The position numbers and the translations under genes are program-made. Source: Actinomyces wuliandei (GTDB lineage Bacteria; Actinomycetota; Actinomycetes; Actinomycetales; Actinomycetaceae). From it: a DNA stretch of 64,000 bases. Where the stretch lies: NCBI RefSeq assembly GCF_004010955.1, contig NZ_CP025227.1:2418001-2482000 (forward strand), in the 5' to 3' direction. Below are positions 1 through 64,000 of the stretch, one piece after another (position 1 is the first letter of the stretch; every line of letters starts with the position of its first letter). The notes beneath the pieces were generated by a model. That model was not told the DNA's origin. It worked only from the letters and a program-made list of their open reading frames with translations, and made no database searches.

Positions 1-1389
1 CGTTGACGTGCCCTCCACCCAGCGCCACGCCCCCAGGTCGACCTCCGGGTCAGCCTCCCCGTCCGTTTCCACGTCGGCTTCCAGGTCTGCCCCGGTACCT
101 GTGGGAGACGGGGACGCAGCACCCTCTTGCGCCCCGGCCCCCCCCTCCACACCGGTACCGAGATCCTCACCCGACCCTGCCACCAGGGCCGTGGACTGGA
201 GGACAGGCAGGTGGTCGGTGCTGAGGTCCTGCACGCGCACGCGCAGCGCCGTGACCGCACCGGCACCGTCCCTGCCGGTGGTACCGACCAGGTCGTCCAG
301 GTCCGAGGCGCTCAGCCCGGACCGGGTCACGGCCCCTCCCGCTGTCAGGGCACCCTCGCCGAAGGCTCCTTGGAGCCTGGAGACCTCCGTGGGTCCGGGC
401 CTGCGCTCCGGCCCCCAGGAGGCCCCCTCCAGGTCAGCGATGACGGCCAGGGGCAGTCTCAGGCTGGTGCCTGCCTCCAGGTCACCCATGTAGGACAGGA
501 CGGTGGTCCCAGGGCCTCGAAGCAGGTCCCGGGACAGGGTCAGGCCCAGCTCTGGCTCAGTCGTCCGCGTCCTCGCGGGCGCCCACCCCTGTCCCGTCAC
601 CACAGGCACCGCCCCCGTGAGGGCGGTGGCCACGACCACGGCGACCGTCCCCATGACCAGGCCTAGCCTGCGTCTTGCCGCACTGGGGCCGTGGGAGGGT
701 CCGGGGTCGTGACTGCGTGAGGGCCAGTAGCGGGCGGGGGCGGAGGTGACCACCAGGGCCGTCAGGCACAGCGCCGCGCCCGCCAGGCACAACCGTGGCG
801 GGTCCTGACCCCGGACCACCACGGGCACGAGGAGGGCTGCGGCCGGAACCAGCCCGGTCAGCCCGACGACGTCCGCCCCACCTGCGGACACCAGGGCGCA
901 GGCCCACGACAGCAGCAGGCAGACGGTGAGGAGCCCCGACCCCAGGGCCGCAGAGACCTCCAGGGGCGGCACGCCTGTGGCCAGCTCCTGACCTACCAGG
1001 CGCGCCGTCCCAGCCGGGTCCTGCCACCACACCGAGGCACGCGACCACCCCAGGACGGCGAGCAGCACGCAGGCCGCCGACGCCAGCCCCGCCGTCAGCC
1101 CCAGGGCCGGGCGGGAGGGCCAGAGGCTGCGCACCGCTCCCGGGACCAGCAGGGCCGAGGCGGCCACGGCCAGGACCTGGAGCTGCCAGGCGCCGGGAAG
1201 CAGCACCGGCTCGACCGCACGCGCCCCAACCCACCACAGTGCGGTGACAAGAAGCGCCGCCAGGAGCGGCTGCCAGCGGCCGGGCTCGGTCAGGACACGG
1301 GTCGCGGGGCTGAGCGGACGCAGCCGCTCAACAGAGCGCGAGGGCTGCGGCCGCACACGTGTCCTGCCACGTCCCGGCCCAGGCCTCAC
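1..1389 (-). CDS. TgpA-like transglutaminase-family membrane protein (3' end beyond window)
   Basis: An open frame runs from a GTG at 1389 to the left edge with no stop, about 463 codons. The start overlaps the stop of the DUF58 gene as GTGA, so the two are probably translationally coupled. The visible part has an Arg-rich N-terminus, then at least five or six hydrophobic helices (about residues 40-260, for example LVVTSAPARYW near the end of the block), a further helix, then a soluble stretch rich in Asp, Glu and Gly. This matches the N-terminal membrane region (DUF3488/TgpA_N) of proteins that carry an extracytoplasmic transglutaminase-like domain; that catalytic domain would lie off the window and is not seen. 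MoxR-DUF58-TgpA is a recurrent actinobacterial trio. The family assignment rests on topology and context. Confidence 0.75.
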   Translation of the reverse strand, partial: MRPGPGRGRTRVRPQPSRSVERLRPLSPATRVLTEPGRWQPLLAALLVTALWWVGARAVEPVLLPGAWQLQVLAVAASALLVPGAVRSLWPSRPALGLTAGLASAACVLLAVLGWSRASVWWQDPAGTARLVGQELATGVPPLEVSAALGSGLLTVCLLLSWACALVSAGGADVVGLTGLVPAAALLVPVVVRGQDPPRLCLAGAALCLTALVVTSAPARYWPSRSHDPGPSHGPSAARRRLGLVMGTVAVVVATALTGAVPVVTGQGWAPARTRTTEPELGLTLSRDLLRGPGTTVLSYMGDLEAGTSLRLPLAVIADLEGASWGPERRPGPTEVSRLQGAFGEGALTAGGAVTRSGLSASDLDDLVGTTGRDGAGAVTALRVRVQDLSTDHLPVLQSTALVAGSGEDLGTGVEGGAGAQEGAASPSPTGTGADLEADVETDGEADPEVDLGAWRWVEGTST

Positions 1390-2774
1390 CTGCCACCTCC
1401 CTCCCGGGCGGCTGGCACGTGCAGCACCTGCCAGCCCTGCGGGACCTCACTAGCAGCCTCGCAGGCCATCGGCTCCTGCCCGCCGTCCGCCGCATCACCG
1501 ACAAGAACCAGGGTCCCACGCACAGCCGGGTCCAGGAACGAGCAGCCGGCGTCACGGCTGCTGCGACGGGCGGCAGCAGCCCGACCTCCGTCCTGCGCCC
1601 CGGGCGAGGCAGCGGCCTGGACGACGACATCGGCAGCAACGACATCAGCGGCGAGGCCTGTCCGGCGCCCGGCCTGGACCTGCCGGCCGCCAGGCAGCAC
1701 CGCCCCCTGGTCCCGCAGCGCGGCCGGGACCACCGAGGCGACGTCGCTGCCGCGCAGGTCCAGCTGCGCCAGGACCCGCAGGAGAGCGACGAAGCCTGCC
1801 CCCTCCACCTCCCACTGCAGAAGACGGCCCCTGTCGGCCTCGTCGGCTGCGGCGGGAAGAACCAGCACGGCCAGGCCCAGGTCACGGTACCGGGTGGACC
1901 ACTCCTGAATGATCCCGGCCGCCACGGACACGACGGTCTCAGCCTCCTCGTGACTGGCACACGCCCCGGGTCCCGCCAGGAGGGCAAGACGGGCACGGGG
2001 GCGGGACTCCCGCTCCCGGTCGCTGACAAGGAGACGGTCAACCCGGGCGGACTGCTTCCAGTGGACGAGTGCCAACATGTCACCAGGGCGGTAGTCGCGC
2101 AGGGCGCCGGGCAGCTCCCCGCCCTCACTGCCGGGATGCTGCTGCCCCGGCGCAGGCCCCAGCACCGCAGCAAGCTCCTCCTCCAGGGCCACCGGCCGGG
2201 GCAGCACCAGGACCGTGGCCGACACGCCCAGCGGCAGGCTCGCACGAGCCAGGCCCAGCGGCTCCCACAGGACAAGACGCGAGACGCCCACGGCCACAGG
2301 GCCGCGCCGGGCGGCCTCCACGCCCAGCAAGGAGCCTCGGCGGCCCAGGGGCACCAGGGTGGAGACACCGTCCACCCTCCACAGGGCCCAGGCGGGCACG
2401 GCCACGGGCAGCCGCAGCCCTGCGTGCACGCCCACCAGCACCCGTTCTCCCACCTGGGGCAGGGCGGGCAGGTCCAGCCGCACCCAGGGACGGGCCACGG
2501 CGTTGACCAGGGCCGTGCCGCCCACAACGGCCAGGGACACCAGGACCGGTGCCGCCAGGACCAGGGCGGCACCGGCAAGCAGGCGCAGGCCCGTCAGCCA
2601 CCAGGCACCCGCCAGGACAGCCCCCACCACCACCAGCCCCCAGCCCTGAGGCGTGGGAGCAGCCCAGGGGACACCCCGTTGCGCTCGGAGGCGGTGGTGC
2701 TCCACCGCAGTAGTCACCGGAGTACTCACCGGGCTGCACCTCCTGCGTCCTTCCTGCGTCTTCTGCCTACCCAC
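1386..2774 (-). CDS. DUF58 domain-containing protein
   Basis: A 462-residue protein with two N-terminal membrane helices (about residues 45-85) and a cytoplasmic part carrying the DUF58 signature: RDYRPGDMLALVHWKQSAR near residue 230, followed by LLVSDRERE. DUF58 proteins are paired with MoxR AAA+ ATPases and are thought to take part in chaperoning or assembly of membrane or secreted complexes; the biochemical role is not settled. It lies 51 bases downstream of moxR and its stop overlaps the next start, so moxR, this gene and the TgpA-like gene form one operon. Confidence 0.85.
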   Translation of the reverse strand: MGRQKTQEGRRRCSPVSTPVTTAVEHHRLRAQRGVPWAAPTPQGWGLVVVGAVLAGAWWLTGLRLLAGAALVLAAPVLVSLAVVGGTALVNAVARPWVRLDLPALPQVGERVLVGVHAGLRLPVAVPAWALWRVDGVSTLVPLGRRGSLLGVEAARRGPVAVGVSRLVLWEPLGLARASLPLGVSATVLVLPRPVALEEELAAVLGPAPGQQHPGSEGGELPGALRDYRPGDMLALVHWKQSARVDRLLVSDRERESRPRARLALLAGPGACASHEEAETVVSVAAGIIQEWSTRYRDLGLAVLVLPAAADEADRGRLLQWEVEGAGFVALLRVLAQLDLRGSDVASVVPAALRDQGAVLPGGRQVQAGRRTGLAADVVAADVVVQAAASPGAQDGGRAAAARRSSRDAGCSFLDPAVRGTLVLVGDAADGGQEPMACEAASEVPQGWQVLHVPAAREGGGR

Positions 2775-2825
2775 CTGCCGCGCACCCGTCGTGGGCAGGG
2801 CCAGGCACCCCCGGACCGGGAGCCG

Positions 2826-3926
2826 TCACAAGCCCGGGACCGGTGTGCGCGACACGATCTGGGCCAGGACCTCACCGGCTGCCTGGTGCGCCTGGGCCGC
2901 CGAGGCGAACCGGCCGGCAGGCACCAGGCGGTGGGTCAGGACCGCGTCAGCCACCTGGGCGACGTCGTCGGGAGAGACGAAGCCCCGCCCGGCTGCGGCC
3001 GCCCGGGCACGCGCCAGGGCCGCCAGCTGCAGGCCCGCCCGGGGGCTGGCCCCCAGGGTCAGCCCCCGGGCGTGACGGGTCGCAGCGACCAGGGCCACGA
3101 TGTAGGCCGCGACCGGCTCAGCCAGGTGCAGCCGGGCGACCGCGCTGCGCGCCCGGCGCACGTCCTCGGCGCAGGCCAGTGCCCTCAGCGCGTCCAGCGG
3201 GTCCGCGCCAGCGCGGTCAGTGTGCATGGCGGTCTCCGCCGCCGCGTCCGGGTAGCCCATGGAGATACGGGTCATGAAGCGGTCGCGCTGGGCCTCGGGG
3301 AGCCGGTAGGTCCCCTCCATGTCCAAGGGGTTCTGGGTGGCGACGACCATGAAGGGGTCGGGCAGCGCCAGGCTCCTGCCCTCCACGCTCACCTGGTCCT
3401 CCCCCATGGCCTCCAGGAGGGCGGACTGGGTCCGCGGGGTCGCGCGGTTGACCTCGTCAGCGACGACGACGTTGGCGAAGACAGGCCCGGGGTGGAAGCG
3501 GAACTCCCTGGTGGACTGGTCGTAGACGCTGACCCCGGTGATGTCGGCGGGCAGCAGGTCCGAGGTGAACTGGATGCGGGACACGCTCAGGTCCAGGCAG
3601 CGAGCCAGTGCCGAGGCCAGCGTGGTCTTACCCACCCCCGGGACGTCCTCAATGAGGAGGTGGCCGCCAGCCAGGAGAGTGGCCACGGCGGTCTGCACGG
3701 CCTGGGTCTTGCCGACCACGACCGACTCCACCTGCTGGCGCAGAGCCCGGGCCAAAGCGGTCAGGGCCTGGAGGGACAGCTCCTGCACGCCCGGCTCCTG
3801 AGCGCACGCACGCGGGTCAGCGGGGGAGACCGCGAGCCGGGCACCCCTACCCGCGCCAGGGCCGGGGAACGGCACCGAGGCTGGGGACACCGCAGAGGAC
3901 ACGGCAGGAGATGCTGCGCTGGTCAT
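2826..3926 (-). CDS. MoxR-family AAA+ ATPase
   Basis: A 366-residue AAA+ ATPase. Walker A is EDVPGVGKTT near residue 97, Walker B is VVADEVNRA near residue 155, and sensor 1 is in VVATQNPLDMEGTYRLPEAQ, which is characteristic of MoxR proteins. The first 60 residues or so are low-complexity and probably disordered. MoxR ATPases act as chaperones for partner proteins, here presumably the DUF58 and TgpA-like products downstream. The ATG at 3926 is the first start in frame that precedes the conserved core. Confidence 0.92.
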   Translation of the reverse strand: MTSAASPAVSSAVSPASVPFPGPGAGRGARLAVSPADPRACAQEPGVQELSLQALTALARALRQQVESVVVGKTQAVQTAVATLLAGGHLLIEDVPGVGKTTLASALARCLDLSVSRIQFTSDLLPADITGVSVYDQSTREFRFHPGPVFANVVVADEVNRATPRTQSALLEAMGEDQVSVEGRSLALPDPFMVVATQNPLDMEGTYRLPEAQRDRFMTRISMGYPDAAAETAMHTDRAGADPLDALRALACAEDVRRARSAVARLHLAEPVAAYIVALVAATRHARGLTLGASPRAGLQLAALARARAAAAGRGFVSPDDVAQVADAVLTHRLVPAGRFASAAQAHQAAGEVLAQIVSRTPVPGL

Positions 3927-4003
3927 GGCACGATCATGTCACGGCCAGCGCAGCACCGCGCCAGGCGTGCCTCCCAGGCGCACGCCTGGCAGACCTGGAC
4001 GTC

Positions 4004-6712
4004 CTACTCCTCCACCGGCGAGAGCACCGCCGTGCGCCCCGCCTCCAGGCGCGCCACCGGCACCCGGAAAGGCGAGCAGGACACGTAGTCCAGACCCGCA
4101 CGGTGGAAGAAGCCGATGGACTCCGGGTCCCCGCCGTGCTCACCACACACACCCAGCTTGAGCCCAGGCCTGGCGGAGCGTCCCCGCTGCGCCCCGAGCT
4201 CCACCATGTGGCCTACCCCTCGCTCGTCAATGGTCTCGAAGGGGGAGACGCCAAAGACCCCCTCCTCCAGGTACTCCCTGAAGAAGGTGCCCTCCACGTC
4301 GTCGCGGGAGAATCCCCAGGTGGTCTGGGTCAGGTCGTTGGTGCCGAAGGAGAAGAAGTCCGCCTCCTCCGCGATCGTGTCCGCGCTCACCGCCGCCCGC
4401 GGCAGCTCGATCATGCAGCCCACCGGGAAGGCCAGCTCGTACCCGGTCTCCCTGGACACCTCAGCCAGGACGGCCTCAGCACGCTCCCGCGCGATCTGGA
4501 GCTCGCGGACACTGCCAACCAGCGGGATCATGATCTCCGGGCGGGGACTCCCCCCAGCCCGCAGACGCTCGACCGCCGCCTCAGCCACGGCCCGCACCTG
4601 CAGCTCGATCAGCCCGGGCATGGTCAGCAGGAGACGCACACCGCGCAGCCCCAGCATCGGGTTGGCCTCGTGGTAGCGACGCACCACGGCCAGCAGCTCC
4701 TCGTCGGCCGGGTCCAGGGTGCCGCGCTCGCGGTCCAGGGCGACCGTGACGCTCAGCTCAGTGAGGTCGGGGAGGAACTCGTGCAGAGGCGGGTCGATGA
4801 GACGCACCGTCATGGGCCGCCCGTCCATGGTCTCCAGCATCTGCACGAAGTCGCCCTTCTGCAGCGGCAGGAGCGCCGCCAGGGCGCGCTCGCGCTCCTC
4901 CTGGGTCCCGGCCAGGATGAGGTTCTGGACATAGCGCTTGCGCTCACCCAGGAACATGTGCTCGGTACGGCACAGACCCACCCCCTGGGCACCACGGTGG
5001 ATGGCGTGACGGGCGTCGTCGGGGGTGTCCGCGTTGGCCCTCACCTCCAGGCGGCGGACCTTGTCCGCGTGCCGCATGAGCCGGTGCACGCTGGTGACCA
5101 GCTCACGGGTGTCCACGTCGCCGGCCGCCTCCAGCGCCTCCTCCAGGCCACGGCGCAGGTAGGTCATGACCGGGGAGTCCACCACCGCGACCTCACCGAG
5201 GAACACCTCGCCGGTGGTCCCGTCAATGGCGATGACGTCCTGGCCGGTCAGGACCTCCTCACGGCCAGCCACTCGCAGCGTCTTGGCCGCAGCATCCACC
5301 TCCAGGGCCTCGGCACCGCACACGCAGGTCTTGCCCATGCCGCGGGCCACGACGGCGGCGTGGGAGGTCTTGCCGCCCCGCGCGGTAAGCACGCCGGAGG
5401 CGGCCACCATACCGGGCAGGTCGTCAGGGTTGGTCTCCCGGCGCACGAGGATGACGGACTCTCCCGCCTCGGAGCGGGCCACAGCCTCCTCGTTGTCGAA
5501 GACGACGTGCCCCACGGCCGCCCCCGGGGAGGCGGGCATGGCCCGGGTGAGCAGGTCCCGGTCGGTCTCACCGTTGAACTGGGGGAACATCAGCTGGGTG
5601 AGCTGGTCCCCGGTGACACGGGTCAGGGCCTCGTCCATGGTGATGAGCCTCTCGTCCACCAGCTGGGTGGCCACCCGGAAGGCCGCGGCGGCGGTGCGCT
5701 TGCCCACCCGGGTCTGCAGGAGCCAGAGGCGGCCGCGCTCAATGGTGAACTCGATGTCACACAGGTCGCGGTAGTGGGTCTCCAGCTTGCGCATCACCGA
5801 GCGCAGCTCGTCGTAGGAGGCCTTGTCCAGGTGCTCCAGGTCGGCCAGGGACAGGGTGTTGCGGATGCCTGCGACGACGTCCTCGCCCTGGGCGTTGACC
5901 AGGTAGTCGCCGTAGACGCCCGAGCGCCCGGTGGAGGGGTCGCGGGTGAAGCACACACCGGTCCCGGAGGTCTGGCCCATGTTGCCGAAGACCATGGTGC
6001 ACACGTTGACGGCCGTCCCCAGGTCGTGGGGGATCTTCTCCCGGCGGCGGTAGATGTGGGCGCGCTCGGTGTTCCAGGAGCGGAAGACGGCCTCGGTGGC
6101 CATGTCGAGCTGGGCGCGCGGGTCCTGGGGGAAGTCGATGCCCGCGTGCTCGCGCACAATCGCCTTGTACTCCTCCACCAGCTCGGTCAGCGCCTCCACC
6201 TCCAGCTCGTAGTCCAGGGCGATGCCCCTGGCCTCCTTCTTGGCCTCCAGGGCGTCAGAGAAGTGGTCCCCGTCGATGTCCAGGACGGTCTTGCCGAACA
6301 TCTGGATGAGACGCCGGTAGGAGTCCCAGGCAAAGCGCGCGTCCCCACTGGCTGCGGCCAGGCCCTCCACGGAGGAGTCGTTGAGGCCGATGTTGAGGAC
6401 GGTCTCCATCATGCCGGGCATGGAGAACTTCGCCCCGGAGCGCACCGAGACCAGCAGGGGGTCCTGGGCGGCACCCAGCCCGCGGCCGAGCTCCTCCTCC
6501 ACCTCGCGCAGCGCGGTGGTGACCTGGACCGCCAGCTCGTCAGGGACCTCACCGTCGGCCAGGTAGGCGCGGCAGGCGTCCGTGGTGATGGTGAAACCCG
6601 GAGGGACAGGCAGGCCCAGGCGGGTCATCTCAGCCAGGTTGGCCCCCTTGCCGCCCAGGAGGTCCTTCTGGTCCTTGTCCCCCTCGCTGAAGCGGTACAC
6701 GTACTTGGGCAT
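4004..6712 (-). CDS. ppdK: Pyruvate, phosphate dikinase
   Basis: A 902-residue enzyme, normal length for PPDK, which interconverts pyruvate, ATP and Pi with PEP, AMP and PPi. Visible are the N-terminal nucleotide-binding motif LLGGKGANLAEM near residue 20, the phosphocarrier histidine in GGKTSHAAVVARGMGK near residue 452, the PEP-barrel motif GLCRTEHMFL near residue 580, and the catalytic cysteine region LGVCGEHGG near residue 860. It lets the cell use PPi or run glycolysis reversibly at this step. It stands alone, 77 bases before moxR; no regulatory-protein gene (DUF299) is in the window. Confidence 0.97.
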   Translation of the reverse strand: MPKYVYRFSEGDKDQKDLLGGKGANLAEMTRLGLPVPPGFTITTDACRAYLADGEVPDELAVQVTTALREVEEELGRGLGAAQDPLLVSVRSGAKFSMPGMMETVLNIGLNDSSVEGLAAASGDARFAWDSYRRLIQMFGKTVLDIDGDHFSDALEAKKEARGIALDYELEVEALTELVEEYKAIVREHAGIDFPQDPRAQLDMATEAVFRSWNTERAHIYRRREKIPHDLGTAVNVCTMVFGNMGQTSGTGVCFTRDPSTGRSGVYGDYLVNAQGEDVVAGIRNTLSLADLEHLDKASYDELRSVMRKLETHYRDLCDIEFTIERGRLWLLQTRVGKRTAAAAFRVATQLVDERLITMDEALTRVTGDQLTQLMFPQFNGETDRDLLTRAMPASPGAAVGHVVFDNEEAVARSEAGESVILVRRETNPDDLPGMVAASGVLTARGGKTSHAAVVARGMGKTCVCGAEALEVDAAAKTLRVAGREEVLTGQDVIAIDGTTGEVFLGEVAVVDSPVMTYLRRGLEEALEAAGDVDTRELVTSVHRLMRHADKVRRLEVRANADTPDDARHAIHRGAQGVGLCRTEHMFLGERKRYVQNLILAGTQEERERALAALLPLQKGDFVQMLETMDGRPMTVRLIDPPLHEFLPDLTELSVTVALDRERGTLDPADEELLAVVRRYHEANPMLGLRGVRLLLTMPGLIELQVRAVAEAAVERLRAGGSPRPEIMIPLVGSVRELQIARERAEAVLAEVSRETGYELAFPVGCMIELPRAAVSADTIAEEADFFSFGTNDLTQTTWGFSRDDVEGTFFREYLEEGVFGVSPFETIDERGVGHMVELGAQRGRSARPGLKLGVCGEHGGDPESIGFFHRAGLDYVSCSPFRVPVARLEAGRTAVLSPVEE

Positions 6713-6951
6713 CCTTACCTCTCTTCTCGTCGTGTCGTGGCTGTCGCGGTCGCCGCCGCGCTCCCGTGCGCACAGACAGGCTACTACACTAGTGTGACCT
6801 CAGTCCTAGAGACGAATGCTGGTTCTCACGGCGTTTCACGGTGGTTTCATGGTGCTTCTGACAGCGGATGGTCACAGTATCGACCACGCCAGGGCGCCAG
6901 GCACGCACCTGCTCCCAGGCGGAGGCGCCCGCACCCCTGGGCACGAGCACC

Positions 6952-6969
6952 TGTACACTCAGACGTACA
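6952..6969 (+). promoter_or_regulatory. Candidate YefM/YefM-YoeB operator
   Basis: TGTACA at 6952-6957 is followed by CGTACA at 6964-6969. Their centres are 12 bp apart. In E. coli the yefM-yoeB operator consists of TGTACA-core palindromes with this centre-to-centre distance. The pair also overlaps possible -10 hexamers (TACACT at 6954, TACATA at 6966) and lies 33 bases upstream of the antitoxin start, so binding would block transcription. The function is inferred from this match. Confidence 0.7.
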
Positions 6970-7001
6970 TACGACGACGCCCGGCACGAAGAGGAGCCGC
7001 C

Positions 7002-7259
7002 ATGAGGACCATGACCTACACCGAATCGCGCGCCCGCTACGCCGAGGTCCTTGACTCCGTGGTCAACGACTGCGAGGAGGTCGTCATCACCCGAGCAGGC
7101 CACGAGCCCGCCGTCATCGTCTCCCTGGCCGAGTACCAGTCCCTCAAGGAGACCGACTACCTCCTGCGCAACCCGGCCAACGCCCGGCACCTGATCAACG
7201 CGATCGCGCGCTCCGAGGCCGGGCAGGACGCCTACCACGACCTCATTGAGGTCGAATGA
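7002..7259 (+). CDS. yefM: YefM/Phd-family antitoxin
   Basis: 85 residues, the normal antitoxin length. It begins MRTMTYTESRARYAEVLDSV and contains VVITRAGHEPAVIVSLAEYQ, the Phd/YefM DNA-binding fold, followed by the C-terminal segment that wraps the toxin. A longer frame is open upstream, but the ATG at 7002 has GAGGAG at 6991-6996 and starts exactly at the family N-terminus. It is expected to bind YoeB and, with it, to repress its own promoter at the TGTACA sites just upstream. The toxin gene follows after one base. Confidence 0.95.
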   Translation: MRTMTYTESRARYAEVLDSVVNDCEEVVITRAGHEPAVIVSLAEYQSLKETDYLLRNPANARHLINAIARSEAGQDAYHDLIEVE

Positions 7260-7260
7260 C

Positions 7261-7524
7261 ATGGCGGTCGCATGGGACAACGACGCCTGGGAGGACTACC
7301 TCTGGTGGCAGAAGCAGGACCGTAAGACCCTCAGACGCATCAACCAGCTCCTCCGCGACATCCAGCGCGACGCGACCACCGGGACCGGCAGACCCGAGCC
7401 CCTGCGCTACAACCTGGCCGGGTACTGGTCGCGCCGCATCACCAGCGAGCACCGCCTTGTCTACCGTGTGGACGAGCGAGGAGACATCCACGTGCTCTCA
7501 TGCCGGTACCACTACGAGCGCTGA
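7261..7524 (+). CDS. yoeB: YoeB-family ribosome-dependent mRNA endonuclease toxin
   Basis: 87 residues starting at the ATG at 7261, one base after the yefM stop. It shares the YoeB pattern throughout: PEPLRYNLAGYWSRRITSEH and the ending CRYHYER. The residues needed for catalysis in E. coli YoeB (Glu46, Arg65 and the near-terminal His) are present as Glu46, Arg65 and His84. YoeB binds the ribosome and cleaves mRNA in the A site, slowing growth under stress. Both toxin and antitoxin look intact. Confidence 0.96.
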   Translation: MAVAWDNDAWEDYLWWQKQDRKTLRRINQLLRDIQRDATTGTGRPEPLRYNLAGYWSRRITSEHRLVYRVDERGDIHVLSCRYHYER

Positions 7525-7566
7525 CCGTCCCCAACCCCGGACATGATGCGCCCAGGCGCACCCAGG

Positions 7567-8145
7567 TCAGTCCTCCCAGGGGAACCGGGGCGGATCCTGC
7601 ACGTAACTGCCGACGCCACAGGAGAGGATCCGAATCCGCCACATCCGCCCACCGTCAACGACCACAGCGTGGCGCGGTCGGCTCCCGCCGTCGTACTCCT
7701 CGCACCAGGAGGGCATGTCCCCGTCAGCGGCACGTGCCAGGAACTCCTCCTGCATGACACGCTCCCCTCTGGTCTCCGGCTCGACCGTGAGGTCCGGGAC
7801 GGCCGTCGCGCTTACTGAGAGGCGGTCCGGCGCGCTGGCGTCTACGCTGCACACATACACGTCCTTGCCGGACAGCGTCTGGGCCTGGGCCACCGTCAGC
7901 GCAGGCGCCTCCTCCATTCCGGAGGCGCACAGCTCCTCAGCCTCCTGGGCGCTGACAGCAGGCGACGGGGAGGGTGGAGGGGAGTACCTCCCCCACCCCA
8001 TGGGGGAGGGCTCGACCCAGCCCTGGGACGCCGCTGCCGCGTAGCACAGCAGGCCACCACCCACCAGGCAGTGCAGGACCACCACCACGAGCGGCCAGAA
8101 GCCCGGACGCCACCGGCTGCTAGCCGACGCCGACCTAGCCGACAC
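7567..8145 (-). CDS. Hypothetical membrane-anchored protein next to trypsin-like protease
   Basis: 192 residues, unrecognised. It has a short Arg-containing N-terminus, one hydrophobic helix (about 15-40, FWPLVVVVLHCLVGGGLL), a Pro-rich linker and a probably extracytoplasmic domain of about 140 residues with several cysteines (CSVDAS, WCEEYDGG, LSCGVG) that could form disulfides. The GTG at 8145 overlaps the last 11 bases of the protease frame, so the two are likely one transcription unit. It may anchor or inhibit the protease, but nothing in the sequence proves this. Confidence 0.55.
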   Translation of the reverse strand: MSARSASASSRWRPGFWPLVVVVLHCLVGGGLLCYAAAASQGWVEPSPMGWGRYSPPPSPSPAVSAQEAEELCASGMEEAPALTVAQAQTLSGKDVYVCSVDASAPDRLSVSATAVPDLTVEPETRGERVMQEEFLARAADGDMPSWCEEYDGGSRPRHAVVVDGGRMWRIRILSCGVGSYVQDPPRFPWED

Positions 8146-9270
8146 TGACGTCCCTGTCCCACTCCCGGAGCCCAGACAGCTGTGTCACGGTATACATACA
8201 CCGCCCCGGATCAGACCCAAAGCCCGCGATGACCCCATAGGCGATCTGCCCGCCCCGTCCGTGCGTGAAGTGGGCGATGCCACCTGAGTCACCCTCCCCC
8301 ATCCCCTCGCAGTCCCGGCCCCCGTCCCGGTCACCGTCGTGGTGCGTCTCAGTGATCTGGCCCGCCCAGGCCACGCCTGTCCTCTCATTACCCATAATCC
8401 TGATGGTATTCACCCTGTAGACCACGAAGCGACACTGCTGCCCTGTCGTAGCACCGGACATGCACAGCTCGCGGCCCGCCGCCCTCATCCCGAAGAAGCC
8501 GTCGGTGATCGGCGCCGAGGACGAGGAGGAGACGTCGCCGTCATAGACCCGTGTCGCATAGCTGGACCCCCGCAGCAGCTGCCAGTCACCGTAGCGGTAG
8601 GCATTGGTCGGCCACGTGGTCGTATAGGTGGTCCCGACGAGCTCGGAGCTGTTCTCCCACCGACCTGTCCCGCAGTGCCCGGCCGTCAGCGAGTAGAAAT
8701 GACCGTCACGCTCAATCGGCACGCCCAGGCTGCACTGGGTCTCATCCTTCGTATTGAAGTCCCTGATGATCCGCGCTCCTGCGTAGTACGGGGCGGTGTC
8801 GTTCTCCCTGGTCCTCGCGGGCTCCTGGGCGGCCTCGTAGGAGACCCTGACCGGGACGCCGACCCCCTCCAGCGCGTCCAGGACTACCCGCCTCTCCTCC
8901 TGGCTGCGCCCTCCTGCGGACTCGGGCACCGTGAACGCAGCGCCGCTACCCCCTCGGCGTCCTCCGAGACCACGTAGACCTCGACCACCTGGCGGTCGGA
9001 GGTCAGCGCCACCCCGAGCACGGTGTCCGGGTGCTCCTGGGCCACGGACTCCGCAGCGTCCGCCAGCGCCGTGACCTCGGGCGGCTCCTCTCCGTACCAG
9101 ATGCGCTGGCCGCCCTCATCCTCGGTGTTGGTACCGATCGTGCTCCCAGTATCCTGATCCTGGTCACTAGCGTAGGTGGGGCTGAGTGCCGCCAGGCCCC
9201 CGTAGGCAACAATGGACAGAGCAAGCAGGACAATGAGTGCGGCCACCCTCCGCCTCGACACCACCATCAT
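8135..9270 (-). pseudogene. Secreted trypsin-like serine protease, frameshifted
   Basis: The N-terminal half (9270 to about 8950) encodes a signal peptide or anchor (RRRVAALIVLLALSIVAYGG) and a propeptide-like segment ending VVEVYVVSEDAEG. The C-terminal half, in another frame (about 8948 to 8135), encodes the S1 protease domain with YSLTAGHCGTG (catalytic His), a likely Asp in YRYGDWQL, and EGDSGGIAHF (catalytic Ser). The frames meet near a run of five C at 8949-8953 (G on the coding strand); one extra G would join them as EDAEGGSGAAFTVPESAG. The start at 9270 is preceded by AAGGGAGG. Neither half alone makes sense: one lacks the catalytic domain, the other lacks an export signal. Confidence 0.75.
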
Positions 9271-9393
9271 GGGAGCCCCTCCCTTCATCATTGAATGGCA
9301 CATGAGGTCTCTGACAGCATGACAGCGCAGTCACGAGTGCGGGCGGGCAGTGACAGCTCCCAGTACTCTTCCCCAGAGCTTCTCAGCGCTCAC

Positions 9394-10473
9394 TCACGGC
9401 CGCAGCGCCAGCAGCCCGTGGTGGGGTGCCAGCGCCACACGCCGGGGCAGGGGCTCACCATCAGGCCTGCCCTGCGGACCGGGACGCACCATGCCGGGAG
9501 CCAACTCCACCTCTCCCCCCCGGTCCGGGTCAAGGACCACGGCCGCGGTCCCGCCCTCAAACTCCCGCACCCACACCCCTGCCTGGCGGTGGGGCGCCCC
9601 CACCGGCGCCCCCAGGTCGGCGTCGAGGGCCGGGAACCAAGGGGTCCGGGAGTAGTCGTCGTGCCCGGTGGCCGTGTAGGCCCCCTCCCCCGCGCCAAAC
9701 ACCCAGAAGGCGGCCAGGCCGTAGAGAGGGTGCGGGCAGCGCCCACCGCCCCCGTCAGGCGTGCGCACCACGGACAGCCCGGGACCGTCCAGCTCGTGGA
9801 CCTGGGCCAGCGAGGTGGGCTCGTCAAAGAGCGTCGCCTCCCCCCAACCGAGCCAGCACTCGTCAAAGCCCCCGCCCCAGGAGGCGTGGTGCTCCCAGCG
9901 GCCGGGCTCACGCCGCGCCTCGGCGATGTTGGGAACCAGGATCTTGCCGACTCCCGCCAGGCCCCAGCCGACCTGCTCCACGAAGCCGTCCAGGACCCTG
10001 CGCAGGCTGGCGGCGTCCTCGACGCCCTCCAGAGGCAGGTCCAGGTCGTAGTAGTCCTCGAACACGTCATTGTCAGACATCACACCGTCAAAGGCGGTGC
10101 CAGCTATGTCCTCGCAGACCTGCTCCACCCAGCGCGCCCGGTAACCCGGTTCCCACACCCGCGCCTGGAAGTGGCCCGGGTAGCTCGACCACTCCACCAG
10201 GCTGCCGTCACGGCGCCGGGCGAGCCAGTCGCGCTGGCACAGCTCGTCGAAGGTGAGGCCAGAGGCGCAACGCTGTGGCGGCTCGAAGTCCCGGGCCGAG
10301 GACAGGCACCGGTAGGCCAGCACGGTCATGTCCGGCCGCTCCTGCTTGAGGCGCTCAGCCGCCTCCGCCTCCCAGGGCTGGAGGATGGCCACCCGGTAGT
10401 GCCGGACAGCGAAGTCCACCTCCTCACGTCCCAGAGGGTCCCCGTAGCGGACCCAGGCACCGACTCCGCTCAC
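9394..10473 (-). CDS. Putative glycoside hydrolase (GHL15/GH114-like barrel), Pel-like locus
   Basis: 359 residues from a GTG at 10473 that overlaps the pelF stop as GTGA and is preceded by AAAGGAG. The first two thirds look like a TIM barrel: VAILQPWEAEAAERLKQERP, TVLAYRCLSSARD, and FDGVMSDNDVFEDYYDL, whose DGV..DN pattern carries the acidic residues expected of GHL15 or GH114-type enzymes that act on amino-sugar polymers. A C-terminal beta-rich segment follows. No signal peptide is visible, which is odd for a secreted glycosidase. Its place behind PelF and PelG suggests it trims or modifies the polymer those proteins make. The exact family is uncertain without a profile search. Confidence 0.6.
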   Translation of the reverse strand: MSGVGAWVRYGDPLGREEVDFAVRHYRVAILQPWEAEAAERLKQERPDMTVLAYRCLSSARDFEPPQRCASGLTFDELCQRDWLARRRDGSLVEWSSYPGHFQARVWEPGYRARWVEQVCEDIAGTAFDGVMSDNDVFEDYYDLDLPLEGVEDAASLRRVLDGFVEQVGWGLAGVGKILVPNIAEARREPGRWEHHASWGGGFDECWLGWGEATLFDEPTSLAQVHELDGPGLSVVRTPDGGGGRCPHPLYGLAAFWVFGAGEGAYTATGHDDYSRTPWFPALDADLGAPVGAPHRQAGVWVREFEGGTAAVVLDPDRGGEVELAPGMVRPGPQGRPDGEPLPRRVALAPHHGLLALRP

Positions 10474-12863
10474 GAGCGCTCTCCTTTCCTCCCGGTCCTG
10501 CCTGCCCCGCCCTGACGGTACACACGGTTGTAGGCGGCATTGACCTTGTCCAGGTTGTAGGCGGCCTCGGCCCGGCCCCGCGCCGCCAGGCACAGCCGCT
10601 CGTACAGGTCCACGTCCTGGATGATCTCCTGGACCTTGTCCGCCATGAGCACCGGGTCCCCCGGCTCGATAATGGTGCCGCACGGCCCCCACACCGTCCC
10701 GTCCTCGGCGAGGATCTCGTCAGCGACCACCGAGCGCACCGCCCCGACGTCGGTGCTGACAGTGGGGATACCCGCCCCCATGGTCTCCAGCGAGACCACA
10801 GGAAGGCCCTCGTTGTAGCTGGGCAGGACAAAGAGGTCGAAGTCCGGGAGGTACTGGCGGACCTTGATCGTGCCCCGGATCGTGATGACTGACTCCAGCC
10901 CCAGCTCAACAATGCGGTTGAGGCACTTCTCGTAGTAGGAGGGGTGGTGCTCCGTAGGCCCGCAGACGTCCAGGTGGATCCTCAGCCCCCGGTCCACCAT
11001 GGTCCTCACCGACTCGATCATGTCCACCAGCCCCTTGATGGGCACGACCCGGGCGATGTAGACCAGCTTCCACAGGTGGTTGTCCGCCCCCTCCTGCCTG
11101 ATGGCCTGCACCGCCCTCATGCGGGCGGCGTAGGAGGCGTCGAACTCGCTGGTGACGATGCCGTTGGGGATGACCACCGCCTTGCTGGCGTCACCCCCGA
11201 GCTCGGTGGCCTCCGTGATCGCCCGCGGGTAGAGGTAGGTGGTGGCGTAGGCGTAGGGGTAGCACAGGCGGCCCATCTCCAGCCACCACGCCATCCACAT
11301 GCGCTGCCTGCCGGTGACGTCAAAGGTCCGGTAGTCGTTGAGCGTGATGTCGTAGTCCAGGCGGCGGTCCAGGAGGGTGTTGACCGTGTCGCGGACGTAG
11401 AGGTTGTGCTCAGTCAGCAGGAAGGAGGTGCCGTGCTCCTTGGCCGCGTTGACACTGAGCAGAGCGGCGTACCCGGTGGTGTGGGCGTGGTAGACGGTGG
11501 CACGCGGCATGGACTCCGCCAGGACAGCGTAGGCCAGGGAGAAGAAGTCGCGCAGGCACCAGAAGATCTCGGACATGGGCATGTCCAGGTCAGGCATCCT
11601 CTCCCGGTAGGCCTCCATGAACTCCTGGGTGCCCAGGATCGCCCACACCGGGTAGCGCCGGGACCTCCCGCCCAGGCCCTCGGTGATGATCTCCCACAGC
11701 GGCTCGGTGCGCCCCTGGTTGGCCAGGGCGATGAGGGAGTCCACCAGGCGCGCCGACAGAGTGCGCCGCTGACGGCGGCTCATGCGCAGGTCACGGGGGC
11801 GCGCCCGCAGAAAGTCCTGCTGGTGCTCCTCCATGGACAGGTAGAGGACCCGGACCCAGGCGACGTTGCTCGGCATCCCGTAGAGGTCACGGCTGGGGGC
11901 GTGGGAGTCCCAGGTGATGTGGATGATCCCGAAGGTCAGCTCGGGGTTGCCGGTGATGATGTCGTGCACGACGGCGGAGACGCCCCCCTTGAGGTAGGGG
12001 TAGGTGGACTCCATGACGATGGCGACGTCCACGTCCCGGTAGAGGCCGTCCGCCGGGACGCCGTCGGGCAGCTGGGGGGCGTCGTCCCTCCCGTGCAGGA
12101 ACCGCCCAGCCTCGGCAGCACCGGTGACCTCCGTGGTGCTGCTGGTGCCGCCAGCAGGAGCCTGGCCAGGAGGGGCCAGGGTCGTGGCCGGGTGGGCAGC
12201 CGTCTCCCCAGGTACCGGCTGCAGGGCGGCAGGAGGCGGCGTCGTGGCGCCGTGGGAGCCCCCCGGCCCCGCAGCCGGGGGGCGCTCTGTCGGCAGCGGG
12301 CTGTAGGGGGAGGTGATGTCGGCCGCAGTAGCGGCGACGAACCCGTAGCCGCTGGCCTCCGGCATCATTCCCGGTGCTATTGCCTGCGTCGGTGAGGCGG
12401 AGGCAGGCTGCCGCGCCGACGCAGGCTCAGGGCCTGCCGGGGTCGAGGACGTCGCTCCGGCAGCAGCGGGACGCACGTGGCGGCCAGCGTGCCGACGCCT
12501 CCCGGATGCAGGGGAGGCAGCAGCCCCCCTGCCTCCGGACTCCTGCCGAGCCTCGGGCTGGGGAGGGTCCGCACGCCCGGCAAGGGGCTTGCGGGAGGTG
12601 TCGCTGCGCGCGACAGGGTGCGCAGGAGACTCGGGACGCGCAGGTCGCTCGGTGCTCAGCCACATGCTGTCCGGGTGGCGCGCCAGGTGCCCGCCACCGG
12701 TGGCCAGTGCCTGCGCGCCCACCCCCGGCCCGTCACCGACCGAGCCGGGAGACACGTCAGCCGTCGAGGGCCGCGCTGCGGGCAACGGTGCGTAGCCACC
12801 CGCAGGAGCCGAGTAGTAGGAGGGCAGGCTCTCCAGCCGTGGCCGGTAGGACGAGGGGCTCAC
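10470..12863 (-). CDS. pelF: PelF-like GT4 glycosyltransferase with long disordered N-terminus
   Basis: 797 residues from a GTG at 12863 overlapping the pelG stop. Residues from about 280 form a PelF-type transferase: the family opening VAIVMESTYPYLKGGVSAVV, then VYHAHTTGYAALLS, TEHNLYVRD, IARVVPIKGLVDMI, and the donor-site motif FVLPSYNEGLPVVSLETMG. PelF uses a UDP-hexosamine to polymerise Pel-type polysaccharide at the inner face of the membrane. Typical PelF is about 500 residues; the extra N-terminal 270 are Pro/Ala/Ser-rich and probably disordered. Translation is coupled to genes on both sides. Confidence 0.82.
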   Translation of the reverse strand: MSPSSYRPRLESLPSYYSAPAGGYAPLPAARPSTADVSPGSVGDGPGVGAQALATGGGHLARHPDSMWLSTERPARPESPAHPVARSDTSRKPLAGRADPPQPEARQESGGRGAAASPASGRRRHAGRHVRPAAAGATSSTPAGPEPASARQPASASPTQAIAPGMMPEASGYGFVAATAADITSPYSPLPTERPPAAGPGGSHGATTPPPAALQPVPGETAAHPATTLAPPGQAPAGGTSSTTEVTGAAEAGRFLHGRDDAPQLPDGVPADGLYRDVDVAIVMESTYPYLKGGVSAVVHDIITGNPELTFGIIHITWDSHAPSRDLYGMPSNVAWVRVLYLSMEEHQQDFLRARPRDLRMSRRQRRTLSARLVDSLIALANQGRTEPLWEIITEGLGGRSRRYPVWAILGTQEFMEAYRERMPDLDMPMSEIFWCLRDFFSLAYAVLAESMPRATVYHAHTTGYAALLSVNAAKEHGTSFLLTEHNLYVRDTVNTLLDRRLDYDITLNDYRTFDVTGRQRMWMAWWLEMGRLCYPYAYATTYLYPRAITEATELGGDASKAVVIPNGIVTSEFDASYAARMRAVQAIRQEGADNHLWKLVYIARVVPIKGLVDMIESVRTMVDRGLRIHLDVCGPTEHHPSYYEKCLNRIVELGLESVITIRGTIKVRQYLPDFDLFVLPSYNEGLPVVSLETMGAGIPTVSTDVGAVRSVVADEILAEDGTVWGPCGTIIEPGDPVLMADKVQEIIQDVDLYERLCLAARGRAEAAYNLDKVNAAYNRVYRQGGAGRTGRKGERS

Positions 12864-14308
12864 CAGGACATCGCCTTTCCCCAGAAGAAGGAGTACTCGG
12901 GAGAGGCCCAGCGTCGGCGGTAGACGACCAGGGCCACCAGGCACAGGACCAGGTCCACACCCGCCAGGACCTGGTAGGCACCCGTGCCACCAAGACGCAG
13001 CAGGAGGACGGCAGCCACAGCGACGTGCGCGCCAGACAGCAGCAGGGCCGCAGCCTGGTCCCCGACATGGTCGATCTCGTAGGACAGGAGCGTGAGGGCG
13101 GCGAACAGCAAGGAGGAGAAGGCGACGACAAGCACCAGCGGCACCCGGGCAGGATCCAGCAGCGCCATCACCGACACCTCCACGACCACGGCACCCATGC
13201 CCACGGCCCCGGCCCGTGCCAGGCTCGCGTCCAGCAGGTGGCGCAGCACTTTGCCCCGGGCACGCAGCCCGGTCATGTCGTCCTCGTTGAGCTGGGCCTG
13301 GAACAGCGCGATCTCTGTGTTGAGCCGGGGTGAGGTCACCGCGAAGTAGTAGCAGTAGGCGATGACGGCAGGCTGGAGGCACAGGTAGACCAGCGCGACC
13401 TCAAAGTCCTGACGCACCGCGAGGAACAGGAAGAGCTTGTCCGACCACAGCACACCGCCCAGGACCAGCCCGCGCCCCATGTCCTGGACCAGGGGCACCA
13501 CGGGCACCGGGCTTGGGCGCGCCAGCTGTCTCAGGGCGGGCCCCATCGGGACGACCTGGCTGAGCGCACCCACCAGGGGCGGCAGGAACCACCACCCTGG
13601 TACGACAAGGAGGGCAGCCGCGTAGCAGAGCCACCCGAAGGCCCACAGACGCCGCCGACCCGCCACGTCAGCGACGATGAGCGACTGGACGAAGACCACG
13701 TGTAGCAGGAGGAGGACCAGGTGTGTTGCCACAGCAGCTGGCTGCCAGCGGGTCACGGCAGCCGTCATCACCACGACCGCGAGCGTAGGGACGAGCGCCC
13801 AGATGAACAGGGCGGGCCACACCGAGCAGTAGCGCCTCAGGAGAACCGCAGGGCCCCGCCCGATCGAGTCGCCCAGCAGCCGGTAGACAGGGTTGCCGGT
13901 GACCTGGCTGAGCCAGGGCACCGCCACCGACACGCTGAGGATGATGAGCTGGAGGTTGACGCCCCCCACCGAGTGCACAGATATACGACCGGCCACGACA
14001 GGGAAGACCAGGCCCAGGAGGATCGCCGGAGACATGGACAGGACCATTGTGACAGCCCAGCCTCGTCGTCCGCCGTGAGGCAGGACGCCCCACTTCAGGG
14101 CAGAGGTGGGCGGTGCCGTGACCAGACCCAGTGCTGCCCCCAGCGCGACAAGGCCAACCAGGACAGTAACGGGACGAGGCCAGCCAAGCAGAGGGAGCAC
14201 AGCCGCCAGGACACAGGCCCCCACGACAACCACCGTTGCGTTGGTGGTACGCAGCAGCGGGCGCCGGAACCTGTTGATGTGTCGTGGAGCGTATCTGGAC
14301 TGAGTCAT
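12860..14308 (-). CDS. pelG: PelG-like polysaccharide transporter
   Basis: 482 residues from the ATG at 14308 (MTQSRYAPRHINRF); a longer frame is open upstream but adds an unlikely Arg/Pro leader. About 12 hydrophobic helices span the protein, with the MATE/Wzx-like layout of PelG (456 residues in Pseudomonas). The C-terminus SPEYSFFWGKAMSW resembles the PelG tail. PelG is the membrane component that works with the PelF transferase. It is the first gene of a GTGA-coupled trio with pelF and a glycoside hydrolase-like gene. Divergence from characterised PelG is large, so the assignment leans on the PelF neighbour. Confidence 0.75.
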   Translation of the reverse strand: MTQSRYAPRHINRFRRPLLRTTNATVVVVGACVLAAVLPLLGWPRPVTVLVGLVALGAALGLVTAPPTSALKWGVLPHGGRRGWAVTMVLSMSPAILLGLVFPVVAGRISVHSVGGVNLQLIILSVSVAVPWLSQVTGNPVYRLLGDSIGRGPAVLLRRYCSVWPALFIWALVPTLAVVVMTAAVTRWQPAAVATHLVLLLLHVVFVQSLIVADVAGRRRLWAFGWLCYAAALLVVPGWWFLPPLVGALSQVVPMGPALRQLARPSPVPVVPLVQDMGRGLVLGGVLWSDKLFLFLAVRQDFEVALVYLCLQPAVIAYCYYFAVTSPRLNTEIALFQAQLNEDDMTGLRARGKVLRHLLDASLARAGAVGMGAVVVEVSVMALLDPARVPLVLVVAFSSLLFAALTLLSYEIDHVGDQAAALLLSGAHVAVAAVLLLRLGGTGAYQVLAGVDLVLCLVALVVYRRRWASPEYSFFWGKAMSW

Positions 14309-14520
14309 AAGGCCTGTTCGTCGACGAGCGGCGAGCCCAGATACCTGGGTCGTGCCTGGGGTACACGGCCGCAGCCGTTGTCTAACTGTAACGGTCCAGA
14401 GATACCCGGGGCGGTAAGGTGGGGGGCATCGGGCCATTCTCACAACATGGCGCTCCTCCCATGGAGTTGCCGTCGCCCGCGCGAGCCCGCCGTGACAGGC
14501 CACGTCACGGGAGTCAGCCC

Positions 14521-14568
14521 TCTGAGAAAAACCTCACGGCTCGGGCGGGCGTCCGTCCGAGCCGTGAG
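14521..14568 (-). terminator. Rho-independent terminator of clpC
   Basis: A 12-bp perfect stem (CTCACGGCTCGG at 14533-14544 with CCGAGCCGTGAG at 14557-14568) has a 12-base loop. Read on the minus strand the stem is followed by GGTTTTTCTC. It begins 25 bases after the clpC stop and is one of the clearest terminators in the window. It separates clpC from the Pel-like operon. Confidence 0.9.
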
Positions 14569-14592
14569 TGCCCACAGCAAGCACAGGGTGCC

Positions 14593-17190
14593 TCAGTAGG
14601 CACCCCCGGGAGCCGGCGCGGCGCCCTCCCCACCACCCACGGGCGTCCTCGGCGCCCCCACAGGAGTACCCGCTGACCCTGCGGAGGAGGCGATCTTCTC
14701 CGCCTCACGCACGGCAGCCGCCTCACGCTCGGCCGGGGTCCAGGGCACGCCACGGAAGATGAACTCCCCGAGGATCGACTCGCCCTCGGCGTCGACCACC
14801 ACCTTCTGGCCGCGCTCGATCTCCCCGAAGAGGATCTTCTCGCTCAGGGCGTCCTCAATGTCACGCTGGATGGCACGGCGCAGGGGCCGGGCACCCAGGA
14901 CGGGGTCGAAGCCGCGCTCGGCCAGGAGCTCCTTGGCGGCATCGGTCAGCTCGATGGTCATCTCCTGCTCGGCCAGGCGACCCGCCAGGCGGGTGATCAT
15001 GAGGTCGACGATCTGGCGGACCTCCTCCTTGGTCAGCTGCGGGAAGACGATGAGGTCATCCACGCGGTTGAGGAACTCGGGCCGGAACTGCTGCTTGAGC
15101 TCGCGGTTGACGTGGGCCTTCATCTCCTCGTAGTCCATGGCACCGGACTGGGTGGACTGGAAGCCGGTGGCCACCGACTTGCCGATGTCCTTGCTGCCCA
15201 GGTTCGTGGTCATGATGATGACGGTGTTCTTGAAGTCCACCACGCGCCCCTGGGCGTCGGTGAGGTGCCCGTCCTCCAGGATCTGCAGCAGCGAGTTGAA
15301 GATGTCGGGGTGGGCTTTCTCCACCTCGTCGAACAGCACCACGGAGAAGGGACGACGCCGCACCTTCTCGGTCAGCTGCCCGCCCTCGTCATAGCCGACG
15401 TAGCCGGGAGGCGCCCCAAAGAGGCGCGAGACGGTGTGCTTCTCGGCGAACTCAGACATGTCCAGCTGGATGAGGGCGTCCTCGTCGTCGAAGAGGAACT
15501 CCGCCAGCGCCTTGGCCAGCTCCGTCTTGCCCACGCCGGTGGGACCGGCGAAGATGAAGGAGCCGCCGGGACGCTTGGGGTCCTTCAGGCCCGCTCGGGT
15601 GCGCCGGATCGACTTGGACAGGGCCTCGATCGCCTTGTTCTGACCGACGATGCGCTTGTGCAGCTCGGCCTCCATGTTGAGGAGCTTGGCGGACTCGGCC
15701 TCGGTCAGCTTGACCACGGGGATGCCGGTGGACATGGCCAGGACCTCAGCGATGAGGTTCTCGTCGACCTCGGCGACCTGGTCCAGGTCGCCGGAGCGCC
15801 AGGCCTTCTCCCGGGAGGCGCGCTCCTCGGCCAGACGGTGCTCGTCGTCACGCAGGGACGCGGCCCGCTCGAAGTCCTGGTCGTCGATCGCCGACTCCTT
15901 CTCCCGCTTGACCTCGGCGATCTTCTCGTCGATGTCACGCAGCTCCTGGGGCGCGGTCATGCGACGGATGCGCAGGCGCGCGCCAGCCTCGTCCACCAGG
16001 TCGATAGCCTTGTCCGGCAGGAAGCGGTCGTTGATGTAGCGCTCGGAGAGCTTGGCAGCAGCCTCGATAGCGTCGTCGGTGATGACCACGCGGTGGAATG
16101 CCTCGTAACGGTCGCGCAGCCCGGTGAGGATGCCGACCGTCTCCTCAATGCTCGGCTGATCCACGGTCACCGGCTGGAAGCGACGCTCCAGAGCGGCGTC
16201 CTTCTCGATCTTGCGGTACTCCTCCAGGGTGGTGGCACCGATGGTCTGGAGCTCACCACGGGCCAGCATGGGCTTGAGGATGCTGGCGGCGTCCACGGCA
16301 CCCTCGGCTGCCCCCGCCCCTACCAGGGTGTGGATCTCGTCGATGAACAGGACGATGTCCCCACGGGTACGCACCTCCTTGAGGACCTTCTTGAGCCTCT
16401 CCTCGAAATCACCACGGTAGCGCGAGCCTGCGACCAGGGAGCCCATGTCCAGGGAGTAGAGCTGCTTGTCCCGCAGCGACTCAGGGACGTCGCCGTGGAC
16501 GATAGCCTGGCTCAGCCCCTCCACGACGGCCGTCTTGCCCACGCCGGGCTCCCCGATGAGGACGGGGTTGTTCTTGGTGCGGCGGGAGAGGATCTGCATG
16601 ACCCGCTCCATCTCCTTGTAGCGCCCGATGACCGGGTCCAGCTTGCCCTCACGGGCCGCCGCAGTCAGGTTGCGTCCGAACTGGTCCAGGATGGCGCTTC
16701 CCGAGGGCGTGCCCTCCTTGGAGGGGCCGCCCGCGTTGACGGTCTCCTTGCCCTCGTAGCCCGACAGCATCTGCAGCACGGTCTGGCGGACGCTGGAGAG
16801 GTCCCCACCCAGGTTGGTCAGCACCTGTGCGGCGACCCCCTCCCCCTCGCGCAGCAGGCCCAGGAGCAGGTGCTCGGTGCCGATGTAGTTGTGGCCGAGC
16901 TGGAGCGCCTCGCGCATGGACAGCTCGAAGACCTTCTTGCCCCGGGGGGTGAAGGGGATGTGGCCGGTGGGAGCCGACTGCCCCTCGCCGATGATCTCCA
17001 CCACCTGTGCACGCACGGCGTCCAGGGAGATGTCCATGGACTCCAGAGCCTTGGCAGCCACCCCCTCGCCCTCGTGGATGAGGCCAAGAAGGAGGTGCTC
17101 GGTGCCGATGTAGTTGTGGTTGAGCGCCCGGGCCTCGTCCTGGGCCAGGACGACGACGCGGCGGGCACGGTCGGTAAAGCGTTCAAACAT
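14593..17190 (-). CDS. clpC: ClpC, ATP-dependent Clp protease ATP-binding subunit
   Basis: 865 residues from the ATG at 17190 ([20 protein letters not shown]), preceded by AGGAGG. Two Clp_N repeats (each with [13 protein letters not shown]) occupy residues 1-145; Walker A of AAA1 is GEPGVGKT near 213; a UVR motif lies near 430-460; Walker A of AAA2 is [14 protein letters not shown] near 547. The Gly-rich C-terminal tail is variable. ClpC unfolds substrates and feeds them to ClpP in protein quality control. No CtsR or McsB gene is adjacent, as usual in actinobacteria, where ClgR is the typical activator. Confidence 0.97.
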
Positions 17191-17847
17191 CAGTGGTTCC
17201 TCCTCGGCACGTGCTCGGTGCGGCACCCTCCTGCGTCTCAGGAAGCCAGGTGGCGGAGCGCCTGGGAGCAGAGGGCGCTTGGGCACGTGCTGACAAGGCT
17301 AACCAGGACGGACAGGGGCACATGCCCCTGTTCGCGGTAGGCGTGAGGCAAGGTTGAGTCAGGGTGGCTCAGGAATACGGGATCCCGGACCAGACCTGCC
17401 GTCCGGCCTTGATAGCCGCAACACACCGGCAAAATCCAGAGAAATTCACACCCCGCCCCACCAGCCCACCTGGCGGCCGGACACGGCCGCACAACAGGCC
17501 ACCCAGACAGTACACGCAATCGTCCACACGTGACCCCAACACTCGCGCACAACCGTATAAATATCCTCGACATAGTCCATGACGACGCCTAACTCCTGCA
17601 TTCAACACCTATCGCCGTTAGGATGAAATCACTTCGTCACCACCGGGACCCCGAGCCCTGCCAGCCACTGCGGCTCCCCGGCCCCGATCACGCACGACAA
17701 CTGCACAGCGGAAGGGCCACCCAGAAGGACCTGGCCACGAGCAGCCTCACCAGATCCACGACCTCATCAGCACCTCGACGTCCACCGGCACCACCAGCCC
17801 TACAGGCACAGCAATGCCCAGACACCCAATCAGACAAGGGAGCAACC
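17191..17847. other. Divergent promoter region between clpC and betB
   Basis: 657 bases with no convincing gene. It must hold the clpC promoter (minus) and the bet operon promoter (plus). The part at 17535-17640 is unusually AT-rich for this genome and includes TATAAAT at 17556, a candidate -10 box. A BetI-type operator could not be identified by eye. The reading frame of betB is open through much of this stretch, but its Pro/Thr-rich translation does not resemble an aldehyde dehydrogenase. Confidence 0.5.
17313..17330. promoter_or_regulatory. Perfect inverted repeat upstream of clpC
   Basis: CAGGGGCA and TGCCCCTG form a perfect 8-bp inverted repeat with a 2-base spacer, 123 bases upstream of the clpC start. 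Immediately beside it, CGC-N5-GCG at 17332-17342 partly resembles the ClgR box known from other actinobacteria, with mismatches in the spacer and flanks. Either could be the clpC control site; the assignment is inference. Confidence 0.45.
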
Positions 17848-19377
17848 GTGACTCAAGAGACTCAGGAGACAGTCGTCAACCAGCTGCTCATCGGTGGCCA
17901 GTGGAGAGCCGCGTCAGACGGAGGCACCCGGTCCATCCTGTGCCCGGCCGACGGGACGCAGGTGGCGCAGGCCGCTGAGGCCACCGTCGAGGACGCCCGG
18001 GCTGCCGTGGCCGCAGCCCGTCACGCCTTCGACCACGGCCCCTGGCCTGGCACCCCGTCCCCCCAACGCGCCAGGCTCCTGACCGCCCTGGCCGACAGGC
18101 TCGAGACGGAGTCAGACGCGGTGGCCCGTCTGGAGTCACTGGACACCGGCAAGCGCCATGTGGAGAGCCTTGTCGACATGGCCGACATCGTGGCCGTGTT
18201 CCGCCACTTCGCCTCCCTCGCCCAGCAAGAGGCCGGCCGGGTGGTCGACGCCGGCGTGCCCGACGTCGCCAGCCGCGTGGTCACCGAGCCCGTCGGCGTG
18301 TGCGCACTGATCACCCCGTGGAACTACCCGTTGCTCCAGACAGCCTGGAAGGTCGCGCCCGCGCTCGCGGCGGGCAACACCTTCGTCCTCAAGCCAGCGG
18401 CGCTCACACCCCAGACCGCCGTGTGGCTGTGCCGCACACTTACCGAGCTCGGCCTGCCCGACGGTGTGGCCAACCTGGTGCTGGGCTCTGGCGGGGCCGT
18501 GGGACCGGTCCTCACGCAGTCGCCTGACGTCGACCTGGTGTCCTTCACCGGCGGGCTGGAGACCGGGCGGTCGATCATGGCCTCCGCCTCCGGCACCGTC
18601 AAGCGGGTGGCACTGGAGCTGGGCGGCAAGAACCCGAACGTCGTCTTCGCCGACGCCAACCTGGACGCCGCGATCGACAACGCGCTCACGGCCGTCTTCC
18701 TCGACTCCGGCCAGGTCTGCTCGGCGGGTGCACGGCTGGTGGTTGAGGAGTCGGTCCACGACCGGGTGGTCGATGAGCTCGTCCGGCGGGCTGAGGCCAT
18801 CCGCCTGGGAGGCCCCTTCGACCCTGACGCGGAGACCGGGCCGCTCATCAGCCAGGACCACCGCGACAAGGTGGAGCAGTACGTGGCCCTGGCCGTGGCC
18901 GAGGGCGCTGTCCTGCGCTGCGGCGGGCAGCGTCCCAGCGGTGCGAGGCTGGGGTCGGGCTGGTACTACCCACCGACGATCCTGGACGGCTGCACCTCCG
19001 AGATGGCCTGCGTGCACGAGGAGTCCTTCGGCCCCGTCCTCACCGTGGAGACCTTCAGCGGGTCCGCGCCCCAGGAGGCCGAGGACGCCGCAGTGGCCAT
19101 CGCCAACGACACCGTCTACGGGCTCGCGGGCGCGGTGTGGACCGACAACGCCGGGCGCGCCGAGCGCGTGGCCCGGAGGCTGCGCCACGGGACGATCTGG
19201 ATCAATGACTACCACCCCTACGTGCCGCAGGCCGAGTGGGGCGGCATGAAGCAGTCCGGGGTCGGCCGCGAGCTGGGAGTCGCAGGCCTGGCCGAGTACC
19301 AGGAGCACAAGCACATCTGGCACAACCTCCGGCCGGCACGGGCCGGGTGGTTCACCGACCCCTCGGCAACAGGATGA
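17848..19377 (+). CDS. betB: Betaine-aldehyde dehydrogenase
   Basis: 509 residues from the GTG at 17848 (AAGGGAG at 17836-17842). It is an NAD(P)-dependent aldehyde dehydrogenase with the substrate-tunnel motif [20 protein letters not shown], catalytic Glu in [12 protein letters not shown] near residue 256, and catalytic Cys in [13 protein letters not shown] near residue 290. With BetA downstream it completes oxidation of choline to the osmoprotectant glycine betaine. Other aldehyde dehydrogenases look similar; the betA and betT neighbours decide the substrate. First gene of the bet operon. Confidence 0.93.
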
Positions 19378-19418
19378 CCCCCACCAGCACCTCGCGGAGG
19401 AGACGCGCAGAAAGGTCA

Positions 19419-19514
19419 GGCGGCAGGGTAGCCAGGCCACGAAGACCACCCCGCCACGCTGCCGCAGCGGCGTTGCGCGTCGGGCGGCAGGGCAGCCAGC
19501 CCACGAAGACCACC
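19419..19514. repeat. Pair of 32-bp direct repeats between betB and betA
   Basis: The sequence at 19419-19450 recurs at 19483-19514 with 30 of 32 bases identical, a 64-bp offset. Each unit begins GGCGGCAGGG and ends CCACGAAGACCACC. They fill most of the 173-base betB-betA gap, upstream of the betA ribosome-binding site (GAGAGG). They may be a duplicated protein- or RNA-binding site or simply a local duplication. Confidence 0.85.
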
Positions 19515-19550
19515 AGGAAGCAGAAGACCACCGAAGAAAGAGAGGCCCAC

Positions 19551-21320
19551 GTGAAGAACCGCTACGACTATGTCATTGTCGGAGGAGGCTCAGCCGGCTC
19601 GGCCCTGGCCAACCGCCTGTCGGCAGACCCCTCCACCTCCGTCCTCGTCCTGGAGGCCGGCCGCGCCGACTTCCTCGTCGACCCCCTCGTGCACATGCCG
19701 GCCGCACTGATGTTCCCGGCTGGCAACCCCCTCTACGACTGGGCCTACGAGACGGACCCTGAGCCCCACATGGGGGGACGCCGCGTCAAGCACGCCCGGG
19801 GCAAGGTCCTCGGCGGCTCGTCGTCAATCAACGGCATGATCTTCCAGCGCGGCAACCCAGGCGACTACGACCGCTGGGCCGCCAGCCCGGGGATGGAGAC
19901 GTGGGACTACGCGCACTGCCTGCCTTACTTCAAGCGCATGGAGACCCGCCAGGCCGGCGCCAACGCCTGGCGTGGAGGGGCCGGCCCGCTCCACCTGGAC
20001 CGCGGGCCTGCCACCTCACCACTGTTCCAGGCCTTCTTCGAGGCGGCGGTCCAAGCCGGGTACGCGCGCACCGACGACGTCAACGGCTACCGTCAGGAGG
20101 GTTTCGCGCCCTTCGACCGCAACACCAACCACGGCTCCCGCTGGAGCGCGGCACGGGCCTACCTGCGCCCAGTCCGCTACCGCAGGAACCTTGACGTCAC
20201 CACCCTCGCGTACGTGACACGGCTGACGTGGAACGGCACTCGCGTGACTGGCGTCAACTTCCGTCGGCTGGGCAGGTACCACCACGTGGAGGCTGGCGAG
20301 GTCATCCTCTGCGGCGGCGCGTTCAACAGCCCCCGGCTGCTGGAGCTGTCCGGGGTGGGTGACCCGCAGGTGCTGCGTGCCGCAGGCGTGCGGCCACACG
20401 TCGAGCTGCCGGGTGTCGGAGAGAACCTGCAGGACCACCTGGAGGTCTACCTCCAGCACGAGTGCCTCCAGCCGGTCTCGATCGCCCCGTGGCTGAGGAT
20501 GTGGAAGGCACCCTACATCGGTGCCCAGTGGCTGCTCCTGGACTCGGGCGTGGGGGCCTCCAACCACTTCGAGGGAGGGGGCTTCATCCGCACCAACGAC
20601 GAGGTGGCCTACCCGAACCTGCAGTTCCACTTCCTGCCCATCGCGGTGCGCTACGACGGCTCTGCCCCAGCCTCCAAGCACGGGTACCAGGTGCACATCG
20701 GGCCGATGAACTCCGACGTGCGTGGCCACATCCACATCACGAGCCCCGACGCCGGCGTGCGCCCGTCCATCCTGTTCAACTACCTGTCTACCGAGCGCGA
20801 CCGCCGCGAGTGGGTCGAGGTGGTGCGTGCCGCCCGCCACATCCTGGCCCAGCCCGCCCTCGCTCCCTTCGACGCCGGGGAGATCTCCCCCGGTCCCGAG
20901 GTCTCCTCCGACGAGGAGATCCTCCGCTGGGTCGCGCAGGACGCCGAGACCGCCCTGCACCCCTCGTGCTCGGCAAAGATGGGCACCGACAACATGTCTG
21001 TCGTCGACCCCTCGTCCATGCGGGTCCACGGCACCCAGGGGCTGCGTGTCGTCGACGCCTCGGTCTTCCCGACCATCACCAACGCCAACATCTACGCGCC
21101 GGTCATGATGGTGGCGGAGAAGGCGGCCGACCTCATCACCGGCAGCACCCCGCTGGCACCCGAGCACGCCCCAGTCTTCAGGGCCGACGGCTCAATGCCG
21201 GCCTACCCGCCCGGGGACCCGCGCAACAACAGCTGGGACACCCCCACAGAGCTCCCCAGCGCCGCGCAGGCTGAGGCCCAGCACCCTGTCTTAGCCCGCC
21301 ATACCGGGGGTGCCCAGTGA
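19551..21320 (+). CDS. betA: Choline dehydrogenase (GMC oxidoreductase)
   Basis: 589 residues from the GTG at 19551. The FAD-binding motif [18 protein letters not shown] is at the N-terminus, GMC signature 1 lies in [19 protein letters not shown], and the active-site His is in [12 protein letters not shown] near residue 470. It oxidises choline to betaine aldehyde, which BetB then converts to glycine betaine. It ends with a Pro-rich tail of about 40 residues beyond the usual BetA length. Its stop overlaps the betT start (GTGA), so choline uptake and oxidation are co-expressed. Confidence 0.94.
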
Positions 21321-23440
21321 CGGAGGCGGGCCGGAAGACAGAAAAGCCGGGAGACAGCGACAAAGACGGAGCCAACCAGACACCACGACAACCAGCCCGG
21401 GCTGCCCGGCAGACAGCCGTCCAGGACAGCCTGCCACCCGTCAAGCGGCCCGTGCTTGTCACCTCCCTGCTGGTCACCGGGCTCATGGCCACCTGGTTCC
21501 TGACGACGCCCACCTCGGCAGGCAGGGTCCTCGACACGGCCGTGGTGTGGGCCGCCGACCACCTCGGCTGGTTCTACATCACCCTCGCCAGCGCGGCGCT
21601 GGTCTTCGTCGTCTACCTGGGCTTCCGCTACCCCGGCGTCCGGCTGGGGAGCGACCACGACCGCCCCCGGTACTCCACCTTCTCCTGGGCGGCCATGCTG
21701 TTCGCGGCTGGCATCGGCACAGACCTCATGTTCTACGCCGTCGCCGAGCCAGCCACGCAGTTCCTCTCCCCGCCCCAGGTCGTCGGCGAGACAGTAGAGG
21801 CCGCACGCCAGTCAACCGTGTGGACCATCTACCACTACGGCATCACAGGCTGGGGCATGTACGCCCTCATGGGACTCGCCCTGGGCTACGTCGCCCACCG
21901 CAAGAAGGCGCCACTGGCGGTCCGCTCGGTCCTCGCGCCCCTTTTCGGCAGGCGGGTCCGGGGACCTGTCGGGCACGCGATCGACATCGCCACGGTGATC
22001 GGCACCATCTTCGGTGTCGCGACCTCACTGGGTATCGGCGTGGTCATGCTCAACGTGGGCCTGGGCATCCTGGTCGGGGTGCCCCAGGGGCTGGGCGCCC
22101 AGACGGCCCTGGTCGTCCTGGCGGTCGTCCTGGCCACCGTCTCGGCGACCACCGGTGTCGACAAAGGGGTGCGCCTCCTGTCCCAGCTCAACGTCGCCCT
22201 GGCGGTCGTCCTGGCCGCGTGGGCGCTGGTCACCAGTAGCACCACGTTCCTGCTGCGCGCCATGGTGATGAACATCGGTGACTTCGTCACCATGTTCCCC
22301 GGGATGACCCTGGACACGATGGCCTACAGCTACCCGAGTGAGTGGATGCGGTCGTGGACACTCTTCTTCTGGGCGTGGTGGATAGCCTGGGCGTCATTCG
22401 TGGGCATGTTCCTGGCCCGGATCTCCAAGGGGCGCACGATCGGCCAGTTCGTGCTGGGCACCCTGGTGATCCCGTTCTCCTACATCATCATGTGGGTCTC
22501 GGTCTTCGGCAACACCGCGGTGAAGCGGATCATGGACGGGGACTCCGCGTTCGGGCAGACCGTGGAGGCCTCCCCGGAGCAGGGGTTCTTTGCGCTGCTG
22601 ACGACGATCCCAGGGACACCCGTCCTGGTGGCGCTGTCGACGCTGGTGGGGCTGCTGTTCTACGTCACCTCCGCCGACTCCGGCGCACTGGTCATGGCAA
22701 ACCTGTGCAGCGAGCTGCCCACAGCCGACACCGACGCGCGCCCGTCGCTGCGCATCCTGTGGGCGGCGGTCACGGGGGCGCTGACAGTCGGCATGCTCCT
22801 GGTCGGTGGCATCACGGCCCTGCAGAGCGCCACAATCATTATGGCGGTCCCCTTCGCCATCGTCCTGGTGCTCGTCATGGTGGGCCTCAACCGGGCACTG
22901 CACCAGGAGCAGCTGCACGAGCAGGCGGTCTACCGCTCCTTCGCCGTGCAGTGGACAAGTCCCGAGCCCACAGTCTCAGTCTCAGTGGGGTCATGGCGGC
23001 GCCGGCTGTCACTGTCGCTGGGCTCGGTGTCCCCCCGCCAGGCCGAGCAGCGCCTCCAAAACGTCATCCGCCCGGCCCTGGACGAGGTCGCCGCCGCCCT
23101 CCAAGAGCGTGGGGTCCCCGCCGTCGTGCGTGAGGTCCACGACGGGCTGCAGGACGACGTCTCCAAGCGTGTCCAGCTGGAGGCGCTGTCACAGGACGAG
23201 GACGGCGAGGACTTCATCTACCCGGTCCAGATCCGCCGCTCACGGGCCACGTCCCACGGCGCCCGCACGATCAGGGCGGAGGACACGATGATCCACCTGG
23301 AGGTGGCGCTCGGGGAGGGGCTGAGCTACAGCATCTACCCCTACGAGGGAAACCAGATCTGCAACGACGTGCTCGACCACTACGAGCGCTACGAGCTGGT
23401 GGCCGCCTCCAGGGAGTCCCCGCCCCAAGAGGCGGCGTGA
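21317..23440 (+). CDS. betT: BCCT-family choline/betaine transporter
   Basis: 707 residues with about 12 membrane helices and the BCCT hallmarks [16 protein letters not shown] and [20 protein letters not shown], plus the Trp-rich stretch [20 protein letters not shown]. After the last helix there is a cytoplasmic extension of roughly 180 residues, as in osmoregulated BetT proteins where the C-terminus senses osmotic stress. The operon context makes choline the likely substrate. It is the last gene of betB-betA-betT. Confidence 0.93.
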
Positions 23441-23561
23441 CACCGACCGACCCACTGATGACGCCTCCGCGCGTCTGCCGGGACCACCGTCCACCAGCGC
23501 CCGCCGGGACGCCGCCACGCTGACGCTCCCGTGGGGGCGTGAAGACCCCCTGCGCTGCCCA

Positions 23562-23641
23562 CCCCGGGCACGCTCAGTGCACGCCGCAGCGAGGCGAGCC
23601 GCTCTCCTGCTTCCTGGCCTGCCCCCGGGCACGCTCAGTGC
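23562..23641. repeat. Two 19-bp direct repeats, 61 bp apart
   Basis: CCCCGGGCACGCTCAGTGC occurs at 23562-23580 and again at 23623-23641. The second copy includes the end of the broken oxidoreductase gene. Nothing further is seen in the 194 bases between betT and that gene. Confidence 0.8.
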
Positions 23642-24578
23642 TGCCCCACGACGACGACACGCTTTCCGCAGGCCGACCTCGCCTCCGCGTCCTTGTGCAT
23701 CCGGGCGACGTCCTTGAGCTCGTAGGTCGTGTCAACAATCGGGACGAGCGAACCGTCGTCAACACGGTCGGCCAGCCACACCAGGTCCTCAGGAGGAGAC
23801 TTGGCGGACATCATCCTGATCCTGGCACCAGGGCTGACCATGGAGAAGGCGACCAGCGGTATCGCCGCCGGGGACAGCGCCATGACCTCGCCCCCACGGG
23901 CGGTCGTCCTCCTGCAGGCAAGCATGCTGGCTCCCGCAGCATTGACAACAGCGTCGTACTTCCTGGTGATCTGCTCCGGCCCACCAGAGTGGTAGTTGTA
24001 GATCTGCCTCGCACCAGCCTGCTCAGCCGCCTGGCCCTGCCGACCAACCACCGCGTCCACCTCGGCACCGAGCAGGCGAGCCACCTGGATAGTGGTCGAG
24101 CCAACCCCACCATTGCCCCCGACGACCAGGACCTGCTTGCCGCTGCCCACGCGCAGCGCCCGCAGCGCCCGCAGGGCGGTCAGCCCCACCAGCGGGAGCG
24201 CGGCAGTCTCGCCCGGGGGGCACGCTCCTGGGCGCCCTGGCTACCTGGTCGGCGCCAGTCGCCACGTACTGGGCCGCAGCCGCGGCCCGCCCCGGTGGCC
24301 TCAGGCCGGTGTAGCCCCACACCAGGTCGCCGTCGCCCACCGCCCTACACGACCCTGCCGACAAAGTCCACCCCCGAGCCCTTGGGGAAGCCGAAGCCCA
24401 TCATGGGTCGCATCCTCCCGGCCCGGCCGTCCAGGTCCAGCTGATTAAGGCTGAACGCAGCCACCTCGACCAGCACCTGCGCAGCCGAGGGAGTCGGCAC
24501 AGCCGCTTGCCCCACTTCCATCACCTCGGGTCCGCCGTAGCGGCGGAACTGAACGGCCCACATCTGGTTCTCGCCCAT
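23635..24578 (-). pseudogene. MDR-family NAD(P)H:quinone oxidoreductase, two frameshifts
   Basis: Three consecutive frames together make one zinc-independent MDR oxidoreductase of about 310 residues. The N-terminal part (24578 to 24345) gives MWAVQFRRYGGPEVMEVGQ and GSGVDFVGRVV and then hits TAG. The middle part continues in a second frame as AVGDGDLVWGYTGL until a run of six G at 24225-24230. The third frame (from about 24220) gives ETAALPLVGLTALRAL and the Rossmann motif VLVVGGNGGVGSTTIQVARLLGA through to the stop. Deleting one base in the G6 run joins the last two parts. With two independent breaks this is most likely a dead gene. It faces away from a TetR regulator that probably controlled it. 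Confidence 0.8.
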
Positions 24579-24600
24579 CGAGTCCTCCTCAGACGACGTT

Positions 24601-24616
24601 TACGAAACGTATCGTA
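24601..24616. promoter_or_regulatory. Palindromic operator, probable TetR site
   Basis: TACGAAACGTATCGTA is a near-perfect 16-bp palindrome (14 of 16 positions symmetric). It sits 23 bases upstream of the broken oxidoreductase start and TACGAT within its reverse strand could be that gene's -10 box. The divergent tetR gene starts about 235 bases away. A 16-bp palindrome over a promoter next to tetR fits the usual arrangement; the pairing is inferred. Confidence 0.6.
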
Positions 24617-24851
24617 GCATCTTGCTGGCAGGCTCAGGGCTTCTTGAGCGCACGGCACCGTGTCGGGTCGGAGTCGCGGACGGGTCCGCCCCCGCCTCAG
24701 CGGGCAGCGCAGGGGCTGCCCCACCGGGGTGGCAGCGCTGTAGTACCCTGACTTTCTCCCAGGACTGTGCGCCAGCGGCGACCACGACGTGTCACACGCA
24801 CCAGCGAGGCGCCGCAGCACTGTTCATGACCACAAGGAGGACCCCACCACC

Positions 24852-25478
24852 ATGGACTCCGTAGAGCCACGCCGGACCGGCCACTACGCCTCACGACGCG
24901 CCCACACCGATGCACAGCTGGCGACTGCCGTCAGGGACCTTGTGGTCCAGCACGGCTACACGGCACTGACTATCGAGAGGGTCGCACAGGAGTCCGGAGT
25001 CGCCAAGACCACCATCTACCGCCGGTGGGGCTCCAAGGCGGAGATGGTCTTCGACCTCATCCTCCACCCCACGGCGCAGGACGAGGACGACCAGACCGCC
25101 AGTGACCCCCACAGCGTCCAGGACAGCATCAGGCAGCTCGCGGAGAGCACTGTGGCGATGATCGCCTCCCCCGTCGGCCTGGCGGTCATCCCGGGGCTCC
25201 TGGCAGAAATGGCGGGCAACCCCAAGCTCCGCGCCTCCATGGAGACCGTCCTGATCAGGAGGGCGCACGACGCCATCTCCTCCGCCCTCAACGAGCCGGT
25301 CCCCCACCCTGCCAACATCAACGAGTTCCACGCCACCCTGCTGGGCGTCCCCTACGTCCGCCTCTACCTGCTCAACGAGAAGAACGTGGACAGGATCACC
25401 GACCAGCTCACCGACCAGCTCCTCCTCCTGATCGGCCTGCCTCCCCGCCCCAGCCCCGCCTCCTGCCCCTCCGCCTGA
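24852..25478 (+). CDS. TetR/AcrR-family transcriptional regulator
   Basis: 208 residues from the ATG at 24852, with AAGGAGG at 24834-24840. The N-terminal helix-turn-helix reads YTALTIERVAQESGVAKTTI followed by YRRWGSKAEMVFDLI, a standard TetR DNA-binding domain; the rest is an alpha-helical ligand-binding domain. It is divergent from the broken MDR oxidoreductase and probably repressed it through the palindrome at 24601. It does not look like BetI and is separated from the bet operon by the pseudogene. Confidence 0.9.
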   Translation: MDSVEPRRTGHYASRRAHTDAQLATAVRDLVVQHGYTALTIERVAQESGVAKTTIYRRWGSKAEMVFDLILHPTAQDEDDQTASDPHSVQDSIRQLAESTVAMIASPVGLAVIPGLLAEMAGNPKLRASMETVLIRRAHDAISSALNEPVPHPANINEFHATLLGVPYVRLYLLNEKNVDRITDQLTDQLLLLIGLPPRPSPASCPSA

Positions 25479-25542
25479 GGGTGTTGAGGGCCGAGCACCC
25501 TCGGCGTCATCCCTCGGCGCCGCTGTCGCCAGCCCACGGCCG

Positions 25543-26511
25543 CTAGCCCTCAATGCCGCTGATGTCACTGTAGACGATCATGGCCTGGTCGATCTCGCAC
25601 ACGAGCCTGTCGCCCACCCAGGCCCTGGCTCGGAGCAGAGCTGCAGGACTGCCGATGTGGTCAGCCTCCACCTGGGCGGAGACCGTGTCCCCGGGGCAGG
25701 CGTCACCCAGGAACCTGATGCCCCTGGCCCGCGTGAACAGGGGTGGGGGGCTGTCAGCCCCCCTGCCGCTGCTGTAAGAGCACAGCAGTACCGCAGCCTG
25801 GCCGATGAACTCGGTCATCAGGGTCCGCGGCCAGGGGAGGAAGCCCGAGGAGACCTCCGGGCAGGTGCCGCAGAAGCAGGGCTCGTCAGCGCTGACGCGG
25901 TGGGTCGCCCACGCCGTCCGGCCCGTCTCAATACCGAGGACCTCCGACAGGAGGAGCATCTCGCCCCGGTGCGGGATGAGGGACTGAATATCGCAGTCAC
26001 CGGCCGCCTCCCTGCAGGCCGGCACCTCGGCCGTCCTGCCCGTCCCTCCAGCTACCGTCGCAGCCTCCCCGTCCCCCTCGTCCGGGGCCTCTGAGTCCTG
26101 GAGGCGAAGCACCAGGACTGCCAGGCGCTGGCCGTCACCCGACCGCAGGCACTGCGCCCTGACCTCCCAGCAGGAGGCGGACAGCCGACGCACACCAGCC
26201 TGTACCGTGAACGAGTCCCCGGGAAACCCGGGGGCGGAGAAGCGCGCCCTCCTGACCTCAGCCAGGCTGATCCGACCACCACCATGGCGCTCCAGGTAAA
26301 GGCAGGACGCCCTGAAGGCCGTCTCTATGAGAAATATCCCGGGATACACCGGGGCACCCGGGTAGTGTCCGTCCTGGTAAGGAGAGCTGGCAGGGGCGTG
26401 CTGGACAGCTGTGAAGCCCTCCTCACCCTCCTCCACGAGCGCGGGAGCCCCCACCGGGGAAGGCAGCCGCCCGCTCTGCCCAACTGGTCCGGCTGGAACC
26501 ACGCTACTCAC
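25543..26511 (-). CDS. Double hot-dog FabZ-like (3-hydroxyacyl dehydratase) protein
   Basis: 322 residues from a GTG at 26511 with GGAGG six bases upstream. Two hot-dog halves are visible. The first has GHYPGAPVYPGIFLIE, with His49 and Glu63 spaced as the catalytic pair of FabZ. The second (from about 180, LIPHRGEMLLLSEVLGIE) has GTCPEVSSGFLPWPRTLMTE: the His is replaced (GTCP instead of GHFP) but Glu234 remains. One active and one structural half is common in fused dehydratases. The nearby PPTase suggests acyl-carrier chemistry, but no ACP or ketosynthase is present. Its pathway is unknown. Confidence 0.7.
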   Translation of the reverse strand: MSSVVPAGPVGQSGRLPSPVGAPALVEEGEEGFTAVQHAPASSPYQDGHYPGAPVYPGIFLIETAFRASCLYLERHGGGRISLAEVRRARFSAPGFPGDSFTVQAGVRRLSASCWEVRAQCLRSGDGQRLAVLVLRLQDSEAPDEGDGEAATVAGGTGRTAEVPACREAAGDCDIQSLIPHRGEMLLLSEVLGIETGRTAWATHRVSADEPCFCGTCPEVSSGFLPWPRTLMTEFIGQAAVLLCSYSSGRGADSPPPLFTRARGIRFLGDACPGDTVSAQVEADHIGSPAALLRARAWVGDRLVCEIDQAMIVYSDISGIEG

Positions 26512-26626
26512 AGGATCCTCCGCATCGCGTCACAGATGCTGCTCGCAGGGCGGCTCCTGGACGCCACGCACCCAGGTCCAACCGCTGCTGCGGGCACAGC
26601 AGCCGTAGCCAGTATATCTTTTTCAT
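26504..26626 (-). CDS. Possible 40-residue leader ORF before the FabZ-like gene
   Basis: An ATG at 26626 (AT-rich start, MKKIYWLRLLCPQQ) with GAGGG eight bases upstream opens a 40-codon frame that overlaps the start of the FabZ-like gene by 8 bases. Lys-Lys followed by a hydrophobic run is leader-like. It could be a translated leader coupling to the next gene, or chance. Confidence 0.3.
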   Translation of the reverse strand: MKKIYWLRLLCPQQRLDLGAWRPGAALRAASVTRCGGSCE

Positions 26627-27290
26627 GGTATTAGCCCTCGTGAGTGGCACCGGACCGCCCGAGACCCGCTACACGCGGTAGGCACCCAGACAGCATCATC
26701 CGGCGGTCTCAGCATACGTCCCTGCATGACGTACAGGACGTGCTCCTCGAACGGCCAGCGCCTTATTTCTATGCTATGCGATAACAAGAAAAGCCTAGCA
26801 ACCAGCGTCGCAGCGAGTCAACCACACGGCGAGACTCGTCTCAGGTGCCCGCCGGAGGGGTTCGGCGCCCGTCCGGAGCCGCCCGCGAGGGTCGGGACCG
26901 CCACAAGGCACGCCGGGGCGCCTGCCGGGACGACCCGGGAAGGACAGGAGCAGGGCCGCTGGACGAGCTGCACATCTTCGGCCAGTTGTCTGCAGCGCCA
27001 CTGGGACAACGAGACACCGGACTCGTCGTACTTCTGCGGAAGACGGCTCAGCCGCCCCCAGACCACGTGCCACGACCAGCCCCATGATGTGCACCAGGCA
27101 GGCCGCTGCACATCATGGACTCTGTGCAGCGAGGGACCCTCCGCGCCCCGCTCACCGGCCCCGGCGTGACCCGCAGAAGCACGCGGATCCCAGAATCACC
27201 CCCAGCTACGATGGATGAGTCGGCCCCTGCCCCATGCGACCACCACCCCGAAGATGTGCAACCCGGCTGCCCACCCGGCACCCGGTACGT
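26627..27290. other. Gene-poor stretch between FabZ-like and PPTase genes
   Basis: 664 bases without a convincing gene. The 26640-26815 part is relatively AT-rich for this genome (for example TATTTCTATGCTATGCGATAA near 26763, a few bases at a time) and may include a promoter. The rest is the dispersed element copy A, and a separate copy of its core block, CGAAGATGTGCA, at 27249-27260 in the opposite direction. Confidence 0.6.
26817..27118 (-). repeat. Dispersed intergenic element, copy A
   Basis: Read on the minus strand this non-coding stretch carries, in order, a hairpin (12-bp arms 27107-27118 and 27082-27093, loop 13 bases), CCGTCTTCCGCAGAA (27046-27032), AAGATGTGCAG (26978-26968), CACCTGAGACGAGTCTCG (26847-26830) and GTTGACT. 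The same blocks occur in the same order at 57.55-57.83 kb with almost identical spacing for the first three (36 versus 37 and 68 versus 68 bases) and the last two (24 versus 25), although the sequence between is mostly different. No transposase or convincing gene is inside. Confidence 0.8.
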
Positions 27291-27950
27291 CTAGCAGGTG
27301 GCAGGAACGACCACGACACTGGCGACATGGCTCCCGCTGCACACCCACGCCCCCCTCACGCTGTGCCACGGCACCGCAGCAGCCAGCAGACGGGCCTGGA
27401 AGCCACCCCAGGGCTCGATACGCACCTCGACGTCGTCGAATCCCAGCCAGCAGCGCTCCAGGGGGAACCACGCCTTGTACACGCTCTCCTTGACACTGAA
27501 CAGCAGGCGGTCAAAGGCGATCCCGGGACGCTGGGCGGACACGGCTCGCAGGTGGTCACGCTCTGCGGCAGAGGCCACGATGCCCAGGACGCCTGAGGGC
27601 AGCGGACCGTTGGGCTCAGCGTCGATGCCGAGGGAGGCCACCTCCTGCGACCGCGCGACAGCCGCCGCCCGGTAGCCCTCGCAGTGGGTCAGGGCACCTA
27701 CCACCCCGTCAGGCCAGGTCGGTTCGCCCTGGTCACCCGGCACCATGACCGGACGCTGCCGCCCCAGGCCCCGCAGCGCCTGACGGGCACAGTAACGCAC
27801 CGTGGTGAACTCAGCGCGCCGCCTGGCGACCGCCCTGGCAATGTGCCTCTCCTCTGCGGGGAAAAGCGGCTCCTCGACGTCGTCCCCCACCTCGCAGACC
27901 ACGACACAGGGCGGCACCACGCGATCCAGCAGGTCCGCCTCACGGGTCAC
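27291..27950 (-). CDS. 4'-phosphopantetheinyl transferase (EntD/Sfp-like)
   Basis: 219 residues from a GTG at 27950 overlapping the dtd stop (GTGA). Motifs of the Sfp/EntD superfamily are clear: LGIDAEPNGPL (Mg-binding Asp and Glu) near residue 125 and LLFSVKESVYKAWFPLERCW near 165. It moves the phosphopantetheine arm of CoA to a carrier-protein serine. Such genes serve NRPS, PKS or fatty-acid synthases elsewhere in the genome; the FabZ-like gene downstream may be a client pathway component. Coupling to dtd looks incidental. Confidence 0.88.
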   Translation of the reverse strand: MTREADLLDRVVPPCVVVCEVGDDVEEPLFPAEERHIARAVARRRAEFTTVRYCARQALRGLGRQRPVMVPGDQGEPTWPDGVVGALTHCEGYRAAAVARSQEVASLGIDAEPNGPLPSGVLGIVASAAERDHLRAVSAQRPGIAFDRLLFSVKESVYKAWFPLERCWLGFDDVEVRIEPWGGFQARLLAAAVPWHSVRGAWVCSGSHVASVVVVPATC

Positions 27951-28414
27951 TGCGCCTCCACCAGGAGCGTCACAGGGCCGTCGGCAACCATGTCAATCTC
28001 CATGTGCGCACCGAACCGACCAGTCGCGACCTCCAGGCCGCGAGCGCGCAGGTCAGCCACCACCGCCTCCACCAGCGGCTGGGCCACCTCGGCGGGAGCG
28101 GCCCGGTTCCAGGTAGGACGCCGTCCCTTGCGCGTGTCCCCGTAGAGGGTGAACTGGGAGACGACAAGCACCGGAGCACCCAGGTCGGCCACAGAGCGCT
28201 CGGGGCCGGACGCACCCGCCACACCGTCACCCTCCACGCCGCTCTCCAGCAGCCGCAGGTCCGCGATCTTGCGGCCGATGACACCCGCCTGGGCGGGGCC
28301 GTCCTCGTGGGTCACCCCCACCAGGACCATGAGCCCCGGCCTGGTGACCTCACCAACCACCTCACCGTCAACCCGTACGGCAGCGCGCCTGACGCGCTGG
28401 AGCACGGCGCGCAT
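27947..28414 (-). CDS. dtd: D-aminoacyl-tRNA deacylase
   Basis: 155 residues from the ATG at 28414 (MRAVLQRVRRAAVRVDGEVV). The two DTD signatures are present: VSQFTLYGDTRKGRRP and the C-terminal GRFGAHMEIDMVADGPVT carrying the cross-subunit Gly-Pro. It hydrolyses D-amino acids mis-attached to tRNA. The frame is open further upstream but the ATG at 28414 matches the family start and overlaps the DUF2516 stop as TGATG. Confidence 0.96.
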   Translation of the reverse strand: MRAVLQRVRRAAVRVDGEVVGEVTRPGLMVLVGVTHEDGPAQAGVIGRKIADLRLLESGVEGDGVAGASGPERSVADLGAPVLVVSQFTLYGDTRKGRRPTWNRAAPAEVAQPLVEAVVADLRARGLEVATGRFGAHMEIDMVADGPVTLLVEAQ

Positions 28415-28821
28415 CAGCGTCCCGGGCGCCAGTCGCGAGGACCGCGCCCACCACCCCACTGGCCTCCCGGCCGCTTCTGCCGTGCCCGCCCCGGGATACG
28501 GACGGAGGAGCGCACCCGCACCGGGGAGTAGGGGCGCAGGGCGGGGCGGACGTCAGCCAGGTACACCGCGCTGGCCACGACCCCCAGCAGCCCCAGCATA
28601 GAAGCAGCACCCATGAGAAGGAGGACACCGAGGCCAGCGGCGTTGACCCCGGCCCAGAACCCCTTGGTGCGCTTGCCCGCAGCCACAAAGTGGGAGGGGT
28701 CGTGCGTGAGGGCGTCAACGAGTGCCCACACGCCCAGGAGGACAGCGGCGAGCTGGCTGAGCCTCCAGATCCAGAAGACAGCCTGCTCCAGGTAGGTCGC
28801 AGTCATCGCCAGCGCATCCAC
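28414..28821 (-). CDS. DUF2516-family membrane protein
   Basis: 135 residues. Two or three hydrophobic helices (about 15-37, and 58-90) with SHFVAAGKRTKGFWAGVN between them, the pattern of the actinobacterial DUF2516 family, followed by a basic Arg-rich tail. Function is unknown. Its stop overlaps the dtd ATG. Confidence 0.75.
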   Translation of the reverse strand: MDALAMTATYLEQAVFWIWRLSQLAAVLLGVWALVDALTHDPSHFVAAGKRTKGFWAGVNAAGLGVLLLMGAASMLGLLGVVASAVYLADVRPALRPYSPVRVRSSVRIPGRARQKRPGGQWGGGRGPRDWRPGR

Positions 28822-29084
28822 ATCGACAGTCTACCTTCCAGCCCGCGCCAGCCGTCAGGGCGGTCAGGGCTGTCCTCTCCCAGCGGAGCCCGGTCGGCCC
28901 AGACAGGTCATCCCGCCCGAGCCTCCTGGATACCACAGGCCCCGGCACGGTGGCAGTGCGGGTCATCCCGTCCGAGCCCGTGCCTCCTCCCACGCGCCCT
29001 CCGGCGGAGCCCGGTCGCATCAGCGCCGCCCGGCCCAGCGCGTCCTCTCACGCGACTTCTCGTAGATCTCTCAGTGCGATCCTT

Positions 29085-29122
29085 CAGCACGTCCCTCACC
29101 GCGCAGCACGTCCCTCACCGCG
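29085..29122. repeat. Tandem pair of 19-bp repeats at the end of ygfZ
   Basis: CAGCACGTCCCTCACCGCG occurs twice head to tail, 29085-29103 and 29104-29122. The second copy contains the ygfZ stop codon. The 270 bases between here and the DUF2516 gene show no gene, only short imperfect repeats such as GGTCATCCCG followed by CCGAGCC near 28908 and 28965. Confidence 0.8.
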
Positions 29123-30485
29123 CCGGGCGCCGAGGCAGATCCGTCCCGCGCGTCCCGGCACCCCGCAACCTGGCCCCGGGACGCTCGGCGGGGCTGGCCT
29201 GAGCACGCCCCTCGGGGGAGACCAGGGGCTCCTGGGCAGCCGCGACCCGCCCCACCTCACGCGGCTCCTCCGGCCGGCTCCCAGGGTGCCCGGCACCCTG
29301 CCTGCCACCCTGGCCGGCTTCCTGGTCTGCCTCCTCCTGGTCGGCCTCGGTCTGGTCGGCCTCGGTCACCGCCACCGTCAGCGGCTCATCCACCGGCACC
29401 CCCCGGCGCAGCAGGGCCAGCGCCACCGGCCCCAGCTCGTGGTGGCGCGCCACCGAGGTCACCGCCCCCACGGCACGCTCCCCCAGGTGCACCGCCGCAC
29501 CGGGGGCGGGCAGCTCTCCGCCCAGGCCGTCGAGCTGGAGGACAGTCAGGCGGCGCGGAGGCCGCCCCAAGTTGAGGGTGCGTGCCACCGTCTCCTGGCC
29601 CGGGTAGCAGCCCTTGGTCAGGTGCACGGCGGTACGCAGCCAGTCCAGCTCGTGAGGGATGGTGCGGGCGTCGACCTCACGCGCCTGGCGCGGACGCCCC
29701 GCCTCCACCCGCAGCGCCTCCCAGGCCAGGGAGCCCGCCAGGACTCTCCTGGCGACCACGTGCCCCCCGCCCTGCGCCCTGCCGGCTGAGCCGCTCTGGC
29801 CGACAGCCTCCGCGGCTGCCTGCCCGGTGACGTCCCCGCCCCGTCCGCGCTCCCAGGCGCGCACCACCTCGGGGACGTCACCGGCAGGAACAACCACCCA
29901 GCCCGCCTGGTACCCGGCACCGGGGTGCGGACGCCCCTCCAGGCCGACGTCGTAGCTGGTCCCGCCCTCGACCACCCCCGGCCAGGGATCACGCCAGGTG
30001 CCCAGCCAGTGCCCCGGCCGGGCGGCCTCCTCCAGGCGGGCCACACCGCCTCCCAGAGCACCCAGCACGGCCAGCTCCTCGGCCACCCGCACCTCGACCC
30101 GGAGCATGAACCGCATCGACTCCAGGAAGCCCGCCAGGTCCTCGCCGCGCCCGGCCTCGGTCACCAGGAGAAGGCGCTGGCCGTCGTCAAGAGCCGCCAG
30201 AGCGTGGGTGATGTGCCCCTGGGCGTCCATGAGCAGGGCCTCGGCCCCGCCGTCACCGGGGGCCAGACCGGTCAGCACCTGGCTGGACAGAGTGGTCAGC
30301 CAGCTCAGGCGGTCGAGACCGGTCACCGCCACGACGTCACGGGCCAGGGCGCTCAGCGCGTGCCCGTCGGCCAGGGCGACCTGCTCGCGCAGCGGGTCCC
30401 CGTAGTGGGCGGGCACGGTCGAGTCCGGGTCCCCCTCGGGCCCGGCGACGGCACCGGGACGGCTCAGCAGCGGCGAGGGCAGCAT
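29115..30485 (-). CDS. ygfZ: YgfZ/CAF17-like folate-binding protein
   Basis: 456 residues from the ATG at 30485, which overlaps the preceding stop (TGATG). The diagnostic YgfZ motif KGCYPGQETVAR lies near residue 305, with the GcvT-like fold around it (VVAVTGLDRLSWLTTLSSQV near residue 50). YgfZ proteins assist folate-dependent maintenance of iron-sulfur enzymes. After about residue 390 the protein has a Glu/Asp/Gln-rich repetitive stretch (EADQTEADQEEADQEA) and a disordered tail absent from standard YgfZ. Confidence 0.9.
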   Translation of the reverse strand: MLPSPLLSRPGAVAGPEGDPDSTVPAHYGDPLREQVALADGHALSALARDVVAVTGLDRLSWLTTLSSQVLTGLAPGDGGAEALLMDAQGHITHALAALDDGQRLLLVTEAGRGEDLAGFLESMRFMLRVEVRVAEELAVLGALGGGVARLEEAARPGHWLGTWRDPWPGVVEGGTSYDVGLEGRPHPGAGYQAGWVVVPAGDVPEVVRAWERGRGGDVTGQAAAEAVGQSGSAGRAQGGGHVVARRVLAGSLAWEALRVEAGRPRQAREVDARTIPHELDWLRTAVHLTKGCYPGQETVARTLNLGRPPRRLTVLQLDGLGGELPAPGAAVHLGERAVGAVTSVARHHELGPVALALLRRGVPVDEPLTVAVTEADQTEADQEEADQEAGQGGRQGAGHPGSRPEEPREVGRVAAAQEPLVSPEGRAQASPAERPGARLRGAGTRGTDLPRRPAR

Positions 30486-31111
30486 CAGGAGGTCCCCTCT
30501 TGAGGCTCCGCCACCCTGCCCAGACGGCCGGACGCGTAGGTGGTCAGCTCCTCGACACCGAAGGCGGCCATGTCCTGGGTCCACATGAGGTCCCCGCCGA
30601 CGAGCCCGACCATACGTGACATCTGGGTCAGCGCCGCCGCAGTGCGCGACCGTCCCACCGCCTGGGAGGCGACCTGCGCCCGCGGCCCCTGGATCCAGCC
30701 CTCCCAGACGGCGACGTGCCCGGCGGGGTCGGCGGAGACCATCTCCAGGCGGGTGACAGGGGCGCGGGTGCCAGTGTCGTCGGCGTCCTCAGGGTCCGGC
30801 TCCTCCTGGGTCACCGGACGCCAGTAGGCGGTCTCGGTGGACCACACCTGGGCGGGGGCCAGGAGACCCGACCCCTCCAGCCCGGGCACCTCGAAGTCGA
30901 GGTCCTGGCTGCGGGTGGCGTCCACCGTCCAGATCGTCGTGAGCTGACGCAGGTAGGGGCCGCCGTCGTGGTCGAAGACCATCTCCTGGTAGACGGCCTG
31001 CTCAGGAACGGTCTCACCATAGGTGAGGACACCGTAGCCGCGCCAGGTGCCGACCAGCCAGGCCAGCGGGTAGAGCTCGGGTGCGAGGCCGTCAGGAAAG
31101 GTGAACGCCAT
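30485..31111 (-). CDS. Nitrobindin/THAP4-like heme-binding beta-barrel (DUF1794)
   Basis: 208 residues. LAWLVGTWRGYGVLTYGE near residue 17 is the GxWxGxG opening of the nitrobindin-like fatty-acid-binding-protein fold, and the C-terminal MWTQDMAAFG matches the family. Members bind ferric heme and react with nitric oxide or peroxynitrite. The stop overlaps the ygfZ start, so the two are an operon, a common actinobacterial pairing. Confidence 0.85.
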   Translation of the reverse strand: MAFTFPDGLAPELYPLAWLVGTWRGYGVLTYGETVPEQAVYQEMVFDHDGGPYLRQLTTIWTVDATRSQDLDFEVPGLEGSGLLAPAQVWSTETAYWRPVTQEEPDPEDADDTGTRAPVTRLEMVSADPAGHVAVWEGWIQGPRAQVASQAVGRSRTAAALTQMSRMVGLVGGDLMWTQDMAAFGVEELTTYASGRLGRVAEPQEGTS

Positions 31112-31179
31112 GGCCTCAGCCTACGACAGGCCGTCGGCACAGCTCATCCCCCGGCAGCAGCCAGTGGTCCAGCGGCCCC

Positions 31180-32145
31180 TCACCCCGCGATAAAGCCGCC
31201 CATGAGCCTGGCGATGGCGTACACCGGCACCCCCACTGCCAGGACGGGCACCAGCGCGGAGGCCACGGCGGCCCGGCCTCCCGGGACCCAGCGGTGGGTC
31301 CACAGCACCCGGTTGCCCGCTGCCATGAGCACACCCGCCACGAAGCCGACGATGACGCAGGCAGCAGCGCTCTGCAGCGCGGCCGCAGTTCCCGTGTGGG
31401 TCACGCCGAAGAAGCCGGCCGAGGCCAGCAGTCCCCCGGCCACACCCGCCGTGAGCACCGGGACGGTGACGGTGAGCAGCTCCAGGACGGTGGCCCGCAC
31501 CTCCAGGACCGTCAGCACCGCCCCGACGAACAGGGCCAGGCAGGTGGGAACCGTCACCGCAGGGTCCGCCACCCCGGCTTCCAGGGCGCACCATGCCGAG
31601 CCGGAGACCACCACCAGGCACCCGGACACGGTCGAGGACAGGTCCTCCACCAGGTGGGGACGGCCGTCGCGACGGCAGATCTGGGCCACAAAGGCCGCCA
31701 GGACCGACCCGGCCATGACCAGGCCCGCCGCACCGAGGTCATGACGCAGGAACACCAGGACCGCCGCCAGGCAGCCGCAGGCTGTCAGCACGACCGTGGC
31801 ACCGCGGTCGTGCTGGGCACGCACCAGGGCCGACCAGCCCTGCGCGGCAGCCGGCACCAGCAGCAGGACGAGCACCAGGCGCACCCACGGCGGCAGGACC
31901 GCGCTCACGGCCAGGAGCACAGGCACCAGGCCCGCGAAGGCCAGCCGCGTCCACGCCGGGTCCACGAGGCCGGGCTCGGTGGGAGCGTGGGCGTCAAGCC
32001 GCATGGCGTAGGCGGCGCCGTCCTCCTCAGGGGGGAGGCCCGGGTTCTCAGACCACGGCGGCGCCGTAGGGGGCTCGTTCCCGCCCTCGTGCCAGGGCCG
32101 CGCATCCGGTCGGGAGGGTCCGTGGTGGGTGCTCACGAAACGCAT
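31180..32145 (-). CDS. Multi-pass membrane protein of unknown function
   Basis: 321 residues. The first 65 or so are hydrophilic and Pro-rich; about eight to ten hydrophobic helices follow to the end (for example RLVLVLLLVPAAAQGW, LVMAGSVLAAFVAQI, AVLTVLEVRATVLELLTVTV). No catalytic motif is recognised. It is divergent from the GlnR-type regulator with about 120 bases between them. It is a conserved-looking coding frame with strong GC3 bias, so the gene is real even though the role is not known. Confidence 0.7.
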   Translation of the reverse strand: MRFVSTHHGPSRPDARPWHEGGNEPPTAPPWSENPGLPPEEDGAAYAMRLDAHAPTEPGLVDPAWTRLAFAGLVPVLLAVSAVLPPWVRLVLVLLLVPAAAQGWSALVRAQHDRGATVVLTACGCLAAVLVFLRHDLGAAGLVMAGSVLAAFVAQICRRDGRPHLVEDLSSTVSGCLVVVSGSAWCALEAGVADPAVTVPTCLALFVGAVLTVLEVRATVLELLTVTVPVLTAGVAGGLLASAGFFGVTHTGTAAALQSAAACVIVGFVAGVLMAAGNRVLWTHRWVPGGRAAVASALVPVLAVGVPVYAIARLMGGFIAG

Positions 32146-32268
32146 CGTGCCACATCAGGCACCCTGACATGTGGTTGACTGGCTCCGGGCCAGGGTGCCC
32201 AGGCACGGCTGCCGAGCCGCAGGAGGCCCGGACCGGGCCGGGGACCTGAGGCCAGAAAGGAGACCGCC

Positions 32269-32946
32269 GTGCGGATCATCATGTTCACCCGCGAGACAGA
32301 CGCCTCTGACGTCCTCCCGGCGGCAGCCTTCCTCGACCCCCAGGTCGAGTGCCTCCCACCCGTCCCCGCCTCCTACGTGGCAGTCGACTCCGCCGACGTG
32401 GTCATGATCGACGCCCGCGGCGACCTGACCCGGGCACGAGCCCTCTGCCAGCTCCTGACCGGCCCCATGGAGTGCCCGCCTGTCATGCTCGTCCTGGAGG
32501 AGGGCGGGGCCGCCGCCCTCCAGAGCGACTGGGGCAGCGCGGACTTTGTCATGCCTAGCGCGGGACCGGCCGAGGTGTCAGCCCGCCTGCGGCTCCTGCA
32601 CGCTCACGTCCCCCTCGTCGAGCGGGTCAACGACGCCCTTATCGAGGTCGGCGACCTGGCCATCGACGTGACGGCCTACACCGCCAGGCTGCACGGCTCC
32701 ATCCTGGACCTCACCTACAAGGAGTTCGAGCTGCTGAAGTTCCTGGCAGCCAACCACGGCCGGGTCCTCACTCGTGAGACGCTCCTGGACGAGGTGTGGG
32801 GTGAGGACTACATCGGCGGCTCACGCACGGTTGACGTCCACATCCGGCGCCTGCGTGCCAAGCTCGGCACGGACCACGACCACCTCATCGGAACCGTGCG
32901 CAACGTCGGCTACCGTCTGGACGCCCCGCAGGAGCAGGGCTCCTAG
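32269..32946 (+). CDS. glnR: GlnR-type OmpR-family response regulator
   Basis: 225 residues from a GTG at 32269 with AGAAAGGAG upstream. The receiver-like N-terminus carries DVVMIDARGDLTRARALCQL, a GlnR signature; unlike canonical receivers it lacks the full acidic pocket, as in Streptomyces GlnR, which is not a conventional phospho-switch. The C-terminal winged helix reads LDLTYKEFELLKFLAANHGR through RTVDVHIRRLRAKL. GlnR controls nitrogen assimilation genes in actinobacteria and also influences phosphate uptake. No cognate sensor kinase is adjacent. Confidence 0.82.
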   Translation: MRIIMFTRETDASDVLPAAAFLDPQVECLPPVPASYVAVDSADVVMIDARGDLTRARALCQLLTGPMECPPVMLVLEEGGAAALQSDWGSADFVMPSAGPAEVSARLRLLHAHVPLVERVNDALIEVGDLAIDVTAYTARLHGSILDLTYKEFELLKFLAANHGRVLTRETLLDEVWGEDYIGGSRTVDVHIRRLRAKLGTDHDHLIGTVRNVGYRLDAPQEQGS

Positions 32947-33293
32947 TCCTCCTACAGCCCTCCTAGCGCGACCCGGCAGCCCGCCTGCCGCTGCGCCCGC
33001 GCGTCCTCGGCACCCTGAGCGTCTTGAGGCACTCACTCACGACGCGCCACCCGACCTCGCTCCGGCGCCTTGAGGCAGGTCCCGCGACACGTCGGGGCGC
33101 TGGCCGCTGCCAGCACCCTGTATGCTGGGGCACGACGCCGGGTCGTGACGGGCCCCGGGCTCCAACTCAAGCCGCCACGAGCGGCACTCGCGCCGACTGG
33201 CGCTCTCCGGCCCGGCGTCCTCTCTTGTAGCCCTGCCCCTGGCAGCCACCCCTGCCGGTGGGCTCTGCCCGTGCCGCCAGGGACGCGAGCGCC
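32947..33293. other. Intergenic region between convergent glnR and pstB
   Basis: 347 bases between two genes that end facing each other. No gene is supported. It should hold the terminators of both; no stem with a T-tract is obvious by eye, only GC-rich imperfect inverted repeats around 33150-33225. Confidence 0.5.
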
Positions 33294-34073
33294 TCAGCCG
33301 AAGCGGCCGGAGATGTAGTCCTCCGTGGCCTTCTGGGACGGGGCGGAGAAGACCTTGGCGGTGGCGTCGAACTCCACCAGCTGGCCAGGCCGCCCGGTGG
33401 CCTCCAGGTTGAAGAACCCGGTCATGTCCGACACGCGCGAGGCCTGCTGCATGTTGTGGGTGACGATGACGATCGTGTAGTCGCTCTTGAGCTCGGCGAT
33501 GAGGTCCTCCACTGCCAGGGTGGAGATCGGGTCCAGCGCGGAGCAGGGCTCGTCCATGAGCAGGACGGAGGGCCTGACCGCGATCGCGCGCGCGATGCAC
33601 AGGCGCTGCTGCTGCCCGCCGGACAGGCCGGCGCCGGGACGGTCCAGGCGGTCCTTGACCTCGTCCCACAGGTTGGCGCCACGCAGGGAGGACTCGACCA
33701 GCTCCTCGGCCTCGGCCTTCCTGAGCCTGCGGTTGTTCAGGCGCACACCCGCCAGGACGTTCTCCGCGATAGACATCGTGGGGAAGGGGTTGGGACGCTG
33801 GAACACCATGCCGATAGCACGACGCACCTGGACGGCGTCCACGCCGGGGTCGTAGAGGTTGACGCCGTCGACGACGACCTGGCCCTCCACACGCGCACCG
33901 GGGATGACCTCGTGCATCCGGTTGAGCGTGCGCAGGAACGTCGACTTCCCGCACCCGGAGGGGCCGATGAGGGCGGTGACCGTGCGTGGCTCGATGCGGA
34001 CATTGACGTCCTTGACGGCCAGCACGTCACCGTAGTAAATGCTCTCGTTGATGACGTCGATCCGCTTGGACAC
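33294..34073 (-). CDS. pstB: Phosphate ABC transporter ATP-binding protein
   Basis: 259 residues from a GTG at 34073 with GGAAGGAG upstream. Walker A is GPSGCGKST near residue 37, the PstB-specific [14 protein letters not shown] follows, the signature is [16 protein letters not shown] near 150 and Walker B is [13 protein letters not shown]. It powers the Pst high-affinity phosphate importer. It is the last gene of pstSCAB; no phoU follows. Confidence 0.97.
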
Positions 34074-34187
34074 GTCAGCTCCTTCCAGTGCTTCCAGGGT
34101 GGTCCAGGACGGTCGCGGCCCAGGCTGCCGCCCGTCTGCGCCCCCGAGGGCTGACGTCAGGGTGCGGCCCAGCACCTCGGACGCCGC

Positions 34188-35387
34188 TCACCTGCGCCCC
34201 CTGGGGCTGAAGCGCCAGGCGACCAGCCGGGCTGCCAGGTTGAGCAGCATGACGATGACGATGAGGGTCAGCGCCCCGGCCCAGGCCCGTTCCATGGTCG
34301 CGGCCTCCCCCCGGGCGTACTGGTCGTAGACGAGGACCGGCAGGGTCGCCATGGACCCCTCCACCGGGTTGGCGTTGGTGCGGATCGTCAGGCCCACGGT
34401 GATGAGCAGGGGGGCGGTCTCACCGATGACCCGGGCGACCGCCAGCATGACCGAGGTAGTGATGCCGGCGGCCGCAGTGCGCAGGACCACCTTGATGATG
34501 GTCAGCCACTTGGGCACCCCCAGCGCGTAGGAGGCCTCCCGCAGGTCGTTGGGGACCAGCTTGAGCATCTCCTCCACCCCGCGCACGATGACCGGGGTCA
34601 TGAGCACGCTCAGGGCCACCGCCCCGATCACACCCGCCTGGTAGCGGGGACCAGCCAGCAGCAGGAACAGGGAGTAGGAGAACAGTCCCGCCACGATCGA
34701 GGGGACCCCGGTCATGACGTCCACGAGGAAGGTGACAGCCCTGGCCACCCACCCGCCGTCGTACTCCACCAGGAAGACGGCGGTCAGCAGCCCCAGCGGC
34801 ACCGAGATGGCCGAGGCGATCGCCGTGATCTCCAGGGTGCCGACGATACCGTGGTAGAAGCCTCCGTTGCCCTCCTGAGCCCCGCGCATGTTGGTCAGCA
34901 GGAACTCCGGGCCGAAGCGCTGCGCCCCGCCGAGGACCGCCATCCACACCAGGGAGACCAGCGGGACCATGACGGCGGCGAAGGCCAGGTAGACCAGGAC
35001 CGTCATGAGGGTGTCACGTCCCCACCGCTCCCCCTCCGTGACCCAGGAGACGGCAGTGGCCGTCACCAGCCAGGTCGCGGCCGTCACGACCAGGACGACG
35101 GCAGGCGACCACCCCGCCGCCAGGCCGACGCCACCGGCAAGGACAAAGGCAGCCCCCAGGGCCGCCCAGAGGAACCCCCGGGGCAGGCGGTAGGAGGTCA
35201 GCGGCACGCCCTCAATGCTGGGCGGGTCGGCCAGAGGGTCGTGAGCAGGCGGCGCGCCACCGCCCGAGACGCCACCGCCCGAGGTGGTCCGGGCGGCCCG
35301 GCCGGCTCGGGCAGCCGCAGCCCAGGCCGCCAGCGCCGTCGATCTGGTCCTGCCGGTTCCGCTGCTGGTACGGCTGCTCCTGGTCAT
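34188..35387 (-). CDS. pstA: Phosphate ABC transporter permease PstA
   Basis: 399 residues from the ATG at 35387, overlapping the pstC stop as ATGA. After a Gly/Ala-rich N-terminal extension of about 65 residues there are six or more membrane helices and the permease loop EMLKLVPNDLREASYALGVP. PstA pairs with PstC to form the channel. The N-terminal extension and two additional helices (about 70-120) precede the conserved core. Confidence 0.95.
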   Translation of the reverse strand: MTRSSRTSSGTGRTRSTALAAWAAAARAGRAARTTSGGGVSGGGAPPAHDPLADPPSIEGVPLTSYRLPRGFLWAALGAAFVLAGGVGLAAGWSPAVVLVVTAATWLVTATAVSWVTEGERWGRDTLMTVLVYLAFAAVMVPLVSLVWMAVLGGAQRFGPEFLLTNMRGAQEGNGGFYHGIVGTLEITAIASAISVPLGLLTAVFLVEYDGGWVARAVTFLVDVMTGVPSIVAGLFSYSLFLLLAGPRYQAGVIGAVALSVLMTPVIVRGVEEMLKLVPNDLREASYALGVPKWLTIIKVVLRTAAAGITTSVMLAVARVIGETAPLLITVGLTIRTNANPVEGSMATLPVLVYDQYARGEAATMERAWAGALTLIVIVMLLNLAARLVAWRFSPRGRR

Positions 35388-36412
35388 GCCCGCCTCCGCC
35401 TTCCTGTCCTGCTCACGCCCCCGTAGGCAGCACCACGCCGCGCGACGACCCAGCGGGCCAGGGAGTTGACCGCGAAGGTGATGACGAACAGGACCAGGCC
35501 GGTGGCGATGAGGACGTCGACGCTCAGTCCGAAGGCCTCACGGAACTGCGAGGCGATGTTGGCCGCGATGGTCTGGTGCCGCCCTGCCTGGAGGAGGTGG
35601 AGGCTGGTTGTCATGCCCGGGGACATGATCATGAGGACCGCCATGGTCTCCCCCAGGGCGCGCCCCAGCCCCAGCATGGAGGCTGAGACGATGCCGGAGC
35701 GGGCGTAGGGAAGGACCGCCTGGCGGATCATCTCGTAACGGGTCGCCCCCAGCGCCAGGGAGGCCTCCTGGTGGAGGGTCGGGGTCTGGAGGAAGACCTC
35801 ACGCACCGTGGCGGTGATGATCGGCAGGACCATGACCGCCAGGACCAGGGAGGCGGTCAGGATGTTCCTGGCGGGCGCCGTGTAGCCGGAGAAGAGGGGG
35901 ACAGAGCCGAGGACGCCGTCGCTCAGCCAGGTGTAGAAGGGGTCCAGCAGGGGCATCAGCCACAGAAAGCCCCACAGGCCGAAGACCACCGAGGGGACGG
36001 CAGCCAGCAGGTCCACCAGGTAGCCCAGCCCCTGGGCCAGGCGCCGGGGGGCGAAGTGAGAGATGAACAGGGCGACCCCGATGCTCAGGGGCACCGCCAC
36101 CGCCAGGGCCAGGAGGGAGGACAGGAGTGTGCCGAACACCAGGGGAGCCACGTACCCCCACAGGTCCCGCCCCCGCATGAAGGAGACACCCTCCAGCTCC
36201 TGCGCGGAGGCGGTGAGGGCTGGCAGCGCCCGGTAGACCAGGAAGGCCGTGACCAGGGCGAGCAGGCCCATGATGAGGACACCGGCGCCGTAGGACAGGG
36301 CGGTGAAGACGCTGTTCCCGGCCCGTCCCGGTGCCCGGCCGGGACGGATCACGGCAGCCTCGGAGGCGCTGGCGCCCTGAGAGGCCGGGGAGGGGGTGGG
36401 GTAGGTGTCCAC
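35384..36412 (-). CDS. pstC: Phosphate ABC transporter permease PstC
   Basis: 342 residues from a GTG at 36412. About six membrane helices, with the PstC motifs FISHFAPRRLAQGLGYLVDL, AAVPSVVFGLWGF and LHQEASLALGATRYEMI. It lies 51 bases after pstS and overlaps pstA. Together with PstS, PstA and PstB it forms the phosphate importer. Confidence 0.96.
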   Translation of the reverse strand: MDTYPTPSPASQGASASEAAVIRPGRAPGRAGNSVFTALSYGAGVLIMGLLALVTAFLVYRALPALTASAQELEGVSFMRGRDLWGYVAPLVFGTLLSSLLALAVAVPLSIGVALFISHFAPRRLAQGLGYLVDLLAAVPSVVFGLWGFLWLMPLLDPFYTWLSDGVLGSVPLFSGYTAPARNILTASLVLAVMVLPIITATVREVFLQTPTLHQEASLALGATRYEMIRQAVLPYARSGIVSASMLGLGRALGETMAVLMIMSPGMTTSLHLLQAGRHQTIAANIASQFREAFGLSVDVLIATGLVLFVITFAVNSLARWVVARRGAAYGGVSRTGRRRRA

Positions 36413-36463
36413 TGATGACCTTCCGTGTACGTCCGCTGTGTGCGTGCCTGTGCCGTGAGGGTC

Positions 36464-37555
36464 TCAGGGGGAGATCATGGCGATGGCGGAGGCCGCCCTG
36501 GAGCGCAGGGGCTGCGGGACCGGGACGCACCCGGCCCGCAGGGCGGCCAGGTCCTGCCCCTCCGCGGAGACCGCGTAGCTGAGGTAGGCCCTGACCACAG
36601 CAGCGGTGCCGGCGTCCTCGTAGTCCTGACGGGCGAGCAGGTAGGACACCAGGACGAGAGGGTAGGCGCCCGGCGCGTCATAGTTCAGGGAGTAGGCCAG
36701 CCTTGCACCGTCACCGCTCTCGACGAGCTCTGAGGAGGACAGGGTCGCGGCGGCGGCCTCGCTGGAGCAGACGGCAAAGTCCCCGGGCACGCCCACCGCC
36801 ACCGTCCCCAGGGAGCCGGGGACCTTGGAGGCGTCGGCGTAGCCGATCGTGCCGGGAGCCGCGGAGACTGTCTGGACCACCCCGGAGGTCCCGTCCCCGG
36901 ACTGCCCCTCCAGGGGCCAGGTCTCGGAGCCGCCGTAGGGCCACGCCTGCGGCGCGGCAGCGCTGAGGTAGTCGGTGAGGGTCCTGGTGGTCCCGGAGTC
37001 GTCGGAGCGGTGCACCACAGTGATGCCGAGGTCAGGCAGGTCGGTCCCCTCATTGAGGGCGACGAGGGCCGGGTCCCTCCAGGAGGTGATCGTCCCGGCC
37101 AGGACACGGGCGAGGACCTCGCCGGTCATGCTGACGTGGTCGGTGCCGTCCAGGCCGGGCAGGTTGTAGACGAGCGCGATCGGGGAGACGTACAGGGGCA
37201 GCTCGACGACACCACCCAGTCCGGAGATCTCGGCGTCGTCCACCGCCACGTCGGAGCCGGCGAAGTCCACGGCACCGGCGGCAAGCTTGGTGCGCCCCGC
37301 CCCGGAGCCACCCCCCGCGTAGTCGACGAAGGCCCGGAGGTTGGCGTCCATGAAGCCGTTCATCCAGGCCTCCTGGGCGGTGGACTGGGACGTGGCCCCC
37401 GCCCCCCGGATCCCTCCCTCCAGGTCGGAGGAGCCGCCGGGGGCAGGGGCGCCCGCGTCGCGCCCGCAGGCCGCCAGCACGGCCACCGAGGCGGCACTCG
37501 CGGCACTGAGCGCACCCAGGGAGCGGCGTGTCAGGCAGCCGCGTGGAAGGAGCAC
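36464..37555 (-). CDS. pstS: Phosphate-binding lipoprotein PstS
   Basis: 363 residues from a GTG at 37555. The N-terminus has twin arginines and a hydrophobic stretch ending in the lipobox VLAACG, so Cys30 is the likely lipidation site. The mature protein shows IRGAGATSQSTAQEAWMNGF, VDYAGGGSGAGRTKLAAGAV and FAGSDVAVDD, which form the phosphate site of PstS proteins. It captures phosphate outside the membrane for PstCAB. First gene of the operon. Confidence 0.95.
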   Translation of the reverse strand: MLLPRGCLTRRSLGALSAASAASVAVLAACGRDAGAPAPGGSSDLEGGIRGAGATSQSTAQEAWMNGFMDANLRAFVDYAGGGSGAGRTKLAAGAVDFAGSDVAVDDAEISGLGGVVELPLYVSPIALVYNLPGLDGTDHVSMTGEVLARVLAGTITSWRDPALVALNEGTDLPDLGITVVHRSDDSGTTRTLTDYLSAAAPQAWPYGGSETWPLEGQSGDGTSGVVQTVSAAPGTIGYADASKVPGSLGTVAVGVPGDFAVCSSEAAAATLSSSELVESGDGARLAYSLNYDAPGAYPLVLVSYLLARQDYEDAGTAAVVRAYLSYAVSAEGQDLAALRAGCVPVPQPLRSRAASAIAMISP

Positions 37556-38172
37556 AGGAACCGTCCTTGTCTCGTCTTGTGTCTCACCGTGGTGCCACCT
37601 GGTCTTTCCGTCTCTATCTTCCCGCCTGGTCTTTCCTGTCCGGCCCTCTTCTGCCTGGCTCTCCTTCCCGGCCTTTCCACCGTCTGCTACGTCGTACCGC
37701 GCCTTTCCAGTGCCCCCACCCCGGGGGCCTGGTGGAGACCCGGTCCGCTGTCAGGCGCAGCCAGGGCTCGCACGACTGGCTGTCACGGTACGCCTCCCGG
37801 GTGAGCGCTTCGGGTGCCACAGGCAAACACCAAGCTAACAACCTGTCCGGCGCGGCACAGCCACCACCAGCGACCGCCAGCAACCGCCAGCGACCGCCAG
37901 CGACCGCCAGGGCGGTATGCGAGGTCGGGGTACGCGACACCAGCCCCGGGGCATCGCACGACGTACCCGGGAGCCGGAAACCGGCCCTCACGGGCCGAGG
38001 CCGGAGCAGGGCTCGCCTTCCAGCCGTCCACGGACAGTGTCCTCGTCTGTCCCCGTCTACCCTCGTCTGCTGTCCTCCTACCGGGACGCACGCGAGGCTG
38101 TCGTGAGATGACGACACGGGGTACCGGCGCCCGACCACACCTTCCCCGAAGGACAGGGAGACGACACGGGGG
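37556..38172. other. Intergenic region upstream of pstS
   Basis: 617 bases without a convincing gene; it holds the pst promoter on the minus strand. Striking features are a pyrimidine-rich stretch at 37595-37690 and four tandem 10-bp units at 37871-37910 (CGACCGCCAG, CAACCGCCAG, CGACCGCCAG, CGACCGCCAG). I looked for PhoP-type direct repeats (GTTCACC spaced 11 bp) and found none that is convincing. Confidence 0.5.
37871..37910. repeat. Four tandem 10-bp repeats upstream of pstS
   Basis: CGACCGCCAG is repeated four times head to tail, the second unit differing at one base (CAACCGCCAG). The array is about 315 bases upstream of the pstS start. Ten base pairs is one helical turn, so the units present the same DNA face; this could be a regulator array or simple sequence drift. 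Confidence 0.85.
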
Positions 38173-39285
38173 CTACCGCCCCTCGGACAGGACGGGACGC
38201 TGCTTCTCGATCGCCACCGCCCGCACCTTGCCCCGGGGGCGGCGGGCCAGGTGCACCACCAGGATCTCCCCGGTCTTGAGCCAGGGGTCCCGGTCAGGCA
38301 CAGAGCGCAGCAGCCGACCCGGCGCCACCTGCGCCACCACGTCCATGACGGTGGGCAGGACCGGGCGGTGGGTGCACAGGGCGACCGGCGCCTCCGGGTG
38401 GCGCAGCTCGTGGGTCACTACCGTGCGTACCGCCTTGGGCTTGTCGGCATGCGCGGCCTCGGTGAGCGAGCCCACCTGCTCCGCCTCCAGCCCGGCTGCC
38501 CAGGCGTAGGGGGCCACGGTGTCCGCGCAGCGCCTCCACGGGCTAGTGATGACCCGCGCCACCCCATAGGCAGACAGGATCGGCACCAGTGCCTGCGCCC
38601 GGCCCTCACCCTGGTCACGGGTCAAGGGGCGAGTGGCCTCGTCAGTCTCCGTGTCGCGCTTGCGAGGCCGGTTCCACACCGAGCGCTTGACTGCCCGCGC
38701 GTGACGCACCAGGACCAGCGTCCAGGTGTCCAGCTTGCCGTCCTCCCACAGGTCCACCAGCTCACCCAGCAGGTCCCGGTCCCGGGCGTGGGTCAGGTGC
38801 CTGCGGGCCGCCTTGAGGCCCATCCACCGCACGTCGTCGATCTCCCTGCGCGAGGCGAGCTCCACCGCCGCACGCGCTCTCAGCGCCGCCGAGCCCTCAG
38901 GCGGCAGGCGGGCCGCCCAGTAGCTGACCTGCTTGCGCGTGCCGTCACCCAGGCGGTAGCGCACAGTCGTCAGCGGCTGGCCCAGCACCACGTGACACCC
39001 GGTCTCCTCAGCGACCTCCCGCACTGCGCAGGTGCGCACCGACTCACCCGGATCGACCTTCCCCTTGGGGAAGGACCAGTCGTCGTAGCGGGGACGGTGC
39101 ACCACCAGGACCTCCAGGCGCCCACGCCTCTCACGCCACACCAGCGCCCCGGCCGCACGGACCGCAGCCTTACTGCTCTTCCCGGCCTTCCCCCCGGCGC
39201 TGCTCCCAGCCTTGCCAGCTTTGCCTCCCCCCTTCTTCTCACTCTTGATCCCGGTCTTCTTCCCCGGCGCCTTCTCGCTGCTCAT
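38173..39285 (-). CDS. MutT1-like Nudix hydrolase fused to a histidine phosphatase
   Basis: 370 residues. A Lys/Gly-rich N-terminal tail of about 40 residues is followed by a Nudix domain with the box GKVDPGESVRTCAVREVAEE (continuing ETG), then a SixA-like histidine phosphatase domain starting LVLVRHARAVKRS near residue 193. This architecture and the position next to ppk match mycobacterial MutT1, which degrades 8-oxo-GTP and diadenosine polyphosphates. In the second domain the RHG motif reads RHA. It starts 8 bases after the ppk stop, so the two are co-transcribed. Confidence 0.9.
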   Translation of the reverse strand: MSSEKAPGKKTGIKSEKKGGGKAGKAGSSAGGKAGKSSKAAVRAAGALVWRERRGRLEVLVVHRPRYDDWSFPKGKVDPGESVRTCAVREVAEETGCHVVLGQPLTTVRYRLGDGTRKQVSYWAARLPPEGSAALRARAAVELASRREIDDVRWMGLKAARRHLTHARDRDLLGELVDLWEDGKLDTWTLVLVRHARAVKRSVWNRPRKRDTETDEATRPLTRDQGEGRAQALVPILSAYGVARVITSPWRRCADTVAPYAWAAGLEAEQVGSLTEAAHADKPKAVRTVVTHELRHPEAPVALCTHRPVLPTVMDVVAQVAPGRLLRSVPDRDPWLKTGEILVVHLARRPRGKVRAVAIEKQRPVLSEGR

Positions 39286-39292
39286 GACGGTC

Positions 39293-42022
39293 TCAGCGAC
39301 GGCTCTTGACCCGCGAGCGCGCCCGGGCCATGAGGCAGTCCTGGACGTCCTCCAGGCGGCTGCCGTCCGCCCCGCTCACGTGACGGGTCCACGTACCGTC
39401 GGGGTTGAGGTGCCAGGAGGAGACCTCGTCACTGACGCAACGGGTCACCAGCCGCTCCAGCTGGGCCAGCATGGCGGGGTCAGTGATACGGACCAGGGCC
39501 TCCACACGGCGGTCCAGGTTGCGGTGCATGAGGTCGGCCGAGCCTATGTAGAGCACGGTGTCGCCCCCGTTGGCGAAGGCGTAGACCCGCGAGTGCTCCA
39601 GGAAGCGCCCCAGGATGGAGCGCACCCGGATGTTCTCGCTCAGGCCCGGCACCCCGGCCCGGATACCGCAGATACCACGCACCACGACGTCCACGGGCAC
39701 CCCGGCACGCGAAGCCCGGTAGAGCGCGTCGATCACCGTCTCGTCAATGATGGAGTTCACCTTGATACGGATCCAGGCAGGCAGGCCTGAGCGCTTGTTG
39801 GCGATCTCCTTGTCAATGTGCTCCACCAGGCCGTCGCGCAGAGAGCGGGGGGCGACCAGCAGACGACGGAAACGTGCCCGTGGGGCGTAGCCGGAGAGCT
39901 GGTTGAACAAGGTAGTCAGGTCCTGGGCGACATCGCGGTCCGTCGTGAGCAGGCCCAGGTCCTCGTAGCCGCGAGCCGTCCTGGGGTGGTAGTTGCCGGT
40001 ACCCACGTGGCAGTAGCGACGCAGGCCGTCGCCCTCCTCCCGGACCACCAGGAGCAGCTTGCAGTGGATCTTGAGCCCCACCATGCCGTAGACCACGTGG
40101 ACCCCGGCCCGCTCCAGCTTGCGCGCCCAGGAGATGTTGGCCTCCTCGTCAAAGCGGGCCTTGATCTCCACCACCGCGACCACCTGCTTGCCGGCCTCGG
40201 CGGCGTCGATGAGGGCGTCGATGATCGGGGAGTCCCCGCTGGTACGGTACAGCGTCTGCTTGATAGCCAGAACCTGGGGGTCGGCGGCGGCCTGGGCCAC
40301 CAGCTCCTGGACCGAGGTGGAGAAGGAGTCGTAGGGGTGGTGGAGCAGGACGTCGTGCTCACGCATCGCCGCGAAGATGTCCGGTGAGGTGGAGGACTCG
40401 TAGGCGGCCAGCCCAGAGGCGGTGACCGGCACGAAGCGCGGGTACCTCAGCGCGGGGATGTCCAGGTCGTGGAGCTCGTTGAGGCAGCGCAGGTCCAGCG
40501 GCGCAGGCAGGGCGAAGACGTCCTCCTCCCGCAGTCCCAGGGAGCGGGCCAGGTAGCGCCGGGTGAAGGGGGACACGGTGTCCTCCACCTCCAGACGCAC
40601 CGAGTCACCGAAGCGGCGGCGCTCCAGCTCGCGCTCCATGGCGGTCAGGAGGTTCTCCGCGTCGTCCTCCTCCACCTCCAGGTTCTCGTTGCGGGTGACC
40701 CGGAAGAAGTGGTGCTCCAGGATGTCCATCCCGGGGAAGAGGTGATCCAGGTGCTCGCCAATGACCACCTCAATGGGGATGAAGGCCGTTCCTGCCTCCT
40801 TGTTGGAGGCGTCGAGCTCGCGGCCGGGCACGGTCACCAGGCGCGGCAGGGAGTCCGGCACCTTGATGCGGGCGAAGTGCTCCTTGCCGCTGCGGGGGTT
40901 GCGCAGGATGACGGCGAGGTTGAGGGACAGGCCGGAGATGTAGGGGAAGGGGTGGGAGGGGTCCACGGCCAGAGGGGTGAGGACGGGGAAGATGTGGTGG
41001 CGGAAGTAGCGGGCCAGCCGCTCCTGCTGCTCCGAGGCCAGCTGGTCCCACATGAGGATCTCGATACCGTGCTCGGCCAGGGCCGGGCGCACGTCCTCCT
41101 GGAAGAGAGCCGCCTGGCGGGCGGTGAGCTCCTTGGCACGGGAGGTGACCTGAGCGAGCACCTGGTGGGCGTCCAGGCCTGAGGCGCGCACCGGGGTGAT
41201 GCCGGCCTTGATGCGGCGCTTGAGCCCAGCCACGCGCACCATGTAGAACTCGTCCAGGTTGGAGGAGAAGATCGACAGGAACCAGGCACGCTCCAGCAGG
41301 GGGAGGTCACGGTCCTCCGCCTGCTCCAGGACCCGCTCGTTAAAGTCCATCCAGGTAAGCTCCCGGTCGGTGAAGCGGTCCTCGAAGGACTCCAGAGGCG
41401 GCAGGACAGGCTCTGGGACCGGGGCTGGAAGGTCCGGAGGGCTGGGCACGGGGGCCTGACCCGCCTCCGCAGGGCTACCAGGGGTGAGGCTGGCAGGGGC
41501 CGAGCCCGCTGCGGCGCTGCGGGCCGCCTCGGCCGCAGCGCCGCGGGACGCCTCAGCCACACCAGCCGCCACCGGAGCCAGGAGGGCGCCAGCCTCCTCC
41601 AGGTCCTCGAAGTCCTCGTCCTCGTACTGGGGACCGGAGTCGTCGGCGAAGTCGCGCGGGTCAGCCGCCTCAATGACGTGCTCCTCAGCGACCTGCGCGT
41701 CCCGCGCGTCCTCCGCCCCATTGTCCGTCACGTCGGAGACCTCCACATCGGAGGCCTCCCTGGCACGCTCCACCTCATCACCGCTGTCAGGGCTGGGGGC
41801 GTGGGAACCAGGCCGGGCAGGCAGGCCGCCGCCACCTGTCGCCGCCTCACCCGGAGCCGCCACAGGGTCCCCAGCCGGAACCTCCACAGGGGCTGGCGGC
41901 ACCGCCTCCGCCGACTCCCCCGGGTCCTGCGGGCCAGTGGCCGCCGTGGAGGCAGGAGAGTGGGCACGACCACCGAGGAAGGCGGACAGCGGGACGGGAG
42001 GCTGAGGGGCGTGGCTGGTCAT
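39293..42022 (-). CDS. ppk: Polyphosphate kinase 1 with acidic N-terminal extension
   Basis: 909 residues from the ATG at 42022. The catalytic core starts near residue 210 ([20 protein letters not shown], then [19 protein letters not shown]). The two phospholipase-D-like halves are seen, including [20 protein letters not shown] with an invariant His and [20 protein letters not shown] near residue 670. It polymerises ATP gamma-phosphate into polyphosphate. The first 210 residues are Glu/Asp/Ala/Pro-rich and much longer than in other PPK1 proteins. With pstSCAB 2 kb away, uptake and storage of phosphate lie side by side. Confidence 0.95.
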
Positions 42023-42178
42023 GGGTGAATCGTCCCACGTCCAGGGCTGGGGCGACAGGCCGACCGGGCACGGCGCGGCCACGAGGCAGACCAGCCGCGC
42101 CAGCGACCGTGGGAGGGAGACGTTGCGCAACCACCACCTGCCAGCAACGCACTGGCCGCGCCGGTAGCAGTGGCCGGC

Positions 42179-42844
42179 TCAGTCGAGCAGGCCGACACGG
42201 GCACGACGGGCCGACTCGGCCAGCTCCTCGGCCGTCGCCACCAGGGCGGAGTCCCGGCGGGTGACGCGGTCCGCCAGCTCGTCGGCGTCGTCCTCGATCC
42301 ACACGGCGCTGGACCCTGCCGCCAGGGCGCGCAGGAAGCCGGAGGTGACGCCGAGCAGCGGCTCCAGCGCCGTCACCCCACCCTCAAGCTGCCCGGCCAG
42401 GAGAAAGTCAAGGCGCTCCCGGAGCCACTGCGGCGCCGGGGCGCGCCGGGCCTGGGAACGAGCCTCCTCAAAACGGGCCTGAGCCTCCTCCCCCGCCCCA
42501 GTGAGGTCCACGGTGGTGGCGTACCGGCGCTCAACCAGCGCGGGGTCGCGCCGGATCCACTCCCGCACCAGGAACAGGCGCCACAGGGTGCCGGGCAGGG
42601 TAGCGGCCGGGGAGTCGGCCCACAGCTCGGCGACGTCGTCCACGCCGTGTCCCGACACCGCCGCGACAACACCCTCCCGGGTGATGGGACCCTCCTGCGG
42701 TCCCACAACACCGGGGAAGCCCCCGACCAGGGCCTGGGCAGCACGGTGGGCGAGCTCCGAGGCGACGGCGGTGTCAGCCGTGCCCTCGATCTGCTCGGCC
42801 GCCTCAGGGTCGAGGCGAGCGGGACGGTGGAACTGGCGAGCCAT
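42179..42844 (-). CDS. Conserved actinobacterial protein of unknown function
   Basis: 221 residues from the ATG at 42844 (MARQFHRPARLDPEAAEQIE) with GGGAGGGG upstream; a longer frame is open but its translation upstream is Cys/Arg-rich and unlikely. The sequence is mostly helical and acidic, with no membrane segment and no catalytic motif that I recognise. It sits upstream of ppk (gap about 150 bases). Confidence 0.7.
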   Translation of the reverse strand: MARQFHRPARLDPEAAEQIEGTADTAVASELAHRAAQALVGGFPGVVGPQEGPITREGVVAAVSGHGVDDVAELWADSPAATLPGTLWRLFLVREWIRRDPALVERRYATTVDLTGAGEEAQARFEEARSQARRAPAPQWLRERLDFLLAGQLEGGVTALEPLLGVTSGFLRALAAGSSAVWIEDDADELADRVTRRDSALVATAEELAESARRARVGLLD

Positions 42845-43097
42845 AACGGACCCCTCCCTGTAGGACCTGCAGGAGCAGCAGCCGGGCGGTAGCGGGCCAG
42901 CCGCGTGGCCCCGCACAGTGCTGCGCCGGGCTGCCGCCCCTATTGTGCCGCGAGACAGGCAGGCGGGACACCAGGCGACCAGATACACTCATGCGCACCT
43001 AGCCTGTGGACGGGGCAGCGGCTGGCCCGCGCCCATCCGGACCAGGCCGGGTACCTGACGGTGTCGGCTGCCACCAGGAGCAGGACTGTCAGGCGAG

Positions 43098-43171
43098 GCC
43101 CCCTTAGCTCAGCCGGTCAGAGCTGCGGACTTTTAATCCGACGGTCGTGGGTTCGAGTCCCACAGGGGGTA
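43098..43171 (+). tRNA. tRNA-Lys (UUU anticodon)
   Basis: A 74-base cloverleaf: acceptor GCCCCCT/AGGGGGT (with a G-U first pair), D-arm GCTC...GAGC, anticodon loop CTTTTAA with TTT at 43132-43134, T-arm GTGGG-TTCGAGT-CCCAC, discriminator A. CC follows but the complete CCA is not encoded. Confidence 0.93.
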
Positions 43172-43405
43172 CCGCAGCGCGGTGACGCATACGCGCATCA
43201 CCCGGACCAGCTCTATCACATCCGCACACCTGCCACACCTGGCCTCATCCCAGCCACCACCACGCCCGTCACGGCCACGCAGTAGGTCACAAGGCCCTCA
43301 CCCGTGGTGGCCCCGGGGCCCACAAGAAAGACATCGAGCCTTCCAGCGATCGCACGAGCACCGGCTGACACGGACTGCGCTGCCACCGCCTGCTCCCCCT
43401 CGTGC

Positions 43406-43561
43406 TCAGGCACGGTCGATGAGGTCCATGGGCTCGTTGGTGTCTCGGACCTTGACGGCGGGCTCGGCCTCGCGGATCGCACCGGTGTAGTCGAGGATCT
43501 TCGTGGCCCGCTCCTTGTGCTGGCGGCTGGTACGCACCTGGGTACACGTGTCGGGCTCCAT
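43406..43561 (-). CDS. Possible small protein, 51 residues
   Basis: ATG at 43561 with GAAGGACGGGG upstream; the product (MEPDTCTQVRTSRQHKERAT...) is charged and helical, ending TNEPMDLIDRA. A second frame starting at a GTG at 43413 overlaps its end by 8 bases and gives 65 residues with a hydrophobic C-terminal half (LVTYCVAVTGVVVAGM). The arrangement of a small charged protein followed by a small overlapping partner recalls toxin-antitoxin pairs, but there is no recognised family. Confidence 0.3.
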   Translation of the reverse strand: MEPDTCTQVRTSRQHKERATKILDYTGAIREAEPAVKVRDTNEPMDLIDRA

Positions 43562-43749
43562 AGCCCCGTCCTTCGCTGCCCTTCGTCCGTAATCCTGTCG
43601 TACTCCCGTTGTACTTGTCCAGGAGTGCCATCAACGGGGCGACATGGCTCGTCACAAGTGCCCGCAGGAAGGACCCGGCACCTCAGCAGCCGTTCAGAGC
43701 GTCCGCGCAGCCACCACCCTGGAGCCGCCCCCAGGCCCGCTTCCTAAGG

Positions 43750-43960
43750 CTGCACATCTTCAGCGCACCAGGGGGTCTGCCGACCAGGCGCTTCCTTGGA
43801 AGCACGTCCCGGTTACCCTCTCAGAGAGGCTGAAGATGTGCAGTAGCATCTTTTCTGCACATCTTCGGCTCCACCTCCGCGTCCTCACGCAGCGGAAATC
43901 GAGTCTTCTCCTGCCGTGGCAAGGCTGCTACGCCGCACGCTGGAGGCCGAAGATGTGCAG
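43750..43960. repeat. Array of four GAAGATGTGCAG motifs in alternating orientation
   Basis: CTGCACATCTTCAG (43750-43763), CTGAAGATGTGCAG (43830-43843), CTGCACATCTTCGG (43855-43868) and CCGAAGATGTGCAG (43947-43960). The middle two form a 14-bp hairpin arm pair with 13 matches and an 11-base loop. The motif is the same as the internal block of the dispersed element at 26.8-27.1 and 57.5-57.8 kb, so these regions are related. Confidence 0.85.
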
Positions 43961-44483
43961 ACTGTCTGTACTCCTGTGAGGAGAGACCGGGGTACGGCTC
44001 CTACCGCTGAGGACCACACCAGGCTCCTGTACAACGACACCCCTACATGACCAAGGCGACGGCGACGGTCATCAAGGGCACCGCAGCGCGCTTCGACTTC
44101 AGTGCCGACTCGGGGCTGACCCCCTCCCCGAGATCCAGGCCAGAGTCACCCAGCTGCGCAACACCCCCTGCAGGCCCGCACCGAGCAGACCGGCAGCGGG
44201 CTACGGCTGTGGCGGGCGTCAGAGCCCCCGATCCCGTACGGCGGCACCCACGTACCTTCACCAGCGCGATCGACGGCGACCTCCATGTCAGGCGCCGCCG
44301 CAAGGGACGCGACCTGACCCGCTTCTACATCACCAGACACAACCCCTGGGCGATCCGGCACCCGCCCTGCTCACACGGCTTCCGCGCCGAGGACGCAGAC
44401 AGCGTGGCGGGAGCTGACAAGCCTGGCCGTCTCACGCCGGGAGCACCCAATCAATTCAATCTGGAGCCCCTGGCGTCACCGCA

Positions 44484-44885
44484 TCACTCCTCGTGGGGAA
44501 GTTGTGACTCCTCACCGACGTCGTCCCACTGGCGCGACGCGGCGTGCTCCGGGCGGTCCCCGACAGTTCGGGCAGCCCGGGGCTCCGGCTGCGCCGTGGC
44601 TGCCTGGGCGTCGGGCTGCGGACCTGCGACCCGCCCGCGAAGGCGACGCTCGGCCTCACGGATTATCTCTGAGCTCTGAAGCTCCAGCACCTCCGCGATC
44701 ACTGCCAGCTCGCCCACCGTCGGCGCGGGACCCTCTGCCCGAAAGATAATGCCGACCCGGTTGAGCGACATCCCCGCCTCGCGGGCCAGCCGACGCTGTG
44801 AGACCCCGGCGGCCTTCTGGCGGGCAGCCAGGATGTCGATCACCTCGCGATCAAGCGGTTCCAGCGGCTTTGGCTTCCTTGGCAC
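44484..44885 (-). CDS. HTH (XRE-like) transcriptional regulator
   Basis: 133 residues from a GTG at 44885 (product begins PRKPKPLEPLDREVIDILAA after Met). The helix-turn-helix is GVSQRRLAREAGMSLNRVGI followed by TVGELAVIAEVLELQSSEII. The tail after residue 80 is Gln/Ala-rich. No ribosome-binding site precedes the start; TACTCT six bases upstream could be a -10 box of a leaderless transcript. It is divergent from, and related to, the next gene: both end the domain with SEII..AER. Confidence 0.75.
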   Translation of the reverse strand: MPRKPKPLEPLDREVIDILAARQKAAGVSQRRLAREAGMSLNRVGIIFRAEGPAPTVGELAVIAEVLELQSSEIIREAERRLRGRVAGPQPDAQAATAQPEPRAARTVGDRPEHAASRQWDDVGEESQLPHEE

Positions 44886-44926
44886 GCCACAAGAGTACCA
44901 ACGCCCGCACCGGCATCGGGCACACA

Positions 44927-44955
44927 TTGACTTTGACCCTAAATAGGCCCAAAAT
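44927..44955 (+). promoter_or_regulatory. Candidate promoter giving a leaderless transcript
   Basis: TTGACT at 44927-44932 and CAAAAT at 44950-44955 are 17 bases apart. The expected transcription start falls at about 44962, which is the A of the ATG of the plus-strand regulator, and that gene has no Shine-Dalgarno sequence. The intergenic region is AT-rich against the genome background. Confidence 0.55.
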
Positions 44956-44961
44956 AACGCC

Positions 44962-45438
44962 ATGACATGGACCCCGCTTCGGCACATCTTCGACGAGGCG
45001 GTCTCCGCCGAGGTCTGCTCCCAGGCCCACCGGACAGGTCTGAGCGCAGAGGATCTCAGCATCGTCACCGGCCTGAGCCTGGTCACCGTCCAGGATGGGC
45101 TCAGTGGTCAGGCCCCCTTCACGGTCAGCGAGCTCAGCAAGGTCGCTGCACCGCTGGGAGTCAGCGCCTCTGAGATCATCGCCCGGGCCGAGCGCGTCGT
45201 GGCGGCGCAGGGCAACCGGCACCACGCCACTCCCACATACCCGGTCCCCGCCACTGAGGAGAGTCCGCACCGTGCCACACCCGACCGGCACGCCACGGCC
45301 CGCACCACAGGACCGTCCGACGACCAGGCGCCGTTAGGCGCGGAGGCCCTTGACGAGTTCCTCGCCCACATTGACCGTCGGCTCAGCGAGACCATCCAGC
45401 ACCACGGCTCGCCGCGCCCGGACCAGGGTGACACGTGA
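44962..45438 (+). CDS. HTH-domain regulator, paralogue of the divergent gene
   Basis: 158 residues from the ATG at 44962. The HTH region reads GLSAEDLSIVTGLSLVTVQD and is followed by FTVSELSKVAAPLGVSASEI, the same layout as the divergent regulator at 44484-44885. After residue 85 the protein is a His/Thr/Pro-rich linker and a short C-terminal helix (LDEFLAHIDRRLSETIQHHG). Two related regulators sharing a 76-base promoter region suggest mutual control. It precedes the ESX island by 190 bases. Confidence 0.65.
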   Translation: MTWTPLRHIFDEAVSAEVCSQAHRTGLSAEDLSIVTGLSLVTVQDGLSGQAPFTVSELSKVAAPLGVSASEIIARAERVVAAQGNRHHATPTYPVPATEESPHRATPDRHATARTTGPSDDQAPLGAEALDEFLAHIDRRLSETIQHHGSPRPDQGDT

Positions 45439-45628
45439 GGAGTCGCCGACCAGCCCCCGTGGCGCCGTACCCACGCAGCGGGTCACGGCACAGCGGAGTC
45501 GGAACGGCAGTGAGACCGCCTAGCGAGACCACCTCTTTACACAACCGGTGAGCATCACTACCGTGAAGACAGTCGCGCCCTAAACCATACAGTCCCACAC
45601 AGCCCCCAGCACTACGCAGGAGCCTACC

Positions 45629-45922
45629 GTGCCAGACCTGTCCCTCGACCCTGACGTCCTCAACACCCTGGCGTCTCAGGTCGACATGACCGCCGACGAC
45701 CTGGACTCAGTGTCCTTCACCAGTCCCGCAGACCTCGGTCCCTCCACCAGGGCCGTCTCCGGCGCGATCCAGCGGCTGAGATCCCGGGTGACCAGCGCCG
45801 CGAGCAGAGCCCGCTCCACTGCGACCAATATGCGCTCCGCCGCACGCCAGTTCACCGACACCGACGAGGCCGTCGCCCAGGGAGCCCACTCGATCGAGGT
45901 CGGCGGAGCCGGAAGGCTCTGA
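45629..45922 (+). CDS. EspC-like/WXG100-type ESX-secreted protein
   Basis: 97 residues from a GTG at 45629 with GCAGGAG upstream. It is all-helical, rich in Ser, Thr, Ala and Asp, with the layout of the ESX EspC-like family (DPDVLNTLASQVDMTADDLD near the N-terminus, then RSAARQFTDTDEAVAQG). Such proteins are substrates or co-secretion partners in type VII secretion. It lies 2 bases before the large toxin-like gene, the usual position for the helical partner of an effector. Assignment is from size, composition and context. Confidence 0.6.
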   Translation: MPDLSLDPDVLNTLASQVDMTADDLDSVSFTSPADLGPSTRAVSGAIQRLRSRVTSAASRARSTATNMRSAARQFTDTDEAVAQGAHSIEVGGAGRL

Positions 45923-45924
45923 CC

Positions 45925-47028
45925 ATGTCCACCATCGACGTCAAGGTCGTCACCCAGCCCTCCAACGCCTGGGACCTGCAGGCAGACCTGTCCTCCCAAG
46001 CCAGCAACCTCGACACCGCCTCTACCGACCTGGCAAGCACCCGGCGGAACGTTGCCAGCGAGGTCATCGGCCAGACAGGCTCCTCGGCTGCAGCCGCCCT
46101 GTCCAGCCAGGTCTCCACCCTGGACACCCTGTCCTCGGACGTGACCTCCCTGAGCTCGGCCCTGGACACCTTCGCCTACGCCATGAGCTCGGTGAAGACC
46201 CGCCTGGAGGCCGCCCGTGCGCAGGCGACAGGGGCGGGGCTGACCGTCTCCGGGGACCTCATCCAGGCGCCTGAGGACTCCTCGGACCCTGACTACGAGG
46301 CCAAGATGACCACCTTCAACCAGATCGCGGAGACGGTCGAGGCGGTCCGGGAGGACGAGACCAGCGCCCACGAGGAGTTGCAGTCCGCCTGCCGTGGGCT
46401 CTCCGGGCAGGCGATGACGGCTCAGTCGCTTGCTACTGTCGCAGCCGGGGGCAGCCAGGTCATCACCTGGGGCAACCGGGGTGTGAAAATGGCTCAGTGG
46501 ACAGCTATCAGCCGGATCTCCACCTTCCGGCCCCGGGACGCGTCAGGGCGATTCATCGGCAAGGCGACCACCAAGAAGTGGGGGCGCTGGAAGACCGCCT
46601 GGGAGAAGACCAAGTCGAAGAACTGGCTCCCCAGGCCCGGCACCAAGGGCACCACCGCCTGGAAGATCCAGAACGCTGCGGGCAAGGCAGCGCCTGCGCT
46701 GAAGAAGGCGGGCGTTGCCGGCACGGTCCTGTCAGGCGCGGCGACCGCCTGGGACCAGTACAAGAGCGACTCAGCCAACAACCCTTCCATGGGGGAGGGG
46801 ACCAAGATCGCCCGGGCCGCCGTCCAGGGGGTGTCCGAGGCAGGTACTGCTGCCGCCTTTTCGGCAGGCGGAGCGAAGGCAGGCGCGACACTCGGCGCCA
46901 TGCTCGGCGGCCCCATAGGCATCGCCGTGGGCGGAATCGTCGGCGGGGCACTAGGAGCAGCCGTAGGGTCTGGGTTTGGGAAGGCGGCCGGGGGCTGGCT
47001 CAAGGACAAGATAGGCAAGATCTTCTAG
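45925..47028 (+). CDS. ESX/type VII effector candidate with glycine-zipper C-terminus
   Basis: 367 residues. Residues 1-165 are a helical targeting region with many Ser/Thr/Asp. The middle (about 195-250) is basic and Trp-rich (KKWGRWKTAWEKTKSKNW). The end (about 310-367) is a glycine zipper with repeated GxxxG: AGATLGAMLGGPIGIAVGG continuing to a terminal amphipathic KDKIGKIF. Type VII toxins such as TelE of streptococci have a helical N-terminus and a pore-forming glycine zipper, with a membrane immunity protein downstream. Here two membrane proteins follow directly, so a membrane-disrupting antibacterial toxin is the best inference. Confidence 0.6.
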   Translation: MSTIDVKVVTQPSNAWDLQADLSSQASNLDTASTDLASTRRNVASEVIGQTGSSAAAALSSQVSTLDTLSSDVTSLSSALDTFAYAMSSVKTRLEAARAQATGAGLTVSGDLIQAPEDSSDPDYEAKMTTFNQIAETVEAVREDETSAHEELQSACRGLSGQAMTAQSLATVAAGGSQVITWGNRGVKMAQWTAISRISTFRPRDASGRFIGKATTKKWGRWKTAWEKTKSKNWLPRPGTKGTTAWKIQNAAGKAAPALKKAGVAGTVLSGAATAWDQYKSDSANNPSMGEGTKIARAAVQGVSEAGTAAAFSAGGAKAGATLGAMLGGPIGIAVGGIVGGALGAAVGSGFGKAAGGWLKDKIGKIF

Positions 47029-47055
47029 ACACCGGCCAGCACGAGAGGAGCCGTG

Positions 47056-47847
47056 ATGAGGGACTGGCTGTACCTGGTGGTCGGCGTGGTCCTGGGGGCG
47101 GTCTTTGTCGCCTACTGGGCGCTGGCCATGTTCTCCGACTCCGGCGTGGCCCGGCTCATCCGCGAGCTCGACGCCGAGTGGCTCCGTCACGGCATCGACC
47201 ACAGGAACTCCACCGCCCTGTCCATGCCCGCTTGCGGCATACTGAGTTTTGCTGCTGCACCCCTGATGGTGCTGGACATGAATGACGTCCGCATCAAGAA
47301 CCTTGTGGACACTCTCGGCACCATCGGCACAGTCTCGCTCCTGGTCACATTCATCGGTTTCCTCCCGGTGAGGCTGCCCCGGTGGATGTACCCCCAGTGG
47401 CGGGAGGCCCGCCGCGCCCAGAAGCGCCACCACCGCATCACCACCACCAGCGGGCTGGACCCCCACGCCACCGCCCGCCTGGACCCCCACGCCACCACCA
47501 CCAGCCCCCTCACAACCAGCACCGCCACCACCACCGGCCCCGACCCCCAGGCCATCCCCTGGCCGCCACCGGAGTGGCACAAGACCAAGAAGGACAGGCC
47601 CACCACCCTGACAGGCCGGATCACCCACGCCCTGACCACCACCGCAGGCAACATCGTCTTCACCGTGGCAATGATCGCCTTCCTCGCACCCGCCATCCTC
47701 ATCTCCGCCGCCCTGGGCCAGTGGAGCGTCTACATCACCGTCCCCATAGCCCTCACCATCTTCATCGCCGCCGTCGTCGCCCTCCAAGACCACCGAAAAA
47801 GACACAAGAAGAAACACGCGTCCCGCCACCCCCGAGAGGAGCCGTGA
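47056..47847 (+). CDS. Membrane protein, candidate immunity protein 1
   Basis: 263 residues from the ATG at 47056 (GAGAGGAG upstream; an in-frame GTG at 47053 is also possible). About four membrane helices: residues 5-26, a variable hydrophobic stretch 62-100, NIVFTVAMIAFLAPAILISA, and VYITVPIALTIFIAAVVAL; a His/Thr/Pro-rich loop with DPHAT repeats lies between. It is almost identical to the next gene except for residues 62-94 and the C-terminus. The position behind a toxin candidate suggests protection of the producer. Its stop overlaps the next start (TGATG). Confidence 0.6.
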   Translation: MRDWLYLVVGVVLGAVFVAYWALAMFSDSGVARLIRELDAEWLRHGIDHRNSTALSMPACGILSFAAAPLMVLDMNDVRIKNLVDTLGTIGTVSLLVTFIGFLPVRLPRWMYPQWREARRAQKRHHRITTTSGLDPHATARLDPHATTTSPLTTSTATTTGPDPQAIPWPPPEWHKTKKDRPTTLTGRITHALTTTAGNIVFTVAMIAFLAPAILISAALGQWSVYITVPIALTIFIAAVVALQDHRKRHKKKHASRHPREEP

Positions 47848-48623
47848 TGAGGGACTGGCTGTGCCCGGTGGGTTGCGTGGTCCTGGGGGTGGTCTTTGTC
47901 GCCTACTGGGCGCTGGCCATGTTCTCCGACTCCGGCGTGGCCCGGCTCATCCGCGAGCTCGACGCCGAGTGGCTCCGTCACGGCATCGACCACAGGAACT
48001 CCACCGCCCTGTCCATGCCCGCTTGCGGCACGATCTCCCTGGTCGGCGCACCGCTTTGGGTGATCGACAATGTTCGCCACGAGTCCCTGTACATCAGTCT
48101 GTCGCTTATCGGCCTTTTCTTCCTCCTGGTCACATTCATCGGTTTCCTCCCGGTGAGGCTGCCCCGGTGGATGTACCCCCAGTGGCGGGAGGCCCGCCGC
48201 GCCCAGAAGCGCCACCACCGCATCACCACCACCAGCGGGCTGGACCCCCACACCACCGCCCGCCTGGACCCCCACGCCACCACCACCGGCCCCGACCCCC
48301 AGGCCATCCCCTGGCCGCCACCGGAGTGGCACAAGACCAAGAAGGACAGGCCCACCACCCTGACAGGCCGGATCACCCACGCCCTGACCACCACCGCAGG
48401 CAACATCGTCTTCACCGTGGCAATGATCGCCTTCCTCGCACCCGCCATCCTCATCTCCGCCGCCCTGGGCCAGTGGAGCGTCTACATCACCGTCCCCATA
48501 GCCCTCACCATCTTCATCGCCGCCGTCGTCGCCCTCCAAGACCACCGAGACAAGCGACGGCGGCAGAAGCGACGCAAGCGCAGGCCCCCAGCCAGCCAGG
48601 CCCAACCACCCCATCAGCCATAA
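47847..48623 (+). CDS. Membrane protein, candidate immunity protein 2 (tandem paralogue)
   Basis: 258 residues from the ATG at 47847. Apart from four substitutions near the N-terminus, residues 1-61 match the preceding protein; 62-92 are different (TISLVGAPLWVIDNVRHESL here); from LLVTFIGFLP onward they match again except for a 10-residue deletion in the DPHAT loop and a different, Lys/Arg-rich C-terminus. The coding DNA outside these places is almost unchanged, so the duplication is recent and the divergence is focused. This is what is seen when immunity genes are diversified to match different toxins. Confidence 0.6.
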   Translation: MRDWLCPVGCVVLGVVFVAYWALAMFSDSGVARLIRELDAEWLRHGIDHRNSTALSMPACGTISLVGAPLWVIDNVRHESLYISLSLIGLFFLLVTFIGFLPVRLPRWMYPQWREARRAQKRHHRITTTSGLDPHTTARLDPHATTTGPDPQAIPWPPPEWHKTKKDRPTTLTGRITHALTTTAGNIVFTVAMIAFLAPAILISAALGQWSVYITVPIALTIFIAAVVALQDHRDKRRRQKRRKRRPPASQAQPPHQP

Positions 48624-48668
48624 CCGCCACACCCTCAGACCCAGACAGCATCACCGCAGGAGCACCGT

Positions 48669-49232
48669 ATGAGCCAGACCGACCCTCCCGAGCAGCTGAC
48701 CAGGCGGCTGCTCGGCAACACTGTCAGCATGGCGGCGCCCGAGACCTGGGACCAGCTCGACGCCACAGCCCTGGCAGACATCACCCGCACTATCGCACTG
48801 CCCGCCGACTCAGCTCCCGACGCCCTGGACCTGGTGTGCGCCGGCCCTTCTGGTGTCCCAGGATTCGCCGACAACTGCGTGGTCACCGCCGTCAGCCTCC
48901 CCACCACGACCTCTGACGCGGAATGGTTCCAGGAGTCCAGCGCCCAGGTCCTGGCCGCGATCCCGGGCGTGCGCCCGATCGACATGGCGCAGTGGAACGG
49001 TGACCACGTCACCGGTCTCATGCGCAGCGGCGTCTACATCATGGACAACCGCTCCCTCACCTTCACCCAGTGGTCCTGGGTCCAGGGGCCAGTCTTCCTG
49101 GACACCGGAGTCCGGCGAGGCATGACCGCCACCTTCACCACCCCCACCCTCACCTGTGGGACCTCACTGCCTCTCTTCACGGAGATGGCGGACACGCTCA
49201 ATGTCTTTGCCGACCCCGACACCGCCCCCTAG
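48669..49232 (+). CDS. LpqN/DUF1795-like protein of the ESX island
   Basis: 187 residues from the ATG at 48669 with CAGGAG upstream. No signal peptide or membrane helix. The pattern LLGNTVSMAAPETWDQLD at the start and RSLTFTQWSWVQGPVFLDTG near the end is reminiscent of the PsbP/LpqN-like fold found in actinobacterial ESX-associated and lipoprotein families. A role as a chaperone or accessory factor for the effector is inferred from context only. Confidence 0.45.
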   Translation: MSQTDPPEQLTRRLLGNTVSMAAPETWDQLDATALADITRTIALPADSAPDALDLVCAGPSGVPGFADNCVVTAVSLPTTTSDAEWFQESSAQVLAAIPGVRPIDMAQWNGDHVTGLMRSGVYIMDNRSLTFTQWSWVQGPVFLDTGVRRGMTATFTTPTLTCGTSLPLFTEMADTLNVFADPDTAP

Positions 49233-49240
49233 GAGCCCCC

Positions 49241-50044
49241 ATGGCACAGCTCAGCCTCACCGCAGACACGCCCGTAGCCGTGCTCAACGACGCCGAGTGG
49301 CTCTCCGTACGAGCCCTCTGCCTGGGCGGCCAGGTCCCCCAGGACCGCACCGCCAGCCGCCTGAGACGGGCCGGAGTCCTTGACGACCTCGGTATCACCC
49401 GGCAGGCCGCCCCCGCCTTCCAGGGGGTGCCTGCGGCAACACGGCACCTGGAAGTGACGCGTATCGAGCCGACAGCCCCGGAGAGACTGGTGGAGGCCTG
49501 GATCAGCCCAGCACGCACCACCGTCGTCAAGCACGAGCGCGACGGCCTGCACGTCTACGGCCTGGACGCCTGCGAGGTGCCCTCAGCCTTCGCCGAGCTC
49601 CTCGACCTCGGCCCCCGTGACAACGTCGACCTCGGCCCGCACCACCTGCCCGCCGAGATCATCACGCTCCTTGACTCCGGTGACGTCACAGCCCTGGACG
49701 CCGCGCTCTCCCAGCTGGCAGACACCCTCGACACCGGGGGTGAGCCGGGAGAGCCTGGCGGCCCCACCCCGCTGACCGAGGGGTTCAAGCACCGCACCTG
49801 GTCCCTGTCGCTCATCAGCACCCGCATCCTGGGGCTCGAAGGGTGGCAAGTGGCTGACTCCCTCAACACCCTGTCCGTCCCCGAGTGCCTGTACGACCTC
49901 CAGGTCGAGACCCCCACCTCGCCCCCGCTTGCCGGCCTGCGGGCGCAGAAGTCCCGGGGTGGGGCGGAGCTGGTCTTGGAGCCCATCTCCTCCATTATGG
50001 CCTGGGGTGCTGTCAGCCCCTGGTTCTTTCCTCCCCGGTCCTGA
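49241..50044 (+). CDS. EspG-like ESX chaperone candidate
   Basis: 267 residues from the ATG at 49241 with AGGAG five bases upstream, 8 bases after the previous stop. The sequence, LSLTADTPVAVLNDAEWLSV at the start followed by a mixed alpha/beta body (TTVVKHERDGLHVYGLD, FKHRTWSLSLISTRILG), resembles the length and secondary-structure order of EspG-type chaperones that bind PE-PPE or WXG substrates. The match is weak; it is the last gene of the island, convergent with a helicase gene. Confidence 0.4.
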   Translation: MAQLSLTADTPVAVLNDAEWLSVRALCLGGQVPQDRTASRLRRAGVLDDLGITRQAAPAFQGVPAATRHLEVTRIEPTAPERLVEAWISPARTTVVKHERDGLHVYGLDACEVPSAFAELLDLGPRDNVDLGPHHLPAEIITLLDSGDVTALDAALSQLADTLDTGGEPGEPGGPTPLTEGFKHRTWSLSLISTRILGLEGWQVADSLNTLSVPECLYDLQVETPTSPPLAGLRAQKSRGGAELVLEPISSIMAWGAVSPWFFPPRS

Positions 50045-50065
50045 CAGCCGCTCCTGACAGCCGCG

Positions 50066-51835
50066 TCACTGGCCCCTGGACCCAGATCCACCCCGCCTGC
50101 CACCGCGCAGGTGAGGGGTGCGCCGGGCTGCGCGGGATGACGCGCCAGCACCCCCAGAACCGCCCCGCCTGTCACTACCCCGGGCACGCCGTGACCTTCG
50201 GGACGCCCTCCTGCCGGACCCGGCGTGACCCGCCTGACCAGCCTGGTCGCGCCGAGCCCCCTGGACGGCCTGGACGGCGGCCCCGCCCTTGACCGCCACA
50301 CCCTCAGGCATGTCCCCGGCAGCCACAGGTGCGGCGACGTCACCGACCAGGGCAGCCACGACGTCGTCCTCGGGACGCACCCGCTCCATGTCCGCCCGGA
50401 TCCTGGCCTTGCGCAGCAGCACCTCGACGTCACGCTCCTGCTCGGGCAGGACCAGGGTGACGACCCTGCCCGCAGCCCCGGCACGCGCGGTGCGCCCCGA
50501 GCGGTGCAGGTAGGCCTTGTGCTCCGCAGGCGGGTCCACGTGCACCACCAGCTCGACGCCGCTGATGTCGATCCCCCGGGCAGCGATGTCGGTGGCCACC
50601 ATGACGTGGACCTGCCCGGTTGAGAAGGCCCGCATGGAGCGCTCCCGCGCGTTCTGGCTCATGTTGCCCTGGAGCTCCACGGCGGGGACCCCGTCGCGGG
50701 TGAGGCTGCGGGCCAGGCGCCGGGCCTGGTGCTTGGTCCGGGTGAACAGGATCCGCTGGCCTGCCCCGGAGGCCAGCCGCACCACGACAGCGTCCTTGGC
50801 CACCTTGTCAGCCACGTGCAGCACCGTGTGGTCCATAGCCTGCACGGGGGAGCTGGCGGGGTCGACGGCATGGTGGAGCGGGTCGTGCAGGAACTCACGG
50901 ACCAGCCTGTCCACACCGTTGTCCAGGGTGGCGGAGAAGAGCAGGCGCTGCCCGTGCGCGGGCGTGACCCGCAGGATTCGCCGGACACCAGGCAGGAAGC
51001 CAAGGTCCGCCATGTGGTCCGCCTCGTCCAGGACGGTGACGGCAACCTCGTCGAGGCTGACCAGCCCCTGCCCCATGAGGTCCAGGAGCCGCCCGGGACA
51101 GGCGACGACGACGTCGGCTCCCCCGGCCAGGGCGCGTTCCTGGGGCCTCTGGGAGACACCGCCGAAGACCGTCGTCACGCTCATGCCTGCCGTGGTGGCC
51201 AGGGGCCTGATGACGTCGTGGATCTGGAGGGCCAGCTCCCGGGTCGGGGCCAGGACCAGCCCCAGGGGTCGCCCTGGGCGCGCCCTGTCCTGCTCGGCCA
51301 GACGCTGGACCACCGGGAGGCTGAAGGCGAGGGTCTTTCCGCTGCCGGTCCGCCCCCGCCCCAGTACGTCGCGCCCTGCGAGCGTGTCAGGCAGGGTCGC
51401 GGCCTGGATCGGGAACGGGGTGGTAAAACCCCGGGAGCTGAGGTCGGCGGCAAGACTGGCGTCCACGCCGAGAGAGGAGAAGGAGCTCTCAGCATCGGTG
51501 AGCCCTCGGCCAGAGGTAGGTGCTTCGACAGCTCTGGGGGTCCTACCGGCTCTCGCCCGCCCGGCGGACGTGCCGGGACTGGCCGCCTCTGCTGGCGTGA
51601 CGGATCGAACGGGTCGCGCCCGCCCGGTAGGACGGGCTGCCCTCGTGGGCCTGCCAGATCGAGCAGGTGCGGCGGTCTTGGTCGGCGTAGTCGGCACAGG
51701 GGTCCTGTCAGTTGAGGGTGTCCGGCGCCACGTGCTCAACGGTGCGTCCCCGTCCAGGAGCCGCACCGGAGCAGGGCAGCGGTCTGGGGCCACGGCAGAG
51801 TGCCGGGCCAGCGCGACATTATGCCGTACGGGCAC
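50066..51835 (-). CDS. DEAD-box RNA helicase
   Basis: 589 residues. Residues about 115-500 are the helicase core: Q-motif TTPFPIQAATLP, motif I GRTGSGKT near 162, Ia PTRELA, GG, CPGRLLDLM in place of TPGR, DEAD near 263, SAT in LLFSATLDN, motif V ATDIAARGIDI and motif VI HRSGRTARAG near 440. The N-terminal 115 residues and the Arg/Gly-rich C-terminal 70 are disordered RNA-binding tails. It remodels RNA, probably in ribosome assembly or mRNA turnover. The GTG at 51835 is the first start in frame; a later one cannot be excluded. Confidence 0.93.
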   Translation of the reverse strand: MPVRHNVALARHSAVAPDRCPAPVRLLDGDAPLSTWRRTPSTDRTPVPTTPTKTAAPARSGRPTRAARPTGRARPVRSVTPAEAASPGTSAGRARAGRTPRAVEAPTSGRGLTDAESSFSSLGVDASLAADLSSRGFTTPFPIQAATLPDTLAGRDVLGRGRTGSGKTLAFSLPVVQRLAEQDRARPGRPLGLVLAPTRELALQIHDVIRPLATTAGMSVTTVFGGVSQRPQERALAGGADVVVACPGRLLDLMGQGLVSLDEVAVTVLDEADHMADLGFLPGVRRILRVTPAHGQRLLFSATLDNGVDRLVREFLHDPLHHAVDPASSPVQAMDHTVLHVADKVAKDAVVVRLASGAGQRILFTRTKHQARRLARSLTRDGVPAVELQGNMSQNARERSMRAFSTGQVHVMVATDIAARGIDISGVELVVHVDPPAEHKAYLHRSGRTARAGAAGRVVTLVLPEQERDVEVLLRKARIRADMERVRPEDDVVAALVGDVAAPVAAGDMPEGVAVKGGAAVQAVQGARRDQAGQAGHAGSGRRASRRSRRARGSDRRGGSGGAGASSRAARRTPHLRGGRRGGSGSRGQ

Positions 51836-51855
51836 GGCCTGGGCCGTGTCCCTGC

Positions 51856-52893
51856 TCAGCCCAGGAGGGCCGCCTCCAGCAGGACCACGGGCACGAAGCC
51901 TGCTGTCGTCAGCAGGACGGCGTCACGCGCCAGGTCCGTGGCCACCCCGTACCGGGAGGCATACATGAACACGTTCTGGGCGGTGGGCAGGCTGGCGGTC
52001 ACCACGGGAACCAGCAGCTCGCGCCCCTCCAGGCCCGCAGCAAGACCGAGGACCGCGGCCGTGACGGGCATAACTACCAGCTTCCAGCCCACAGCCCACC
52101 ACAGGGCCGCAGAGCCCGCGCGAGGGTCTCGACTACCAGCCCGCTCGCTGCCGCCGTCACCGGTACCCCCGTCACCACCACCCTGGGCTCCAGGCGCCTG
52201 AGGGCGCGACGGTGCGGAGCTCCTGGGGCGCAGGGGCCGGGGCGCCCCGGCCAGGCTGGCCCCCAGGGACAGCATCATGAGAGGCACCGCCACCCGTCCC
52301 AGCATGTCCAGCAGCTGGGCGAGGTAGCCGCCAGCAGTCCCGTGCAGGTCCCACCCTGCCACGTTGAGGCCCACCCCTGCTGCCACCGCCCACAACAGCG
52401 GGTTGCGCAGCGGCACGGTCAGGGTGGCGAGCCGGGAGGGGCTGCCCCGCCGCGTCACGGTGTCAAGCACCAGGAAGACGACCGGGGTGATGACCAGGAG
52501 CTGGAGCAGCAGGACCGGGGTGATGGCCGTCGTGCCCCCCAGGACCAGGACGGTCACCGGTATCCCCAGGTTGGCGGCGTTGACGTAGCCGGAGGCCAGT
52601 GCTCCCACGACCGACTCCGCCACGCTGCGCCGCAGCACCAGCCGGTGGAGGAGCCCAGCGGCAAGGACCGCCACCAGTGCGCAGGCCACGGTCGTCACGG
52701 TGGTGGCGGAGGTGACCACGCCCAGGTCCGCCTGGCTGACGGTCGTCAGCAGCAGGGCCGGGGTCGCGGCGAAGAAGCACACCCGGGTCAGGACGGCGTC
52801 GGTGTTGGCAGGCAGTGCCCGCAGACGCACCAGCAGCCACCCCACGGCGATGACCAGGCCGAAGACCCCCAGCCCGGCGACGACCTCGGCCAC
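51856..52893 (-). CDS. AEC-family (auxin efflux carrier) transporter
   Basis: 345 residues from a GTG at 52893 with GAGGG upstream. About ten membrane helices in two halves, with ASGYVNAANLGIPVTVLVLG in the first and VTASLPTAQNVFMYASRYG in the second, the substrate-crossover regions of AEC carriers. A Gly/Ser-rich loop of about 45 residues separates the halves. Relatives move organic acids, malonate or amino acids; the substrate here cannot be told. It starts 8 bases after the preceding gene. Confidence 0.9.
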   Translation of the reverse strand: MAEVVAGLGVFGLVIAVGWLLVRLRALPANTDAVLTRVCFFAATPALLLTTVSQADLGVVTSATTVTTVACALVAVLAAGLLHRLVLRRSVAESVVGALASGYVNAANLGIPVTVLVLGGTTAITPVLLLQLLVITPVVFLVLDTVTRRGSPSRLATLTVPLRNPLLWAVAAGVGLNVAGWDLHGTAGGYLAQLLDMLGRVAVPLMMLSLGASLAGAPRPLRPRSSAPSRPQAPGAQGGGDGGTGDGGSERAGSRDPRAGSAALWWAVGWKLVVMPVTAAVLGLAAGLEGRELLVPVVTASLPTAQNVFMYASRYGVATDLARDAVLLTTAGFVPVVLLEAALLG

Positions 52894-52901
52894 AGCAGCC
52901 C

Positions 52902-53879
52902 TCAGGCCTGCACGGGCACCAGGTCCACCCAGGTACCCGCGTGGTCGGAGACCAGGAAGGTACGGGTACCCCAGCCGACGGCCCTGAGCAGCGGGGCCTG
53001 ACCGGGTCCGCAAACCTGGTGCCCCTCCTGCGGCTGCCCCCGGGGGCCGGCAGGCCACGGGTCAGTCAGGACGTGGTCGATCCGGCGGGAGGGTGCCCCC
53101 GCCGGGAACGTGCAGCCCTGCCCGACCTGACGCGCCACGTTGAGGGCCTCCACCCTCTCTGCAGGCAGGTTGTAGTCCCCCGCCAGGACGTGCGGCCCGG
53201 GCAGCCGGGCCAGTGCCTCCCAGGCCCGGCGGAGCTGGCGGGCCGCCGTGTCCTGACGGGTCGCCAGGTGGGTGGAGGCGACCGAGACCTGCCTCAGGGG
53301 CGCGCTGGCCCCGCTGTCCAGCTCGATGGTGGCGGCCACCATCACCCTGCTGGAGGCAGGAGACAGACGGTAGGAGCGCGGGTCCCAGGCGCGGCCGCCG
53401 CGACGCACGACGGCGGAGGGGCCACGCCCCAGCCGGGCCACGTGCCAGCTGCTCACCGGGTGGCGGGAGAGGAGGGCGTTGCCGTACCCGATCGGCTGGG
53501 CGCCGACGGCAGCCCGCGCGGGCCCCAGCACGTCGTGGGTGGGTGCCTCCAGCTGGCTGCGCAAGGGCCGACGTCGCAGCCCCGCCACCGGCCCCGCGTA
53601 GCTGGCCGCGAACCGGTAGTAGGGCATCCCCAGGGCCTGGGCCAGCACAGCAGCCTGGTGGAGGCGTCCGGAGCGGGCCTGGTGCAGGTCCACCTCCTGG
53701 AGGGCCACCACGTCGGGAGCGAGCTCAGCGACCTGCTCGGCCAAGGCGACCAGGACCGCCCGGGCGGCACCAGGGTCGGCGATACGGGCTGCGGACAGGG
53801 AGCCTGCCAGGGCGCTGCCGTCCCCCGCCCCCGGCCCCGGCTGGCCGTGCAGGAGGTTGAGGGTGAGCACACGCAGCAC
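52902..53879 (-). CDS. Endonuclease/exonuclease/phosphatase-family protein
   Basis: 325 residues from a GTG at 53879. The fold's catalytic motifs are visible: LRVLTLNLLHG (Asn), VVALQEVDLHQA (Glu), VASTHLATR, VLAGDYNLPAERV (Asp and Asn) and LVSDHAGTWVDL (Asp-His). Members cleave phosphodiesters in DNA, RNA or lipids; the substrate is open. It has no export signal. It lies 4 bases after msrB. Confidence 0.88.
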   Translation of the reverse strand: MLRVLTLNLLHGQPGPGAGDGSALAGSLSAARIADPGAARAVLVALAEQVAELAPDVVALQEVDLHQARSGRLHQAAVLAQALGMPYYRFAASYAGPVAGLRRRPLRSQLEAPTHDVLGPARAAVGAQPIGYGNALLSRHPVSSWHVARLGRGPSAVVRRGGRAWDPRSYRLSPASSRVMVAATIELDSGASAPLRQVSVASTHLATRQDTAARQLRRAWEALARLPGPHVLAGDYNLPAERVEALNVARQVGQGCTFPAGAPSRRIDHVLTDPWPAGPRGQPQEGHQVCGPGQAPLLRAVGWGTRTFLVSDHAGTWVDLVPVQA

Positions 53880-53883
53880 GGGC

Positions 53884-54456
53884 TCAGGCCCGCCCGACCG
53901 GCCCGGGGGCACGATCCCCCTCACCCGTCGCAGGGACCTGGGAGGCCCTGGGCAGGTCGGCGTCCTCCTGCGGGGAAACCTCCCCAGCAGTCTCAGCCCC
54001 CTCGGCACCTGCCCCGGCACCTTCTCCGGCCTCCTCCGCGGCCTCAAAGGTGAGGCTGACGGAGTTCATGCAGTAACGCTGGCCGGTGGGGGTCTGGGGG
54101 GCGTCGTCGAAGACGTGCCCCAGGTGGGAGCCGCAGGCGGAGCAGCGGACCTCGGTGCGGACCATGCCGTGGGAGGTGTCCGTGCTCAAGGTGACGGCGC
54201 TGCTGTCACGGGGGTCGTAGAAGGAGGGCCACCCGCAGTGGGAGTCGAACTTGGTGGCGGAGCGGAACAGCTCTGCCCCGCAGCCGCGGCAGCGGTAGAC
54301 GCCCTCGCGGTGCTCCTCCAGCAGGGCGCCCGTGAAGGGACGCTCGGTGCCCGCCTCACGCAGCACGTGGTACTCCATGGGGGTCAGCGCGGCCCGCCAC
54401 TGGGCGTCGGTCCTGGCAGCGGCAGAGGGGTCAAGGGTCGGCTCGGTGATGGTCAT
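53884..54456 (-). CDS. msrB: Peptide methionine-R-sulfoxide reductase
   Basis: 190 residues. Zinc is bound by [11 protein letters not shown] and [16 protein letters not shown]; the substrate site has [13 protein letters not shown]; the catalytic Cys is in [12 protein letters not shown]. It reduces the R-sulfoxide of methionine and so repairs oxidised proteins. A Glu/Ala-rich C-terminal tail of about 45 residues extends past the normal end. Stand-alone MsrB; no msrA in the window. Confidence 0.96.
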
Positions 54457-54534
54457 GGCCCCATCGTCGCCCCCCGGGCAGCGGGAGGGGGGCAGCGTTC
54501 ACGCAGCGGGAACACACGGACGACACCGCTGGGC

Positions 54535-56214
54535 TCAGCGGCCCTGGGAGGGTTCTCCGGGATGACGCCTCTCAGCCTGGCTCCCAGGCCCGTCGGCCGA
54601 CCTGGCGGTCGGCTCTTCGGCAGACCCGGCAACGGGGCTGTCCACCGGCCGTCCCGCAGGCGGCCCCGCTGTCTCAGCCATGGTCTCCATCTCCGTGGTC
54701 GGGAAGACGGTCGTCGGGTCCTGGCGGGTCGGGCGGGCGGCCTGCGGCTCGGGTGCGGCCTGCTCCTGCGGGTCGCGGCGCAGCAGGCTGCGTCGGCGGG
54801 CGCGCTCACGCCGGACCCGGCGCAGCGGGGACAGGCCCTTGGCGGCCGCACGCAGCCGGGCCGCCTCGATCGGGTCGCTGGTGGCGGCGATCTGGGCAGT
54901 CACCGCTGCGGTGTCGTAGCCGCCCTCGGGATCGTCTGCCCCAGCGCCGCCGGGCACCGACTGGGGCGCCCGGCCGGAGGCGTCACCCGTCCGCAGCGCA
55001 GCCAGCTCCTCCGCCAGGCGGGCCACCTGCTCGGGCGCCGGGTCCTGGGCGACCTCCACCTGGTCGACCTCCACCCGGGTACGGGGCAGGGCGTAGGGTG
55101 CCTGCTTCTGGAACCAGGCGACAAGCTCCTCGTTGACGTAGCACTTCAGTGCCCACACGTCACTGGGGTTCGCACCGGACAAGGCGATCCTCAGGGTGAC
55201 CGACCCGCCGGAGGCGTCGATGACGTCCAGGGAGGCCTGCCGCCCGTCCCAGGCAGGGGAGGAGGCCACGATCCGGGCGAGCTCGGCCCGCACCGCCGAG
55301 ACCGGGACCCTCCAGTCCAGGTCAATGGTCAGTGTCCCGGTGGTCTGGGTGCCCCGCCGGGACCAGTTGGCGAAAGGGTTTTGGGTGAAGTGGGTGGAGG
55401 GCAGCACCAGGCGGCGGTCGTCCCAGGTGTGGACCACCACGTAGGTCAGGGTGATCTCCTCAATGGTCCCCTGCTCGTCATCGACGACGACGACGTCGTC
55501 CACCCTGATGGCGTCGGAGGTGGCCAGCTGGATGCCGGCGAAGACATTGCCCAGGGTCGACTGGGCGGCCAGGCCGGCGATGACGGAGACCAGGCCCGCC
55601 GAGGCCAGGAGGGACCCCATGGCGACACGCGCGCTGGGAAAGGTCATGACCACGCCGACCAGGCCGCACACGACGAGGACGACCTGCGCGACACGGCGCA
55701 TGATCTGGCTCTGGGTCGTGACCCTGCTGGTGCGCCCCTCGTCCCCGGAGGCCCGCACCCCGCTGACCACCGAGGCCTCCACGGCCCTGACCATGCCGAC
55801 CACCAGCCACGTCCCTGCCATGATCGAGGCGATGAGCAGCAGGCGCGAGACGACCGTGGAGGTGACGGAGTTACTCATGCTTGTCAGGGCGACCTGGACA
55901 CCAAGGTAGGCCCCCGTCATCGACCCGAAGGCGTAGGCCGCCCGGCGGCAGAATCGGGCCAGCTCGGCGTAGAGGCCACGACGTCGGCCCAGCAGCCGCA
56001 TGACGACCAGGACGACGAAGGCGACAGCCAGCCCGATAAGCGCCCCCACACCCGCGTGAACCGCAAGAGTCAGGAGGCTGATCGTGGTCTGAGTCACCGT
56101 CTCCAGGGAGACGTCCATCGTCGGGGAGTCCGAGGGAACCGGGTCGTCCGACTCCTCGGCCGCTGCCGCCAGCAGGACGGCAGCAGGCGTGGGAGGGAGG
56201 GCAGCGGAGAGCAT
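54535..56214 (-). CDS. MscS-family mechanosensitive ion channel
   Basis: 559 residues. Five or so membrane helices end in the pore helix and the MscS loop: SLLASAGLVSVIAGLAAQST followed by LGNVFAGIQLATSDAIRVDD and WDDRRLVLPSTHFTQNPFANW. The cytoplasmic vestibule domain continues to about residue 370; the C-terminal 180 residues are charged and disordered. It releases solutes when osmotic pressure falls, complementing the bet operon, which accumulates betaine. Confidence 0.93.
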   Translation of the reverse strand: MLSAALPPTPAAVLLAAAAEESDDPVPSDSPTMDVSLETVTQTTISLLTLAVHAGVGALIGLAVAFVVLVVMRLLGRRRGLYAELARFCRRAAYAFGSMTGAYLGVQVALTSMSNSVTSTVVSRLLLIASIMAGTWLVVGMVRAVEASVVSGVRASGDEGRTSRVTTQSQIMRRVAQVVLVVCGLVGVVMTFPSARVAMGSLLASAGLVSVIAGLAAQSTLGNVFAGIQLATSDAIRVDDVVVVDDEQGTIEEITLTYVVVHTWDDRRLVLPSTHFTQNPFANWSRRGTQTTGTLTIDLDWRVPVSAVRAELARIVASSPAWDGRQASLDVIDASGGSVTLRIALSGANPSDVWALKCYVNEELVAWFQKQAPYALPRTRVEVDQVEVAQDPAPEQVARLAEELAALRTGDASGRAPQSVPGGAGADDPEGGYDTAAVTAQIAATSDPIEAARLRAAAKGLSPLRRVRRERARRRSLLRRDPQEQAAPEPQAARPTRQDPTTVFPTTEMETMAETAGPPAGRPVDSPVAGSAEEPTARSADGPGSQAERRHPGEPSQGR

Positions 56215-56237
56215 GGGGACATGCTAGGCCCGCCCGC

Positions 56238-56402
56238 CGCGAGGGCGTCTCGATGAGGGGCGCGCGGGATGTTGGAGAGCAGGACGGGCACCGGGGAGGC
56301 GTCCGCGACCGTCTCGAGGTGGCGGACCGGCTCGTCCTTGTTGAAGGCGGTGACCAGGGCGGGAAGGACCCCCGCGACGTCAGCGCTGGTGAGCGAGGCG
56401 GG
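56238..56402 (-). pseudogene. Relic of a DapA/NanA-family lyase
   Basis: A minus-strand frame without its own start reads SADVAGVLPALVTAFNKDEP and then ETVADASPVPVLLSNIPRAP. The first piece matches the N-terminus of dihydrodipicolinate synthase-family lyases (GVxPALVTPF) and the second their segment around residue 130 (PVLLYNIP). About 100 residues in between are missing and the frame breaks soon after. It is a remnant of an internally deleted gene. Confidence 0.5.
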
Positions 56403-56760
56403 GCTGCGCGACAGTCGCCTCGCAGGTCCCCCGCTGCGCCGTGACGCCGTCCGCCCCCGCCCAACCGGCTACAGCGGGGCGGCCTCCTCGGGAGCAGGCG
56501 GTCCTGTGTGCCATGTCATATCTCTCGGGCAGGGTGGGGTACTCCGTTGTACGAGTTCCACCTGGGCGGGAACCGCGCGAGGTGGGGTGGCACGACTCGC
56601 GCCAGGCCAGAACACGTCAGCAGGAGTAGGAACCGCGCCAGCCAGCCCTGACACCCCCTCAGGCCCAGCCCCCCCCTAACACCCCCTCAGGCCCAACCCA
56701 CCGAGGTGCGAGAGGTGCGCAGGCACCCCAGACCCAACACTCAGAGACCTGTGACGACGA
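56403..56760. other. Intergenic region upstream of the tRNA terminator
   Basis: About 360 bases with no supported gene. A 17-bp direct repeat (ACACCCCCTCAGGCCCA) occurs at 56652-56668 and 56680-56696. Confidence 0.5.
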
Positions 56761-56791
56761 AGCCCTCGGGACCTTGTGAGTCCCGAGGGCT
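56761..56791 (-). terminator. Terminator of the tRNA Glu-Asp-Phe operon
   Basis: A perfect 11-bp stem, AGCCCTCGGGA (56761-56771) with TCCCGAGGGCT (56781-56791), and a 9-base loop. On the minus strand it starts 7 bases after the tRNA-Phe 3' end and is followed by TTCGTCGTC. Confidence 0.85.
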
Positions 56792-56798
56792 GTCGCAG

Positions 56799-56871
56799 TG
56801 GCTCCGACCGGCGTCGATCCGGTGACCTTTCGATTTTCAGTCGAACGCTCTACCAACTGAGCTACAGAGCC
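56799..56871 (-). tRNA. tRNA-Phe (GAA anticodon)
   Basis: 73-base cloverleaf: acceptor GGCTCTG/CGGAGCC, D-arm GCTC...GAGC, anticodon loop CTGAAAA, T-loop ATCGACG. The T-loop begins A-T-C-G instead of the usual TTCGA form. CCA is not encoded. Last gene of the minus-strand tRNA cluster. Confidence 0.93.
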
Positions 56872-56922
56872 TGGAGACGGCGCCAACCCGGTCAGACCTG
56901 ACCGGGCCAGCACCAGCGTCCG

Positions 56923-56996
56923 CGACCTCGACGGGACTTGAACCCGCGACCTCCGCCGTGACAGGGCGGCGCGCTAACCAACTGCGCCACGAGGCC
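56923..56996 (-). tRNA. tRNA-Asp (GUC anticodon)
   Basis: 74-base cloverleaf: acceptor GGCCTCG/CGAGGTC, anticodon loop CTGTCAC, T-arm CGCGG-GTTCAAGT-CCCG, discriminator G. Between it and tRNA-Phe lies a short hairpin, CCCGGTCAG and CTGACCGGG (56887-56906), perhaps a processing signal. CCA is not encoded. Confidence 0.94.
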
Positions 56997-57050
56997 TCGT
57001 GCGGCACGAAGCCAGATCTCCGAAGAGCCGTTCCACCATAACCCGAGCCG

Positions 57051-57123
57051 TACCCCCAACGGGATTCGAACCCGTGCTACCGCCGTGAAAGGGCGGGGTC
57101 CTAGGCCGCTAGACGATGGGGGC
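57051..57123 (-). tRNA. tRNA-Glu (UUC anticodon)
   Basis: 73-base cloverleaf: acceptor GCCCCCA/TGGGGGT with a G-U first pair, anticodon loop CTTTCAC, T-arm ACGGG-TTCGAAT-CCCGT, discriminator A. First gene of the cluster Glu-Asp-Phe. CCA is not encoded. Confidence 0.94.
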
Positions 57124-57427
57124 ACTGAGGCCTTGGCGTCCTCGCACCTCGAACCGGGAAGAACATTAGGCGCCCACCCGTCACCCACGCAAATCGTCAT
57201 GGCGTGACCCTGGTCACCGTCAAGACGTCTTGGTGGCAGGTTACAGACAGCAAGGAAGCGACGGCTGTGACGATGAAGGTTGGACGGCGACAGAAGCCCA
57301 ACTGACCGACGGGTATCGTGCCTGGCTGGAGTCGTGCCCCCGGGGGCGGGCGCTCCCGTCTGGGGGCGCCTGGGGGGGCTTGGGTCTGGGGTTGTGGTGC
57401 TGGTGTGGTGGGGGTTACGGTTTGGTT

Positions 57428-57541
57428 ATGCGGATGAGCGAGGAGGAGTGGCGCCAGGGGTGGCTGCACGCGTCCCCGGAGTGGGTGGACGTGCGCATGG
57501 AGGAGGCGCTGAGGCTGCTGGGGTGGTCGCCGATGGGTTAG
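57428..57541 (+). CDS. Possible 37-residue protein or gene fragment
   Basis: From the ATG at 57428 the frame gives MRMSEEEWRQGWLHASPEWV and further helical residues ending LRLLGWSPMG. Codons end almost only in G or C and the amino-acid mix is protein-like, unlike random frames here. No ribosome-binding site is seen, so it may be the tail of a lost gene. Confidence 0.3.
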   Translation: MRMSEEEWRQGWLHASPEWVDVRMEEALRLLGWSPMG

Positions 57542-57550
57542 GTGCCTCGT

Positions 57551-57827
57551 AGTGCAGGCCCCATGATGTGCAGCAACCTTCCTGATGCACATCATGGGGC
57601 CTGCACTGGTGCACGGTCCGTACGGTGGCCGATCCGTCTTCCGCAGAACCACGGGGAAGTCGATGCGTCGTCGCCCCAAGGGCACAGCGGGCAGCCGGTT
57701 CAAGATGTGCAGCAGCAGGGGAGCCAGCGCCCCCCGCATCCACGATTTTCCCGGGGAGCCCCGGATGAGGCGCCAACCCCCTCTTGTCTTGCGGCCACCT
57801 GAAACGAGTCTCGTCGCGGGGTTGACC
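57551..57827 (+). repeat. Dispersed intergenic element, copy B
   Basis: Starts with a perfect 22-bp inverted repeat (57551-57572 and 57586-57607, loop 13 bases; inner arm CATGATGTGCA). Then CCGTCTTCCGCAGAA at 57634-57648, AAGATGTGCAG at 57702-57712, CACCTGAAACGAGTCTCG at 57796-57813 and GTTGACC at 57821-57827. Order, orientation and most spacings equal copy A (26.8-27.1 kb, minus strand), including the 13-base loop, while the sequence between blocks has diverged. No gene or transposase is inside. Confidence 0.8.
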
Positions 57828-57921
57828 TTGTGGGGGTGGTGTCGGTAGGGTCACGGGACCATTCGTCATGCATTCGTCATGGTGTCGGGTGGTGTCGGAG
57901 CGTGCTGATGGGAGGCTGGCT

Positions 57922-58509
57922 GTGGGTGACCAGGTAGCGGGCGGGCAGCCCGGGCAGGTGCAGGAACCGGGCACGCCCCCGGGCCCCGGGCAAGCCGAGG
58001 GCCCGCCCCGGGGACGCGCGCCGTCCGGGGGGCCGGTCCTGGGCCGGGGCTCGCGCCTCACGGTCGAGTATCGGCGTGACCGCGCGGCCGGGATCCTGGG
58101 TCGTGTTGACAGTGACCGGGCGATCGAGCGGCTGCTGCGCGAGGGGGTGGCGCCCCAGGAGGTGGTGGCTCGCACCGGGGCCGAGGAGCGCTTCGTCCTG
58201 ACCGTCCAGCGCAAGATCGACCATGGTGAGCCGGTGCGCCCCCAGACCCCTGAGGAGCTGATCCTCAGGCGGTTCCTGGGGCAGATAAGCAGCCAGGAGA
58301 TGATGGACCGCCTGCGCTCCTGGCCCTGGACCTTCGGCCGCATCCGCGACTACGACGGCTACGAGCGCGGCTCCTGGGACGACGTGTACCGTCTCAGGAG
58401 GGACTACCTGTCCGACCAGGAGTACGACGAGCTGGAGGCGATCACCGACCCCATGCCCAAGCCCCCCGACGACCCCATGCCCTGGGAGAAGGACTGGAAG
58501 CCCACGTGA
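57922..58509 (+). CDS. Partner (candidate antitoxin) of the zeta-type kinase
   Basis: 195 residues from a GTG at 57922 with GGGAGG upstream; the frame is open further but this is the best start. The N-terminal 50 residues are Gly/Pro-rich. The body is charged and helical (ERLLREGVAPQEVVARTGAE, then FVLTVQRKIDHGEPV), and the C-terminus has WDDVYRLRRDYLSDQEYDEL. Its stop overlaps the kinase start (GTGA), the gene order of epsilon-zeta-type modules. It is longer than classical epsilon antitoxins and I do not recognise the family. Confidence 0.55.
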   Translation: MGDQVAGGQPGQVQEPGTPPGPGQAEGPPRGRAPSGGPVLGRGSRLTVEYRRDRAAGILGRVDSDRAIERLLREGVAPQEVVARTGAEERFVLTVQRKIDHGEPVRPQTPEELILRRFLGQISSQEMMDRLRSWPWTFGRIRDYDGYERGSWDDVYRLRRDYLSDQEYDELEAITDPMPKPPDDPMPWEKDWKPT

Positions 58510-59766
58510 CACCGGGCAGCCAGGACACCAGGGGCGGCCAGGGCAGCCGGGGCGCCGGGGGCGGCCAGGACCCCAGCAACGACAGGGAGGTCCTGGAGGC
58601 TGTCGCCGCCCAGGTCCAGGCCGTCCTTGACCGCCTGGCACCAGCCCACACCCTGCCCCGCCAGCCTGAGGAGGGGACGCTCTGGCACCAGCTGCAGACG
58701 GCCATCATCGACGCCTACGTGGCCCGTGCCCAGGAGCAGGGCTCGCGCGGGGGCCGGGCGGTCATCATGGCCGGGTCCCCTGGGGCGGGCAAGTCCCAGG
58801 CCACCAGCATCGCCGCCCAGGCCCTGGGACCCCACCGCTCCAAGGAGGTGGGGATCGACGGGGCCGGGTGGACCACCATCGACGCCGACGACGTCAAGCA
58901 GCTCCTCCTGGGCAGCCCGGTGGCCGGCCTGGAGGTCGACCCCGCCCTGCTGGCCCGGGCCAGGGACCACTGGCTGGACCTCATCACCACCCACGCCCCC
59001 GGTCCCCTGGCCGACTCCCGCCCCCTGGCCCGCGGCGAGCTGGCCACCCTGGTCCACCCCCTGTCCACCGTCCACCACCACCGCCGACCTCGTGCGAGGC
59101 GACCTGCTTGGCGAGCGGTTCGACATCAGGATCGAGGGCACCCTCCAGTGGGAGGGCCAGGGCCCCCGCCTGGTCGAAGAGCTCGAGACCGCCGACTACG
59201 CCCAGGTCACCGTCATCGCGGTGGACACCCCCCAGGACCTGTGCCTGGCAGGCGCCTGGCAGCGCTGGGCCGGCCCCCGCTGCTGCGGCGAGCCCACCGC
59301 CCACTACACCCCACCCACCGCAGTCACCACCACCTTCACCACCGGCCCCGACGGCACCCCCACCAGCCGCTGCACCACCAACGCCGCCGCCACCCACCAG
59401 CTCGCCACCACCAGCACCACCCTGACCACCACCCTGGTCACCCTCCACCGCACCCCCCACGGCCCCACCCTGGCCACACCCACCCCACCACGCCAGTCCC
59501 CACACCCCACCAGGCCCCTCACCCGCGAGGAGGTCCTACAAGCCATCACCCAGCAGGCCCGCCAACCACCCACCACCCCAGACAGACCCACCCCACCACA
59601 AGCACCGACACCACAAAGGCCTCCACCACTAGACACACGTGAACCATGCGCCCCCTCCTGTCACCCGCGACTGCACCCAGTAAGGTGCGGCCATCTGCAC
59701 GGCGTCAGGAGTCGGCAAGCAGTGACAAGAAAGATGGCAAGAGTGACAAGTACCGGCCGCCTGTGA
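58506..59766 (+). pseudogene. Zeta-toxin-family kinase, frameshifted by a 7-bp duplication
   Basis: From the GTG at 58506 the frame gives a zeta-type fold: IIDAYVARAQEQ, Walker A IMAGSPGAGKSQATSIAA near residue 90, and WTTIDADDVKQLLLGSP with the acidic substrate-site residues. Near 59075 the frame goes wrong; the rest (ADLVRGDLLGERFDIRIEGT, YAQVTVIAVDTPQDLCLAGA) is in another frame. The break coincides with GTCCACC repeated head to tail (59063-59069, 59070-59076); removing one unit restores one continuous frame to 59766. Zeta kinases phosphorylate UDP-sugars and block cell-wall synthesis. The tail past 59440 is Pro/Thr-rich and disordered. Confidence 0.75.
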
Positions 59767-59778
59767 CAGGCTCACGGC

Positions 59779-60300
59779 ATGACCCCACCGGTGTACCTGT
59801 CGGAGCAGGACTTTGAGGAGGCCGTCAGTGAGGCGCTCGACCTCATCCCACCCGACCTCGCCGAGGCGATGGACAACGTCGTGGTCCTGGTCCAGGACGA
59901 GCCCGACCCCGACATGCTGCGTGACTGCGACAGCGAGCACGGCGACCACCACGGCGACGGTCACGGCGGCACCGGCCCCTGCGGCTACGAGGACCCCGAG
60001 CACCCCGACGGCCTTGAGGACCCCGGTAGAAGCAGCGGCAACGACCGCAACAGCGGTGCCGGCTCACAGCACGGCCCGCCCACGCTGCTGGGGCTCTACC
60101 TGGGGGTCCCCCTGACCGAGCGTGACGAGGGATGGTCCCTGGTGCTGCCAGACCGCATCCTCATCTTCCGTGGCCCCCTCCAACGCTGGTGCTCCACCCG
60201 GGAGCAGCTGGTGGACGAGATCGCGATCACCGTCATCCACGAGGTCGCCCACCACTTCGGTATCGACGACGCCCGCCTCCACGAGCTCGGCTGGGGGTAA
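59779..60300 (+). CDS. Minimal zinc metallopeptidase (zincin-like, DUF1025 family)
   Basis: 173 residues. The zinc motif is HEVAHHFGIDDARLHELGW near residue 154 (HExxHxxxxxD), the diagnostic end of this small actinobacterial metalloprotease family. The N-terminal YLSEQDFEEAVSEALDLIPP also matches. Family members are about 120 residues; here about 50 residues of Asp/His/Gly-rich sequence (HGDHHGDGHGG) are inserted near 50-100 and could bind metal. Physiological substrate unknown. Confidence 0.88.
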   Translation: MTPPVYLSEQDFEEAVSEALDLIPPDLAEAMDNVVVLVQDEPDPDMLRDCDSEHGDHHGDGHGGTGPCGYEDPEHPDGLEDPGRSSGNDRNSGAGSQHGPPTLLGLYLGVPLTERDEGWSLVLPDRILIFRGPLQRWCSTREQLVDEIAITVIHEVAHHFGIDDARLHELGWG

Positions 60301-60543
60301 CCCACTGCGCCCCGCCCCGCGCACCCCGAGCCCCGCCCCACGGTCTCGCGCGGGTCCCACGCACTCACGCGCGGCCCACTCAACGCACGCCTCACCCACA
60401 CGCCCCTGACGCCCCCCTCCCCCACAGTCCCCTAGTGTCTGACCATGGAAGACCGCCGTCCCACCACTGCGGGCGACCCCCCTCCCACCGGAGCACGCCG
60501 CCAGCACCCGACACCAGCCCGGAGCACGACAGCTGCTCCCCCT

Positions 60544-60720
60544 CCCACCAGCGCCCGCCCTCCGCTCTCCCCACCAGCGCCCGCCCTCCGCTCTCCCCCA
60601 CCAGCGCCCGCCCTCCGCTCTCCCCCACCAGCGCCCGCCCTCCGCTCTCCCCCACCAGCGCCCGCCCTCCGCTCTCCCCCACCAGCGCCCGCCCTCCGCT
60701 CTCCCCCACCAGCGCCCGCC
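60544..60720 (+). repeat. 27-bp tandem repeat tract (6.6 copies) before the GH3 gene
   Basis: Six full and one partial copy of a 27-bp unit that begins CCCACCAGCGCCCGCC and ends CCGCTCTCC (copies at 60544, 60571, 60597, 60624, 60651, 60678, 60705). The second copy lacks one C and is 26 bp; all others are 27 bp. As codons the unit gives nine residues, PTSARPPLS. The odd unit puts an ATG at 60445 out of frame with the downstream lipoprotein. Confidence 0.95.
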
Positions 60721-60722
60721 CC

Positions 60723-61973
60723 GTGCGCCCGAGCCGACGCCGCGCGGTCACGGCCGCCATCCTGGGTGCCACGGCCCTGGTCGGCTGCTCCCGCAGCACC
60801 ACCCCCGCCGCAGACCCCGCAAGTCCCTCGGCAGCCTCCTCAGCCTCCTCGTCGCCCCCGGGCGCCTCCGCAGCGTCCCCGGGGCCCTCAGGCTCCACCG
60901 ACCCCGACCACACCGGCCCGGCCCCCTCCGCCTCTCCAGACCGTCTCGACGGCTGGAGCCTGGAGGAGATGGTCGGCCAGCTGGTCATGGTCGGCACCGA
61001 GGCCGACCACCCCTCCCCCGCAGCCACGGACGCGGTGTCCACCCACCACGTCGGCGGCATCTTCCTGGCTGGACGCTCCCAGGCCGGCAGCCAGGCCGTC
61101 GCTGAGACCGTCGCCGCCCTCACCGGCTCCGCCAGCACAGGCACCACCGGCACCACGCCGATGCTGGTGGCCACCGACCAGGAGGGCGGCCAGGTGCAGG
61201 TGCTGTCCGGGCCGGGCTTCTCCACCATCCCCTCCGCCCAGGACCAGGCGGGGCTGGCCCCCGAGGACCTGCGCGCCCAGGCCCTGGTCTGGGGCCAGGA
61301 GCTGTCGGCCTCGGGGGTGACGATGAACCTGGCCCCCGTCGCCGACCTGGTCGACACCGCCAGCCCCGGCTCCAACGAGCCCGTCGGGCGCTGGGGGCGC
61401 GGCTACGGCGGTGACGCAGCCACGGTCGGCGCCCAGGCCGCCGCCTTCGCGGAGGGGATGCGGGCCGCAGGCGTCGTCCCCACCTGCAAACACTTCCCCG
61501 GGCTGGGGCGGGTCACCGCCAACACCGACACCGCCGCCGGGGTCACCGACACCGTCACCACCCGCACCCAGGACGAGGCCGTGTCCGTGTTCGCCGGGCT
61601 CATCAAGGCGGGTGCCGAGGTCGTCATGATGTCCTCGGCCGTCTACTCCCTCATCGACGACACGGCACCCGCCGTCTTCTCCCCGGTGGTCGTCACCGAG
61701 ATGCTGCGCGGGGACCTAGGCTTCACCGGGGTCGTCATCACCGACGACCTCTCCGCTGCCGCACAGCTGCAGGAGTGGGACCCCGGGCAGCGGGCGGTGC
61801 AGGCGGTGCGAGCCGGCTGCGACCTGGTGCTGGCCTCCGCCGACGCCGCTGCGGCAGCCCCCATGGCCCAGGCCCTCGTCGAGGCCGCCCGGTCCGACCC
61901 TGCCCTGGCTGCGCGGGTGGAGGAGTCCGCCCTGCGGGTACTGGCCCTCAAGGACTCGCTGCCAGGAGCGTAG
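60723..61973 (+). CDS. Glycoside hydrolase family 3 lipoprotein (NagZ-like)
   Basis: 416 residues from the GTG at 60723, chosen because it gives a proper lipoprotein signal (RPSRRRAVTAAILGATALVG then Cys). Starts further upstream (GTG 60435 in frame, ATG 60445 out of frame) would place the repeat tract inside the protein. After a Ser/Pro linker the GH3 domain shows MLVATDQEGGQVQVLSG, NLAPVADLVD, TCKHFPGLGRVTANTD near 254 and the nucleophile region GVVITDDLSAAAQ near 340. It likely removes beta-linked N-acetylhexosamine from wall or glycan material outside the membrane. Confidence 0.85.
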   Translation: MRPSRRRAVTAAILGATALVGCSRSTTPAADPASPSAASSASSSPPGASAASPGPSGSTDPDHTGPAPSASPDRLDGWSLEEMVGQLVMVGTEADHPSPAATDAVSTHHVGGIFLAGRSQAGSQAVAETVAALTGSASTGTTGTTPMLVATDQEGGQVQVLSGPGFSTIPSAQDQAGLAPEDLRAQALVWGQELSASGVTMNLAPVADLVDTASPGSNEPVGRWGRGYGGDAATVGAQAAAFAEGMRAAGVVPTCKHFPGLGRVTANTDTAAGVTDTVTTRTQDEAVSVFAGLIKAGAEVVMMSSAVYSLIDDTAPAVFSPVVVTEMLRGDLGFTGVVITDDLSAAAQLQEWDPGQRAVQAVRAGCDLVLASADAAAAAPMAQALVEAARSDPALAARVEESALRVLALKDSLPGA

Positions 61974-62053
61974 GAGAGTCCCGCCCAGGCGGCTCCACAC
62001 ACGACACCACGTACGGCACCACGTACGGTCCCGCCCGGCTCCCCAGCCCCTCA

Positions 62054-62084
62054 CCCGCATCCTCCTGAGGTAGGAGGATGCGGG
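62054..62084 (+). terminator. Hairpin behind the GH3 gene, probable terminator
   Basis: A perfect 13-bp stem, CCCGCATCCTCCT (62054-62066) with AGGAGGATGCGGG (62072-62084), and a 5-base loop, 80 bases after the GH3 stop. No T-tract follows, as is often so in high-GC actinobacteria. Confidence 0.65.
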
Positions 62085-62145
62085 GACGGCCTCCCCCTGC
62101 CCTGGTAGGAGACGGCTCCCCAGATGCCATGCAAGACTCGCTGGC

Positions 62146-63036
62146 ATGAGTAGTCACAGCTCCCCGGCCTCACCCCCGGCCTCCCCTCTCCTCGCCCCTC
62201 ACCGCCACGTCGACGACCCCGTCCTGACCGCCCGCGCCCTGACCAAGGTGTACGGCCGTGGCACAGGCGCCGTCACAGCCCTGGACTCTGTGGACGTCGA
62301 CATCCCCCGCGCCCGCTTCACAGCAGTCATGGGTCCCTCCGGCTCCGGAAAGTCCACCCTCATGCACTGCCTGGCCGGCCTGGACTCGGTGACCTCAGGC
62401 ACCATCATGCTCGACGGCGACGAGGTCTCCGCCATGAGCCAGCGCCGCCTGACCAGGCTGCGCCGCGAGCGCATCGGCTTCATCTTCCAGTCCTTCAACC
62501 TGGTGCCCACGCTCACGGCAGCGGAGAACATCACCCTCCCCCTGGACATCGCCCGCCAGAAGGTGGACAGACAGCGCTTCGACCAGGTGGTGGAGGCCGT
62601 GGGCCTGTCCGACCGGCTGTCCCACCGCCCCGCCGAGCTCTCCGGCGGCCAGGTCCAGCGCGTGGCCTGCGCCCGGGCGCTGGTGGGCAAGCCCGCCGTC
62701 GTCTTCGCTGACGAGCCCACCGGCAACCTGGACTCCCACTCCACCCAGCAGGTGCTGGCCATCCTGCGCACCAGCGTGGACGAGCTGGACCAGTCCGTGG
62801 TCATGGTGACCCACGAGCCGGAGGCGGCCGCCTGGGCCGACACGGTGCTCTTCCTGCGCGACGGCCACGTGGTGGCCGAGCTGGCCGACCCCAGCCGCGA
62901 CCACGTCCTGGACGCCCTGCGCGAGCTGGGTGAGGACCGGCAGGACCAGGGCGGGAGCCAGGAGCAGCAGAGCCAGGGCCGGGGCAGCCAGCAGGGCGCC
63001 ACCGGGCCAGCCGACTCAACCGACACGGAGGCCTGA
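62146..63036 (+). CDS. ABC transporter ATP-binding protein (MacB/LolD type)
   Basis: 296 residues. Walker A GPSGSGKSTLMHCLAGLD near residue 64, Q-loop FIFQSFNLVPTLTA, signature LSGGQVQRVACARAL near 165, Walker B VVFADEPTGNLDSH, and H-loop VTHEPEAA. The FNL..LTA..N motif is typical of MacB/LolD ATPases that drive mechanotransmission by FtsX-like permeases. The C-terminal 35 residues are Gln/Gly-rich and extra. The permease gene follows after 4 bases. Confidence 0.94.
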   Translation: MSSHSSPASPPASPLLAPHRHVDDPVLTARALTKVYGRGTGAVTALDSVDVDIPRARFTAVMGPSGSGKSTLMHCLAGLDSVTSGTIMLDGDEVSAMSQRRLTRLRRERIGFIFQSFNLVPTLTAAENITLPLDIARQKVDRQRFDQVVEAVGLSDRLSHRPAELSGGQVQRVACARALVGKPAVVFADEPTGNLDSHSTQQVLAILRTSVDELDQSVVMVTHEPEAAAWADTVLFLRDGHVVAELADPSRDHVLDALRELGEDRQDQGGSQEQQSQGRGSQQGATGPADSTDTEA

Positions 63037-63040
63037 TCGC

Positions 63041-64000
63041 ATGGTCCGTGTCGCCTGGCGCTCCGTGCGCGCCCATGCCAGACAGTTCGCCCTCACCGCC
63101 CTGGCCGTCGTGCTGGGAGTGGCCTTCCTGTCGGGGACCCTCGCCCTGCGCGGGGTCCTGTCTGACACCTTCTCCGCGCTGACCTCCTCGACCATGACCC
63201 ACGACCTCTACGTCTCCGGCGAGCCGGTGGAGGGCACCGAGGGGACCGCGTCCTTCGTGACCCAGCCCATCGACTCCTCACTGGCGCAGGCGGTGGGTGA
63301 GGTCGACGGCGTCGACGTCACCCACCCGGCCACAAGCCTGACCGGCGTCCTGGTCGCGGCCGACGACACCCCCGTCACCTCCTCCGGCGCCCCCACCCTC
63401 CTGCTGCCGATCTTCGACCAGGAGCCCGGGCTGACCTGGGTCCAGGGCCGGGCACCCTCGGGCGAGGGGGAGGTCGTCCTGGAGTCGGCTGCCCTGGAGC
63501 GCTCCAGGCTGGCCGTCGGGGACACCACCCGTGTCGTCATCCAGGGCGAGCCCCGGGAGGTCAGGGTCGTCGGTGAGTTCACCTACGGCACCTCCATGGC
63601 GGGAGCCACCCTGGTGGGCATGGACGACGACTGGCTCATGCCCCTGGCCGCCCCGGACGGCCAGGTCTCCCAGATCGCCGTCACAATCGAGGACGGGGCC
63701 TCAGCCACCGAGGTCAGGGATGCCATCGCCGAGGTCCTGCCCGAGGGCGTGCGCGTCCAGACCCGCCAGGAGAGCATCGACGAGCAGAACGAGTACATCG
63801 AGTCGCTCCTGGGCTTCGCCCAGACCTTCCTGCTGGTCTTCGTGGTGCTGGCCATGTTCGTGGGCTCCTTCATCATCATGAACTCCTTCGCCATGAGCGT
63901 GCGCCAGCGCCAGAAGGAGTTCGCCCTCCTGCGGGCGGTGGGTGCCTCCCCGGCCTCCGTGTTCGGCACGGTGTTCCTCCAGGCCGTCGTCACCGGCCTG
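63041..64000 (+). CDS. FtsX/MacB-type ABC permease (3' end beyond window)
   Basis: 320 codons from the ATG at 63041 (GGAGG upstream) to the right edge, no stop. One N-terminal helix (FALTALAVVLGVAFLSGTL), a long extracytoplasmic MacB_PCD-like domain (about 40-255), then a helix FAQTFLLVFVVLAMFVGSFI and the FtsX cytoplasmic signature MSVRQRQKEFALLRAVGASP. With the ATPase upstream it would extract or push out a lipid-linked or peptide substrate. Further helices should lie off the window. Confidence 0.92.
   Translation, partial: MVRVAWRSVRAHARQFALTALAVVLGVAFLSGTLALRGVLSDTFSALTSSTMTHDLYVSGEPVEGTEGTASFVTQPIDSSLAQAVGEVDGVDVTHPATSLTGVLVAADDTPVTSSGAPTLLLPIFDQEPGLTWVQGRAPSGEGEVVLESAALERSRLAVGDTTRVVIQGEPREVRVVGEFTYGTSMAGATLVGMDDDWLMPLAAPDGQVSQIAVTIEDGASATEVRDAIAEVLPEGVRVQTRQESIDEQNEYIESLLGFAQTFLLVFVVLAMFVGSFIIMNSFAMSVRQRQKEFALLRAVGASPASVFGTVFLQAVVTGL

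Follow-up and report, generated by a model that had tools for sequence, protein, structure and literature searches.

The window, the whole stretch of 64,000 nucleotides of Actinomyces wuliandei DNA that was analysed (NZ_CP025227.1, positions 2,418,001 to 2,482,000), contains three arrays built from one half-site in both orientations. The word GATGTGCA occurs twelve times in these 64 kb against 1.66 expected, a count that none of 100 shuffles reached, and eleven of the twelve occurrences belong to the three arrays. A full array has the layout TGCACATC-unit-GATGTGCA-N13-TGCACATC-unit-GATGTGCA and thus four half-sites. The original prediction had described two of the arrays, copies A and B, as an element made of a hairpin and further short blocks. 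All five shared blocks are confirmed at both loci, as is the opposite orientation of the copies, and both copies are real, but a third array at 43751-43959, which shares only the half-sites with them, had been overlooked. The sequence described as a hairpin is there, but it consists of two half-sites placed face to face across 13 bp at the centre of a four-site array. Block 3 (AAGATGTGCAG) is likewise present and is the same half-site as that in the hairpin arms (block 1), serving as the outer half-site of the array; block 2 lies in mid-unit. The four half-sites of copy A start at 26969, 27086, 27107 and 27253, so that the span assigned to this copy is real but the fourth half-site (27253-27260) falls beyond it. 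Copy B has three, starting at 57565, 57586 and 57704, and no exact fourth half-site. The features are as follows, with the strand given where there is one.

26969-26980, minus strand: left outer half-site of copy A, TGCACATCTTCG on the plus strand, identical to block 3 (half-site consensus YGAAGATGTGCARC)
26969-27093: unit 1 of copy A, 117 bp start to start, with block 2 inside at 27032-27046
27082-27118: core of copy A, CCATGATGTGCA, 13 bp (27094-27106) and TGCACATCATGG, the former hairpin
27107-27260: unit 2 of copy A, 146 bp start to start, not a rung of the 11-bp ladder, with the right outer half-site at 27253-27260
43751-43842: unit 1 of the third array, 84 bp start to start
43835-43863: core of the third array, GATGTGCA-N13-TGCACATC
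43856-43959: unit 2 of the third array, 96 bp start to start
57565-57593: core of copy B, GATGTGCA-N13-TGCACATC
57586-57711: remaining unit of copy B, 118 bp start to start, with the outer half-site at 57704-57711

Blocks 4 and 5, common to copies A and B, do not belong to the family as had been proposed: in the six other arrays of the ATGG subfamily picked up by the scan, block 4 has no better counterpart within 450 bp than one with 5 to 8 mismatches in 18 positions, against 0 or 1 in A and B. Judged by eye, the two blocks look like a promoter region, TTGAC-N18-TAGGNT. Copies A and B also have CACCTGARACGAGTCTCG in common (26817-26847 and 57796-57813 plus neighbours), with the promoter-like stretch directed away from the array; neither was detected in the six other subfamily arrays, and the two together are perhaps the site of a separate regulator.

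Genome-wide anatomy and spacing of the arrays

The expectation that further copies exist was borne out. In the A. wuliandei genome (3,107,761 bp, one contig) the exact core GATGTGCA-N13-TGCACATC occurs 38 times, three of them inside the window, and the wider core TGTGCA-N13-TGCACA 47 times; the core pattern read in reverse gave none. Elsewhere the exact core was found in genomes G035 (57), G024 (12) and G020 (1), and in none of 55 other genomes searched. In the loci that were read, the half-sites follow the order minus, plus, N13, minus, plus, mostly with two units and sometimes with one or three, and conservation ends just beyond the consensus. In 84 of 85 arrays no predicted gene covers the centre of the core, even though 79% of the window is coding according to the predictor, and the gaps that hold intergenic cores are divergent in 24 cases, convergent in 12 and co-directional in 48. 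A role in chromosome organisation near an origin was considered and set aside: by eye, the A. wuliandei cores among those listed look denser toward the contig ends (0-0.5 Mb and 2.06-3.1 Mb) than in the middle, which is not seen in G021 or G024. At two G035 loci (L148 and L153) there are three-unit arrays in which a unit was duplicated in tandem along with a spacer (94 and 105 bp).

The spacing within the arrays is regular at two levels. The inner spacer measures 13 bp in 18 of the 21 gene-adjacent arrays, which were found without a spacer constraint, and 14 bp in G060, G062 and G063; in the dispersed arrays the 13 bp are fixed by the search pattern itself. Unit lengths in A. wuliandei, taken from start to start, cluster near 73, 84, 95, 106, 117, 128 and 162 bp. 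For 72 units the best period is 11.1 (R 0.895, a value attained by 0 of 2000 jittered sets), and for 56 units with unrelated interiors it is 11.0 (R 0.929; 0 of 5000), but the exact pitch is loosely fixed because R is still 0.85 at a period of 10.5, compared with 0.93 at 11.0. Among the 107 units of G035, 29 are 73 bp long, 70 are 84 bp and 5 are 85 bp. Between orthologous arrays of A. wuliandei and G035 (four pairs), the unit lengths differ by 0, -10, -10, -11, -11, -22, -22 and -32 bp, and between G024 and G035 twelve of 13 comparable units are equal in length, the one that differs, by 6 bp, being in G024, which lacks the clade-1 gene described below. Units off the ladder are the right unit of copy A (146 bp), one in G024 (78) and one in G035 (165). 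Whole-turn spacing is a requirement for loops between bound proteins. For loops in E. coli, about 11 bp per turn is the reported value (PMC8501960).

The arrays as double-stranded DNA sites

The original prediction had raised a structured or regulatory RNA and covariation in the hairpin arms as a check on it. Base combinations were tabulated for the arrays of A. wuliandei, G035 and G024. At spacer positions 1 and 13, next to GATGTGCA on either side, there is a purine whose identity is almost free; the combinations are 36 G-C, 25 G-T, 24 A-C and 4 A-T, which makes 40 complementary against 49 non-complementary, with ten further arrays that carry other letters there standing outside this purine/pyrimidine table. 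The opposing choices combine in the direction contrary to pairing (odds ratio 0.24, p 0.015), and the choices between TGAA and CGAA in the flanks are free to combine (38, 17, 13 and 8). Opposing half-sites without covariation argue for protein-binding DNA rather than a structured RNA. An Rfam search of the window returned tRNA matches and no other family, and the arrays lie in gaps of all orientations.

A gene family linked to the arrays

When the neighbours of 154 arrays in 11 genomes were compared, one gene family was found adjoining arrays in seven species whose arms differ. Its product, of about 300-320 residues, is a fusion of a two-domain AbiEi-antitoxin fold and a Vsr/EDxHD-like nuclease fold in which acidic and histidine residues are conserved, the acidic ones invariantly. 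Pfam matches stayed under the curated cut-offs, and NCBIfam and PHROGs gave nothing usable. The gene occupies two chromosomal settings, by panD-lysS-like genes or by a phosphatase-like gene (names assigned by eye), and among the neighbours viewed by eye there was no obvious candidate for a partner nucleotidyltransferase toxin gene.

We define clade 1 as matches of at least 380 bits plus a 229-bit C-terminal piece in G004, and it was found in 20 of the 49 genomes of the genus. Arrays are present in 17 of these 20 genomes compared with 7 of the 29 without the gene (Fisher p 3e-5, kinship ignored). Each of the 21 clade-1 genes detected, two of them in A. wuliandei, has an array core at its 3' end; the core starts between -13 and +58 relative to the stop codon in 19 of them and at +175 at A. 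wuliandei gene a, and in G062 the reading frame continues through the core. The left outer half-site falls within the reading frame in 20 of the 21, and in 19 of these it encodes GVAHS, GLARS or similar, as judged by eye. The gene-end array is also found where the TGTGCA core is absent elsewhere in the genome, for example in G005 and G025, which have GTGCG in their cores. Arms next to the gene track the protein tree, and they agree with those of the dispersed arrays where the two were compared. As in REPIN/RAYT systems, there are over-represented extragenic doublets here with a copy beside a dedicated enzyme gene, a likeness of logic and not of kinship.

Homologues in other genera of the family (28 of 80 genomes) score at most 238 bits. 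At 30 other-genus loci no downstream inverted repeat with a spacer of 13 was detected, a weak negative because the same scan missed 4 of 20 array-bearing clade-1 loci. Some of the lower-scoring paralogues of several species (L311-L320) have a different downstream inverted repeat, GAGGGCCGGG ... CCCGGCCCTC, which could be terminators or another element.

Distribution, copies at unrelated loci and turnover

Of 213 family genomes, 31 carry the wider core: 24 of the 49 in the genus, with up to 57 copies, and seven others with 1 or 2 copies; the alternative core CGTGCA-N13-TGCACG occurs 0 or 1 times per genome, which is the control level. The arms vary by species: CCCATGTGCAGAG in G022, CTCCAGTGTGCAACGAG in G014, GGCTCCCATGTGCATGG in G021 and GATGAATGTGCA in G017 and G032. 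A search of GTDB contigs gave 55 stretches, 51 of them from Actinomyces bowdenii and four single matches elsewhere that we take as chance; records near A. wuliandei may be missing from that collection. A search of viral contigs gave 4 matches.

Among the readings first offered, that of a non-autonomous mobile element is the one that fits, since relatives carry homologous copies at unrelated loci. When identity above 75% along more than 120 bp spanning the core is required, many array pairs at unrelated loci pass in G021, G022 and G014, mostly over 200-300 bp, whereas in G032, G015 and G017 one of three pairs passes in each. Many of the G021 and G022 pairs are 75-90% identical, and the closest pair of all, in G014, matches at 98.6% across 292 bp; a few matches are longer because a wider region was duplicated. 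Like MITEs with their terminal inverted repeats, the units end in inverted repeats and have homologous copies at unrelated loci. No clean empty site or target-site duplication was recognised at L248/L250 of G014 or between A. wuliandei and G018, the flanks of the latter being too divergent. In G020, a 744-bp stretch that bears an array is present at L269 and L271, 99% identical and inverted, with short tandem repeats flanking it.

In A. wuliandei and G035 the unit interiors have diverged beyond recognition while the half-sites and the phasing are retained. Seven of the 12 G024 arrays correspond to G035 arrays at orthologous places, but only 5 sampled A. wuliandei arrays correspond to sampled G035 arrays, which indicates that array positions turn over.

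The A. wuliandei genome contains two gene-array pairs. Gene a (2957544-2958449) and gene b (2349442-2350365) have different adjacent arms, and there are 38 type-a and 8 type-b arrays, the latter comprising 5 exact matches and 3 with one mismatch. The related G018, whose flanks are 86-99% identical to those of A. wuliandei, has gene b and one distant paralogue and no gene a. Its known b arrays are all orthologous to b arrays of A. wuliandei (4 of 4, with spanning alignments 94-97% identical), and in 400 kb of G018 there was no a-type core at up to 3 mismatches, compared with 8 at the A. wuliandei counterparts. Type a is represented in G018 by two single units whose ends are intact and by one decayed remnant. 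The absence of a arrays can be read either as loss in G018 or as gain in A. wuliandei, and the two intact a units in a genome without gene a argue against strict dependence on that gene. Where L099 and L097 of A. wuliandei have two units, the corresponding G018 loci L387 and L382 have a single unit whose ends are intact, so single units may be gained or lost beside an existing end.

Cores are also found in six species without a clade-1 gene (G024 12, G015 10, G032 7, G068 5, G013 3 and G016 1), three of which have lower-scoring paralogues. In G017, with 29 cores, the gene is reduced to a stump beside an array. At that genome's L395, short repeats around GCAGTCCCCCTGCGGGGG lie 5' of the gene stump and have a CRISPR-like look.

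Discussion

Our results make it somewhat probable that the arrays are dispersed, non-autonomous double-stranded DNA recognition sites of the AbiEi-like/Vsr-EDxHD-like nuclease fusion that spread in a REPIN-like manner. The AbiEi-like winged-helix part would bind each half-site of about 15 bp, and proteins at both ends of a unit would meet through DNA looping, which would explain why the units measure whole helical turns. Two such units, 13 bp apart, may assemble into one four-site complex, and the homing-endonuclease-like domain could nick or cut at array ends or targets. Cutting would lead to the arrays being copied to, or retained at, intergenic sites, as has been proposed for REPINs by RAYT enzymes; in this scheme the autonomous member would be the gene together with the array it carries. 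The sequence pattern gives good support to two of these putative steps, half-site binding by the AbiEi-like part and loop formation within units. Against the nuclease reading stand the six core-bearing species without a clade-1 gene, the perfect-ended a units of G018, the failure to find a clean empty site or target duplication at the places compared, the weak separation of the 10.5 and 11.0 periods and the units off the ladder.

A host-serving network of DNA architecture or regulation, in which the same protein, whether it cuts or not, loops dozens of intergenic sites and insulates or regulates their neighbours, with selection keeping the arrays locus by locus and spreading incidental, seems to us possible but rather unlikely. 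It would account for half-sites and phasing being kept despite the diverged unit interiors and for arrays at orthologous places across species, such as the seven shared by G024 and G035, and AbiEi-family antitoxins are autoregulatory DNA-binding proteins (PMC7319586). However, the neighbours have no common theme by eye and no fixed gene orientation, positions turn over between A. wuliandei and G035 (5 sampled arrays matched), recent high-identity copies are present, and a nuclease domain whose acidic residues are invariant is more than looping requires. Ordinary miniature transposons or repeats, fixed behind the gene by accident and read by something else, would agree with the MITE-like inverted repeats at the unit ends and with the six species that have arrays and lack the gene. 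We consider this hitchhiking improbable, given that the gene-side arms follow the protein tree and match the dispersed arrays where compared, that A. wuliandei has two orthogonal gene-array pairs, and that the association holds at two different chromosomal loci; phased units and a fixed 13-bp spacer are, moreover, not known as features of MITEs.

The long, nearly perfect inverted repeat formed by the core in several species is the kind of sequence a structured or regulatory RNA family would have, yet covariation, Rfam and placement all speak against one, the flank choices are free, and the whole-turn spacing separates sites that form no pairs inside the unit; we dropped this explanation as very improbable. 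A tyrosine-recombinase attP-like site (a 7-bp centre plus arms), which the anatomy had also suggested, was dropped as the cognate gene is nuclease-like.

If the nuclease fusion does recognise the arrays, a so far unassigned combination of AbiEi fold and Vsr-like nuclease is tied to a concrete DNA target, which gives the protein a testable role. Two differing gene-array pairs in one genome, a relative with one pair and species without the gene provide natural experiments, and in the 11-bp ladder the twist of DNA in living cells seems to have left a mark on the sequence, one that selection on loops maintains. A bolder view, which we put forward tentatively and would sooner doubt than assert, is that a protein of antitoxin fold and homing-type nuclease reads the arrays as looped, phased complexes, and that the arrays shift sequence in concert with the specificity of the protein to give each species a private code; this would be a new category of genome-resident system.

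Comparison with known systems

The system looks undescribed, while the logic of dispersed repeats with a dedicated enzyme is already known. No description of it was found in literature on Actinomyces repeats, DUF559 or MTES_1575, in a coverage that mostly excludes subscription papers, and we know of no named family with this four-site, phased anatomy. The BIMEs and RIB elements of enterobacteria are intergenic inverted-repeat units around a DNA-bending site and built of REP palindromes; the arrays are likewise intergenic inverted-repeat units, and differ in sequence, in enzyme and in having no REP palindromes.

Repressor loops of the lac type (PMC8501960) also join two sites on one face of the DNA over whole turns, but they belong to a single operon, whereas up to dozens of arrays are found across a genome here. 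Known AbiEi-family antitoxins, including Rv2827c, recognise 23-bp repeats in the promoter of their own gene and neutralise a toxin (PMC7319586); in our case a nuclease domain is fused, and the sites are genome-wide and behind the gene. EDxHD/Vsr homing endonucleases such as I-Bth0305I (PMC3943268) differ in that no intron, intein or phage context was seen here and in the AbiEi-like domain and the dozens of dispersed arrays. The closest likeness is to REPIN/RAYT systems, for which Bertels and Rainey (2011, PMC3116915) describe tens of short extragenic repeats per genome in inverted doublets, thought to be non-autonomous mobile DNA, and a dedicated single-copy enzyme gene adjoining a copy. In contrast to these, the linked enzyme here is AbiEi-like plus Vsr/EDxHD-like, a fold unrelated to the RAYT (TnpA-REP) transposase, and the 3' end of the reading frame runs into the array. 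The core has the inverted-repeat form that a single-strand hairpin of REPIN type would have, but its opposing positions do not covary, and instead of single-strand hairpin pairing there are four double-stranded half-sites, set apart by a fixed 13 bp and by 11n bp. If the arrays do spread as we suggest, they would form an enzymatically unrelated counterpart of the REPIN-RAYT systems.
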